Shown: positions 1 to 50,134 of the stretch, one piece after another
Layout of the letters: every line of letters starts with the position of its first letter
Numbering within the stretch: position 1 is the stretch's first letter
From: Pseudomonadota bacterium
GTDB lineage: Bacteria > Myxococcota_A > UBA796 > GCA-2862545
Direction: 5' to 3'
Assembly (NCBI GenBank): GCA_023954855.1
Contig: JAGSGY010000037.1
Coordinates: forward strand, 1-50,134
DNA: 50,134 bases
Notes under the pieces: model-generated
What the model was told of the DNA's origin: nothing
Database searches by the model: none
Seen by the model: the letters and a program-made list of their open reading frames with translations, nothing else
Translations under genes and position numbers: made by a program

Positions 1-1
1 C

Positions 2-1120
2 GACCGCTTCGACAATGAGCTCGGCCGAGTGGTCGAGACCTTCACCGACCTCGACGGGAGCGGCGACAACTGCGACTGGCAGTGGGTGGGCGGTGAGACA
101 CCAGGCAACGAGGGCATCTGGAAGGTCCGGATCCGACACTCAGACCACGCCGGCGCGCTGGTCGACATCGACGACCTCGAGGCGTCGACCGGATGTGGCC
201 TCTCGGACCTCGACTGCGACGGCTCGCCAAGCGGAACCGACTGCGACGACCTCGACCCAACGCGAACCCCAGGCGTCACCGAGATCTGCGACGGCATCGA
301 CAACGACTGCGACGGCAACGTCCCCGCAAACGAGACCGACGGCGACAATGACGGCTTCCCCGGCTGCGAAGACTGCGATGACAACGACGCCGACAGCTAC
401 CCCGGAGCCGACGAGTCCTGTGACGACGTCGACCAGGACTGCGACACCCGCATCGACGAGGATTCCCTCGAGTGGGCGTACTCGAGCAATCAGAACGGTG
501 TCTGCGCGGGCAGCAACCAAGTGTGCTCTGCCGGTACATGGGTGGACCCCGACTTCACCACCCTGCCCGGCTACGAGTCTCCCGAGACGAGCTGCGACAA
601 CATCGACAACGACTGCGATGGACAGGCGGACGTCGGACTCCTGGGAGGCCCTGCGAGCCAAGGCGAGGGCGTGTGCGCGGACCTGCGTCAGGAGTGCGCA
701 GGTGAGGCCGGATGGGTGGACCCCAATGACTGGGCAGCCCAAGTCGCCTACGCGCCCACCGAGACGACCTGCGATGGCGAAGACAACGACTGCGACGGCA
801 CCGTCGATGAGGGTGTCGAGGCTCCACTAGCGAGTACCCAGTTTGGCGTGTGTCAGGGGGCCTACGCCGTGTGTGGCGGTGCCGAGGGTTGGGTCGACCC
901 CGATTTCACCACCTACGCCTCAAGTTACGACCCTACAGACGCGAGCTGCGATGCGGTCGACAATGACTGCGATGGCGCCTTCGACGAGGGCTGCCCACCG
1001 CCCGGCGACAACACCACGCGCAACCCCTTCGCCGACTGTGGATGCTCGACCACACGCCCGGCCCCATTTGCTGTGATGGCATTCCCGCTGCTGCTCGTGG
1101 GCCTTCGCCGACGCGAATAG
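2..1120 (+). CDS. MopE-like surface protein with Asp-rich Cys repeats and MYXO-CTERM-like tail (5' end missing)
   Basis: The reading frame is open from the first bases of the window, so the start lies upstream; 372 residues are visible. The first ~60 residues form a small domain containing GDNCDWQWVGGETPGNEGIW, perhaps a P-domain or jelly-roll-like module. The middle has at least five repeats of the form C-D-G-x-D-N-D-C-D-G, the putative metal-binding MopE-type motif found in secreted myxobacterial proteins. The C-terminus has CGCST, a short hydrophobic helix (FAVMAFPLLLVGL) and a closing RRRE, which is the layout of MYXO-CTERM sorting tails. The protein is therefore probably exported, Ca2+-binding and surface-anchored. 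The function of the whole is unknown. Confidence 0.85.
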   Translation, partial: DRFDNELGRVVETFTDLDGSGDNCDWQWVGGETPGNEGIWKVRIRHSDHAGALVDIDDLEASTGCGLSDLDCDGSPSGTDCDDLDPTRTPGVTEICDGIDNDCDGNVPANETDGDNDGFPGCEDCDDNDADSYPGADESCDDVDQDCDTRIDEDSLEWAYSSNQNGVCAGSNQVCSAGTWVDPDFTTLPGYESPETSCDNIDNDCDGQADVGLLGGPASQGEGVCADLRQECAGEAGWVDPNDWAAQVAYAPTETTCDGEDNDCDGTVDEGVEAPLASTQFGVCQGAYAVCGGAEGWVDPDFTTYASSYDPTDASCDAVDNDCDGAFDEGCPPPGDNTTRNPFADCGCSTTRPAPFAVMAFPLLLVGLRRRE

Positions 1121-1208
1121 GCCGCGGACAAACACCGAACGTGCCCGAAGCGAGTGGTTTGTGTAGACTGCGCGCCTATCGGTCCCCACGGGACGCCCGG
1201 AGGCACAC

Positions 1209-2867
1209 ATGGCAAAGCAGCTCCTCGAATACGTGTACGAGCATGAGCAGAAGCGCGCGGACACGATCTACCTCACCCAGCCGACGGGCAACGACGCCGT
1301 CGTCGACTACACCTGGAAGGAAGTCGTCGGGCAGGCCCGCCGGATGGCCACCCACCTGAAGTCGCAGGGCTTCGAGCCCGGCTCGCGCATCGCCATTCTG
1401 AGCAAGAACTGCGCGCACTTCATCATGGCCGAGCTCGCCATCTGGATGGCTGGGCACGTGACCGTCGCGATGTACCCCACCATCAACGCCGAGACGGGCA
1501 AGTACGTGCTCGAACACTCCGAGGCGAGCCTGATCTTCGTCGGCAAGCTCGACGTGTGGGACAGCATCAAGCCGGGTGTCAGCGAAGACATCCCGCATAT
1601 CGCCTTCCCGCTGGCTCCCAAGACCGACTACCCGACCTGGGACTCGATCACCGCCGAAGCAGAGCCGATCGAGGGCCAGCCACTGCCCGACCCCGACTCG
1701 CTCGGCATCCTCATCTACACGAGTGGTTCGACCGGTCGTCCCAAGGGCGTCATGCACAGCCACAAGGCCATGGCCGCCGCCTCTGAGGGCATCGTTCGCT
1801 CCCTCGAGATCAACTCGAACGACCGGGCGCTGTCCTACCTGCCGCTCGCCCACGTCTTCGAGCGCGCCTACATCGAGTGCTCCAGCCTCGTCGCAGCGCC
1901 GCACATCTTCTTCGCTGAGTCGCTCGACACCTTCGTCGCCGACCTGCGTCGCGCCAAGCCGACCATCTTCATCTCGGTGCCGCGCCTGTGGCTCAAGTTC
2001 CAGCTCGGCGTCTTCCAGTCGATGCCGAAGAAGAAGCTCGACCTGTACATGAAGATCCCGATTCTCTCCGGCATCGTGAAGAAGAAGATCCTCGCAAAGC
2101 TCGGTCTCGACCACGTCCGCCTCGCTGGCAGTGGCTCGGCCCCGATTCCGGCAGAGCTCATCGCCTGGTACCGCAACCTCGGTCTGCGCCTGCTCGAGGG
2201 CTACGCGATGAGCGAGGACTTCGCGTACTCGCACCTCTCCACCGATGAGTTCGCCGAGCCCGGCTACGTCGGCGTTCCCTACGACGAGGTCAAGGTGAAG
2301 ATCTCCGAGGAAGGCGAGATCCTCATCGACAGCCCCGGAAAGATGCTCGGCTACTACAAGCTCCCCGAGCTGACGGCCGAGTCCTTCACCGAAGACGGCT
2401 ACTTCCGGACCGGCGACAAGGGCTCCCGCAAGCCGAGCGGCCTGCTCAAGATCACCGGCCGTGTGAAGGAAATCTTCAAGACGAGCAAGGGCAAGTACGT
2501 CGCCCCAGCGCCGATCGAGAACCTGATCAACAACGACCCCAACATCGAAGTGTCCTGCGTGAGTGGCCTCGGCCAGCCGCAGCCCTTCGCACAGGTCGTT
2601 CTCGCCGAAGACCTTCGCCCGAAGCTCAAGGACGAGGCGGTTCGCACCAAGATCACCGAGGAACTCTCCGCCCTGCTCGCCCGCGTCAACAGCGAGGTCG
2701 AGCACCACGAGCGCCTTCAGTTCCTCGCGATCACCTCGGACGAGTGGAGCATCGCCAACGGCATGCTCACCCCGACCATGAAGATCCGTCGCAACAGCAT
2801 CGAAGATGCGACGAAGGATCAGGTCGAGGGCTGGTACGAGGCGGGCGACAAGATCGTCTGGTCCTAG
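1209..2867 (+). CDS. long-chain acyl-CoA synthetase / AMP-binding enzyme (FadD-type)
   Basis: This 552-residue ANL-superfamily enzyme should activate a fatty acid to acyl-AMP and then acyl-CoA. The P-loop signature YTSGSTGRPKG lies at about residues 170-181, EGYAMSE stands for the usual Y-G-x-[ST]-E motif, and YFRTGDKG followed by the hinge ITGRVKEIFKTSKGKYVAP supplies the ribose-binding Asp and the C-terminal-domain Lys. It is somewhat shorter than the ~600-residue FadD15 type. The ATG at 1209 has GGAGG five bases upstream. It stands alone; the next gene begins 64 bases downstream on the same strand. Long-chain fatty acid is the likeliest substrate, but specificity cannot be read from the sequence. 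Confidence 0.92.
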   Translation: MAKQLLEYVYEHEQKRADTIYLTQPTGNDAVVDYTWKEVVGQARRMATHLKSQGFEPGSRIAILSKNCAHFIMAELAIWMAGHVTVAMYPTINAETGKYVLEHSEASLIFVGKLDVWDSIKPGVSEDIPHIAFPLAPKTDYPTWDSITAEAEPIEGQPLPDPDSLGILIYTSGSTGRPKGVMHSHKAMAAASEGIVRSLEINSNDRALSYLPLAHVFERAYIECSSLVAAPHIFFAESLDTFVADLRRAKPTIFISVPRLWLKFQLGVFQSMPKKKLDLYMKIPILSGIVKKKILAKLGLDHVRLAGSGSAPIPAELIAWYRNLGLRLLEGYAMSEDFAYSHLSTDEFAEPGYVGVPYDEVKVKISEEGEILIDSPGKMLGYYKLPELTAESFTEDGYFRTGDKGSRKPSGLLKITGRVKEIFKTSKGKYVAPAPIENLINNDPNIEVSCVSGLGQPQPFAQVVLAEDLRPKLKDEAVRTKITEELSALLARVNSEVEHHERLQFLAITSDEWSIANGMLTPTMKIRRNSIEDATKDQVEGWYEAGDKIVWS

Positions 2868-2931
2868 CTGCGCAGCGTCAGTTTACACCGTACACCGCTC
2901 CTCGCCTCGTGGTGGGGAGCCCAGGTGAACC

Positions 2932-3399
2932 ATGAAGAAGGCTGACGTCATCGAGGCCCTTCTGGCGACGCTCTGTTCCGAGCGTGACGGGCTGGCGCGC
3001 ATGACCCAAGCAGCCCGCGACGAGGCCACCCACGGAGAGTCGCGTCCTGAGAACCAGTACGACACCCGGGCCCTCGAAGCCTCCTATCTGGCAGCGGGTC
3101 AGGGCCAGAGGCTCATCGAGCTCGGTCAGCTGATTGGTTGGCTTGAGCTCGCGGGGGCGGACTGCGACGTTGTGAGGGTCGGTGCCCTGCTCGAGCTCGA
3201 GTCGGACGCCGGAGCCGCACGGTGGCTCTTCGTCGCCCCGGCGGGTGGCACACGCCTTCACCTCGACGGCAAGACCGTCGACGTCATCTCACCCGCATCG
3301 CTCTTCGGGCGCGCTCTGGCGGGGCTCGAGGCCGGTGACTCTGCCGAAGTGGTCGGCCCACGCGGGCGGAGCGAGTGGGAGCTACTCGCCGTCTACTAG
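2932..3399 (+). CDS. GreA/GreB C-terminal-domain protein (transcription elongation factor-like)
   Basis: The 155-residue product has a helical N-terminal half containing ARDEATHGESRPENQYDTRA and a C-terminal half ending in VISPASLFGRALAGLEAGD, which matches the FKBP-like C-terminal domain of GreA/GreB (S-P-x-S-P-x-G-x-A-L-x-G-x-x-x-G-D). Acidic residues in the N-terminal half are where the coiled-coil tip of Gre factors would be, but the coiled coil is shorter than in GreA. Such proteins are thought to enter the RNA polymerase secondary channel; here the role is inferred only. The ATG follows AGGTG at a spacing of four to five bases. The stop overlaps by four bases the end of a small convergent ORF. 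Confidence 0.8.
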   Translation: MKKADVIEALLATLCSERDGLARMTQAARDEATHGESRPENQYDTRALEASYLAAGQGQRLIELGQLIGWLELAGADCDVVRVGALLELESDAGAARWLFVAPAGGTRLHLDGKTVDVISPASLFGRALAGLEAGDSAEVVGPRGRSEWELLAVY

Positions 3400-3527
3400 A
3401 CGAACCAGCTCAACAACCAGTTCAGCACGTCGGTCACCCAGGCCACCCACTGGACGCCGAGGATGACGAGCGCGAGCACGATCTGTTTTGCGAGGATGAC
3501 AATCTTGGTCAGGAGCGCATGTGCCAT
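3396..3527 (-). CDS. putative 43-residue hydrophobic small protein
   Basis: An ATG at 3527 opens a 43-codon frame ending in TAG at 3396-3398. The product begins MAHALLTKIVILAKQ, continues with IVLALVILGVQWVAWV, and ends in a Trp-rich NWLLSWFV. It is almost wholly hydrophobic or amphipathic, with only two Lys and one Asp, as expected for a one-segment membrane peptide. It lies 57 bases downstream of pheA on the same strand and could share its transcript. No strong ribosome-binding site is visible. It could be a chance frame, but the lack of charged residues is unusual for random high-GC sequence, which tends to give Arg/Pro/Ala-rich frames. Confidence 0.5.
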   Translation of the reverse strand: MAHALLTKIVILAKQIVLALVILGVQWVAWVTDVLNWLLSWFV

Positions 3528-3584
3528 GAGCCAACACTAGGCACCGACATGCAGAGCGTAAAGGCGTGCGACAAGAAACGACAC

Positions 3585-4721
3585 CTAGACCGGTCTTCCG
3601 CCACATGGATAGCTGCCGAGATTTCGCAGCGTCGTGCACTCGGCCTCGGCTTCGGCAAGCGCCTCATGAACTGCAGCTGACGCGCTGTGACCATCGACAT
3701 CGAGGTAGAAGCGGTACTTCCAGGGCGTGCCGACGATGGGGCGCGACTCGAGCTTCGTGAGGCTGACGCCCCGCTTCGAGAACGCCGCGAGCACCCGGCC
3801 CAAGGCCCCGGGCTCGTGCGCGAGCTCCATGAGCAGCGACGTACGGCACGGAACATCCTCCCCCACCGTCGCAGCCTCGGTCGCGACCTCGACGAAGCGC
3901 GTGAAGTTGCCGGCCTGCGTCTGAATGTCCCGGGCCACGATCTCGAGCCCGTAGTGCTCGGCCGCCGCCTCGCTGGCGATCGCCGCAAGATGCCCCTGCC
4001 CCAGGTCGCGCACCATGCGGGCGGCACCCGCCGTGTCGAAGGCCTCGACCGGCTGCATCCAGGTGTGGGTCTGGAAGTAGACATCACACTGCCGAAGCGC
4101 TTGAGGATGGCTGTGAACCTCGCGAATATCGTCTAGAGACGTGCCTGGGAGGGCCAGAAGGCAGTGCTGAATGTGACTCACCACCTCTGACGTGATGGTC
4201 ACTCCCCCCTCGGCGAGCAGGTCGTAGGTCTCGGTGATGCTCCCAGCGGTCGTGTTCTCGATCGGAAGCAATGCCACGTGAGCCCGGCGCTCCCGCACCG
4301 CCTGAACCGCATCGCGAAAGGTCCTGTGGCCCGTAAGCAGCGCCCCAGATTCGCGACCCGCATAGCGGCGTTGCGCGGCCAAGTGGGTGTAGCAACCCTC
4401 GACGCCCTGGTAGGCCACCGACAGCGGTGCGGTCGCGCGGGCACGAACATGCGCCTGCTGCCTGGCAACGCTCCACTCGAGGATCAGACGGTACAAGCCC
4501 TCGATGCGATGTGGGTCCAGACCCACTTCCTGGGCCATCGAACGCACACGCTCGAACACCACGCCCTCGCGAGACGCATCTCGAAACGGCGACGCGGAGT
4601 CGAGCTTGGCCTCGGCAATCGGAACCACGACTTCCATACGGCGACGAAGCACGTCGATCAGCTCGCGATCAAGCGCGAGGATTCGCTCGCGAAGGTCGGT
4701 CAGTTCGGGCTCGGCAGGCAT
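3585..4721 (-). CDS. pheA: bifunctional chorismate mutase / prephenate dehydratase (P-protein)
   Basis: The 378-residue enzyme makes phenylpyruvate from chorismate through prephenate. Residues 1 to ~90 are an AroQ-type chorismate mutase helix bundle (LRERILALDRELIDVLRRRM). Residues ~100 to 280 are the dehydratase, with AYQGVEGCYTHLAA at its start, LPIENTTAGSI, and the catalytic-loop NFTRF. Residues ~285 to 365 are an ACT domain with GALGRVLAAFSKRGVSL and the ESRP phenylalanine-binding motif, so feedback inhibition by Phe is likely. The ATG at 4721 is preceded by AGGAG. It diverges from the haemoglobin operon across an ~80-base gap. Confidence 0.96.
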   Translation of the reverse strand: MPAEPELTDLRERILALDRELIDVLRRRMEVVVPIAEAKLDSASPFRDASREGVVFERVRSMAQEVGLDPHRIEGLYRLILEWSVARQQAHVRARATAPLSVAYQGVEGCYTHLAAQRRYAGRESGALLTGHRTFRDAVQAVRERRAHVALLPIENTTAGSITETYDLLAEGGVTITSEVVSHIQHCLLALPGTSLDDIREVHSHPQALRQCDVYFQTHTWMQPVEAFDTAGAARMVRDLGQGHLAAIASEAAAEHYGLEIVARDIQTQAGNFTRFVEVATEAATVGEDVPCRTSLLMELAHEPGALGRVLAAFSKRGVSLTKLESRPIVGTPWKYRFYLDVDGHSASAAVHEALAEAEAECTTLRNLGSYPCGGRPV

Positions 4722-4803
4722 CGGACTCCTAGGAGGCAGCGCCTATCGTCGCACAACGGGCCATGCGAGCGCACCGTCGTTATCTCTGGGGCGGGGAGGC
4801 CAC

Positions 4804-5184
4804 CTGCAGCCAAATCTCTATGAGCGCCTAGGCGGAGCCGAGGGCCTGCGAGCCATCGTCGACCACTTCTACGATGTCATGGACGAGGATCCGCTGGTAA
4901 AGCCGATTCGCGACATGCACGCAGCGGATCTCGGCACCGCACGCGACAAGCTCTTCGAGTTCCTCTCGGGCTGGACCGGCGGCCCGGGGCTGTACATCGC
5001 GAAGTACGGCCATCCACGCCTTCGCCGCCGCCACATGCACGTGTCCATTGGTGCAGAAGAAGCCGAGCAGTGGATGCACTGCATGCGTGCCGCATTGGCC
5101 GAGTGCGTCTCGGACGACTCGCTGAGACGGGATCTCGAAGCCCAGTTTACCCGCGTCGCCAACCACATGCGCAACCGAGCGTGA
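4804..5184 (+). CDS. group II truncated haemoglobin, apparently with a CTG start
   Basis: The frame encodes PNLYERLGGAEGLRAIVDHF, an N-terminus typical of group II truncated globins (trHbO), then the B10 Tyr in HFYDVM, and RRRHMHVSIG with the proximal F8 His, followed by EQWMHCM with the TrpG8. No ATG, GTG or TTG lies in frame between the pheA start and this N-terminus. A CTG at 4804 follows GGGGAGG at four bases and gives 126 residues, the normal family length. The only upstream in-frame ATG (4504) would add a 100-residue Arg/Ser-rich stretch antisense to pheA. The product probably binds O2 or NO, or transfers electrons. Its stop overlaps the next start (GTGA), so translation is coupled. Confidence 0.85.
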   Translation: MQPNLYERLGGAEGLRAIVDHFYDVMDEDPLVKPIRDMHAADLGTARDKLFEFLSGWTGGPGLYIAKYGHPRLRRRHMHVSIGAEEAEQWMHCMRAALAECVSDDSLRRDLEAQFTRVANHMRNRA

Positions 5185-6263
5185 ACGCCGCGCTCGACGG
5201 GATGCGCTCCGTGTGGACCCGCAGCCAGCGTATACGCACCCCGGCGTTCTTCCTAGCTGGCGTCACCTGGGACTACGCGACACTCCAGCTCGAGAGCGCC
5301 ATCGATCAGGTGCTCATCGCGGTCTACCTGGTCGGCGTGCTCATCCTCGTGGTGGCCACCGAGCGCCACGACCGAAAGCGGTGGCTGCCAGAGATCGCGA
5401 TCCGCGCAGCCAAGGCCCTACCCCTGGCCACCCAGTTCTTGCTCGGAGCCCTGCTCTCGGCACTCGCCATCTCGGTGTGGCGTGCCGCACACCCTGGTCC
5501 AGCCTCCCTATTCGTCGCCCTGCTCGCGGGACTTGCCGTCGCCAATGAAGCGCGCTCGGACAGCGGCCGCGGCACGGCATCGCGCTTCGCCCTAGCGGGC
5601 TTTCTCAGCTACCAAGTCCTCGCCCTTCTCATCCCGCTGGCGACCGGCACCCTGTGGAGTCCCCTCCCGGCTCTCGTAGGAACCGCCGGGCTTGTCGGCG
5701 CAACCATCTGGGCCTCGCGCGTTCATGTCGAAGGCCGGGAACCCCCACCGACCATCCATCAGCGCACCCAGGACCTCGTGATCCCCACGATCGCATCCTC
5801 GGGGGCCGTGCTCGCCCTACTGGTCTCCACCTGGCTCGGCCTCGTTCCGCCTCTGCCGCTCGTTCTGAAGCGGGCCGCGGTCGCCACCGATGTCGAGCGC
5901 ACCGCAGACGGCCCAGAGCTCGCGGACCCAATCTGGACCGATAGCCTGATGCGCCTCGTTCTCGGACGGCCCACCGTACGCTGGGCGCCAGGAGAGAAGG
6001 TGCTCGTCTACACGGCCGTCCACGCCCCAACCGGCATGGACCTCGAGCTCATTCACGAATGGGAGCACTACGACCCGAGCGCTGGAGGCTGGGTCTCTAC
6101 GGATCGGATTCCGCTCACCGTGCGCGGTGGCCGAGAAGGCGGCTGGAGAACGTGGTCGACGAAGACACGGCTCTCCGAGGGGGACTGGCGGGTTCGCGTA
6201 CAGACCCCTTACGGCCAGGAACTCGGGCGGGTGCCCTTTATCGTCGACAAGCTCGTGCCATGA
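5181..6263 (+). CDS. DUF2914 multi-pass membrane protein
   Basis: The product is 360 residues from the GTG at 5181, which overlaps the globin stop by four bases. Residues ~20 to 235 hold about six hydrophobic segments (for example VLIAVYLVGVLILVVA and FLLGALLSALAISV). The C-terminal ~70 residues match DUF2914: HEWEHYDPSAGGWVS, then GGWRTWSTKTRL and GDWRVRVQTPYGQELGRVPF. DUF2914 is usually extracytoplasmic and of unknown function. An ATG at 5202 is a possible alternative start. Coupling to a globin upstream and a Cys-rich lipoprotein downstream suggests an envelope function, but what it is cannot be inferred. Confidence 0.85.
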   Translation: MNAALDGMRSVWTRSQRIRTPAFFLAGVTWDYATLQLESAIDQVLIAVYLVGVLILVVATERHDRKRWLPEIAIRAAKALPLATQFLLGALLSALAISVWRAAHPGPASLFVALLAGLAVANEARSDSGRGTASRFALAGFLSYQVLALLIPLATGTLWSPLPALVGTAGLVGATIWASRVHVEGREPPPTIHQRTQDLVIPTIASSGAVLALLVSTWLGLVPPLPLVLKRAAVATDVERTADGPELADPIWTDSLMRLVLGRPTVRWAPGEKVLVYTAVHAPTGMDLELIHEWEHYDPSAGGWVSTDRIPLTVRGGREGGWRTWSTKTRLSEGDWRVRVQTPYGQELGRVPFIVDKLVP

Positions 6264-7054
6264 TGCGGCGAGGCCCCATGACAAAGCTCCCCCTTCTCAT
6301 TCTTCTGGCCATCGGCTGTGGCGCCACGGGCGGGCCCACTAACGACGCCCCCAGCGACAGCGCGTCGTCGGACTCGGGAACCGACAGCGGTGGCGACGAC
6401 AGCGGGAGCACCGACAGCGGCAGCGGCGATAGCGGAAGTACCGATAGCGGCAGCGGCGACAGCGGAAACACCGACAGCGGCGGAACGGACACGGGCGGCA
6501 CCGATACCGGGAACCCTGGCGACCCGGAGTACTGCTACGAGGGTTGCGTCACCGCCTCGGACTGCGCGACGAGCTCCGCCGCCTACGACGCTGACAACTA
6601 CGAGTGCACGGCTACCGGCGCGTGCAAGTACACCGGGTGCAACTCCACCAGCGAGTGCCAGGCCTCCCTCACCGCCGACTACGTGTGCCTCGACCGGGGT
6701 GGAGTCAGCTCCTGCATCCCAGGATGCAACACGGCGTCCGACTGTGGGTTTGCCAGCGCCGGTGTGCTCTACGACTCCGACCACTACGCCTGCAGAGGCG
6801 GTGGGTGCGACTGGACCGGCTGCCAGTCGACCGCAGACTGCACGGCCACTCTCGGCGCCGGGTACGCGTGCACGGACCTCAATGGGCTTCCGACCTGTCT
6901 CGAGACCTGCACGACGCCGTCGGACTGCGGCACGACGAGCCTTGCCTTCGATGCGGACAACTACGCGTGCACCGCAGGAACCTGTCGCTACGAGGGCTGC
7001 AACACCGATACCGAGTGCGTCGATGCGCTCGGCAGCGGTGCCCAGTGTGAGTAG
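6260..7054 (+). CDS. Cys-rich lipoprotein with Asp/Ser/Gly repeat linker
   Basis: The 264-residue frame starts at ATG 6260, overlapping the upstream stop (ATGA); ATG 6278 is an alternative that gives a tidier signal peptide, MTKLPLLILLAIGC, with lipobox LAIGC. After the lipid-anchor Cys comes a ~60-residue linker of repeated S-G-S-x-D-S-G and G-T-D-T-G units, typical of myxobacterial secreted proteins. The rest is three or four Cys-rich modules of the pattern C-x-x-x-S-D-C, D-N-Y-x-C-T, G-x-C and G-C-N-x-x-x-E-C. The ligand is unknown. The linker DNA is itself strongly repetitive (imperfect 18-base units). Confidence 0.8.
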   Translation: MMRRGPMTKLPLLILLAIGCGATGGPTNDAPSDSASSDSGTDSGGDDSGSTDSGSGDSGSTDSGSGDSGNTDSGGTDTGGTDTGNPGDPEYCYEGCVTASDCATSSAAYDADNYECTATGACKYTGCNSTSECQASLTADYVCLDRGGVSSCIPGCNTASDCGFASAGVLYDSDHYACRGGGCDWTGCQSTADCTATLGAGYACTDLNGLPTCLETCTTPSDCGTTSLAFDADNYACTAGTCRYEGCNTDTECVDALGSGAQCE

Positions 7055-7057
7055 GGC

Positions 7058-7702
7058 CTAGCGGCGGCGCAGCGAGCGCAGACGACTGGTGAGGCTCTGC
7101 GGCTCCTCTTGGGGTGCGGAGGCCTCGACGCCACGAACCCATACGTCTAGGCCATGGCGGAAGCTCTGCCGCGCTGCGGGCACCGACGCCTTTCGGAGGT
7201 TCGGATAGCGCCCCGCGGGGAGGGAGCGGTAATCGAGGTCGTCTCCCACCTTCGAGGCGTGGGTCTCGAACAGCGCGTGGCCGACTACAAAGAGGTAGAG
7301 GCTCTGCATGGCCGCTAGGCGGAGCGGCTCGGGCATTCCGGCGCGCTCGAGAATCGCCAGCGAGGCCTCGAGCCGATCAAGCGATCCCTCGGTGTAGGCC
7401 GGACGCGTGGGAAAGAGCTCCATCGCCCCCGGGTGCTTGAGCAGCGTGTCGAGAAGGGAGGTTGCGAGCCGACGTGCGTCCGACTTCCAGTCATGGGTCG
7501 GCGCGGGAATCTGCACCTCTTCGAGCACAGAGGCGTGAATCGCGTCGAGAAGCGCCGTCTTGTTCGGCACATACCGGTACAGGCTCATCGCCTCGACGCC
7601 CAGGTCCTTGCCCACTCGCCGCATGGAGAGTCCGTCGAGCCCCTCGGCATCGATCCGACGAACCGCCGCCTCCACAATCGCTTCCCTCGAGAGCTTGCCC
7701 AC
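7058..7702 (-). CDS. TetR/AcrR-family transcriptional regulator
   Basis: The 214-residue product has an N-terminal helix-turn-helix in residues ~5 to 50 (AVRRIDAEGLDGLSMRRVGK, then LGVEAMSLYRYVPNKTALLD) and an all-helical ligand-binding part resembling the TetR_C_1 class. It starts on GTG at 7702 behind AGGAGG at a spacing of five bases. It diverges from the gene at 7934, and the space between them carries two tandem palindromes that are its natural candidate operators. The last ~15 residues are Arg/Ser-rich. The ligand is unknown. Confidence 0.92.
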   Translation of the reverse strand: MGKLSREAIVEAAVRRIDAEGLDGLSMRRVGKDLGVEAMSLYRYVPNKTALLDAIHASVLEEVQIPAPTHDWKSDARRLATSLLDTLLKHPGAMELFPTRPAYTEGSLDRLEASLAILERAGMPEPLRLAAMQSLYLFVVGHALFETHASKVGDDLDYRSLPAGRYPNLRKASVPAARQSFRHGLDVWVRGVEASAPQEEPQSLTSRLRSLRRR

Positions 7703-7873
7703 AGAAACCTCCTACGCCGTAAGTTCGGTGAGAGCCTACATGCTCGCACCCTTACTCTGTCCATCTTTGAAGCGCACCCGCCTGCCGCCGCAGGCCCAGC
7801 CTGTGAACCTCTACGACCACTTTCACCACGAGAAGGCGATCGCCTCGAGATTCGGTGCGCGGGGTCTACGGCC

Positions 7874-7901
7874 TTGACGTCGGCGACCAAAGACTTACAC
7901 T
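7874..7901 (+). promoter_or_regulatory. candidate sigma70-type promoter for the gene at 7934
   Basis: TTGACG at 7874-7879 and TACACT at 7896-7901 are separated by 16 bases. The -10 element lies inside the first palindrome described next, so a bound repressor would block RNA polymerase. Predicted by eye only. Confidence 0.4.
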
Positions 7902-7925
7902 GTAACCATGGACTTGCACTGTAAG
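7894..7925 (+). promoter_or_regulatory. tandem palindromic operator-like elements
   Basis: CTTACACTGTAAC (7894-7906) contains a perfect TTACA-C-TGTAA palindrome. CTTGCACTGTAAG (7913-7925) is a near copy 19 bases downstream, in the same orientation. The first covers the candidate -10 and the second runs into the AAGGAG ribosome-binding site of the gene at 7934. The divergent TetR regulator is the obvious candidate binder; this is inference. Confidence 0.6.
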
Positions 7926-7933
7926 GAGTTCCC

Positions 7934-8533
7934 ATGCTATCCGTCGACGCCAAGCCCACCATTCTGTCGTCCGGACTGCTGTACGGCGAACCCGACCTTG
8001 TCGAGATCACCGTCGAGTACCGAAGCGAAGCGCCGACCGCCAACACGGGCCAACTGAAGCATCAGCGGGTGCAGGAGCAGCTTGAAGACTCCCTACTGGA
8101 CTCGGGGGCCGAGATCCTTCCCGTCCGCCACGACAGTGAGCGGAAGAAGCTCCTCAAGAAGGGCGTGTTTGGCCACGGGGTCCGGAGCTCCGTACACACC
8201 CGCTTCCTTGTGCGACTGCCGCTCTCCACAGACTGGGGCTTCTGGGAGAGAGTGCACCGCGCTCAAGCGCTACGAGAGCTTCTCCACAACGTGTCCGACA
8301 TCTCTGCGGGACTGACGGTGAGCCAGGTGCAGTGGGGACTCGCCGACGCCACAGCCTGGGAGCAGAAGACCTATGCCGTGCTCCGCACGAAGATCGAAGG
8401 TCATGCGGCAGCCCTTGGCGCCGAGATTGCCGCGATCAGCCCATCGCCCTGTTCCACAACGATCGATGGGCCGACTCGCATCGCGTTTTCAGCTGCCGCT
8501 CACGTGCGGCTTCGCCCGTTGAGACCCGCCTAG
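7934..8533 (+). CDS. hypothetical protein under palindromic control
   Basis: The 199-residue product is not recognised. It has no signal peptide or membrane segment. The N-terminus (DLVEITVEYRSEAP) looks like a beta-strand entering an alpha/beta fold, followed by charged helices (QLKHQRVQEQLEDSLLDSGA) and a C-terminal region that could be strand-rich. The ATG has AAGGAG five bases upstream. It is divergent from the TetR gene and convergent with the MerR gene, whose stop overlaps its end by a few bases. The tandem palindromes before it suggest tight, ligand-responsive repression. Confidence 0.7.
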   Translation: MLSVDAKPTILSSGLLYGEPDLVEITVEYRSEAPTANTGQLKHQRVQEQLEDSLLDSGAEILPVRHDSERKKLLKKGVFGHGVRSSVHTRFLVRLPLSTDWGFWERVHRAQALRELLHNVSDISAGLTVSQVQWGLADATAWEQKTYAVLRTKIEGHAAALGAEIAAISPSPCSTTIDGPTRIAFSAAAHVRLRPLRPA

Positions 8534-9285
8534 GACTCGCGTGAACGAGCGACCTTGGCGAGACGCCCAGACTCGGCGAGTTCGCGCATGGCGCGCTCCA
8601 TCTCCGAGGCGAACACTGCGCGAACGGCAGCCTGGCTTAGGGGTCTCACGGCGTTGAAGGCCGTCTCGAGCTCAGCCGCCGAGGCCGACCCTGCGAAGCC
8701 ATCACCGGCGTGGTCCAGGAAGTGCCGCGTGAGCTCTGAGGCGAGCTTGCCGAGGTGCTTTCGTGCCAGAGCAGCTGCCCCTTCGGCCACGGCGAGTTCG
8801 ATCCCCGCCGAGTCCATTCGAAGCACGGTCTGGAGCAAGTTGGGACTCGAGGCCAAGAAGCTGTCGCCCTTGCGCTCGACGAGGCCCATGCGGACGAGGT
8901 CCGACACGCGTCCCGGGCGCCCCTCTCCGAGCAGCTCAGTGAACTGCGCGGCGGTGTAGAGAACCGGCGCCTCTTCGCCCCAGCTCGTTGCCAGTTGGTC
9001 CTGAAGACCAAGCCACTCCTCGATCACGAGCTCGCCCGCGTCGACACGCTGCATCAAGTCGCGAATCGCCTTGATGCGCAGTCCCCGGTCCTGAAGTTGC
9101 CCAACCAGCTCGAGCCGCTGCACGTGCAGATCGGTGTAGAACGCCTTGCGCCCCCGTCGCTCGGGCTTGGGAAGCGCCCCTTTGGACTGGTAGAAGCGTA
9201 TGGTCCGGCTTGGAATGCCGGTATGCGCCGCGAGCTCGTCGATGGAGAACTCGCGCACTTGCGGTTGAAGATCGGTGTCTGCCAT
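8530..9285 (-). CDS. MerR-family transcriptional regulator
   Basis: From ATG 9285 the product is 251 residues. FSIDELAAHTGIPSRTIRFY at about residues 12-31 is the MerR winged helix-turn-helix, followed by QSKGALPKPERRGRKAFYTD and the dimerisation helix. The C-terminal ~150 residues are helical, with no Cys-rich metal site, so an organic or lipid effector is more likely than a metal. The ATG at 9285 has GGGAGG eight bases upstream; an upstream ATG at 9321 overlaps the desaturase stop (ATGA) and is possible. It follows the desaturase on one transcript, so it may control that operon and itself. Confidence 0.88.
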   Translation of the reverse strand: MADTDLQPQVREFSIDELAAHTGIPSRTIRFYQSKGALPKPERRGRKAFYTDLHVQRLELVGQLQDRGLRIKAIRDLMQRVDAGELVIEEWLGLQDQLATSWGEEAPVLYTAAQFTELLGEGRPGRVSDLVRMGLVERKGDSFLASSPNLLQTVLRMDSAGIELAVAEGAAALARKHLGKLASELTRHFLDHAGDGFAGSASAAELETAFNAVRPLSQAAVRAVFASEMERAMRELAESGRLAKVARSRES

Positions 9286-9317
9286 CGGAGCAGCCTCCCA
9301 CGGAGTCATTGCGGCCG

Positions 9318-10433
9318 TCATCCCATAGCTCCTGCAAACGCCGGCGTCGGCTCGGGAAAGGACAGCTGCCAGAGCTGACCAAAGGCATCGCCGAGGATTT
9401 CAACCCAGCTGCCGGTCCGGTAAGACACGCCGTGCTCGGCGCAGATCCGCTGTACATCTGGCGCAATCTCGCGCAACCGCTCCGGCGGCAGCTTCGGGAA
9501 CAGGTGGTGCTCGATCTGGTAGTCGAGTCCTCCGCAGAGCACGGACAAGACGTACGGAACCTGGAAGTTCTGCGCCGACTGCACCTGCATCTCGTACCAG
9601 TGTCCCCTGCCCTTGGCCTTCGTGCCCTCGGGGTAGTCGACAACCTCGGAGCCAATGTGGCCACAGAAGATGCTGGCGGCGCTGTAGACGTTGCGCAACG
9701 TGCCGGCCGTCCAGTTGCCAAGGGCCACCTTCCACCAGAACGGTCCTGCGAGAGCGGGGTAGAAGACGTATTCCTTTCCGTAGTGCGGAATGGCCTTGCG
9801 GAGGGCCTTCTTCACCGCACCGAGCACAGAGCTTCGGGACTTGTCCTTCAGCATTTCCGGCTCGTCCCGGAAGACGTCGAGCAGCCCAGTGAAGTGCGTG
9901 TTCATGCCCAGAGCGAAGGACGGCCAGAGCACGAGTACAGTGTAAGGGACCTGGATGTAGTGAATGGGGCGATGCGGCGTCTGGGCGTTGAGCCGCACCG
10001 GACCGAAGTTGATGTCGGGGTCCCGGCCCGTCACGTTGGTGTACGGGTGGTGCTTGCGATTGTGACCCTCGTCCCAGGCCTCTTCATCGATGCCAATGTC
10101 CCAGCTGAAGTTCTTGCTGTGGAACTTTTCGGCACCCTCGAGGTGGTCGTAGCACCCGTGCAGCGCAGGGTGGCCGATCTCGGTGGCCTGCAGCTGCTTG
10201 TGAACCCACAGCGCCAGCACTCCGGCCGCGAAGCCCACGGGCTCGAACGAGAAGTGGATGAGCAGGCGACCTGCGGCTTCCGAGCTGCGTGAGAATCGGT
10301 TGAGGCGCTTCACGTGAGCCACATCCTCATCCCCCATCCGGGCGCGAGCGGCGGCGTACACTTCGTTGAGTTCTTGAGCGAAGGAACGGTACCGCTCCTT
10401 CTCGTTCGAAAAGCTGCGAGCTACGGTCTTCAT
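9318..10433 (-). CDS. membrane fatty-acid desaturase (FADS-like)
   Basis: From ATG 10433 the enzyme is 371 residues. It carries the three His boxes of di-iron membrane desaturases: HPALH at 88-92, HNRKHH at 124-129 and QIEHH near residue 316. Hydrophobic segments lie between them. The QxxHH third box is that of the linoleoyl-CoA/front-end desaturase group (COG3239-like); no cytochrome b5 domain is fused. Regiospecificity cannot be told. The chosen start has GGAGGAG at a spacing of six bases; a further upstream frame would add 20 residues lying in the leader. It is the first gene of an operon with the MerR regulator. Confidence 0.93.
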   Translation of the reverse strand: MKTVARSFSNEKERYRSFAQELNEVYAAARARMGDEDVAHVKRLNRFSRSSEAAGRLLIHFSFEPVGFAAGVLALWVHKQLQATEIGHPALHGCYDHLEGAEKFHSKNFSWDIGIDEEAWDEGHNRKHHPYTNVTGRDPDINFGPVRLNAQTPHRPIHYIQVPYTVLVLWPSFALGMNTHFTGLLDVFRDEPEMLKDKSRSSVLGAVKKALRKAIPHYGKEYVFYPALAGPFWWKVALGNWTAGTLRNVYSAASIFCGHIGSEVVDYPEGTKAKGRGHWYEMQVQSAQNFQVPYVLSVLCGGLDYQIEHHLFPKLPPERLREIAPDVQRICAEHGVSYRTGSWVEILGDAFGQLWQLSFPEPTPAFAGAMG

Positions 10434-10450
10434 GGCGCACTCCTCCCGCA

Positions 10451-10465
10451 CGTACCGGCGGTACG
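10451..10465 (-). promoter_or_regulatory. small palindrome in the desaturase leader
   Basis: CGTACC-GGC-GGTACG is a perfect 6-3-6 inverted repeat ending close upstream of the GGAGGAG ribosome-binding site. It could be a small RNA hairpin affecting translation or a protein site. No further evidence. Confidence 0.3.
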
Positions 10466-10511
10466 AAACGGCTCTTTCGGCAGAGAGGTCCACCCTCTCT
10501 CGATGGCTCCA

Positions 10512-10540
10512 GTTTTAATTGTGACAGTCAGCACTGTCAA
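10512..10540 (-). promoter_or_regulatory. candidate desaturase promoter
   Basis: On the minus strand, TTGACA (10540-10535) and TAAAAC (10517-10512) are 17 bases apart. The start codon is ~80 bases downstream, leaving a leader of about 70 bases. The -35 is a perfect consensus hexamer. Confidence 0.5.
10522..10539. promoter_or_regulatory. 7-4-7 palindromic operator over the desaturase promoter
   Basis: TGACAGT-CAGC-ACTGTCA is a perfect inverted repeat that overlaps the -35 hexamer and the spacer of the candidate promoter. A protein bound there would exclude RNA polymerase. It shares the CACTGT core with the two palindromes at 7894-7925. The TetR or MerR regulator nearby is a candidate binder; this is inference. 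Confidence 0.6.
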
Positions 10541-10626
10541 CGTATTTAGTGTCGTCGACACAGAACAGACTCTTTGTCGGCATTCTCCTGCCATCTTTGG
10601 AGGCACCGTTCGCGGGGGCGCGATAG

Positions 10627-12894
<2,268 letters not shown>

Positions 12895-12905
12895 CCGCGT
12901 GAAGC

Positions 12906-12935
12906 GACCCGACCAGCCACCGTGCGGGTCGGGTC
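12906..12935 (+). terminator. hairpin after icd
   Basis: GACCCGACC (12906-12914) and GGTCGGGTC (12927-12935) form a perfect 9-bp stem with a 12-base loop. There is no U-tract, so termination would be weak or Rho-assisted. Confidence 0.4.
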
Positions 12936-12987
12936 TGCCTCGTGATCTGACAACCGCCCTTCGGCAAATTCTGTAGGCTCAGAGCCT

Positions 12988-14715
12988 ATGTTTGCCATCG
13001 CATCCGCACTGACACCGCCCGGGCTTGAGAGCCGAGAGCGGAGGCGTGTGCGCGCTGCGATCCGCACCCTGCTGCTGCTCGGAATCTCCCAGGCCATCTC
13101 GATGGGTGGATTGGCGTGGCTTGGCGTGGTGCAGGACTTCCCAAGAGCGCTGCTCTTCGCCGCTGCGGTGCTGTACCCGCTGCTGTTTTCATTGCTTCCG
13201 CGCCTGACGGGCATGAGCGCGGAGCAGATGGTCCGCCTGACTGCGATCACCGCGGCCCTCGCGACGACCGCAGTCTGCGTAGCGACAGGCGGCGTCGCCT
13301 CCCCCGTCCTTCCGCTCTTCGTGCTCCTGCCATCCTCGGCGTTTGCGACAGGGACGCGAAGTCTTGGGCGACTGGCGCTCCTCTCGGCCACTGGCCTCGC
13401 CATCGTGGCGGTTGTGGACCTATTCGGCTGGGTCCCAGAATACACCCTCGCCGAGGTCACAGACCGCGCCGCCCGCGTCCTCGTGGTCGGACACAGTGTC
13501 TTGGTCGCCGGCTTTGGAGCCCTGACGGCCGAGGCCGCACGCGAGCACAATCGCACCACGCTCATCCAGGCCCGTGAGCGCGCCGAGGCCGCCGCCGAGT
13601 CGCGCAAGAGCTTTCTCGCAATGATGTCTCACGAACTCCGAACCCCGATGACCGGCATCCTCGGCAGCGTTCGCCTTCTCCGTGCCACATCCCTCGACGA
13701 CGACCAGCAGGCCCTGGTGAAGCAACTCCAGGGGTCGGGCTCCGCCTTGCATCAGGTACTCAACGACATCATTGACTACGCGACGCGCGGCGCCTCGGAG
13801 ACCGAGTCCGTCATGCCGCCTCAACCGACGGACATCCACAGCATTCTCCACGAGTGCGGCGAGCTCTACACCGTGGCAGCCGAGTCCCAGAACCTCACGA
13901 TGGATGTGGACATTGACCCGAAGATGCCGGAATACGTCATCGTCGAGCCCGCTGCCCTTCGCAAGCTCATCCGGCATGGTGTGTCGAACGCGGTGAAGTT
14001 CACGCAGGTGGGTCGCATCCATGCCTCGGCAGCTTGGACCGAAGGAATGCTGACCATCACGATTCGGGACACCGGACCGGGAATGTCGGAGGACCATCTC
14101 AAGCGCATCTTCGAGCCCTTCGTCCAGCTCTCGTCCGGCGACCAGCGTAGTTACGGCGGAGCGGGGCTTGGTCTCGCCAACGCTCGCCAGCTCGCGGAGC
14201 ACCTCGGAGGTGAGCTCACGATCACCAGCGTGCTCGGAGAAGGCACCACCTTCCGAATCAGGGTCCCCGCCCCGTCGACCATCCCACCCGACCCGGACAG
14301 CGAGACCAAGATCCCACTGCACTCGGGCCAAGACCGTCGGGTGCTGGTCATCGAAGACACCGCCATCGTCGCCGAGATCCTTGAGCGCGCCCTCAGCCAG
14401 GCCGGCTACTCCGTCGTCCGCGCCGAGAACGGTCGCGCTGGACTCGCCGAGTTCAACGGTGGCAGCTTCGACCTCGTGCTCATGGACCTGCACATGCCCA
14501 AGATGGATGGATTTGCCGCAACCCAGGCCATCCGCTCCTTGCCGGGTGCCGCCGCCCAGGTCCCCGTCATTGCGGTCACCGCCGATTTGCTCCCAGAGCA
14601 GCACGAGCGAGCCTTTGAGGCCGGCGTGAACGAGGTCATCACCAAGCCCGTCGACTTCGAACGCCTGCTTCGGCTCGCGGCTCGCTTGACCCATAGGCCC
14701 GCGAGTCAGGCCTAG
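12988..14715 (+). CDS. membrane hybrid histidine kinase with receiver domain
   Basis: The 575-residue protein has about five transmembrane segments in the first ~190 residues, with little periplasmic sequence, so it probably senses something in or at the membrane. The HisKA H-box SFLAMMSHELRTPMTG puts the phosphorylated His at residue 215. The ATPase domain has GVSNAVKFT, IRDTGPGMSEDH and GGAGLGLANARQL. The C-terminal receiver domain has VLVIEDTA and LVLMDLHMPKMDG, with the phospho-accepting Asp at residue 500 and the conserved Lys in ITKPVD. No cognate regulator lies next to it, as is common for hybrid kinases that signal through phosphotransfer proteins. Confidence 0.93.
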   Translation: MFAIASALTPPGLESRERRRVRAAIRTLLLLGISQAISMGGLAWLGVVQDFPRALLFAAAVLYPLLFSLLPRLTGMSAEQMVRLTAITAALATTAVCVATGGVASPVLPLFVLLPSSAFATGTRSLGRLALLSATGLAIVAVVDLFGWVPEYTLAEVTDRAARVLVVGHSVLVAGFGALTAEAAREHNRTTLIQARERAEAAAESRKSFLAMMSHELRTPMTGILGSVRLLRATSLDDDQQALVKQLQGSGSALHQVLNDIIDYATRGASETESVMPPQPTDIHSILHECGELYTVAAESQNLTMDVDIDPKMPEYVIVEPAALRKLIRHGVSNAVKFTQVGRIHASAAWTEGMLTITIRDTGPGMSEDHLKRIFEPFVQLSSGDQRSYGGAGLGLANARQLAEHLGGELTITSVLGEGTTFRIRVPAPSTIPPDPDSETKIPLHSGQDRRVLVIEDTAIVAEILERALSQAGYSVVRAENGRAGLAEFNGGSFDLVLMDLHMPKMDGFAATQAIRSLPGAAAQVPVIAVTADLLPEQHERAFEAGVNEVITKPVDFERLLRLAARLTHRPASQA

Positions 14716-16139
14716 AGACGAACCCGACCGCGTGCGAGAACAACGAGCTCATCGCCGTCGCGGACGACCCGCCCCGGGGGTGGATTGACCGTCGTCTCGT
14801 CGCCCGTCTTGTGGCTGACGAGGATGGCCTCATGTTCCTGGACAAGAAGCAGGTGCAACTCGGCGATGGTCCGTCCCTCGAATGCGGCTGGCACGCGAAC
14901 CGTGTGGAAGCCGTTGCCATGGTCCGCAGTGAGGATCTCGTCCATTACGCCCACGATTCCACGGGTGCGCACCGAGGACCCGAGCACGACGCCTGCGTAC
15001 CACTCGCCCACCACGATCTCTTCGACGCCCGCACTCTTCAGCATCGACTCGTTCTGGCGATTGGTGAGTTCGGCGCAGGTGAAGATGCTCGGATTGAGCC
15101 GTTCGATCGTGAGCGCGGCGAGGACGGTGCGCGCGTCGATGTCTTGGACCGATCGCTCGCGGGTCTCATCGGCGAGCAAAACGGCCGCCTTCGCGACGCC
15201 GATGCCTGCCTCCTCGAGAACCTCGACGCGCGTGTAGTCCCCCGACAGGTAGTACAGGTACTCAGGACGGACGCGGTCCATCGGAATGCCCTCGACCCGC
15301 TCCTCGGACTCACTCACGACGACGACAGCGAGGTCTGGCGCGCTTCCTGGGCCAAACAGTTCCGCAAGGACGGTCGGTCCCGAGCGATTCCAGCCGAGAA
15401 CCACGATGTGGTTCTCCAGTTCATCCAAGTCCAACTCGTGTACCTCCATACGCGACGAGAAACGGCTGACCATGCTCGCAGAAGCCGTGGCGACAAACAT
15501 GCCGAAGATGGTGAGCCCCCCCACCATCAGCGACAGGGTCGTGAGTCGACCGGCGACCGTCGTCGGCGTCGTTCCGACCGGCTCACCCGCGATCAGCGAC
15601 AGCATCGAGAACCAGACGGCCGCCTCGAAGTTACCGAGGTCGCCCCCAGACTCCACGGACTGCAGAACCATGGCGCCCATCAGCACCATGGCTGCGGTGA
15701 TCGACGCAAGCGTCGTGAGCTCGCCGGAGCGCCCGCGAAACAGCTGCGTGTACCGTCCACCGCGCCGGGACATGAGCACGCCGGCCCGGAATAGGCGCAG
15801 CACCCGCAACACGCGCAACACGCGCAGGGGGCGAATGACCGGCATCACCGCGAGGATGTCGAGCCAATAACGCCTAAAGAAGCGGCTCTTCTTGCGCGCG
15901 ACCCAGTACCGGAGACTGAGCTCGACCACAAAGACCGCGGTGAGCACGTGCCCCGCAAACTCCAACGCCGGTCGCATCGCCATAGGCGCCGTGACCTCGC
16001 CGACCAGGAGCGCCACCGAGAGCACGATCAACAGCAACACGCCGATCTCGACGCGCGGATCGTGCAGGAAGCGCCCGAGCCACCACCGCAGGCCGCGGCG
16101 GGGTGGAGGCGTAGTTCGCTCGGTGGGAGGACGTGTCAT
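14712..16139 (-). CDS. voltage-gated-channel-like protein with TrkA-N (RCK-like) domain
   Basis: From ATG 16139 the protein is 475 residues. The N-terminal ~220 residues are membrane-embedded, with an S4-like helix of Arg at every third position (RPLRVLRVLRVLRLFRAG). The pore region reads FSMLSLIAGEPVGTTP where a K+ channel would have T-x-G-Y-G, so the selectivity filter is non-canonical. The cytoplasmic part starts with a Rossmann strand (NHIVVLGWNRSGPTV) and continues like the CASTOR/POLLUX-type TrkA-N and TrkA-C domains. Ion selectivity is uncertain. An alternative upstream start at 16193 would overlap the divergent SDR gene. The stop overlaps that of the histidine kinase by a few bases. 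Confidence 0.82.
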   Translation of the reverse strand: MTRPPTERTTPPPRRGLRWWLGRFLHDPRVEIGVLLLIVLSVALLVGEVTAPMAMRPALEFAGHVLTAVFVVELSLRYWVARKKSRFFRRYWLDILAVMPVIRPLRVLRVLRVLRLFRAGVLMSRRGGRYTQLFRGRSGELTTLASITAAMVLMGAMVLQSVESGGDLGNFEAAVWFSMLSLIAGEPVGTTPTTVAGRLTTLSLMVGGLTIFGMFVATASASMVSRFSSRMEVHELDLDELENHIVVLGWNRSGPTVLAELFGPGSAPDLAVVVVSESEERVEGIPMDRVRPEYLYYLSGDYTRVEVLEEAGIGVAKAAVLLADETRERSVQDIDARTVLAALTIERLNPSIFTCAELTNRQNESMLKSAGVEEIVVGEWYAGVVLGSSVRTRGIVGVMDEILTADHGNGFHTVRVPAAFEGRTIAELHLLLVQEHEAILVSHKTGDETTVNPPPGRVVRDGDELVVLARGRVRL

Positions 16140-16186
16140 CGCGAGGAGCGTAGTACCGCAGTTTTCCGTGTGGTACGACCCCGACC

Positions 16187-17032
16187 ATGACAAGCCGCAT
16201 CTTTAAAGACGACATTCTCGAGGGCCAAGTCGCTCTCGTCACCGGCGGAGGCACCGGGATCGGAGCCGCCATCACCCGCGAGCTCGGGCACCAAGGGGCG
16301 ACCGTCTACATCGCCTCTCGCAAGCCCACGAACATCGAGCCCGCAGCCAAGGGTTTGAGCGAAGAGCTCGGTCGAGAGGTGCACGCCATTCGCGCGGACA
16401 TTCGCGATCGTGACAGCGTCAAAGCCTGTGTCGCCCAGATCCTCGAGGAGCAGGGTCGACTCGACATTCTCGTCAACAACGGCGGCGGCCAGTTCTTCGC
16501 GCCCGCCGAGATGATCTCGCCGAATGGCTGGGATGCCGTCATCGCGACGAACCTGACCGGCACCTGGAACATGACGCGCGCGGTGGCCGACGGCTGGATG
16601 CTGAAGAACGGCGGACGCATCATCAACATCACCATGCTGACGCGGCGCACCTTCCCGGGCATGACCCACAGCGTAGCGGCGCGGAGCGGCGTCGAGGCGA
16701 TGACACGGACCCTCTCGGTCGAGTGGGCCCGTCGCGGCATTCGCCTGAACTCGGTCGCACCTGGCTTCATCGCGTCCAGTGGGCTCGCGAGCTACCCGGC
16801 CGGCCTCGCCGTCATCGAGCAGATGATTCCGCAGATTCCGCTGAAGCGGCCCGGAACGGCTGAGGAAGTTGCGTGGATGGTGGCCTTCCTCGCGGGCCCA
16901 GCCGGGGACTACATCACGGGACAGACCCTCACCGTCGATGGCGGAAAGGAGCTGTGGGGCGACTACTGGCCGATACCCGACCCGGAAGACATGCCCGACC
17001 TCGACATTCCGAAGGAGCCGTGGGACCAGTAG
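16187..17032 (+). CDS. SDR-family oxidoreductase, dienoyl/enoyl-CoA-reductase-like
   Basis: The 281-residue enzyme has the Rossmann cofactor motif VTGGGTGIG, NNGGG in place of NNAG, and AVEWA-like SVEWARRGIRLNSVAPG. The usual Y-x-x-x-K pair is replaced: MTHSVAARSGVEAMT has His and Arg at those places. That pattern occurs in a subfamily related to peroxisomal-type 2,4-dienoyl-CoA and trans-2-enoyl-CoA reductases, so a role in unsaturated acyl-CoA metabolism is the best guess. The C-terminal tail is Trp/Pro/Asp-rich. The start follows no clear ribosome-binding site and diverges from the channel gene over ~47 bases. Confidence 0.85.
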   Translation: MTSRIFKDDILEGQVALVTGGGTGIGAAITRELGHQGATVYIASRKPTNIEPAAKGLSEELGREVHAIRADIRDRDSVKACVAQILEEQGRLDILVNNGGGQFFAPAEMISPNGWDAVIATNLTGTWNMTRAVADGWMLKNGGRIINITMLTRRTFPGMTHSVAARSGVEAMTRTLSVEWARRGIRLNSVAPGFIASSGLASYPAGLAVIEQMIPQIPLKRPGTAEEVAWMVAFLAGPAGDYITGQTLTVDGGKELWGDYWPIPDPEDMPDLDIPKEPWDQ

Positions 17033-17035
17033 CCC

Positions 17036-18343
17036 CTACTCCCGCCGAAGCGGCATGGTCAGGCAGCGCCCGCCACCGCGCGCTCGCGACAGCTCCGAGC
17101 CGGTAAACGCAAAGACCGCGCGCTCACACTCCATACCCGCGCCAATGAGCTCGCGGCGTTCGGCCATCGGCTGCACGGGAGTCAAGCAGATCTCGAGGAA
17201 GCCATACTCCTTGCACAGGGTCTCGATCGTCCGTGTGTTGCGGCTGTAGAGCACGATCCTGCCCGGACCAATGGCCACGGCATTCGCTCCGTCGGTCCAC
17301 TGCTCCCGCTCTTGGTGCAGCGGGTCGTGGCCTCCGCAAGGGGCGAACTCCACGTCGCGCCCGAGCTCGTTGCGCAGCACATCGGCGACGCTCGCTCCGG
17401 CGAGCAGCTCTGGTGGACGGTCGCGCTGAAGCCGAACCACCTCGAGGCCGGGACGCTCGGGCGTGCCGCAGATCAGCGGCTCATGGCAGAGGAACAAGCC
17501 GCGGTCGACCTGAGTGAGGATGGTGTCGAGGTGCATGACGCTGCGCTGCTTCGGCATCAGCACGGCGTAGATGCTCTCGAGCTCGGGGTGCGCAGGGAAC
17601 AGAGCGTCGCGGGCGAAGTGCTCGATGGACTCCGGCCTGGTTCGCTCGGAGCAGCCCATCAACAGGAACTTTGGCGAGATGACCAGTAGGTCACCGCCCT
17701 CGAGCGCCCGGTGAGCGGTGCCCGCCCGCTCCGGACCACTCGGGAAGAGAAAGCTGTCAGAGCCCAGGGACAAGCCGTAGCGCAGCGCGAAAGCCACCAG
17801 CAGCGGCTCACGAGCACGGGCCGGCGTGGCCATCTGCGCCGGAAGGACCCGCTCATAGACCGAGATGCACGGGTCCCGCATGAACATCAGGTTCGGGAGG
17901 GGTGCGAGCGCCCGGTCGGTCGTGGACAGGCGGGAGGCCCGAATGCGCGCGAGGGTCATCGGAGCGTCGGTGATCTCATCCCAGCGAAGTCCGACGATCA
18001 AGGCGTCGCCTAGCTTCTCGGGCTCCCACTCCGCGAGGATCGGGGCGAGCTCCGGAACATGGGCGAGCTCACAGCTGCGCCCTACCAGATGCCGAATCGC
18101 CTCCTCGGGGGCCTTGTGGAGGGCCTGCACGAGCAGATTGGCAACGTCGTGAACGCGTGCGCCGCCACCTGCGAGCACGTCGCTCAGCAGTTCGTGTTCG
18201 GCGGCCGCTTTAGCCGGCGAGAGAATGTCGTCGAAGAGCAGCCGGTCGAGTTCATCCTGCGTCATGCGCACGATCTCGTCGCCTGGCCGGTGTACAAGCA
18301 CCTCTTGCAGTGCCCCGACCTCACTATTGATCGCGATATTCAC
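17036..18343 (-). CDS. arcA: arginine deiminase
   Basis: The 435-residue enzyme hydrolyses L-arginine to citrulline and ammonia. Guanidino-group-modifying enzyme motifs are present in order: FMRDP, EGGD, MHLDTILTQVD (catalytic His) and the nucleophile Cys427 in GGGRCLTMPL. It starts on GTG at 18343, overlapping by four bases (GTGA) the stop of the upstream DDAH-like gene, so the two are translationally coupled. Ornithine carbamoyltransferase and carbamate kinase, the usual partners for ATP generation, are not in the window. Confidence 0.94.
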   Translation of the reverse strand: MNIAINSEVGALQEVLVHRPGDEIVRMTQDELDRLLFDDILSPAKAAAEHELLSDVLAGGGARVHDVANLLVQALHKAPEEAIRHLVGRSCELAHVPELAPILAEWEPEKLGDALIVGLRWDEITDAPMTLARIRASRLSTTDRALAPLPNLMFMRDPCISVYERVLPAQMATPARAREPLLVAFALRYGLSLGSDSFLFPSGPERAGTAHRALEGGDLLVISPKFLLMGCSERTRPESIEHFARDALFPAHPELESIYAVLMPKQRSVMHLDTILTQVDRGLFLCHEPLICGTPERPGLEVVRLQRDRPPELLAGASVADVLRNELGRDVEFAPCGGHDPLHQEREQWTDGANAVAIGPGRIVLYSRNTRTIETLCKEYGFLEICLTPVQPMAERRELIGAGMECERAVFAFTGSELSRARGGGRCLTMPLRRE

Positions 18344-19218
18344 AGCGCCTCCCCGAGTCGGATGTGCAGACAGCCTACGCTGCCGCCGGACTTCAGGAAC
18401 TCGCTGGTCTCGACCTCGACGACCTCGAGACCGCGAGACCTTGCGACCTCAGCCGAGAATGTGCAGCCGCGCTGCACGACGAAGTGCCCACGAACGCTGA
18501 CCCCGTTGCAGGCGAAGCCGCGCGCAGCCTCTTGCACGGGCACGGCGACGGCGTCTGGGAAGCAAGCGTGGATGGCGGCAAGACCGGCATCGTCAAAGGC
18601 CTGCCGGACATAAAGCGCACAGCGCTCATCCAGCGGCGAGAGGCAGGTGTCGAGGTGGTAGAAGCGGTCATCCACCAGACGAAGCGCCACCACGGGCGCT
18701 TGAATGAGGTCAGCAAAGGGCTCGAGGGCCGTGCGATGGGTCCGAAACCCCCATCCCGCATAGGCGAAGCGACGCCCCGGATGCCAGAGCACATCCCCCA
18801 TCCCCTCGAACACAGAGTTCGGCGGTAACTCGAGGCACTCGAAGCCCGCGTCCTCATAGAAGGCCCGAAAGTGTGCGACCTCAGGCCGCCGCTGCGGCAT
18901 GGCCATCTGCGAGAGCACCACCCGGCGCGTCCCGTCACGAAGTGGAAAGCTCTGATTCGCGGCGAACACCAGGTCAGCAAGATGCTCGTCGGCGCGCAAC
19001 ACCGACACGTCCAAGCCAATGTCTAGGAAGACCTGCACCAAGTCTTGCCATTGTTGCCGTGCAACGACCTTGTCGACGCTACCGATGTGCCCGTCCATGT
19101 AGGCATTGATCACGTACTCGACATCGAAGTGCTCGGGGTCCGCCATCACTGCCGCGATGTCGGGCGTCCGCGGCGGCGCTGAAGTCGGTCGAAACGGAGG
19201 TCTATCGACAATGGGCAA
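18340..19218 (-). CDS. DDAH / amidinotransferase-family arginine-modifying enzyme
   Basis: From the TTG at 19218 (GGAG eight bases upstream) the product is 292 residues. HFDVEYVINAYMDG near the N-terminus and the catalytic series FEGMGDVLW (Glu), FYHLDTCLSPLD (His) and SGGSVGCLHIRL (Cys283) identify it as a pentein-fold hydrolase of the dimethylarginine dimethylaminohydrolase type, with active-site residues intact. It may hydrolyse methylated arginine to citrulline, or another guanidine. Coupling to arginine deiminase supports an arginine-to-citrulline theme. Upstream in-frame starts would run through the promoter region and have unlikely composition. Confidence 0.85.
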   Translation of the reverse strand: MPIVDRPPFRPTSAPPRTPDIAAVMADPEHFDVEYVINAYMDGHIGSVDKVVARQQWQDLVQVFLDIGLDVSVLRADEHLADLVFAANQSFPLRDGTRRVVLSQMAMPQRRPEVAHFRAFYEDAGFECLELPPNSVFEGMGDVLWHPGRRFAYAGWGFRTHRTALEPFADLIQAPVVALRLVDDRFYHLDTCLSPLDERCALYVRQAFDDAGLAAIHACFPDAVAVPVQEAARGFACNGVSVRGHFVVQRGCTFSAEVARSRGLEVVEVETSEFLKSGGSVGCLHIRLGEAL

Positions 19219-19351
19219 GACGCGTTCTCCAAGGCTGCCACACCCTATCTGAGCCCCGGATTCGTTGTTTGAGAACGAATTCCGCGCCCTGCAGACGCGG
19301 ACGATCAGCGGACTTGGAGGGGTGCTCCCCGGCAATGCGCGAATGCGGCCC

Positions 19352-19379
19352 TTGACAGGTCTAGGGCAGGCGTTAGTTT
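19352..19379 (+). promoter_or_regulatory. candidate promoter of the gene at 19430
   Basis: TTGACA (19352-19357, perfect) and TAGTTT (19374-19379) are 16 bases apart. The predicted start point lies just before the palindrome at 19399. Confidence 0.5.
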
Positions 19380-19398
19380 CGGGGTGCGAGAGCAAAGA

Positions 19399-19416
19399 TG
19401 AATGAGCATTCATTCA
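19399..19416 (+). promoter_or_regulatory. FadR/TetR-type operator
   Basis: TGAATGA-GCAT-TCATTCA is a perfect 7-4-7 inverted repeat. Both arms are those of the box bound by the Bacillus TetR-family fatty-acid repressor FadR (TGAATGA, four bases, TCATTCA). It sits one base before the AGGAGG ribosome-binding site, downstream of the predicted transcription start, as a roadblock operator. Confidence 0.7.
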
Positions 19417-19429
19417 CAGGAGGATTCGC

Positions 19430-19888
19430 ATGATCGCCCGTATTCTGGACGATATCCGCACAGCCCCCGAGCGCCTGAACAACAAGCGCGTCGACCTCAG
19501 CCAGAAGCTTCGGCAGACGGCGCACACCGCTCGCGGTACCACCAGCGAGAAGGTCTTCGACGTCCGCATCCACGCGCTCACCCGCGTGGAGAGCCTGCTC
19601 GACCTGGTCGACGAGCTTCCCGTGCTCAAGCTCGTGACGGCTCCAGCTCACGGCCTTGCCGCGGATCGCCTCGCCAAGGCCAAGAGCCCGGCGCTCGAGA
19701 ACTACGACGAGCTCAACGCCAAGGATGTTCGCACTGGCATCAGCGGACTGACCCGCACGCAGGTCATCGCCCTGATTCGCTACGAGGCCGACAACAAGGC
19801 CCGCAAGACGGTCATCGCTGCCGGCGAGAAGGCCATCGAGCGTCTCGACAAGCTGCCCGAGCCCGTCGCTGCGGTCGCTGCGGCCTAG
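19430..19888 (+). CDS. small Ala/Lys-rich helical protein, phasin-sized
   Basis: The 152-residue protein is soluble and mostly helical. The N-terminal half (TAPERLNNKRVDLSQKLRQT) resembles amphipathic granule- or lipid-associated helices. The C-terminal half contains YDELNAKDVRTGISGLTRTQ followed by VIALIRYEADNKARKTVI, a short module seen appended to many actinobacterial and deltaproteobacterial proteins. AGGAGG lies six bases before the ATG. The FadR-like operator directly upstream suggests induction by long-chain acyl-CoA. A lipid- or polyhydroxyalkanoate-granule role is only an inference from size, composition and that box. Confidence 0.75.
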   Translation: MIARILDDIRTAPERLNNKRVDLSQKLRQTAHTARGTTSEKVFDVRIHALTRVESLLDLVDELPVLKLVTAPAHGLAADRLAKAKSPALENYDELNAKDVRTGISGLTRTQVIALIRYEADNKARKTVIAAGEKAIERLDKLPEPVAAVAAA

Positions 19889-19931
19889 CTCCGATTTCCA
19901 TGCCGTGACTTCTCCACGGCGTCCACGCAAG

Positions 19932-19959
19932 CGCCCGTCCCGATCCGTCGGGGCGGGCG
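19932..19959. terminator. bidirectional GC-rich hairpin
   Basis: CGCCCGTCCCGA (19932-19943) pairs with TCGGGGCGGGCG (19948-19959) with one G-T wobble and a four-base loop. It lies between two convergent genes. There is no U-tract on either side. Confidence 0.5.
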
Positions 19960-19973
19960 TCCGTACTGAGCGA

Positions 19974-20684
19974 CTAGGCCCGCTCGTCCCGGGTCTGCTT
20001 GAGGCGCTCGAGGAACAGGGCCTCGAGTCCGGCATCGCCGAGCTCGGACATCTGCTCGTCGGCGACCACCCTTCCGTGGGCAAGCATCACGACGCGGTCG
20101 GCGACGGCCTGAACGGTGTCTACGACGTGCGTCGACAAGATCACGGTGTGACCTTGGTCGACCAGTCCGCGCAGTCGGGACTTCACACGCGCGGCGCTCG
20201 GTGGATCGAGGCCATTCAGAGACTCATCGAGGACGAGTACGTCGGGCTTGCCGAGCACCGCCGCCGCGAGAGCCGTCTTGCGTCGCATGCCCTGGGAGTA
20301 CTCGCGAAGAAGGCGGTCGGCATCCTCGCCAAGCCCGGTGAATTCGAGCGCCTCCTCGACATCCCCTCCCCCGCGTACGCCGGCGACGAAGGTGAGAAAC
20401 TCGCGAGCGGTGAGGTAATCATAGACGGCGGGCTCCTCGGGCACAGCACCCACGTGCATGCGAGCCTCACGGGGCGCCGCATGCACATCGACTCCACAGA
20501 CGCGGACCTGCCCTTCGCTCGGCGCCAGCGTGCCGATGAGGGTCTTCATGAGCGTCGACTTACCGGCGCCGTTGTGCCCGATCAGTCCCACGAAGCTGCC
20601 GCGCTCGAGCGTGAGATCGACGCGGTCCACCGCCACCACGCGGCCAAAGGTCCTGCGGACACCTACGAACTCGACTGCACTCAC
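19974..20684 (-). CDS. ABC transporter ATP-binding protein
   Basis: The 236-residue protein starts on GTG 20684 behind AGGAGGT and overlaps the permease stop by four bases. Walker A is GHNGAGKST, the Q-loop region has AVPEEPAVYDYLTAREFL, the signature is YSQGMRRK and Walker B is VLVLDESLNGLDP, with the switch His in STHVVD. It is of the ABC-2-exporter or natA/ccmA type. With the membrane protein upstream it should form an export system of unknown substrate. Confidence 0.92.
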   Translation of the reverse strand: MSAVEFVGVRRTFGRVVAVDRVDLTLERGSFVGLIGHNGAGKSTLMKTLIGTLAPSEGQVRVCGVDVHAAPREARMHVGAVPEEPAVYDYLTAREFLTFVAGVRGGGDVEEALEFTGLGEDADRLLREYSQGMRRKTALAAAVLGKPDVLVLDESLNGLDPPSAARVKSRLRGLVDQGHTVILSTHVVDTVQAVADRVVMLAHGRVVADEQMSELGDAGLEALFLERLKQTRDERA

Positions 20685-22039
20685 AAGCCACCTCCTGTCG
20701 CCAAGACGGCGAGCGCACTGCCCGCCACGGCCGCCACGGGACCGTATACGAGGACTCCACGGTCCTTGAGTCGGGTGCAAGCCACCGCCGTCACGACCGC
20801 ACCACACACCGCCAGCTCGCCGAGCGCCAGAGCCTGTCCACCCGCGGCGAACCCATGGCGAACCGACACCGCCACCACCGGCACAAGGACCGCCGGCTGA
20901 AGCCAGCTCGCCAAGACGACCGAGCGTGCCAGACCTCGTTTCACGCGGTCAGGCGGGAACCAGACGCGAAGAAAAGCCGGCTCATCGCGCTCGAGAAGGA
21001 CGCCGACGGACGCCGTCAGCCAGACTCCGAGAATGCCGATCGCCAGGCCACGTCCAGGCGCATCGGGATCCGCGCTCCACGACGCCATCGCGGCCAGCAC
21101 GCCCACCCCCCACATGCCCGAGATCCAGGTTCGGCGCGCACGCCAGCCATGTCGAAGATCCTTGAGCGCGTATCGAGCGACGTCGGTCGGCAAGAAGCGT
21201 GGCATCCAGTCGAGGTAGGCCGCCGTCGCCTCTTCGGAGGCCTCGACCAGGGCGTAGCGGGCATCGATATCTGCGAGTACAGCGCTCGCACGGAACCAAC
21301 CTCGACGGGCCAGACCCGGAACTCGCCACATGGCAATTCCCGCGGCAACGAGTGGCAGCAGCAGTGCGACCGCGGCACTGGGCTGGCCCAAGGCCATGCG
21401 GCGCACCCCCTCGGTCGCGAGCACCACCGGCACGCCCGCAAGTGCAAGCGCGAGCCCCGGAGCCCAGAGGAAGGCCGCCTGTTCACGCGGGTTGCTGCCG
21501 CGCACAAGATCGAGAAGCCCAGCGAAGCGCGGGTCTTCAGCGGCCGAGATGGCCAGCAAGTGCACAGCCCCCGAGACCGCGATGCCGGTGGCCCCGGCGC
21601 CGAGCATCACGCCCACCGCACCCGCCCAGGCGAGCCACTGTCCATCGAGGCCGATGGGAAGCAGGAGAATGGCGGCCACGAGCGGCACCCAGCTGCGTGC
21701 ACGGGCGACATCTGCCAATTCCTCGATCGCCACCTCGCCCGGATCGACCGGGAGAATCGCGAGCACGTGGCGGCTCTCGGAGCGGATCAGCGCCCCATAG
21801 GTATCGATCGCAAACAGGCTGATTACCACCAACGCGAGACGAATCACCACGCCGAAGATGCCCGCGGCGTCGGGGTCAGGCCGCCCGATGAAGTGCAGAA
21901 ACACCGGCTTGAACAACGGAGCGACCACCACACCGGCAGCCACCGGCGTAAGCCACTGAGCCAAGGTGGCCAGGGTTCCCTGCTGGGATCGACGATGCTG
22001 GCGGATCAGGCGTCTGGCATGGCGGTGTGGATTCGGCAC
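20681..22039 (-). CDS. ABC-2-type membrane protein (putative permease)
   Basis: From GTG 22039 the product is 452 residues; a GTG at 22114 with AGGGG upstream is an equally open alternative. It has about ten hydrophobic segments, such as FGVVIRLALVVISLFAID and AVGVMLGAGATGIAVSGAV, and a charged central region (ALVEASEEATAAYLDWMPRF). No family is recognised from memory, but position and coupling to an ABC ATPase make it the membrane partner. The start is uncertain because both sites are weak. Confidence 0.75.
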   Translation of the reverse strand: MPNPHRHARRLIRQHRRSQQGTLATLAQWLTPVAAGVVVAPLFKPVFLHFIGRPDPDAAGIFGVVIRLALVVISLFAIDTYGALIRSESRHVLAILPVDPGEVAIEELADVARARSWVPLVAAILLLPIGLDGQWLAWAGAVGVMLGAGATGIAVSGAVHLLAISAAEDPRFAGLLDLVRGSNPREQAAFLWAPGLALALAGVPVVLATEGVRRMALGQPSAAVALLLPLVAAGIAMWRVPGLARRGWFRASAVLADIDARYALVEASEEATAAYLDWMPRFLPTDVARYALKDLRHGWRARRTWISGMWGVGVLAAMASWSADPDAPGRGLAIGILGVWLTASVGVLLERDEPAFLRVWFPPDRVKRGLARSVVLASWLQPAVLVPVVAVSVRHGFAAGGQALALGELAVCGAVVTAVACTRLKDRGVLVYGPVAAVAGSALAVLATGGGL

Positions 22040-22236
22040 TCGCTCCCCTAACCCAAACGCGCGGAACACCGCTGAGGTGCGCCCGCAGCGCCTCACAAGT
22101 CCCTGACGAGCCACAAGAAAGCCCCTAGACCCCTGACAATCGCTTGCGGATCGGTCGCCAAGGGGGTAGATCGCGGACGTTCTCGGGTGCTTTCCCCTTT
22201 GGATGGCCCTCCGAATCTCTTTCCTCGAGGTGTTTT

Positions 22237-22812
22237 ATGGCACGTTTTCTCGCCCTTGCTCTGTTCCTTGGCTCCAACGCCTTCGCAGCGGACATCGAGC
22301 TAGACGAGCTTCCCGAGGCCGAGGTCGTTGAAGGGACCCCCGCCGGTGAGATCGACCTCTCCGACGACGATGACTTCGCCATCGACATGAGCGCTCCCGC
22401 GCCGGTCGCCGCCCAGCCAGCGCTCCCGACCGTCGACCTCTCCGACGACGAGGACGACTTCGAGATCGAGGCCGCCCCCGCTTCAACGGCGAGCATCGCA
22501 GCTCCCGGCCCGCAGCTCCCCACCGTCGACCACGTCGACTTCGGTGACGACGACGACTTCGCCTTCGAGACCAAGACGGCCACCGCTTCCACCGGTCGCG
22601 CCAGCTCGAGCGTCGAACTGGTCGAACTCGACGAAGACGTCGAGGCCAGCCTTGACGAGGACATCGACGCCGACGCCCGCGTCGAGCTTCCCGAGCTCGA
22701 GGGTCTCGACGATGCAGGCATCCCGGAAGAGGCGGCCGCCGAGCCCGCGACCACCGCTGCCGACCTGAAGGGCCTGCTCTCCGACGACGACGACATCGAG
22801 CTCGACTGGTAG
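22237..22812 (+). CDS. very acidic exported protein
   Basis: The 191-residue product opens with a signal peptide, MARFLALALFLGSNAFA, with cleavage likely after A-F-A. The mature part is extremely acidic, with blocks such as DLSDDDDFAID, DDEDDFEIE and DDDDIELDW, and almost no Lys or Arg. The repeated unit P-T-V-D-x-x-D-x-x-D-D-D-D-F is present three times. It may bind divalent cations or serve as a periplasmic spacer; no known family. The ATG has GAGGTG upstream. The transcript ends in a strong hairpin. Confidence 0.82.
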   Translation: MARFLALALFLGSNAFAADIELDELPEAEVVEGTPAGEIDLSDDDDFAIDMSAPAPVAAQPALPTVDLSDDEDDFEIEAAPASTASIAAPGPQLPTVDHVDFGDDDDFAFETKTATASTGRASSSVELVELDEDVEASLDEDIDADARVELPELEGLDDAGIPEEAAAEPATTAADLKGLLSDDDDIELDW

Positions 22813-22828
22813 AGCCAGCGCCTCACGC

Positions 22829-22863
22829 AAAACCCCCGGTAGGTCCAGCCTACCGGGGGTTTT
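22829..22863. terminator. strong bidirectional intrinsic terminator
   Basis: A perfect 15-bp stem (22829-22843 with 22849-22863), five-base loop, core CCCCCGGTAGG / CCTACCGGGGG flanked by AAAA and TTTT. It serves the acidic-protein gene on the plus strand and miaB on the minus strand. Confidence 0.93.
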
Positions 22864-22888
22864 GTGTTTCCGGCCTCAGGGCGCGAGC

Positions 22889-24229
22889 CTAGACGCGCTC
22901 ACCGCGCGCGGTGTGAGTGAAGCCACGAGTCACCCGAACCGGAACCGTCTTTCGGACCAGCGACAGGTCGCCCGGGAAGTTGACCATCAGGTTCGTGTCC
23001 GTCCGCCCGCAGATCACGCCGGGATCGTGACGGGACCAGCCCTCGACCAAGACGTCGACGACCTTGCCCTCGTGCCCTCGCGTCCACGCCGAAGACAGCT
23101 CGCGCTGGCGGTTCTGCAGGCGGGTGAGACGAGCGCCGGCGACGTCGTTCGGAACCAGTGGGTCCTTCAGTCGCAGTGCCGGAGTCCCCGGACGCGGGCT
23201 GTACTTGAACGAATACGACCCAATGAAGCCCACTTCGTCGAGGAGGGTCATCGTGTCTTCGAACTGCTCCTCGGTCTCGCCAGGAAAACCGACGATGAAG
23301 TCCGTCGTCATGACCAGGTCCGGACGGGCGTCCTTGAGTGCGGCGCAGATCTCGAGGAAGCGCTCGCGCTTGTAGTAGCGCTTCATGCGGCGAAGGATGC
23401 GGTTGTTGCCCGACTGCACCGGAAGATGCAGGTAAGACGAGAGCTTTGGAAGGTCCCGGTACGCCTGAACGACGTCGTCGCCCATGTCCCGGGGATGGCT
23501 GGTCGTGTAGCGAATGCGCTCGACGCCCTCGACATCACTTACAGCGTAAAGCAGCTCTGCGAAGGTCTTCTCCCCCGGCGTCTTCAGCCCGTATGAGTTG
23601 ACGTTCTGGCCGATGAGCGTGATCTCGACGACACCCTGGTCGACCAGTGCCTTCACCTCATCGACAATCTGGCTGCTCGACCGGCTCGCCTCTGCCCCAC
23701 GAGTCGTGGGCACGATGCAGAAGGTGCACTTGTTGTCGCAGCCCTTCTGAATGGTCACGAAGGCACCGACCTGCTGGTCGTCGACCGTCTCGACCTCGGT
23801 CACGAAGGGGTAGGTCTCGAGATCGAGAAACTCCGTGTCGAGTACGCGCTTTCCGTCCATCGCCTCGCGGACAAGCTGGTTCACATGCGGCACACCGTCG
23901 GGTCCGAAGACCAGGTCCAGATCCGAGTAGCGCTTGAGCAGGGCGTCGCCCTCTTGTTGGGCGACACAGCCGGCGATGCCGATAGTCACGGGCTGGCCGT
24001 TCTTCTTCATGCGCCGGTATTCACCGAGGGCCGAGTGCATCTTCTGCTCGGCCTTGTCGCGAATCGAGCAGGTGTTGAGCAAGATCAGGTCGGCATCGCC
24101 AGGGTCCTGAGTTGCGGTGAAGCCGTCCGTGCCGAGCTTGGCCCGGATCTTCGCCGAGTCGTACTCGTTCATCTGGCATCCGAAGGTGTGGATGAACACC
24201 TTCTTCTCGGCACTGATTGGCTCGGACAT
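22889..24229 (-). CDS. miaB: tRNA (N6-isopentenyl adenosine(37)-C2)-methylthiotransferase
   Basis: The 446-residue radical-SAM enzyme adds the 2-methylthio group to i6A37 of tRNAs reading U-starting codons. The N-terminal UPF0004 domain has Cys in FGCQMN, LNTCSIRDKA and IAGCVAQ for the auxiliary cluster. The radical-SAM motif is KGCDNKCTFC and is followed by VPTTRG. A C-terminal TRAM domain is present. ATG 24229 is preceded by GGGAG at eight bases; in-frame starts further up (24244, 24283) add an unconserved leader. Confidence 0.96.
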   Translation of the reverse strand: MSEPISAEKKVFIHTFGCQMNEYDSAKIRAKLGTDGFTATQDPGDADLILLNTCSIRDKAEQKMHSALGEYRRMKKNGQPVTIGIAGCVAQQEGDALLKRYSDLDLVFGPDGVPHVNQLVREAMDGKRVLDTEFLDLETYPFVTEVETVDDQQVGAFVTIQKGCDNKCTFCIVPTTRGAEASRSSSQIVDEVKALVDQGVVEITLIGQNVNSYGLKTPGEKTFAELLYAVSDVEGVERIRYTTSHPRDMGDDVVQAYRDLPKLSSYLHLPVQSGNNRILRRMKRYYKRERFLEICAALKDARPDLVMTTDFIVGFPGETEEQFEDTMTLLDEVGFIGSYSFKYSPRPGTPALRLKDPLVPNDVAGARLTRLQNRQRELSSAWTRGHEGKVVDVLVEGWSRHDPGVICGRTDTNLMVNFPGDLSLVRKTVPVRVTRGFTHTARGERV

Positions 24230-24306
24230 GACCGCGACTCCCATGGGAACCGCGTTCCTAGCGCCAGTGCAGGCCGAGCGCAACGTCCGGGGGCCCGGTA
24301 CGAGCG

Positions 24307-26670
24307 CTAGATCGGTCGCGACACCGGAATCCAGACCAACTCGAGGCGCGTGAGCCGCACGTCGCTCTTCTCGAGACCCACCTCTTGGTTCTCGATGCCC
24401 CCCATCTTGGCGCTCCAGTCGAGCCGAAGGTCCGCGATGGCGCTCTCAGTCTCGTGCCGCAGCTCTTCGATGTCGTCCTGCAGGTCTTCGATGGCGTCTT
24501 CGGTGTCACCGACCCGGCGGCGTGCCTTGGAGGTCTGCTGGCGACGGCCCATGGCCGAGGTCAGGCTCTTCCGACGGCCGAAGAACATGCTCATCACCGT
24601 CTCGGCGGCACCAATCAGCTCATTTCCAGCACGGGCGCGGGCATCCTCCTGGTAGCCATCGAGTCGGCGTTCGAGCTGGTCGCGCTTGTCCTCAAGGCGG
24701 TCGACCTTGGTCTTGACGCTCCGCTGGAGCTTGGCGATGGCCTCATCCGCCTTGTCGTCGAGCGCGGAACGCACGCGGTTTGCGAACACTTCGCGCGCCT
24801 CGCCACCCCGGCTGACCATGCGCAGCTCCCGATGACGGAACATCTCAGTGGTCTGGCCCTGCCAGATGTCCTCGATGATGCGCTTTTGGCGGGAGGTGAG
24901 CTCACGAGCCGTGTCGAGCTCTTCGGGCAGTCCGGCGAACAGCGCGTTCTTCGGCGGGTTCGAAGACAGATCGCTGGCCTCGAACTCCAGAGAGACAGAG
25001 TCGAGTGACTCCATGGGAAAAAACAGGCGATGCTCGGTACGGTCCTCGTCGAAGTGCTGTCCCTCGTCGAAGTGCAGCTGCAGCTCGGCGTACAGCGCGG
25101 GCTCCCAGAGTGTGCGGCCATCCTCGCGAGCCTGAACGGCACGGTGGCCCACAGCCTCGGCAAATCGGGCCGAGAAGGCGACATCGGGGCGCAGAAAGCG
25201 GGCCTTGAGTCCCTCGGGAAGGACGGGAAGCACCTCGCTCCAGCCCTCTGGAGTGGACGGTGCGGCCGGAGAACCGGGGCTCGAGGACTGCGCACTCGCC
25301 TCGAGAGGCTTCGGAAGCTTCGCGATCTCGCGCTTCGTCATCGGGCCGCGCAGCCAGCTCATCGCCCACCGGCTGTGGACCAACTTCGGCGACTCTTCGC
25401 GCACATCCCGCATGACGAACACGCGAGGCTTGAGGTCCTCGAGCCAGGCGGCCACGACCTTCTCGTCTGCCGCGCCCGCGGAGGCGAGACCATCGACGAC
25501 CTTCGCCCGGTCCTGCTCGGTGTGGAGACGGCCGACGAGCCAGAGGCCGGCATTCGAGAGCGTCGCGTAGTCGACGTCCACCGGGTTCTGGGTCACCAGC
25601 ATGGTGCCCAATCCGACCGCGCGTGCCTGCTTCATCAGGGTGAGAATCGGCTTCTTGCTCGGGGGATTGCGTGGGTACGGCGGCACGAAGCCGAACACTT
25701 CGTCGAAGTAGAGCAACGCGCGAAGCTGTGAGCTTCCGGGCTGATGCCGCGACCAGGCCACCAACTTGTGCAGCAGCTGCCCGACAAAGAACTGCCGTTC
25801 CGACTCGTCGAGATGGGCGAGCGAGAAGATGTTGACCGGAGCCCGTCCTCCCTCGGCGGTGAGCAGCAGATCGGGCGAGAGTGGAACGCCAGAAGACCAA
25901 GCCGCGAAGCCCGGGGCAGCCAGCACGCCATTGAGGGCCATCGCCAGCTTCATGCGCGCGGCACGCGGGAAGAATTGGTCCACGCTGAACACGCCGACCT
26001 TGCCGAACGGCGGGTCGACGATTCGGGGTAGCAGGTGCTCTACCGACAGGGACTCGCCCTTGGCCCAGGCTTCGTCGAGCACCTTGGTGAGCACGATGTG
26101 CTCGGGATCGCTGACCGGATCGAGCTCGCGGCCCAAGAGTCCGAGAAGTGCTGAGACTGTGCCCGCTGCGAGGTCGGCACGCGTCTCGTCGTCGACGTCG
26201 TCCGGAGCCGCAAAGCTGCCGAGCACGTCGACCTGGATACCCGCGGAAGACCCGGGGGTGAACACGCGAACCTCGGCGCGCTCTTGGTAGGCGGCGACAC
26301 GGTCGGGACCGATGCCCCAGCCCGCCAGTCCGGACTTCCACTTGGCGGCGGTCTTCGTAGCGTACTCGCTGACGGTCATGCCAGCCCGCTCGGCGACCGC
26401 GGGATCGACCCAGGGCGCAAAGCTCGACGGGGCCAGGTCGCCAAAGGCAAGCGCGAGATTCGTCATGTCCCCTTTCGGGTCGATGATGATCAGCGGTACG
26501 CCCTGGAGCGCCAGCTCCTCGAGCATCACCACGCACATGCCGGTCTTGCCGCTGCCGGTCATGCCGAGGCACACCGCGTGCGAAGTCAGCCGGTCCGCCT
26601 TGAAGGTGACGTCTTCCCCGTTGGGAGCGCCGGCCTCGACATCGTACTCCCGTCCGAGAAAGAGCTTCAC
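24307..26670 (-). CDS. HerA/DUF853-like ATPase with C-terminal coiled coil
   Basis: The 787-residue protein has Walker A GMTGSGKT at residues 36-43, IIIDPKGDMTNLAL after it and Walker B ALLYFDEVFGF, as in HerA/FtsK-type ATPases annotated 'ATP-binding protein, DUF87/DUF853'. The C-terminal ~200 residues are rich in Arg, Glu, Asp and Lys, with long coiled-coil heptads (KTKVDRLEDKRDQLERRLDG and a final stretch containing LQDDIEELRHETESAIADL). It starts on GTG 26670, sharing one base with the stop of the small upstream gene, with GGGAGG in that gene's last codons. A DNA- or protein-translocating hexamer is likely; the substrate is unknown. Confidence 0.85.
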   Translation of the reverse strand: MKLFLGREYDVEAGAPNGEDVTFKADRLTSHAVCLGMTGSGKTGMCVVMLEELALQGVPLIIIDPKGDMTNLALAFGDLAPSSFAPWVDPAVAERAGMTVSEYATKTAAKWKSGLAGWGIGPDRVAAYQERAEVRVFTPGSSAGIQVDVLGSFAAPDDVDDETRADLAAGTVSALLGLLGRELDPVSDPEHIVLTKVLDEAWAKGESLSVEHLLPRIVDPPFGKVGVFSVDQFFPRAARMKLAMALNGVLAAPGFAAWSSGVPLSPDLLLTAEGGRAPVNIFSLAHLDESERQFFVGQLLHKLVAWSRHQPGSSQLRALLYFDEVFGFVPPYPRNPPSKKPILTLMKQARAVGLGTMLVTQNPVDVDYATLSNAGLWLVGRLHTEQDRAKVVDGLASAGAADEKVVAAWLEDLKPRVFVMRDVREESPKLVHSRWAMSWLRGPMTKREIAKLPKPLEASAQSSSPGSPAAPSTPEGWSEVLPVLPEGLKARFLRPDVAFSARFAEAVGHRAVQAREDGRTLWEPALYAELQLHFDEGQHFDEDRTEHRLFFPMESLDSVSLEFEASDLSSNPPKNALFAGLPEELDTARELTSRQKRIIEDIWQGQTTEMFRHRELRMVSRGGEAREVFANRVRSALDDKADEAIAKLQRSVKTKVDRLEDKRDQLERRLDGYQEDARARAGNELIGAAETVMSMFFGRRKSLTSAMGRRQQTSKARRRVGDTEDAIEDLQDDIEELRHETESAIADLRLDWSAKMGGIENQEVGLEKSDVRLTRLELVWIPVSRPI

Positions 26671-27041
26671 TAGTCCTCCCAGGGCGGAATCACGTCGACG
26701 AGCAAGTCTGCGATGCCGTCGCTATCAGGGCTTCGCGCGTCGTCAATCTCGTCACCGTACTGCTGGGCAATGGCGCTGATGTACTTGCTCAAGTCGGAGG
26801 CCGAGACGTCATCGGTGACGACGGCGCAGAACGCCAGTCCGAGGCGAACCTGCACTTTCCATCCGAGGCGCCACTCTTCGTAGAGCTTGGTGCCTTCGGC
26901 CTTGCGCTCACCCTCGAACACTTCTTCGACGCATGCGCCGACCATCGCGACGAGATCCGGATCGCAGTCGCCGACTTCCGGCTCTGCGTAGAGCGGACGT
27001 TCGAAGTCGCCATCGAGTGCGATGATCAGTGCCTCAAGCAT
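26670..27041 (-). CDS. small acidic protein coupled to the HerA-like ATPase
   Basis: The 123-residue product is soluble and acidic. The pattern YEEWRLGWKVQVRLGLAFCA followed by a helix and the closing DDARSPDSDGIADLLVDVIP looks like a longin or roadblock-type alpha/beta domain, but this is a visual judgement. Its TAG overlaps the GTG of the ATPase by one base, so translation is linked and the two products may interact. It lies 113 bases downstream of a Ser/Thr kinase gene on the same strand. Confidence 0.72.
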   Translation of the reverse strand: MLEALIIALDGDFERPLYAEPEVGDCDPDLVAMVGACVEEVFEGERKAEGTKLYEEWRLGWKVQVRLGLAFCAVVTDDVSASDLSKYISAIAQQYGDEIDDARSPDSDGIADLLVDVIPPWED

Positions 27042-27154
27042 GGCCTCTGCCTCCCGTGCCCCGAAGGGCCGTCACGGGTGGGGCATACCAGAAGATGAGC
27101 CACACTCCAAGCCCCGCACCGCAATCAGCCCCACTTTCATCAGCGATGCAGGCC

Positions 27155-29359
27155 TCAGGGCTCCTCGGCTTCGCCCTCTTCGCCCTCTGCGGGCTCAATC
27201 GGTGCATCGGGATTGAGGCAGTCCTCACCTCCAGCCTCGAAGCAAGTCCACGTTCCAGCGAGTGCCGGCACGCGAGCGGTCTTTCGGCTTCGATCCGCCG
27301 AGATGGCCGTCACCATGCAGTCCGCGCCTTCGACGACGGTGAGCCGAACCGCGCTGACTCCAGTCACTTTGTCCCCGCCGCAGCTGACCACCAGCTTCTT
27401 TGGGGCGTCTAGACCGCTGTTGAACAGCGCTTCGTCGGCTGCAAGCGGGCTGTCGTCGATCACGGGCGCCTCAGCCGGCGCCGCGGACGCCTTGGCCGGC
27501 ACCACCTCGGCTGAGGCGGGCGCATCGGCCTTCATGGAGCGAATGCCGACCACACCGAGCGCAAGTCCGATCAGCCCGAACACGAGCACGATGCCCGAGG
27601 CAAAGACCAAGGAGCCCAGCATGGCGAGTGCTGAACGACCGGCGGGAGCAGGTGAGGCCTGGCGCGCCACCTCTTGAATGACCGGCGTGTGCTGTGCCGG
27701 CGACTGCTGGACCACGGGTGCCGCTGGAGGTGGGTCAGCCGGAACCGCAGTGGGTGCAGACCTGACCGGGCTCGGGGCCGTCGGAGGGTTCTTGGTAGGC
27801 CGTGCAAAGGGTGCCGTGTGCACGTCGGCTGAGCGGCCGCGGAGACTCGGTGGCAACGCGGGCGGTGCGGACCCCGGAGCCTTGCGCTTGACGTCGCGAA
27901 CCGTGGGCGCCTCCTCGAGGTCATCTGCGGCCTCGCCCCACTCCTCGGGTACCTGGTTCTCGAGCAGCGACGCCATGCGGAACTCATCGGCCGTCATCGC
28001 GATGGTCGGCTTTTCGTCCTCTTCCCACTCAGTAAAGGCGGCCATGTCTCCAAACGCCATCGTCGGTGAGTCGTCGGCGTCGACCTCGAAAGTCAGGGCA
28101 GCGCCCAGGCCACCACCTGTGGCCGGATTCTCGATCTCGAAGGTCTGCACGGCTCGCTGGTGCGACACCTCCTCGCTGATCTCGGCGAGGGTGTGCTCCT
28201 TCAGCTTCTGCCAGCGCTCGTCGTCCTCGGGACCCGTCAGACGGACAGCGTCATCAAGAGCCTCGCTGTGGTCCGTCGGCTCGGGGGCTTCGTCGCGAAG
28301 CTCGGGGTCCTCGATCATCTCTTCAGTGGCGTAGCGTCCAAACGGCCGCGAATCCTCGCCGAGCGTGGCGTCGAGCAGCGGGTCAGGGGCACCGCTTGGC
28401 CGCGGGGCATGAAAGGCCTGGACGAGCGGAGGCACGTGGCTCTCGGCCCACTCTGAGAGGGCCGGGTCTCCTTTGCGCTTGCGCGCGAGAGAACGCAGGC
28501 GGTCCACGGTCGCAGCCGCGGACGGACGCTCCGTGGGCTCGAACGAGAGCATCTCGAAGAGCAGGTCGGCGAGCTCTTCACGCACTGCCGGATCGACCGA
28601 GGCATAGGCCGAGTCGAGCTTCTGCAGCTGCGTCGCCACATGCTCGTCTTGGGCATCGCGGGACAGCTTGCCCTTGCCCATGCGCTCGAGCACCAAGAGT
28701 TCGTACAGCGTCGCGCCAAGGCTGTAGATGTCCGAGGATGCGCTCTCTGGCTCGAAGAACAGCCGCTCCGGGGGCATGTAGTCGAGCGAGCCGAACGAGA
28801 GCTCCTGGGTGTGACTCTCGCGGGTGTCGAAGTCTGCGCGGGCGACGCCGAAGTCGAGCACCTTGGGCGTGCCCGAGTCGTCGATCATCACATTCGACGG
28901 CTTGATGTCGCGGTGGATGACCCGCAGCGGCTTCTCTCCAGCGTACGGAGGCCGGTTGTAGGCCGCGTCGAGCGCCGAAGCGACCGAGGCTGCAATCTCG
29001 AGGCAGACACGCATCGGCAGTCGCTCTTCTTGAAGCGACGCACTCTTGACGACCAGCTTGAGATCCACCGCCTCGAGGTACTCCATGATCACGGCGCATC
29101 GGCCATCGATCATCGTGAGATCCAAGACGTCGACGATGTTTCGGTGGCGCAGCCAGCCGAGCAGGCGCGCCTCGTCCCGCATGCGCTTGACGATTTCCTC
29201 GTGCTCAGACCACTTCGGATGAAGCAGTTTAATCGCCGCCAATCGCGAGAAGCCATCCGCGTGGATGATCTTCGCGAGGTACACGCTTCCGAACCCCCCA
29301 GCCGCGATTTCGCGAATGAAGTGGAACTTGCGTGTGGATTGCGGGGAGGTCGCCGTCAT
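27155..29359 (-). CDS. membrane-bound Ser/Thr protein kinase
   Basis: The 734-residue protein begins with a Hanks-type kinase domain (residues ~12 to 280) with the Gly loop IAAGGFGSVYLAK, the Lys of AAIKLL, VIHRDIKPSNVMI and VLDFGVARAD, so it should be active. Activation-loop APE is seen as PPER. A ~300-residue acidic, Pro/Ala-rich linker leads to one transmembrane segment (around SLVFASGIVLVFGLIGLALG), followed by a short extracytoplasmic domain with two Cys-containing stretches and an acidic end (EPAEGEEGEAEEP). The upstream gene on the same strand is a lipoprotein 44 bases away, so the kinase may sense an envelope state. Confidence 0.92.
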   Translation of the reverse strand: MTATSPQSTRKFHFIREIAAGGFGSVYLAKIIHADGFSRLAAIKLLHPKWSEHEEIVKRMRDEARLLGWLRHRNIVDVLDLTMIDGRCAVIMEYLEAVDLKLVVKSASLQEERLPMRVCLEIAASVASALDAAYNRPPYAGEKPLRVIHRDIKPSNVMIDDSGTPKVLDFGVARADFDTRESHTQELSFGSLDYMPPERLFFEPESASSDIYSLGATLYELLVLERMGKGKLSRDAQDEHVATQLQKLDSAYASVDPAVREELADLLFEMLSFEPTERPSAAATVDRLRSLARKRKGDPALSEWAESHVPPLVQAFHAPRPSGAPDPLLDATLGEDSRPFGRYATEEMIEDPELRDEAPEPTDHSEALDDAVRLTGPEDDERWQKLKEHTLAEISEEVSHQRAVQTFEIENPATGGGLGAALTFEVDADDSPTMAFGDMAAFTEWEEDEKPTIAMTADEFRMASLLENQVPEEWGEAADDLEEAPTVRDVKRKAPGSAPPALPPSLRGRSADVHTAPFARPTKNPPTAPSPVRSAPTAVPADPPPAAPVVQQSPAQHTPVIQEVARQASPAPAGRSALAMLGSLVFASGIVLVFGLIGLALGVVGIRSMKADAPASAEVVPAKASAAPAEAPVIDDSPLAADEALFNSGLDAPKKLVVSCGGDKVTGVSAVRLTVVEGADCMVTAISADRSRKTARVPALAGTWTCFEAGGEDCLNPDAPIEPAEGEEGEAEEP

Positions 29360-29403
29360 GAGGAGCCCGCAGCGTAGCAGGGACGAAGGTGACTCACATC
29401 ACC

Positions 29404-30249
29404 TCACATCAGGATGGCTTCGAGTGCACCGATGCCGATGCGCTCGCGCTCGCCGCCGCCACAGGTCCGGTAGCGGTAGATCTGCAGGTGGTGGTTTCCG
29501 CCATAAGGAAGGTCCCACTCATGGAACCAGGGGCGAACGCCATCCGCGACCTCACCCGCAGGCAGCTTGGTAAGCTCCGGAACCAGCTGATCGTCGAAGT
29601 AGAGGTCCATGTCGTAGGTGCAGGCGGCATCACCATCGGCGGCTGCATCCGACCAGATCGCCGCTGGAACCTTGCCGCTCACGACGTCGGCCTTGGCCTG
29701 TCCGAGCTCCTCGAGCTCCGCATCGGCCTTCTTCTTGGACTTCGCCGAATCGCCGACGAACAGGACGTCAGTCGAGGGCAAGTAGCTAAAGGTCACACCC
29801 TGGTCGGGAAACGGAAGGAACTCGTTGGGACGCGGCTCGGCGTTCTCTTTGCCGCCGGATTCCTGCGCCTTGTAGATGTGCAGCGAGCAGGTCTTGAACG
29901 AGGGCTCGACATAGAGGATGGTGCGGGGCGTGGTGCCCGCGTCGACTCCAGCCTTGCGCGTGCCGCTCGCCTCTTCGACAAAGCGAACGTCCTCGTCACG
30001 CCGGGTGCCGACCAGCTTCATGTGATGGAAATAGCCACCGACCCAATAGGCCGTGTAGCTGTCTCCGGTCTTGTCGATCCGCAGGCGCGTCTTGGGATCG
30101 CCCGTCGCCGAGATCCAGTCGATATTCATGCGATCAAGATGCACCGAGGGGCACTTCTCTGCCGCCGCGCCCTCCATGGTGGTGGGTCCGGTCGGCGCGT
30201 CGCTGGCGCCGCATGCCGTAAGAAAAACGAGAGCGAGCAGGTGTCGCAT
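29404..30249 (-). CDS. lipoprotein of unknown function
   Basis: From ATG 30249 (GGAGGT upstream) the product is 281 residues with the lipoprotein signal MRHLLALVFLTACGAS (lipobox LTAC). The remainder is globular, rich in beta-strand patterns (DSYTAYWVGGYFHHMKLV, TSILYVEP-like stretches) with a few Cys (EKCPS, FKTCSLH, AACTYD, TCGGGE) that could form disulfides. No known domain is recognised. It precedes the kinase gene by 44 bases and is divergent from another lipoprotein gene across ~94 bases. Confidence 0.8.
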   Translation of the reverse strand: MRHLLALVFLTACGASDAPTGPTTMEGAAAEKCPSVHLDRMNIDWISATGDPKTRLRIDKTGDSYTAYWVGGYFHHMKLVGTRRDEDVRFVEEASGTRKAGVDAGTTPRTILYVEPSFKTCSLHIYKAQESGGKENAEPRPNEFLPFPDQGVTFSYLPSTDVLFVGDSAKSKKKADAELEELGQAKADVVSGKVPAAIWSDAAADGDAACTYDMDLYFDDQLVPELTKLPAGEVADGVRPWFHEWDLPYGGNHHLQIYRYRTCGGGERERIGIGALEAILM

Positions 30250-30343
30250 CAGTACCTCCGAGGACGCGACCCTACCGCAGCCGAAATCTGTGCGTCGCAA
30301 ATGGCTCACGCACGCGGCTATACTGCGGGCCTCGGAGGTAGAC

Positions 30344-31414
30344 GTGCGTACATTCATCGGGCTGTTGGTGCTCCTCAGCGGCTGCTGGAACGGCGAGCCA
30401 TCCAGCCTAACAACAGGTGAAACGGCATTCACGCCGGATGCGGGCACCCTCGCCGGTTGGCGCGTGCAGACCTTTGACATGGGCAACGAGGACGATGCAT
30501 TCGCATGCCCCGACGGAAGCGGAAACCACTTCTACATTGTCTACCCCGATGATGCGGAAGGACCGCAGGCCACAGCCGTCCTCCTCCACTCCGGAGCCTT
30601 CGACTGGGTGGTCGAGCCCGATCCGACCGACCCGCTCGCGGGTGACCACTTCAGCACCGACAACCGCTTGTCGGGCGAATTCAGTGCCGGAAAGGTGTTC
30701 GCGACGCTCGGGATGTACCCCGACATCGACGAAGAAGAGGCCAGCACCGGAGCCCTCGCACTGGCGCTCGCCGAGCGGCGCGTCACGCTGGTGATTCCCG
30801 GAAACTGCTGGGGCGACATGTGGCACAACCGCGCCGAGGACGCCGAGAACGACACGGTGACCGATGGCTTCCTGCGCCGGGGCGGAGACGCCGCCGCCTA
30901 CGCGTGGAGGTTCGCGAGTGAGCCCGGGTTCCCAACGGCGCAGCGCATCACGCCGCCGGTCGCATTCGACACCGATGCGCTCTACTTGGTGGGCTTGGAC
31001 GAGGGAGGTCGCGGTGTCACCGAATTGCTCGCCGATGGTGCCAGCCCAGCCGGCGTGCTGCTCGACTCGACCGCCGACGACCTGGCCCCCTACTACGCCG
31101 ACACCGTCCTCTACGAGCCCGTCCTGGTGGGACTAAATCGCATGTTCCCCGACGGGGAGAGTTCCACGGTCGTGGGCTCGCTGCACGATACGGCCACACC
31201 GCTGCCGGATCGCATCGCGTACCTCTACTCCTCACTCGACGGAAGCCAGCCTTCCGGAAGCCACGAGGCAGCCGTCACGCGACTCGAGACCGCCGCGGCC
31301 GAGGTCGACGGCCCCACCGTATGGATCAACGACACCCTGCAGGCCACCCACGTAGGCACGGCCAGCGATACCGCTCTTGCAGGTCAAGCCGCGGACTTCT
31401 TGCTCGACCGATAG
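30344..31414 (+). CDS. alpha/beta-hydrolase-like lipoprotein
   Basis: The 356-residue product starts on GTG 30344 behind GGAGG at five bases. MRTFIGLLVLLSGCW gives a lipobox (LLSGC). After a short linker, ATAVLLHSGAFDWVV looks like the oxyanion-side strand of an alpha/beta hydrolase, YLVGLDEGGRGV sits where the G-x-S-x-G nucleophile elbow would be but has Asp in place of Ser, and QATHVG could be the catalytic-His strand. The Asp could be a nucleophile as in dehalogenases or epoxide hydrolases, or the enzyme may be inactive. The fold is inferred from motif order only. Confidence 0.78.
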   Translation: MRTFIGLLVLLSGCWNGEPSSLTTGETAFTPDAGTLAGWRVQTFDMGNEDDAFACPDGSGNHFYIVYPDDAEGPQATAVLLHSGAFDWVVEPDPTDPLAGDHFSTDNRLSGEFSAGKVFATLGMYPDIDEEEASTGALALALAERRVTLVIPGNCWGDMWHNRAEDAENDTVTDGFLRRGGDAAAYAWRFASEPGFPTAQRITPPVAFDTDALYLVGLDEGGRGVTELLADGASPAGVLLDSTADDLAPYYADTVLYEPVLVGLNRMFPDGESSTVVGSLHDTATPLPDRIAYLYSSLDGSQPSGSHEAAVTRLETAAAEVDGPTVWINDTLQATHVGTASDTALAGQAADFLLDR

Positions 31415-31546
31415 CAGCGTCGGGGGGCCTGAGGAGCATGCCGAGGCGGTTTTTCGGACTTTTCGTGCCGGATACCGCGCCTCGAATTGACGGCCCGTCG
31501 GACGCGCCATAACAACACTTCTTTCACGGTGGGTCGGCGTTTCCGT

Positions 31547-33631
31547 ATGAAGAACGGCGCAAAATTCAAGGATGGCGAGGGTCAGGTCTGGACCGTTGGC
31601 GAGGCAATGCCTGGCGGCGGCTTCGCGCGATCTTGGATCGCGCGTACGGAGGAAGGCCTCGAAGCCGTCCTGCGTGTGCCCCTTCGTCTGACCGACATTC
31701 CAGCAGAGACTCCCGTGCCCGAAGGCGTCGACATTGCGTCGAAGAAAGCGCTTCTCGAGCTAGGCGAGCTTCTCAAGGCCGGTGAACTCCCGTTCCTGCC
31801 GCGCTTGATCGGGGTCGTGGATCTCGAGCCGGGCAAGCGAAAGAACCCGAAGTCCCCCGGCTTGCTGCTGCACCGCTACCCCACATCGCTCGCGCGCAAG
31901 CTCGAGGGAGGCGCCTCGCTCGCTGAGAGCCTGCGCTTGCTCGACCAGGTGCTCACGCAGCTCGTTGCGCTGCACAAGTCGGGCCGTGTCCACGGCAACC
32001 TGCGTCCCGAGAATATCCTGATCAACGAGGCTGGAGAGCCCGTCCTCGCCGACTTGATCACGCCGACCGCGGACAAGTGGCGAGCTCACTTTGGCGCACT
32101 CACTCCCGGACGAGTGAACTACCAGACCCCCGAGTCGACCGAAGCATCGCCAGCGGACGATGCGTTCGCCCTATGCGCGCTCGCCTGGCTCGCCGCGGTG
32201 TCCAAACCTCAAGGCGACCCCCGTCACGGCGACAGCCGGGCCATTCCAGTCGGCATGGACAAGGTCGATCTCGCTGCGGTGCGAGATGCCGCCCTCGCGT
32301 CGCTCAAGCGTGGAACGGCCAACGCCCGGTTCACCACCCGCGTTGCCGAGCGCCTCGGCGCAATGCTATCCCGCGGCCTGTCGGGCCCTGTCGAGCCGTC
32401 GCCCCCATACCGGTTCCTGACCCTCCGCGACCTCACCCCCCGCTTCCGCGAAGTGGCCCACCTGGTGGACCCCACGGTCGCCGAGGTCGGTAAGGTGCTG
32501 CTTTCTGCAGCCGCCGACAAGAACGGCGTGTTTGGCGGGGGTGCTCCCGTCGCCTTCAGCGTGAGCGCAGGAAGCTCGAGCGGCAACGTCGGACACGAAG
32601 ACATCGCGATCGGTCTGCAGGTCACCGATCTCGATGCCGACGGCGATGCCCGCGTGCGCGTACCCGACACCAAGTTCGACGTCGCGTCGCACCCCTCCGG
32701 CCGCCTCCGCTTCTCGTTCGAGCTGCCCGAGATGGCGCCCGGCCGCTACAACGTGCGCGTCGCGTTCTCGATTCGCGACTCGGGTCACGAGCCGACCGTC
32801 GCTCAGGGCACCTTCGAGGTCCGCCCGCCTCCTGGCTACGTTCCGCCTGCGCCCGAGCCCGCCCGCGAGGATGAGCCGCTGCGCCTGCCCTCACGCCCGC
32901 GTCCCGCGCCCGCGCCGACGCTGCCTGAGCCCGTCGCTGCCAGCGAAGCCCCCTCGGCTCCAAATGCCGAGATCTTCGCGCTGCCGATCGCACCGTCCTC
33001 GCCTGGCATCTCGCCCACCGACCCCGGCGTACCGCCAAGCGATCCGGGCATCCCGTCCGCCGAGCTCGGCCAGCCCGCCCCCACCGTCGACGATCGTACG
33101 GTCCCCGCCATCGGCCCTGCACCCGAAGATCCGCCGTCGGCGGTCGAGATTCGCAGCGCACCCAAGGTCGCCCGTCCGGCACCCGTCGTCTCGCTGCAGG
33201 CCCCGACGCCCGCTCCAACCCCGGCGCCCATCGAACCACCGGCACCCACGCCGGCGATTCAGGCACCACGGCCCGCCCCGATTCCGCTGCCCAAGTCTGT
33301 CGGCACCCCAATCGGCGAGGCCCCCACTCAGCCCCGGCCGGCCCCCGTACCGGCACCCGTGGTTCAGCCCCCACCGGCACCCGCCGGCCCAGGCACCTGG
33401 GAAGCGGATCTGCCGAACCCCGAGCCGGTTCAGCTTCCGCCGACAGACTACCTGCCCGGACAGAGCGTCGGCACCGACCTTCCCACCTGGGATGAAGACA
33501 AGCCGAGCGCCCTTCCTCCCATCGCCCAGCGCGCCGTCGATATGGTCTCGAGAGACCCGATTACCGCCGTTGGAGCACTCGCCTTTGTCTTCGCCATCGT
33601 CGCCGCCATCGCGATGGTCTGCACCGGCTAA
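31547..33631 (+). CDS. membrane-anchored pseudokinase
   Basis: From ATG 31547 the product is 694 residues; an upstream TTG at 31487 is possible. The N-terminal half aligns by eye with Ser/Thr kinases (GEAMPGGGFARSWIA, then LVALHKSGRVHGNLRPENIL), but HRD is HGN, the Lys of the VAIK motif is Arg (AVLRVP) and DFG is DLI (VLADLITP). The catalytic base is therefore gone. A beta-sandwich-like region follows (residues ~340 to 450), then a ~200-residue Pro/Ala-rich linker and a single C-terminal transmembrane helix (AVGALAFVFAIVAAIAMV) with a four-residue tail. A scaffold or regulator role is likely. Confidence 0.85.
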   Translation: MKNGAKFKDGEGQVWTVGEAMPGGGFARSWIARTEEGLEAVLRVPLRLTDIPAETPVPEGVDIASKKALLELGELLKAGELPFLPRLIGVVDLEPGKRKNPKSPGLLLHRYPTSLARKLEGGASLAESLRLLDQVLTQLVALHKSGRVHGNLRPENILINEAGEPVLADLITPTADKWRAHFGALTPGRVNYQTPESTEASPADDAFALCALAWLAAVSKPQGDPRHGDSRAIPVGMDKVDLAAVRDAALASLKRGTANARFTTRVAERLGAMLSRGLSGPVEPSPPYRFLTLRDLTPRFREVAHLVDPTVAEVGKVLLSAAADKNGVFGGGAPVAFSVSAGSSSGNVGHEDIAIGLQVTDLDADGDARVRVPDTKFDVASHPSGRLRFSFELPEMAPGRYNVRVAFSIRDSGHEPTVAQGTFEVRPPPGYVPPAPEPAREDEPLRLPSRPRPAPAPTLPEPVAASEAPSAPNAEIFALPIAPSSPGISPTDPGVPPSDPGIPSAELGQPAPTVDDRTVPAIGPAPEDPPSAVEIRSAPKVARPAPVVSLQAPTPAPTPAPIEPPAPTPAIQAPRPAPIPLPKSVGTPIGEAPTQPRPAPVPAPVVQPPPAPAGPGTWEADLPNPEPVQLPPTDYLPGQSVGTDLPTWDEDKPSALPPIAQRAVDMVSRDPITAVGALAFVFAIVAAIAMVCTG

Positions 33632-33661
33632 ATCCCCTATTCATCGATTCGGAGTCTCTAC

Positions 33662-35101
33662 GTGGACATCTCCACCAGCCGCGAGCCCCTCTCCACTCAG
33701 TCCGTCGACGCCATCGCTGTGGGCGCGACCAAGTCCTTTGCCGATGAGCTCGTCGAGCTCGACGCTGCCTTTGGTGGAGAGCTCGTGCCCGCGCTCGAGG
33801 CCCGCAAGTTCAGCGGCGCCGCCGGCACCAGCGTGCGCGTTCCGACCTTCGGCAAGCTGACGGCCAAGGAGCTCTACATCGTGGGTGTGGGCGACCGCAC
33901 CGAGGCAGACCTCGCCCGCGCTGCCCGCCACGCAGGTCGTCAGGCCCGCGCCGCCGGGTTCACCTCGCTGGCTCTGTCACTCGGCACCGTCGACAACCCG
34001 CAGCTCACCCTCGAGGGCCTGGCTGCGGGCAACTACAGCTACGACGTGTACAAGGCCGAAGACGGACAGACCCCCGCTCTCGCCTCGGTGGTCTTCGTGG
34101 GCGACGCCGATGCCGACACCATCGCGAGCGCAGCGATCCGCGCCAAGTGGCAGTCCTTTGCACGTGACCTCGTCAACGGCCCCGCGGCCGACATCTACCC
34201 AGAGACCCTGGCGGACGCCGCGCGGACCCTCGAGAGCCTTCCCGGCGTCACCGTCGAGGTCTGGGACGAGAAGCGTTGTGCCGCTGAAGGCTGTGTCGGA
34301 ATCATCGCCGTCGGCCAGGGCTCGGCTCGCAAGCCGCGCCTCATCCACGTGCGCTACCGCCCCGAGAACGCGAAGGGCCACATCGCTCTGGTCGGCAAGG
34401 GCGTGACCTTCGACTCGGGCGGCCTCTCGCTCAAGCCCTCGGGCTCGATGCAGACGATGCGCTGCGACATGGGCGGCTCGGCCACCGTGCTCGGAGCCAT
34501 CGGTGCTGCTGCCGAGAGCGGACTTCCGCTCGCACTCGACTGCGTCGTCGGCGCCGCCGAAAACATGACCGGCGGCAACAGCTACAAGCTCGGCGATATT
34601 CTTCGCTACAGCAACGGCGTCACCGTCGAGATTCACAACACCGACGCCGAGGGCCGCCTGGTCCTCGCCGACTGCCTGATCAAGGCCTCGAACGAGCCCG
34701 GCGTCACCGACATCATCGATGCCGCCACTCTGACGGGTGCCGCCGCCGTGGCCGTGGGTCCCGACTTTGCCGCGCTGTTCACCGGCGACGAAGGCCTGGC
34801 CACCGAGCTTCTCGACGCCGCCAACGCCGAGGGCGAGGGGCTGTGGCGCCTGCCCCTGCACAAGCCGTACGGCTCGATGCTGAAGGGCAAGTGGGGCCGC
34901 ATCAAGAACCTCGGCGGACGCGAAGGCGGAGCCACCACCGCTGCACTGTTCCTCGAGCACTTCGTCGACGGACCCCGCTGGGCCCACCTCGACATCGCCG
35001 GCTCGGCCTTCCACGACGCCGACCACGCCGACTACGCCGCAGGCGCGACCGGCGAGATGGTTCGCACCGTGGTGCACTTCCTTGAGCAGCGGGCCGGCTA
35101 G
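33662..35101 (+). CDS. pepA: leucyl aminopeptidase (M17)
   Basis: The 479-residue M17 metallopeptidase removes N-terminal residues. Its active-site segments are intact: VGKGVTFDSGGLSLKPSGSM (Lys and Asp metal ligands), MRCDMGGSATVLG, and NTDAEGRLVLADCL with the Asp/Glu ligands. ATLTGAAAVA and the C-terminal GPRWAHLDIAG are also typical. It begins on GTG 33662 and is followed 29 bases later by engB on the same strand. Confidence 0.95.
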   Translation: MDISTSREPLSTQSVDAIAVGATKSFADELVELDAAFGGELVPALEARKFSGAAGTSVRVPTFGKLTAKELYIVGVGDRTEADLARAARHAGRQARAAGFTSLALSLGTVDNPQLTLEGLAAGNYSYDVYKAEDGQTPALASVVFVGDADADTIASAAIRAKWQSFARDLVNGPAADIYPETLADAARTLESLPGVTVEVWDEKRCAAEGCVGIIAVGQGSARKPRLIHVRYRPENAKGHIALVGKGVTFDSGGLSLKPSGSMQTMRCDMGGSATVLGAIGAAAESGLPLALDCVVGAAENMTGGNSYKLGDILRYSNGVTVEIHNTDAEGRLVLADCLIKASNEPGVTDIIDAATLTGAAAVAVGPDFAALFTGDEGLATELLDAANAEGEGLWRLPLHKPYGSMLKGKWGRIKNLGGREGGATTAALFLEHFVDGPRWAHLDIAGSAFHDADHADYAAGATGEMVRTVVHFLEQRAG

Positions 35102-35130
35102 CCGACGCCCACGCTCGCGAGGAGTTCGAC

Positions 35131-35712
35131 GTGCGAAACGTCAGCGGCCGCTACACCTTCCTGGGCTCGTTTCCGAGCGAGTTCCCAGACACGGAATTGC
35201 CCGAGATCGCCTTTGCTGGTCGATCCAACGTGGGCAAGTCCAGCTGCCTGAACAAGCTACTCGGCAGCAAGAAGGCGGCGCGCGTCAGCAATACGCCCGG
35301 TCGCACCCAGCTCATCAACATGTTCGATGTGATGGGCGAGATGACCTTCGCCGACTTGCCTGGCTACGGCTTTGCGCGTGTGCCCGATCACGTTCAGGAC
35401 CAGTGGAAGGGCATGATCGAGGGCTACCTCGGAGGTCGCGAGCAGCTGCGCCTCGTGGTCTTGCTCGTCGATGTTCGCCGCGAGCCGCAAGAGATGGACG
35501 GCATGCTGCTGTTCGGCATGCGCGAGGCCGGGATTCCCTTCCTCGTCGTCGCCACCAAGGTCGACAAGCTCAAGAAGGTGCCTACGGAGCGCTCACTCGC
35601 GGCCCTCAAGCGCGAGTTTGCCCTCGATGACGGCGAGATCATCGGCTTCTCGTCGGTGAATGGCGCCGGCATGGACAAGCTCTGGAAGCGCATCGACGCG
35701 GCCATCCGATGA
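35131..35712 (+). CDS. engB: ribosome biogenesis GTPase YihA/YsxC/EngB
   Basis: The 193-residue GTPase has G1 GRSNVGKSS, G2 region TPGRTQ, G3 DLPGYG, G4 TKVDK and G5 SSVNG. It assists assembly of the large ribosomal subunit. The start is GTG 35131 with GAGGAG six bases upstream. Its stop overlaps the rlmE ATG (ATGA), so the two rRNA-related genes are coupled. Confidence 0.95.
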   Translation: MRNVSGRYTFLGSFPSEFPDTELPEIAFAGRSNVGKSSCLNKLLGSKKAARVSNTPGRTQLINMFDVMGEMTFADLPGYGFARVPDHVQDQWKGMIEGYLGGREQLRLVVLLVDVRREPQEMDGMLLFGMREAGIPFLVVATKVDKLKKVPTERSLAALKREFALDDGEIIGFSSVNGAGMDKLWKRIDAAIR

Positions 35713-36341
35713 GCAAACGACGCTCCGGCAAGAAGAAGTCCAGCTACCAGCAGGGCGACCGCTACACCCAGAAAGCGCGCGACGAGGGCTACGCCGCCCG
35801 GTCGGTCTACAAGCTTCAGGAAATCCAGAAGCGCGCGCGCATTCTCCAGCGTGGACAGAAGGTCGTCGACCTCGGTTGCTACCCGGGCTCGTGGTCCGAT
35901 TACGCGATCAAGCAGGTCGGCCCCAAAGGTCGGGTGGTCGGCGTCGATTTCACCGCCCCGGCCCTGCCCCACGGCGTGTGGATTGCTGAGAGCATCTACG
36001 ACGTCACTACTGAGCAGATCCTGACCGCTCTCGACGGCCACGCCGACCTGATGATGTCCGACATGGCTCCCCCAACCACAGGCGCCCGTGACGCCGATCA
36101 CTACGTGCAGATCGAGCTCGCCCGCCGAGCCCTGGAAGTGGCTGTGGCGGTCGGAAAGCTCGGCAGTTCCTTCGTCTGCAAGGTGTTCGAAGGCGGAGAC
36201 GCACGCGCGTTCCAGCTCGAGGCCCAGGTCCACTACAAGGTGCGCCGGATTCGCCCCGACGCCGTGCGCGCGAACTCCCGGGAGTGGTTCCTGGTCGGCA
36301 CCGGCAAGAAGACCCCACCGGCACCCTGGCCCGTCGAGTAG
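35709..36341 (+). CDS. rlmE: 23S rRNA (uridine-2'-O)-methyltransferase RlmE/FtsJ family
   Basis: The 210-residue SAM-dependent enzyme carries the K-D-K-E tetrad: Lys in YKLQEI, Asp in MSDMAPPTTG, Lys in CKVFEGGD and Glu in SREWFLVG. The SAM-binding strand is VVDLGCYPGSWSDYA. E. coli RlmE methylates U2552; the product here is expected to do the same. It is translationally coupled to engB. Confidence 0.94.
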   Translation: MSKRRSGKKKSSYQQGDRYTQKARDEGYAARSVYKLQEIQKRARILQRGQKVVDLGCYPGSWSDYAIKQVGPKGRVVGVDFTAPALPHGVWIAESIYDVTTEQILTALDGHADLMMSDMAPPTTGARDADHYVQIELARRALEVAVAVGKLGSSFVCKVFEGGDARAFQLEAQVHYKVRRIRPDAVRANSREWFLVGTGKKTPPAPWPVE

Positions 36342-36382
36342 CCTGAACAGGCACCGAAGTTAGTCCTAAGTCGGAGGTCAAG

Positions 36383-37501
36383 CTGGCGAGACGCCCGCCC
36401 ATCGTTGAGACAGTTCCGCTCGACCGCAAGGTGTGGTTCATCAGTGACCTGCACCTGGGCGATGGCACGCCTTCGGACGTGTTCTTCGGCAAGGACCGCC
36501 ACCTGATGGCGCTGTGCGCAACCGTCGAGCGCGAGGATGGACTTCTGGTCATCGGCGGCGACGCAATGGACTTTCACCAGGCATGGTCGTTCACCCGAAT
36601 CCTCCGCGCGCACCAAGAGCTGCTGTCCTCACTGTCGCGACTGGCCCGCGCCAAGCGGCTGATCTACGTGATCGGCAACCACGACTATGACATCAGCTTC
36701 TACCGCGAGATCCTCGGCTTTCCGGTGTGCGACGAGCTCCACATCGGCGACGAGATCCTGGTCATGCACGGACACGAGCACGACCCGTTCATCCAGAAGG
36801 AGCTCGACTCGGGCCAGCTTTCGACCAAGGTCCACCACTTCATCGAGCGCTACCTCGACACTTGGATTCGGATCCCGCTCGGCGAGTTCTACACCCTGCC
36901 GAATCGCCTCGCCGCCTGGCTCATGCACAAGTTCGCGCTGTTCGCGACGGTGTGGGTCCAGCTCGCACGCGCCGTGGGCTGGGAAGACCCGAGTGACCAA
37001 CTCAAGGTGCAGCTCGACTTCTGGGCCCGGTCGAACATGGGCGACCCGATGTGCATCTTCCGCCCCATCACCCAGCGTGTGCGCGACAGCGAGTGGAAGG
37101 CCATCGTCTGTGGCCACTCCCACCTACCCGGCATCGTGGATGTGGGTGACCGCCGCTACTGCAACACCGGGTCGTGGACCTTCGCGAGCAGCCACTTCCT
37201 GACCTACGACAAGGGCCAGTGGCGCTGCCGAGACTGGATCACCGGCCGCGAGTTTGGCGACCACTTCTACCGCCCGCTTCTCGACGGCACGATCGACGAG
37301 AAGGACTTCTGGCAGTGGTGGCGCGAGAACTACATGGGCTTCTTGCGCTTTCGAGAGGGCGAGGAGCGCCGCGGCCGTCTGCGCGGTTGGGAATCGTACA
37401 TTCGCGACTCTCAGTACCTCGCCCAGATCGGCGAGCCGCTGCGACCTCTCGAGCTGGCGGTGGCCGCAGACGACGAGGCGTCTGAGATCATCGCGGGCTG
37501 A
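36383..37501 (+). CDS. LpxH-like metallophosphoesterase, probable CTG start
   Basis: The calcineurin-like phosphoesterase motifs are complete: FISDLHLGDG, VIGGDAMDF, VIGNHDYDI, VMHGHEHD and VCGHSHLPG, with NTGSW following. Such proteins hydrolyse UDP-2,3-diacylglucosamine in lipid A synthesis or related pyrophosphates; at ~370 residues this one is longer than LpxH (~240), with helical inserts and a C-terminal extension, so the substrate is uncertain. A CTG at 36383 with GGAGGT four bases upstream gives 372 residues (first residues ARRPPIVETVPLDRK). The first standard start is GTG 36431, which has no ribosome-binding site and begins directly on the first beta-strand. Confidence 0.85.
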   Translation: MARRPPIVETVPLDRKVWFISDLHLGDGTPSDVFFGKDRHLMALCATVEREDGLLVIGGDAMDFHQAWSFTRILRAHQELLSSLSRLARAKRLIYVIGNHDYDISFYREILGFPVCDELHIGDEILVMHGHEHDPFIQKELDSGQLSTKVHHFIERYLDTWIRIPLGEFYTLPNRLAAWLMHKFALFATVWVQLARAVGWEDPSDQLKVQLDFWARSNMGDPMCIFRPITQRVRDSEWKAIVCGHSHLPGIVDVGDRRYCNTGSWTFASSHFLTYDKGQWRCRDWITGREFGDHFYRPLLDGTIDEKDFWQWWRENYMGFLRFREGEERRGRLRGWESYIRDSQYLAQIGEPLRPLELAVAADDEASEIIAG

Positions 37502-37538
37502 TTGAGTTAAAGCCGCGGATTCTCTGGGAGGCTTCCAC

Positions 37539-39839
37539 ATGGACGAGCTCGCGGCCGCGATTCCACTTCGCGGAATGGTCGTCACCACCGGCATGCTTCA
37601 GCCGATCCCGCTGGGTCGCAGCCTGTCCGTGCGTGCGCTCGTTCGCCACATCGAGGAAGGCCTGCCTCTCGTCCTCGTGCCCCAGATCGACTCAGACCAC
37701 GAAGAGTCGCTCACCGCCGAGATGTCGCGAATCGGCGTCCTCGGGCACGCAGTGAGGGTCACGGAGCTACCCGACGGCACCGCGCGAGCTCTCGTCGAGG
37801 GCGGCCCCCGCGTGATCGTGGGCCCCCTCCAGGAACAGAACGGCGCGACGGTCGCCGCGTTCGGCCCGCTCGAGATTGCCGACGACGACCCGATCGAAGT
37901 GCTGGCCATTTCAAAGGAAATCATCTCCCTCGCTCAGCAGTGGCTGCTCGGCAGTGGCGTGACCGGCCCCGACGCTTCGATGCTGCTCGCGGACCCGGAC
38001 GACCCGGACCGCCTCGGAGACCAGATTGCCTCGCGCCTCGACCTCGAGCTCCCGGAGCGCATCGAGCTGCTCCAGATGGTCTCGCGCAAGGCTCGACTCA
38101 TGCGCATCGTCGAGCACCTGTCCATCGCCCTCGCCGGTCAGCAGGTCGGTCGCGATATCCAGCAGAAGGTGCAAGGGGCGATGGATGAGTCCCAGAAGGA
38201 GTACCACCTCAAAGAGCAGCTGAAGGCGATCCGCACCGAGCTCGGCGAGAAGCTGGGCAGCGAGGTCGAGGCCGATGCCTTTACGGAGCGCATTGAGGCC
38301 GCGGGCATGCCCGAGGAGGTCAAGGCCGAGGCGCTACGCGAGGTGAAGCGCCTGCGTCGCACTCACACCGACGCCGCCGAGTTCGCCATCACCCGCACCT
38401 GGCTCGAGACGGTCTGCGACGTCCCGTGGTCAAAAGCCACCCAAGACGAGCAGGACCTTCGGCGCGCCCAGGCCATCCTCGACGAGGACCACCACGGGCT
38501 CGACCGCGTCAAAGAGCGGATCCTCGAGTACCTGGCCGTTCGCCAGCTCCACCCGCAGTCGCGCGGCTCCGTCCTCTGCTTCGTCGGTCCCCCGGGCGTC
38601 GGCAAGACCTCACTCGGCCAGTCGATTGCCCGCGCACTCGGACGGGAGTTTGGACGCATCGCCCTCGGCGGCGTTCGCGATGAGACCGAGATTCGCGGTC
38701 ACCGGCGCACCTACGTGGGAGCCATGCCCGGGCGCATCATTCGCGCCATGCGACGCGCGGGGTCTCGCAACCCGGTGTTCATGCTCGATGAGCTCGACAA
38801 GATCGGCGCCGACTTCCGCGGCGACCCGGCCAGTGCGCTGCTCGAGGTCCTCGACCCGCAGCAGAACGAGGCCTTCAACGACCACTACCTCGACGTGCCG
38901 TACGACCTGTCGCAGGTCTTGTTCATCGCCACCGCAAACCTGGTCGACCCGATTCCGCCCGCGCTGCTCGACCGTCTCGAGATCATCGAGCTTCCCGGCT
39001 ACACCGAGGAAGAGAAGACCCACATCGCGAACCGCTTCCTGCTGCCGAAGATGGCGGTGGAGACGGGCCTTGAGCCCACCCAGCTGTCGCTGACCCGCGG
39101 CGCACTGGCCAGCGTGATCACCGACTACACCCGCGAAGCCGGAGTGCGGGAACTGTCGCGTCAGCTCTCGAAGATCCACCGCAAGGTCGCGAGACGCATC
39201 GTCGAAGGCCGCACTGCACCCGTGCGCTTGTCCGAGAAGGGCCTGAAGCGCTACCTCGGCCCCGCGAAGTACTTCAAAGAGCTGGCCGAGCACACGGACC
39301 AGCCCGGCGTGGTCATCGGCCTCGCGTGGACGGCGGCTGGCGGCGAGATCTTGTTCGTCGAGTGCGCCCGCATGGAAGGCAAGCCCGGCCTCAAGCTCAC
39401 CGGACTGCTCGGCGGTGTCATGAAGGAGTCGGCGGAGGCGGCGATGAGCTGGCTGCGCGCCAATGCTGAGAACTACGGCATTGACCGCACGGCCTTCGAA
39501 GCCGAGTACCACCTGCATGTTCCTGCGGGAGGCATTCCGAAGGATGGCCCGAGTGCGGGTGTGTCGATGCTCTCGGCGCTCGCTTCACGAGCGACTGGAC
39601 GTCCGGTGCGCGAGAACCTCGCCATGACCGGAGAGATCACGCTGCGCGGACGCGTGCTGCCGGTCGGCGGCGTCAAAGAGAAGGTCCTCGCTGCCCGACG
39701 TGCCGGCGTGACCGAGGTGATCTTGCCGCACCACAACAAGTCCGATCTCGAGGACATCCCGCGCTCGGTCCGCCGCGCGCTGACCTTCCACTTCGTGAGT
39801 CGTGCCGACGAGGTGCTCACCCTCGCCCTCGAGAGCTAG
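37539..39839 (+). CDS. lon: ATP-dependent protease Lon
   Basis: The 766-residue protease has an N-terminal substrate-binding domain, an AAA+ module with GPPGVGKTS, FMLDELDKIG and a sensor region, and the S16 peptidase domain with Ser672 in PKDGPSAGVSM and the Lys in GGVKEKVLAA. It degrades misfolded and regulatory proteins in the cytoplasm. GGGAGG precedes the ATG. The stop overlaps the convergent lipoprotein stop by four bases. Confidence 0.96.
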   Translation: MDELAAAIPLRGMVVTTGMLQPIPLGRSLSVRALVRHIEEGLPLVLVPQIDSDHEESLTAEMSRIGVLGHAVRVTELPDGTARALVEGGPRVIVGPLQEQNGATVAAFGPLEIADDDPIEVLAISKEIISLAQQWLLGSGVTGPDASMLLADPDDPDRLGDQIASRLDLELPERIELLQMVSRKARLMRIVEHLSIALAGQQVGRDIQQKVQGAMDESQKEYHLKEQLKAIRTELGEKLGSEVEADAFTERIEAAGMPEEVKAEALREVKRLRRTHTDAAEFAITRTWLETVCDVPWSKATQDEQDLRRAQAILDEDHHGLDRVKERILEYLAVRQLHPQSRGSVLCFVGPPGVGKTSLGQSIARALGREFGRIALGGVRDETEIRGHRRTYVGAMPGRIIRAMRRAGSRNPVFMLDELDKIGADFRGDPASALLEVLDPQQNEAFNDHYLDVPYDLSQVLFIATANLVDPIPPALLDRLEIIELPGYTEEEKTHIANRFLLPKMAVETGLEPTQLSLTRGALASVITDYTREAGVRELSRQLSKIHRKVARRIVEGRTAPVRLSEKGLKRYLGPAKYFKELAEHTDQPGVVIGLAWTAAGGEILFVECARMEGKPGLKLTGLLGGVMKESAEAAMSWLRANAENYGIDRTAFEAEYHLHVPAGGIPKDGPSAGVSMLSALASRATGRPVRENLAMTGEITLRGRVLPVGGVKEKVLAARRAGVTEVILPHHNKSDLEDIPRSVRRALTFHFVSRADEVLTLALES

Positions 39840-40651
39840 AGCCCTTCCATACAGCGGTCAAAGCGACGCTGGCAGCCATCGGCCGGGAAGCCCGAGTCGA
39901 TGCAGACTTGGAACTCTTCCTCACAGACCGCCGCCGGGTCGTTCGGGTCGGTGGTGTTGCCGCCGTCACACTCGGCCCACTCGGTCTCGCAGACCTGCGG
40001 GTCGATCCCCGAAGCCAGGCACTCCTCGAGACGCGCATCGCAAGCGTCCGTGACATCTGTGGGCTCGTCGACGCACTCCATGAACTGCTGCTCGCAAGCC
40101 CACGGGTCCTGTCCGCTCTGTAGGCACTCGTCGAAGGCGTTCTCGCACGGCTCGCCGTCGCCCTGGTCGCAGGCCTCGAAGTCCTCGAAGCAGTCGTAGC
40201 CGCTCCCTCCGGACTGCAGGCACTCGACCAACGCATCGTCGCAGGACATCGGGTCACACGACTCGTACGCCGCCATGCAGTCGTATGGGTCATTGCCGAG
40301 GCTCAGGCACTCGAGCATGTCCGCCTCGCACTCGCCCGCAGGCTCATCCGGAAAGTCGGTTGGGTCCTCGCCGCCAAACTCGTCCATGCACTCATCGAAG
40401 GCGCCCTCGCAGAGCTCGATGTCAAAGCCCGACGTGAGGCATTCCTCGAACAGCCACGTGCAGCTCTCGAGGGCCTCTTCAGGATCGACCACGCCGTCGC
40501 CGTTTGCGTCTTGTCCGGGCCAGACCCCGTCCTCACCCCAGTCGGGTTCCCCCTCTTCGGGGTCGTCTCCGGACTGACCGGCAGCGGGCTCCCAGCAGGC
40601 GGGAAGCGCCACGAGCATGAAGCACAGCGAGAGGACGGAAGAGAAGCGCAT
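39836..40651 (-). CDS. lipoprotein with repeated Cys motifs
   Basis: From ATG 40651 (GGAG upstream) the product is 271 residues, signal [20 protein letters not shown] (lipobox LPAC). An acidic linker contains an EF-hand-like loop, [14 protein letters not shown]. The mature protein is at least seven copies of a ~28-residue unit of the form C-x6/7-E-C-L-x-S-G-x-D-x3-C-x6-C, two helices locked by disulfides, with very high Asp/Glu. Function is unknown; Ca2+ binding and an extracellular location are plausible. Confidence 0.82.
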
Positions 40652-40790
40652 GAGGGACTCCGTGCCCTGCAGTGTCCCCGGAAGTCCGTTCTCTGTCCAG
40701 CATGGCCGCAGGACCGGCCGAAACGCCCGGCGCGTGATACCCGCCACGACCCATCGAATCGCCCATTGCGGCGACACCTCGGAGGCCCCA

Positions 40791-41789
40791 ATGGCTCGCC
40801 CGACTCGCGAAGAGATTGCCGCCATCCACGACCAGCCGTTCATGGACTTGGTCTTCGAAGCGGCCACCGTGCACCGCGCGAATCACGACCCGAACCAGGT
40901 CCAGTGGTCCACGTTGCTCTCGATCAAGACCGGTGCTTGCCCCGAGGACTGCACTTACTGCTCGCAGTCCGCACGCTGGAACACGGGTCTCGAGGTCGAG
41001 CAGCTCCTCAACGTCGATGCCGTCATCGCTTCGGCGGAGGCTGCACGTGAAGGCGGGTCGACCCGCTTCTGCATGGGTGCCGCTTGGCGCCGCGTCCCGA
41101 ACAAGGCGATGCCCCAGCTCAAGCGCATGATTCACGAGGTCCGCGCCATGGGCATGGAGACCTGCATGACGCTGGGAACCGTAGACCCCGCCCAGGCGCG
41201 AGAGCTCGCGGATGCCGGCCTCGACTACTACAACCACAACCTCGACACCTCTGAAGAGCACTACGGCAACGTCATCACGACGCGCTCGTACCAGGAGCGT
41301 CTCGACACGCTGCAGAGTGTGCGTAGCGCCGGCATCAACGTGTGTTCGGGCGGCATCCTCGGCCTGGGCGAAGAGTCCAGCGATCGCATCGGGCTGCTCT
41401 GGCAGCTGATGAACCTCGAGCAGCCGCCCGAGAGCATTCCGGTGAACTCGCTCGTCGCCATCGAGGGCACGCCTCTCGCGGACAAGGGCGTCGAGCCGGT
41501 CGATGGCCTCGACATGGTCCGCTTCATCGCTACAGCCCGCATCCTCATGCCCGGCAGCTACATCCGCCTCTCCGCCGGTCGTGAGGAGATGACGGACGAG
41601 CTCCAGGCCCTCTGCCTCATGGCTGGCGCCAACTCGATGTTCACGGGCGAGCAACTGCTCACCACCAAGAACCCCGCCTTCGAGCGCGACAAGGCCTTGC
41701 TCAAGCGCCTTGGCATGCACATCGAGAAGGTTGCGCCGGGTCCCGTGTCGTGTGGCGTTCCCGCCGAGAGTCGGCCGAGCGCAAAGTAG
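40791..41789 (+). CDS. bioB: biotin synthase
   Basis: The 332-residue radical-SAM enzyme converts dethiobiotin to biotin. [18 protein letters not shown] holds the CxxxCxxC cluster site with the neighbouring aromatic residue, followed by [15 protein letters not shown] and [13 protein letters not shown]-like SAGREEM near the C-terminus is also typical. GGAGG lies five bases before the ATG. It diverges from the Cys-rich lipoprotein over ~140 bases and ends four bases short of the convergent protease gene. Confidence 0.96.
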
Positions 41790-41793
41790 CGCC

Positions 41794-42996
41794 TCAGAGC
41801 TGGACGACCACCGGCACCCCGTTGCGAACCGCCTCGATCTGCGCGGGTTCGCCGGGATCGAGCATGTCTTGGACGTCCGCGGGTGCGCGAACGGGAATGC
41901 CGTCGACCGTCCGCACGATGTCGCCAACCCGGACCCCCGCCTTCTCGGCACGGCTTCGGGGTCGAACCGCCACCACGCGCCCGCCGGTGCCGGGGTTGGG
42001 ACGAAGCGTCATACCGGCGACTGCGACGGCACGCTCTGCCCAGTCCGTCAGCCCGACATCCACTGCCTGGTCTTCGCCGTCGCGCCGAAAGGTCAAGGTC
42101 GCCCGCTGACCGGCGGGGAGTCCATCGAGCAGTGCGCGCAGTGTCTCGGGGGTGTCGAGAGGCTGCCCATCCAAGGACTTGAGCAGATCGCCTACGCGAA
42201 CCCCCGCACGGTCTGCTGGGCCCGAGGGCACCACATCGCTGACCATCAACCCGCCATCGGTCTCGACGGCACGCGCCCCCAGATAAGCCCGGGTCATGCG
42301 AGCCCCCTTCCCGAGCGCGGGAAGCACGTCCTTGAGCACTTCGACGGGGACCGCGAAAGCGATGGCCTGTCCTTCGGAGTGCGTTCCTGCGAGGATACCG
42401 ACGATGCGGCCACCGCCGTCAAAGATCGGACCGCCCGAGTTTCCGGGGTTGAGCGGAATGGTGAGCTGAAGGAAGTCGACAGACGGGCCGCCCTCACGCA
42501 CCACGAGGCGCCGCTCGCGGCTGCCCAGCACACCGACGGCCAGGCTGTGACCGAGGCCGTAGGGATTGCCAATGGCGAGCAGCGTGTCGCCGGCCACTAG
42601 TGCATCCGAGCTCCCGAGTACCGCCGGCTCAAAGACCGGACTCTCAGCCCGCAGAAGCGCGAGGTCCGTTCGGGCATCTGTGCCGACCACTCGCATCCAG
42701 ACCGCCTTGCCGTCCGCCCCCTGAACCACGACGTCGCGCGCGCCGACAACGAGATGTCGAGCGGTGACCACTTGATCCCGCGCCACCGCGAATCCACTGC
42801 CCACCCGGGTATCGGGCTCGGAGAGCGACACATTCACGACGACGGGAGCCACGCGGTCGTAGACCTCGGCGTAGCTAGCAAAGGCCGCAGGAGCCGTCGT
42901 CTTCGGCACCGTCGAGCGCCCCGCGACAAAGGCCAGGACCGAGGCCGTCAGAACCCACGGAAGTACGCGCCAGAACAGGGACGGGGCAGCACTCAC
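41794..42996 (-). CDS. HtrA/DegP-like serine protease with two PDZ domains
   Basis: From GTG 42996 the protein is 400 residues, with one N-terminal membrane segment (WRVLPWVLTASVLAFVAG). The trypsin-like domain has the triad His in VTARHLVV, Asp in TDLALLR and Ser in NPGNSGGP. Two PDZ domains follow (each with GVRVGD), so it should degrade or refold misfolded envelope proteins. The start lies only 27 bases from the divergent kinase start; a GGGGGG run is the only ribosome-binding-like sequence. Confidence 0.92.
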   Translation of the reverse strand: MSAAPSLFWRVLPWVLTASVLAFVAGRSTVPKTTAPAAFASYAEVYDRVAPVVVNVSLSEPDTRVGSGFAVARDQVVTARHLVVGARDVVVQGADGKAVWMRVVGTDARTDLALLRAESPVFEPAVLGSSDALVAGDTLLAIGNPYGLGHSLAVGVLGSRERRLVVREGGPSVDFLQLTIPLNPGNSGGPIFDGGGRIVGILAGTHSEGQAIAFAVPVEVLKDVLPALGKGARMTRAYLGARAVETDGGLMVSDVVPSGPADRAGVRVGDLLKSLDGQPLDTPETLRALLDGLPAGQRATLTFRRDGEDQAVDVGLTDWAERAVAVAGMTLRPNPGTGGRVVAVRPRSRAEKAGVRVGDIVRTVDGIPVRAPADVQDMLDPGEPAQIEAVRNGVPVVVQL

Positions 42997-43023
42997 GCGA
43001 GCCCCCCGCGGTAGGGTGCACCC

Positions 43024-46000
43024 GTGCAGCTCCCCGCGCCATTCGGGAAATACGAGCTTCTCGAGCGCATCGCGACGGGAGGCATGGCAGAGGTGTACCT
43101 CGCGCGGAGCTTCGGAGTCGCGGGCTTCGAGAAACGCTTGGTCATCAAGCGCATTCGAGAGGAGCACGCAGAGGACCCACGCTTCATCTCGATGTTCATC
43201 AACGAGGCGAAGATCGCGGTGCACTTGAACCACCCCAATGTGGTGCAGGTGTACGATCTGGGACGGGTCGGCCCCTCCTGGTACATGGCGATGGAGCATC
43301 TGCACGGGCGCGACCTGACGCGTCTGGTGAAGACCCTGCGAGCCGTGGAAGAACGACTTCCCCTCCCGGTCGCCGTCCACATCGTCGCCGAGTCCTGCCG
43401 CGGTCTGCACTATGCGCACTCGGTGAGCGCCCCAGAGGGCACGGTGCTTGGGCTGGTCCATCGCGACGTCAGCCCCCACAACCTCGTCGTCACCTTCGAC
43501 GGCTCGGTGAAGCTCGTCGACTTCGGCGTGGCGCGCGTCATCAACACGCAGCTCGGCTCTGAGAAGAGCAAGGGAAGCGGAAGGCCCGGCGGGGGCAAGT
43601 ACGCCTACATGAGCCCGGAACAGGCGAATGGAGAGGAGGTCGATCCTCGAAGCGACATCTTCTCGGCCGGCATCGTCCTCTGGGAGCTCATTGCCGGGCA
43701 CCGTCTCTTTCAGCACGAGGACGCGCAAGAGAAGCTCAGGCGCGTACGCGAGGCGGTCATCCCCGACCTCAGCGAGACGATGGGTCTCGACTCAGCGCTC
43801 TGGGCGATCCTCTCGAAGGCCCTCGCTCGCGAGCGAGACGAGCGCTACGCCACGGCTGGGGAGTTCGAGGAAGACCTGCGGACCTGGCTGTTCGAGCACG
43901 CGGCCGAAGACCACCGCGGCGCCCTGATCAGCGAAATGCGGCGGGCATTTCCCGGTGAAGCGGACCGCAACCCTCTCGGCTTAGGCCTCGCCCGCCTCGT
44001 CGCCGACGTCGAGCGCTTGGATGCGCCCGAACCCACGCTCACCGCTGGCACTGCCACACCTGTCGGAAGCGGACTCCCGGGTCTGCTGAGCACGCCCGAT
44101 GGTGAGCGCAAGGCCGTCGTCAGCGTCGTCGTCGACGTGGACGGGCTCACGGACCTGTCGCTGAAGCTCGAGCCCGACGACCTCTACAAGCAGCACTACC
44201 GCTTGCTTCGCTGGGTGCGCAGCATCGTCGATCGCTACGATGGGGTTGTGGTCACCGCGATCGATGACCAGGTCGTGCTGTTGTTTGGCGCCCACAAGAA
44301 TCGCCACGACGACGCTGCCAGAGCCCTCGAGTGCGCACTCGAGCTCCAACGCCAAGTCGGCAGCCTGCGCTCGAAGGGCCTCCAGCTCGAGCTTGCGATG
44401 GGTGTGCACGCTGGCGAGGTGACCACAGCTTCCGGTGGGCGGCGCGAGACCCGCTACCTCTCGCGAGGCGACACCACACGCTTCGCGCGGAGGCTATCTG
44501 CCCGTGCGGACCACGGTGAAATCCTGGTCTCCGAGCGCATCATCCGCGCCACCGACGCCTTGTTTCGCTACCGAAAGGGCCCCGAAGTCCTGAACCGCGG
44601 AGGAAAGCCTCCATCGCGGAGCTGGTCGGTCAACGCACGTCGTCGAGGCATCCGGGTGGCCGGAAAGGGCCCGTGGCTTCGGCGCGCCCAAGAGCTCGAT
44701 GTCATCCGCGACCACTTGATGCGGCTCGCTTCCGGTAAAGGCACGTCGCTTGCCTTGGTTGGAGCGCCGGGCACCGGAAAGTCCCGGCTGATTCGGGAGA
44801 TCCAGACCCTCGCCCAGCGACGTGGCTTGCCGATGTACGTCGCGCGCTGCACGCCCTACGGCGAAGACCCCGCGATGGAGCCGTTCCGTGACCTGGTCCG
44901 CTCGGTTCTCGGCCTCAGCGGCGACCCCTCACAAGCCGAGATCGAAGCCGCGCTGCCACGCCTCACTCAGCTCGGTCTGACGCCGCGCAGCATCGAAGTC
45001 GTCGGAGCGCTGCTGAGCAACCGCAAAGCCGCCCAGGCCGACGATGTGTGGGACGCCTTGCAACGCATTGTGCACGGCCTCTCCCACGACGGAGCCCTGG
45101 TGTTCGCCGTCGAGGACCTGCACCACCTGCAGCCCGCCGAGATGCGACGCCTCGCTCAGCTTGTAAAGAGCCTGCTCTCCCAGCCGGTCTTCTTCCTCGG
45201 CACGGCACAGGGCATGCTGACCTCCGAGTTCTCGGGCATGGGCGAGGTCGTCGAGCTTGGCGCTTTCCCAAGCCACGTCCAACGACGCCTGGTCGCGCAC
45301 CTTCTCGACGCGGAGTCCGTAGACGTCGGCCTTCTCGAGTTGATCGAGAGCACCTGCGAGGGCAACGCCCTCTACATCGAAGAGATGGTCAAGTACCTGA
45401 TTCAGCGCAAGGCCGTCGAGGTCAACGACGGGCGAGCGGCACTGTCCGCCGAGGTCGGCGAAGGGGCCATCCCTGAGACGCTCACGGCCGTCGTCGCTTC
45501 GCGCATCGACGCACTCGAGCCGGCCTCGAAGGGCATGCTGCAGCTCGCAGCGACCATCCGCGGAACCTTCAGCGCTCGCCTTCTCGCAGAGGCTGCGGGA
45601 CTCGATGACCCGACCCCGATCCTGACCAATCTCGCGTCACACGGGTTGATCGTCCGCACTCAGACCACGGATGAGTGGAGCTTCGCCAGCCACCTCGTCC
45701 GGCGGGTCGCACTCCACGGCATCCTCGGGGTCCAGCGGCGCAGCTACCACGGGCTCATCGCCTCGGCCCTCGAGACGCTCTACGCCGAAGATATCGACGC
45801 GTACATTGAGTCGCTCGCCCAGCACTGTGCGGAGGCTGGGCGCCACCTCGATGCCGCCCGCTACGCCTACCGCGCCGGCCAGCAACTTGAGCGCAGCCAG
45901 CTCCTGCAGCGGGCCGCCAACTACTACACCTCTGGACTGAAGTCTCTCGAGCAAGCCCCTCGCGACCCCGAGACCTGGGATGCCCGCATGCAGGGCGAGG

Positions 46001-46998
46001 CGATGTTGCGCCTGGCCCACGGTCTCGTGCTCAAGCTGATGGGAGACGTCAAGGGCGGCGAGTACGCCCTGCAGATCGCGCTGGACGTTGCCGGGGACGT
46101 TGGCGTTCCCTGGGTTGAGGTTCGCGCCCACCTCGATCTCGGTCGCAGCTATCTGGAGCGTGGAAAGCATCCCCTCGCCCGCGCCCATCTGCAGCAGGCC
46201 CGTGCGCTCCTCGTCATCGAACAAGACCCGGAACTTGAGCTGCAGGCCGCCGAAGCGACCGCCGTCCTCGCCCATGAAGAAGGACGAAACGACGATGCGC
46301 GCGCACGCTGGGAGGAAGCCCTCGAGCTCGCGGGAGCGGACCACGCCGCCGTCGCTCGCTGCCTTCTCGGACTTGCGAGCCAGCAGATCCGAACCGGGGA
46401 CACCGACCGCGCCTCGCCCACACTCAAGCGCGCCTTCGCCGCCGCCGAAGAAGCGAACGACCCCATCCTTCAGGGCCGGGCGCTGAACAACCAAGGCATC
46501 CTGCACTCCACGATGGGACAGCACGACGAGGCCTTGGCCTGCTTTCGGCAGGCCCTTCGGGTGCGCGAGGGCATACAGTACACGCGCGGCGTGATGGTGA
46601 ACTACCACAACATCGGCGACACCTACTTCAACCTCGAGGAGTGGTCACGAGCATGGGTGGCGTTTGCCCGTAGCCGCGAGCTTGCGGCGCAGATGGGCTG
46701 GGACCGCGGCATCGCGCTCAACGACACCTACATGGGCTACATCGAGACCGTCCGCGACAAGTGGTCCTCTGGTGTCGAGCGCATGCGGCACGCCGTCGAA
46801 CTGGCGCGGTCGTTCAAGGACGCTGAGATCACGGCCTTCGGCCTCTGGCTTCAGGCGCGAGCGCATGCCGACCGCGGAGACACCGAGACCGCTCTGCCCT
46901 TGCTCGATGCCGCCGAACAAGCCGCCGCGGGCATCGAGATGGTCCATATGCTCGAGAGCATCGAGGCCCTACGAACCACGCTCGCCGCTAATCCCTAG
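43024..46998 (+). CDS. Ser/Thr kinase - nucleotide-cyclase-like - ATPase - TPR fusion protein
   Basis: This 1324-residue multidomain protein begins with an active-looking Hanks kinase (ATGGMAEVYLA, VIKRI, HRDVSPHN with Asp148, VDFGVAR). Residues ~365 to 550 resemble a class III cyclase domain: VVSVVVDVDGLTDLS, VTAIDDQVVLLFGA, LAMGVHAGEV and then TTRFARRLSARADHGEILVS, where the usual V-N-x-A-A-R has lost its Asn. From ~575 a STAND/MalT-type ATPase has Walker A GAPGTGKSRL and Walker B FAVEDLH. TPR-like repeats fill ~930 to 1320. It starts on GTG 43024. A signal hub is likely; which outputs are live is unknown. Confidence 0.9.
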   Translation: MQLPAPFGKYELLERIATGGMAEVYLARSFGVAGFEKRLVIKRIREEHAEDPRFISMFINEAKIAVHLNHPNVVQVYDLGRVGPSWYMAMEHLHGRDLTRLVKTLRAVEERLPLPVAVHIVAESCRGLHYAHSVSAPEGTVLGLVHRDVSPHNLVVTFDGSVKLVDFGVARVINTQLGSEKSKGSGRPGGGKYAYMSPEQANGEEVDPRSDIFSAGIVLWELIAGHRLFQHEDAQEKLRRVREAVIPDLSETMGLDSALWAILSKALARERDERYATAGEFEEDLRTWLFEHAAEDHRGALISEMRRAFPGEADRNPLGLGLARLVADVERLDAPEPTLTAGTATPVGSGLPGLLSTPDGERKAVVSVVVDVDGLTDLSLKLEPDDLYKQHYRLLRWVRSIVDRYDGVVVTAIDDQVVLLFGAHKNRHDDAARALECALELQRQVGSLRSKGLQLELAMGVHAGEVTTASGGRRETRYLSRGDTTRFARRLSARADHGEILVSERIIRATDALFRYRKGPEVLNRGGKPPSRSWSVNARRRGIRVAGKGPWLRRAQELDVIRDHLMRLASGKGTSLALVGAPGTGKSRLIREIQTLAQRRGLPMYVARCTPYGEDPAMEPFRDLVRSVLGLSGDPSQAEIEAALPRLTQLGLTPRSIEVVGALLSNRKAAQADDVWDALQRIVHGLSHDGALVFAVEDLHHLQPAEMRRLAQLVKSLLSQPVFFLGTAQGMLTSEFSGMGEVVELGAFPSHVQRRLVAHLLDAESVDVGLLELIESTCEGNALYIEEMVKYLIQRKAVEVNDGRAALSAEVGEGAIPETLTAVVASRIDALEPASKGMLQLAATIRGTFSARLLAEAAGLDDPTPILTNLASHGLIVRTQTTDEWSFASHLVRRVALHGILGVQRRSYHGLIASALETLYAEDIDAYIESLAQHCAEAGRHLDAARYAYRAGQQLERSQLLQRAANYYTSGLKSLEQAPRDPETWDARMQGEAMLRLAHGLVLKLMGDVKGGEYALQIALDVAGDVGVPWVEVRAHLDLGRSYLERGKHPLARAHLQQARALLVIEQDPELELQAAEATAVLAHEEGRNDDARARWEEALELAGADHAAVARCLLGLASQQIRTGDTDRASPTLKRAFAAAEEANDPILQGRALNNQGILHSTMGQHDEALACFRQALRVREGIQYTRGVMVNYHNIGDTYFNLEEWSRAWVAFARSRELAAQMGWDRGIALNDTYMGYIETVRDKWSSGVERMRHAVELARSFKDAEITAFGLWLQARAHADRGDTETALPLLDAAEQAAAGIEMVHMLESIEALRTTLAANP

Positions 46999-48085
46999 GG
47001 CTGCCTGGGTTGAGGCGCGCGAACTCTTCGATGAGCGCCCGGCTCTCGTCGTCGAGCTGCCTCGGAACGACGATGCGCACGCGAACGTAGAGGTCCTCGG
47101 GCTTGCCGTCGGGTCCCTTCGCGCCCTTGCCCTTTAGACGCAGGCGCATGCCCGAGCTCGTGCCGGCGGGAATCGTGATGCGCACCACGCCCTGGGGTGT
47201 CGGCAGCTCGATGCGTCCGCCGAGGATGGCCTCCGCAACCGAGACATCGACAACATCAGAGGAGCTGGCCTCCGACTTAGACTCGGGCCGCGCGCGGCGC
47301 TCGCTGCGCACCCGTCCCACCACGTTGACCCGAACGATGAGGTCGCCGTACGGCCCCCCATTCGCGCCCGCGTTGCCGAGGCCCCGTTCACGGAAGGTCG
47401 CGCCGGTCGTGGTTCCGGGAACAATCCGCACATCTGCGATGTCTTGCACGCGGACCAGTCCAGGATCCGGCGAGCCCGGGCGCCAGGAATCCGCGCGTTG
47501 TTGGCGGTAGTACACCGCAGTGACGCTACCGCCGCGCGCGGCTACGCCAGCGGGCACATCCAAGTCCACCTCGACGTCCTCGCCGGGAACCGGGTCGCGA
47601 TTGGGTGGTGGCGGCCCAGCCGACTCACGCCCGGTAGTGGAGCGCGTGCGGCGACGGTCCGCGTTTCCGAAGCCGAAGTCGCCGAAGTCGTTGAATAAGT
47701 CGTCGAGATCGAGGTGATTCTCGGGATTGTGGCGCGCGCCCTTGGTACTCGCGTGTCCTCCGGCGGCGGACGTCCCGTAGCTCGGCCCACTGCGCGAATC
47801 GCGGCGCTCGGTGCCCCGGTAAAATGCATCGAAGAAGGAACCACCGGCGCCGGCGCCCATGCCTCCGCGTCGCTGGCCACGACGATCGTAGCGGCCGCGC
47901 GTCATCGGATCCATGAGCGTCTCGTACGCTGTGCGAGCGACCTTGAAGCGCTCGGCGAGGACTGGGTCGTCCCCAGCCACATCGGGGTGACATTCACGCG
48001 CGATTTTGCGAAAGGCCTTCTTGATGTCTTGCGTCGACGCGTCCTGTGAGACGCCGAGAATGCCGTAGTAGTCCTGAGAGGGCAT
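46988..48085 (-). CDS. DnaJ-family co-chaperone without zinc finger
   Basis: The 365-residue protein has an N-terminal J-domain (YYGILGVSQDASTQDIKKAF) with the HPD motif in ECHPDVAG, a Gly/Phe-rich stretch (FGDFGFGN) and two C-terminal beta-sandwich segments (PAGVAARGGSV, ELPTPQGVVRITIPAGT). There is no Cys-rich zinc-finger, so it is the type II (CbpA-like) form. It stimulates DnaK-type chaperones. Its stop overlaps the end of the giant kinase gene by about ten bases. It is the last normal chromosomal gene before the cassette-like region. Confidence 0.93.
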   Translation of the reverse strand: MPSQDYYGILGVSQDASTQDIKKAFRKIARECHPDVAGDDPVLAERFKVARTAYETLMDPMTRGRYDRRGQRRGGMGAGAGGSFFDAFYRGTERRDSRSGPSYGTSAAGGHASTKGARHNPENHLDLDDLFNDFGDFGFGNADRRRTRSTTGRESAGPPPPNRDPVPGEDVEVDLDVPAGVAARGGSVTAVYYRQQRADSWRPGSPDPGLVRVQDIADVRIVPGTTTGATFRERGLGNAGANGGPYGDLIVRVNVVGRVRSERRARPESKSEASSSDVVDVSVAEAILGGRIELPTPQGVVRITIPAGTSSGMRLRLKGKGAKGPDGKPEDLYVRVRIVVPRQLDDESRALIEEFARLNPGSPRD

Positions 48086-48727
48086 TATTCGCTATCCGAT
48101 TGCAACGCTTTCTCGACTCTTATCACGGCCTGCGGCCCTGCCCGCCAGCCCGCCGCGGCGTCGGGTCGGCGGAGACAAAGAGCTCTGGCCGGCCGCCGCC
48201 GGCGGGTGGAAGCAAGGCCCGAAGCACAGCCGAGCGAAGCTTGGCGCCCTCGGCGGACGGGATTGGGTCGGAAAGTAGTGGCCACGTCGCCCACTCTACC
48301 CGACGTACAGGCCGCGCGGGAGCAGCGCGACTGTCTCGTTCCAGAAGCGAGGCTCCAACGGGGACACGCGCCCATCTACCTATGGGCAAATGAGCGGTCG
48401 GGCCGGTGTCACACCTGCGCGCGTCGGTTGGTCCCGGTGAGCCGCACGGCGACGTTTCTTGGGGCAGCCCGGAGAATTGGCCCTGGCCCAACTCGAGGTG
48501 CTGCGGGTTGGGTCACGGCGGGCCGCGTAGGTGTGCGAGTCCGTATACCGACGCGTGCGCGGAGATATGCAGCGAAGCGTCTTGGGCCTTCACGGTACGG
48601 GTATGCAGACCTGCATACTTCCGACGTGGGAGTGGTAGGGGTGCTTTTGGAGGGCGTGTGGACAAAGGCGGGGCGGGGGTATACGGCCGCTAGCGGTGGG
48701 GGTGGAGGTATGGGGTTCCGCATACTT
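48086..48727. other. ~640-base stretch without a convincing gene
   Basis: Several short open frames exist on both strands, but they are Pro/Arg/Ala-rich, lack ribosome-binding sites and resemble no family. The stretch is low in coding signal compared with the rest. From about 48540 to 48730 it is strikingly G-rich on the plus strand and carries repeated GTAT/ATAC motifs, including a perfect 8-2-8 palindrome at 48601-48618. I see no integrase remnant and no complete attC site here. Confidence 0.6.
48601..48618. repeat. 8-2-8 perfect palindrome
   Basis: GTATGCAG-AC-CTGCATAC. Related GTATAC or GCATAC words recur at about 48552, 48680 and 48719. It may be a protein-binding site or hairpin. Confidence 0.5.
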
Positions 48728-48738
48728 GGCGTTAGGCA
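48728..48738 (+). repeat. left copy of GGCGTTAGGCA (integron core-site-like)
   Basis: GGCGTTAGGCA contains GTTAGGC, which fits the integron R' core consensus GTTRRRY. The identical 11-mer closes the window at 50124-50134. No R''/L'' partner is found upstream, so the rest of an attC or attI cannot be shown here. Confidence 0.7.
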
Positions 48739-48856
48739 CGTCTAAATGGTCAATGTTCCAACTGGGCCATCTAGGACACTAAGGTCGTTCCCTGCGGCGC
48801 GGGTGTGCATCTGGGTGGAGCGCCCCCTGATACAGTCTCGTTGACTTGGATGGCTG

Positions 48857-49435
48857 ATGACTCTCAACGCCGCTGACCTACGTTCTGTGGGCGGCAAATG
48901 CTACGGACATCTCTTTGAGAACGTCCAAACTGGACTACCCCGCGACATCTTCTGGTCCTTCACGCTTGAGTTCGCACCTGTGGACGTTGACGGGGAAGAA
49001 CTCCAGCCAGCATTGACCATCGAGTGGCTGACGAGGCCGCTCCGCCAATGGAGGGACCTCGTTGGGGCGAGTTGGAGCGGGCATTTCGGGTCGGGCACGG
49101 CCGAATGCAGTGTTTACCTACTCGAACATATTTGCGGTGAGGACTTCAGCCTCGAGGTTCTGGACTGGCGGAGGGCCGAGACAAATCGGCGTGACCCCAG
49201 CGCTTATGTTCAGCTGAAGGTGCGCGCCTCTATGACGGTTGACCTTGCAGAGGGCGGCGACGGAGCCATTCAGCGCATAGTGGGAGAGGCCTGGCTCGAT
49301 TTCGCTGGCGTGGTCGTCAATCTCGACGGCAGGGTTGACGACCCCGCCGTTCTGGATCCATTCATCGACGCGGCGTGTCTGAAACCGCCCCAGGCGGGAC
49401 GCGCGTGGTGGCCCCCCCGGGTCGGGCCAAGCTAG
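48857..49435 (+). CDS. hypothetical protein carried by the cassette
   Basis: The 192-residue product is not recognised. It has no signal peptide or membrane segment, many Trp residues (IFWSFTLEF, EWLTRPLRQWRDLVGASW) and alternating strand-like patterns; soluble single-domain proteins of this sort are common in cassettes and include immunity-like and antiphage proteins, but nothing specific supports that here. The GGA before the ATG is a weak ribosome-binding site. By eye its base composition is a little less GC-rich and its codon choice less biased than in the genes before 48 kb (not computed). Confidence 0.65.
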   Translation: MTLNAADLRSVGGKCYGHLFENVQTGLPRDIFWSFTLEFAPVDVDGEELQPALTIEWLTRPLRQWRDLVGASWSGHFGSGTAECSVYLLEHICGEDFSLEVLDWRRAETNRRDPSAYVQLKVRASMTVDLAEGGDGAIQRIVGEAWLDFAGVVVNLDGRVDDPAVLDPFIDAACLKPPQAGRAWWPPRVGPS

Positions 49436-49442
49436 TCCGTCC

Positions 49443-49464
49443 CCCCGGATGCGGCGGTCCGGGG
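49443..49464 (+). terminator. small hairpin after the cassette gene
   Basis: CCCCGGA (49443-49449) pairs with TCCGGGG (49458-49464) around an eight-base loop, a few bases after the stop codon. No U-tract follows, so it is a weak candidate. Confidence 0.3.
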
Positions 49465-49525
49465 CAATACCGAACCGGATTCGACTCGTAGGGTAGGGGC
49501 GTCTCTGGCCCATCGGGGCGTCCTC

Positions 49526-49858
49526 TCAGCGCCTCCGCCGCCGACGATGCCCTCTAGGAGGGCCTGAGGGACTTGCACTCGATGAGTTGGGCGTTGCGTA
49601 GACTGGTGCGTGCCGTAGCGGGCCAAGGCACGCATTGGGGGGGCGCCCCGGCGCTGTCGCGACCGAGGGAGCCACGTGTTGAGCGGCCTGATTCACCGGT
49701 GTCGCAACCGAGGTGATGGTGGCCATCAAGACCTGAGCCAACGAAGCACCCAGCGCCCCTGCGGCGTAGGCGACGGGCGTCATCGCCGCGGGCGGGATGA
49801 AGACAACGTGTTTGAGAGGCTCAGTCAGAGCGGGTCCGCTGACGGAGGCCATGCGCAT
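49526..49858 (-). CDS. weak candidate ORF antisense to the cassette direction
   Basis: The 110-residue frame opens with MRMASVSGPALTEPLKHVVF and has an Ala-rich hydrophobic segment (AAGALGASLAQVLMATITSV) before degrading into a Pro/Ser/Arg tail ending in six Arg. The first ~75 residues have high third-position GC and look coding, but the tail does not. It could be a real small membrane protein, a remnant, or a chance frame. Confidence 0.25.
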   Translation of the reverse strand: MRMASVSGPALTEPLKHVVFIPPAAMTPVAYAAGALGASLAQVLMATITSVATPVNQAAQHVAPSVATAPGRPPNACLGPLRHAPVYATPNSSSASPSGPPRGHRRRRRR

Positions 49859-50052
49859 GCCGAGCCGATCGAGCCTGGAGGCGTCGGGTCGGCATCCACC
49901 GGGGCAGGGCCGGCGAACGCTTCCGGGCCCCTCACGGGTTGCATCTCACTCGCGGCTTCGTGGGCGTAGACCCACACGAGAAGGCCGCCTGCTGACCATC
50001 AAATGTGGTCGGGTTGAGCAGGCCTCCGAGGTTTCGCGGCGTATGCGCCCGA

Positions 50053-50133
50053 GCATAACGTTGGTTGCTACTGACGACCGGTCGCTACGCTCCCCTGCCG
50101 CTGCGCGGCTCGCAGTAGAACCGGGCGTTAGGC
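50053..50133 (+). other. attC-like recombination site
   Basis: Four arms are present in attC order. R'' GCATAACG (50053-50060) pairs 7 of 8 with R' CGTTAGGC (50126-50133). L'' GGTTGCTACTG (50063-50073) pairs with L' CAGTAGAACC (50113-50122) perfectly except for one unpaired G at 50067, the expected extrahelical base. The 39-base central loop contains the palindrome CGACCGGTCG (50075-50084). Total ~81 bases, within the normal attC range. Confidence 0.8.
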
Positions 50134-50134
50134 A
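50124..50134 (+). repeat. right copy of GGCGTTAGGCA, at the end of the window
   Basis: Identical to 48728-48738. It overlaps the R' arm of the attC-like site, and the window ends on its last base. Confidence 0.75.

Follow-up and report, generated by a model that had tools for sequence, protein, structure and literature searches.

The window analysed here, a stretch of 50,134 nucleotides, is contig C68, one of the 178 contigs of a 97%-complete genome of 6.1 Mb. Its right part carries an open reading frame of 1324 amino acids (43024–46998), which from its translation looks like a Ser/Thr protein kinase with a cyclase-like domain, an ATPase and TPR-like repeats, followed by a DnaJ-type gene on the − strand (46988–48085), a lone R′-like GTTAGGC on the + strand (48731–48737; context GGCGTTAGGC), a 192-aa ORF on the + strand (48857–49435) and, at the very end, a real integron recombination site (attC), hereafter attC1 (50053–50133), for which the + strand given here is the top strand. 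The DnaJ-type gene has a homolog (77% at the amino-acid level) in a genome of the same genus, Deltaproteobacteria bacterium isolate M1803 (G001); this homology extends only to the gene start (about 48076), which marks the left edge of the inserted region. Synteny at the dnaJ locus was considered as a source of an empty site and set aside: the left boundary is visible there, and the right flank on the continuing contig has no counterpart. The lone GTTAGGC was the only attI candidate seen, and it may be an attI-like or remnant left boundary of the first cassette, which would then span about 48732 to 50127. The presumed gene of this cassette, the 192-aa ORF preceding attC1, matched nothing in Pfam or PADLOC, nor did a counterpart of it turn up in 37 related genomes, and the cassette proteins as a set had no match in PADLOC.

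The last 141 bases of the window (49994–50134, + strand) match the first 141 bases of contig C169 exactly, and the left end of the window overlaps another contig (C65) by the same 141 bases, so that both look like assembly-graph overlaps; the C68–C169 join rests on this 141-base overlap, and the branch point of the assembly lies one base after the R′ box of attC1. C169 continues with an ORF with a DUF6891 domain (219–1364), an intact attC2 (1413–1496), an ORF for a TSP3-repeat lipoprotein on the − strand (1755–2285), an intact attC3 (2787–2875), a stretch without a convincing ORF, a weak attC4 (3625–3712), an ORF for a BD-FAE-type alpha/beta hydrolase lipoprotein (4047–5288) and a weak attC5 (5403–5516). 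All four of these sites were located with our covariance model R1 and have the same orientation as attC1, and the ORFs of cassettes 1, 2 and 5 read on the + strand, towards their attC. The R boxes of attC4 and attC5 are degenerate and these two sites are probably decayed, which suggests that the array degenerates with distance from attC1. With at least three intact sites in a row (attC1–3), two degenerate ones, a single orientation and ORFs between most of them, attC1 opens a short series of exchangeable gene cassettes that continues on C169. Besides, about 103 non-coding bases upstream of attC1 (49496–49597) are 72% alike to positions 3191–3293 of C169 in the fourth cassette, suggesting a common backbone of the two cassettes.

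An attC site is bounded by an R″ box (RYYYAAC) and an R′ box (GTTRRRY) that pair with each other. In attC1, R″ is GCATAAC (50053–50059, one mismatch to the consensus) and R′ is GTTAGGC (50127–50133, a perfect match), and the sequence bears out the initial annotation in that the arms GCATAACG (50053–50060) and CGTTAGGC (50126–50133) pair at 7 of 8 positions. Further in, L″ (GGTT-G-CTACTG, 50063–50073) pairs over ten bases with L′ (CAGTAGAACC) and leaves one extra G on the + strand, giving the layout GCATAAC-G-TT-GGTT[G]CTACTG-...-CAGTAGAACC-GGGC-GTTAGGC. The ten-base pairing and the bulged G had been described before, together with the statement that the bulge was single, which overlooked a second extrahelical base: the first lies at 50067 (G on the top strand, C on the bottom) and the second at 50074 (A on top, T on the bottom), six bases further in. 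The 10-bp stem thus has its extrahelical bases on the side of the L″ arm, and the bottom strand reads T-N6-C.

A rule-based search, which allowed up to one mismatch in the R boxes and required an L stem of nine or more with a top-side bulge, returned one site in the window, attC1, while 300 Markov shuffles of the whole window returned 3 matches to the same rules, 1 of them scoring equal to attC1. The folding energy of the single site was unexceptional (z of −1.2 on the bottom strand and −1.7 on the top), so that folding energy was rejected as evidence for the site. The decisive support comes from covariance models and neighbouring sites. R1 was built from five sites, namely the three intact sites of this genome and two from other genera, leaving out the weaker sites of this genome and those of G001; on this genome it recovered the three intact sites of its training set in a row, plus the two weaker ones and no convincing site elsewhere. 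In a family control on six class 1 integron loci from plasmids, all 20 of its matches (E up to 0.05) lay on the cassette-gene strand at cassette ends, and it recovered 21 sites of the array on the 1.1 Mb plasmid of Gemmatirosa kalamazoonensis. The second model, R2, contained only attC sequences of class 1 plasmid integrons, with its structure line and site choice taken via R1, and is therefore independent in sequence and not fully so in structure; its sole match in the window was 50053–50133, on the + strand only (32.7 bits, E 2.1e-6). A whole-genome search with R2 gave no match, with a first pass that scored only 150 candidates, and a direct search of the same sequence does match. A search of Rfam gave no match.

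The stem pairs also covary. Three pairs changed on both sides in an alignment of eight sites from this genome and G001, and across 43 distinct matches the figure was 12 of 20 pairs, with 92% of cells paired, compared with 9–47% when the pairing was slid; this larger alignment is fitted to the model, and some of its matches lie on the reverse strand. A palindromic repeat of the REP or MITE kind, resembling attC by chance, would likewise be palindromic, intergenic and repeated, and the shuffles yield one look-alike per 100 to 300 windows; nevertheless, such an origin is extremely improbable, given that convincing copies are confined to one head-to-tail array, that a model trained on class 1 sites finds attC1, and that the T-N6-C pattern and the covariation are conserved across families. 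The proposal of a true attC, and with it the covariance-model hit expected at 50053–50133 and the conservation of the arms in neighbouring cassettes and relatives, is accordingly borne out by R1 and R2, by the intact sites on C169 and by attCs in G001 that are up to 94% identical to attC2. Hence attC1 is more than chance, and we are highly confident that 50053–50133 is the first site of a chromosomal integron cassette array.

The right-hand GTTAGGC, the longer L″ arm on the left and the ORFs of cassettes 1, 2 and 5 reading towards the site identify the + strand as the top strand, so that the strand which recombines carries a C at the extrahelical position. The "diagnostic extrahelical G" that had been put forward as the strand-choice signal is therefore the top-strand letter, and no extrahelical G is found on the bottom strand of attC1. 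A real site facing the other way, with recombination on the + strand and the bulged G as the canonical extrahelical base, would fit the near symmetry of the R boxes and the G on the + strand; nevertheless, it is very unlikely, as the longer arm lies on the left like that of class 1 top strands, R1 scores the region at 81 bits on the + strand against 19.6 bits on the −, R2 matches the + strand only, and the same three cassette ORFs read on the + strand towards their attC.

The published norm is T-N6-G, with the extrahelical G called absolutely conserved (PMC2727003); a C is accepted and sometimes preferred, T-N6-C sites being excised well, with blaVIM-2 named as the C-type example (PMC3053210). 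The sites of this genome read T-N6-C on the bottom strand, except attC3, which reads T-N7-C. The extrahelical base was C in 24 of 24 scored sites of this order (mostly found with R1, itself trained on C-type sites), in 20 of 20 scored sites of the Gemmatirosa plasmid array and in both scored sites of Kovacikia, whereas it was G in both scored sites of Diaphorobacter and in 9 of 11 class 1 sites, the other two having C. R2, trained mostly on G-type sites, finds many of the same C-type sites. The G does not define the attC family, since C occurs in 20 of 20 Gemmatirosa and 2 of 11 class 1 sites and T-N6-C sites have been recombined (PMC3053210). In the sequences compared, C in place of G is thus a common and widespread alternative and not a clade signature; a clade-specific C bulge was ruled out by the C in Gemmatirosa, cyanobacterial and two class 1 sites. 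The description of the G as absolutely conserved in early work is hence not general, with C being usual in most environmental arrays sampled here, and C-type sites matter to anyone reading strand choice from the bulge. The two C-type class 1 attCs are those of the estX and cmlA cassettes (L102, 56–125 and 3135–3204), beyond blaVIM-2.

No integron integrase above the TIGR02249 cut-off was found in this 97%-complete assembly or next to the array, and a tblastn search of the window and C169 gave no IntI remnant (best E 0.007, unconvincing). Lacking the adjacent intI of a complete integron, and with no integrase in the assembly and no remnant nearby, the array as assembled is CALIN-like. Among the 38 genomes comprising this one and its relatives, 10 carry an integrase over the cut-off, a same-genus genome among them, and 13 carry sites found with R1. 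In G001, attCs related to attC2 lie on one contig (C69) and a further one on another (C3), while the cassettes of the two genomes have little or no DNA similarity; in this comparison, the attC sites are conserved while the cassette contents change. An exact search with a rare pattern matched only the same-genus genome among the genome contigs and nothing among the viral contigs. The remark that such integrons are poorly described in this kind of genome holds only in part, as an attC model specific to Deltaproteobacteria has been in the literature since 2021 (PMC8352920) and integrases occur in those 10 genomes. In another genome (G023; L070, L071, L026), near-identical 59-nt attCs lie near contig ends, the contigs breaking close to the sites, and the integrase points in the same direction as the array, an arrangement like that of "inverted" integrons.

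According to the known system, the bottom strand of attC1 would fold into a hairpin, whose unpaired spacer and pair of extrahelical bases (a T and, six bases on, a C) would be recognised by an integron integrase; after cutting at R′ (G/TTAGGC), the enzyme would exchange the bottom strand with a second attC site or an attI site, and in this way cassettes could be excised, inserted or reordered. Recombination with C as the extrahelical base would be expected to work at attC1. Because no integrase is present as assembled, the enzyme would have to be supplied in trans or by the missing part of the genome, or else the array would be a decaying remnant. It is possible, if somewhat doubtful, that the array is a fossil CALIN whose attCs are real and whose cassettes are immobile in this lineage: the assembly lacks an integrase, the distal sites (3625–3712 and 5403–5516) have degenerate R boxes, and CALINs are common (PMC9024848). 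Nevertheless, attC1–3 are intact, the same-genus genome has both an integrase over the cut-off and undamaged attCs of this type that accompany other cassettes, and a polymorphism of cassette junctions would agree with the contig ending one base past R′. Draft assemblies fragment at integrons (PMC9024848), and the end of the contig one base after R′ is the point where a different next cassette would split the assembly graph; the assembly probably broke at attC1 because the next cassette differs among cells of the sampled population, and a cassette site may account for where the contig ends. Only tentatively do we suggest that C could be the rule in integrons from the environment, both in this order and in other soil or freshwater phyla, with integrases tuned to it, and that the array may be live, with differing cassettes after attC1.

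Compared with known systems, attC1 is a real though unremarkable member of a known gene-capture system, not a new kind; it adds one more cassette array on a chromosome, that of an uncultured, deltaproteobacterium-like lineage. The attCs of class 1 mobile integrons (aadA, cmlA, estX, qac and aac cassettes) have R″/R′ and L″/L′ boxes and an unpaired spacer in common with the sites described here, and both sets have two extrahelical bases six apart, the first a T, and the same orientation to the cassette gene. In contrast, the sites of this genome are richer in G+C, have a longer terminal part and a length of 81–89 nt in all, and carry C on the bottom strand where the class 1 set mostly carries G. 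The Gemmatirosa plasmid array is C-type like these sites and was found by the same model, but there an adjacent integrase is followed by at least 21 sites, whereas the present array has about five and no integrase. The chromosomal integrons of Deltaproteobacteria (PMC8352920) have the same broad host group and a sedentary chromosomal setting in common with the present array. Outside the array, short-period repeats are common to this genome and the same-genus genome (C169 17387–17502; L068 9412–9500 and 10405–10654), and those in G001 encode Asp-Thr runs in lipoprotein linkers.
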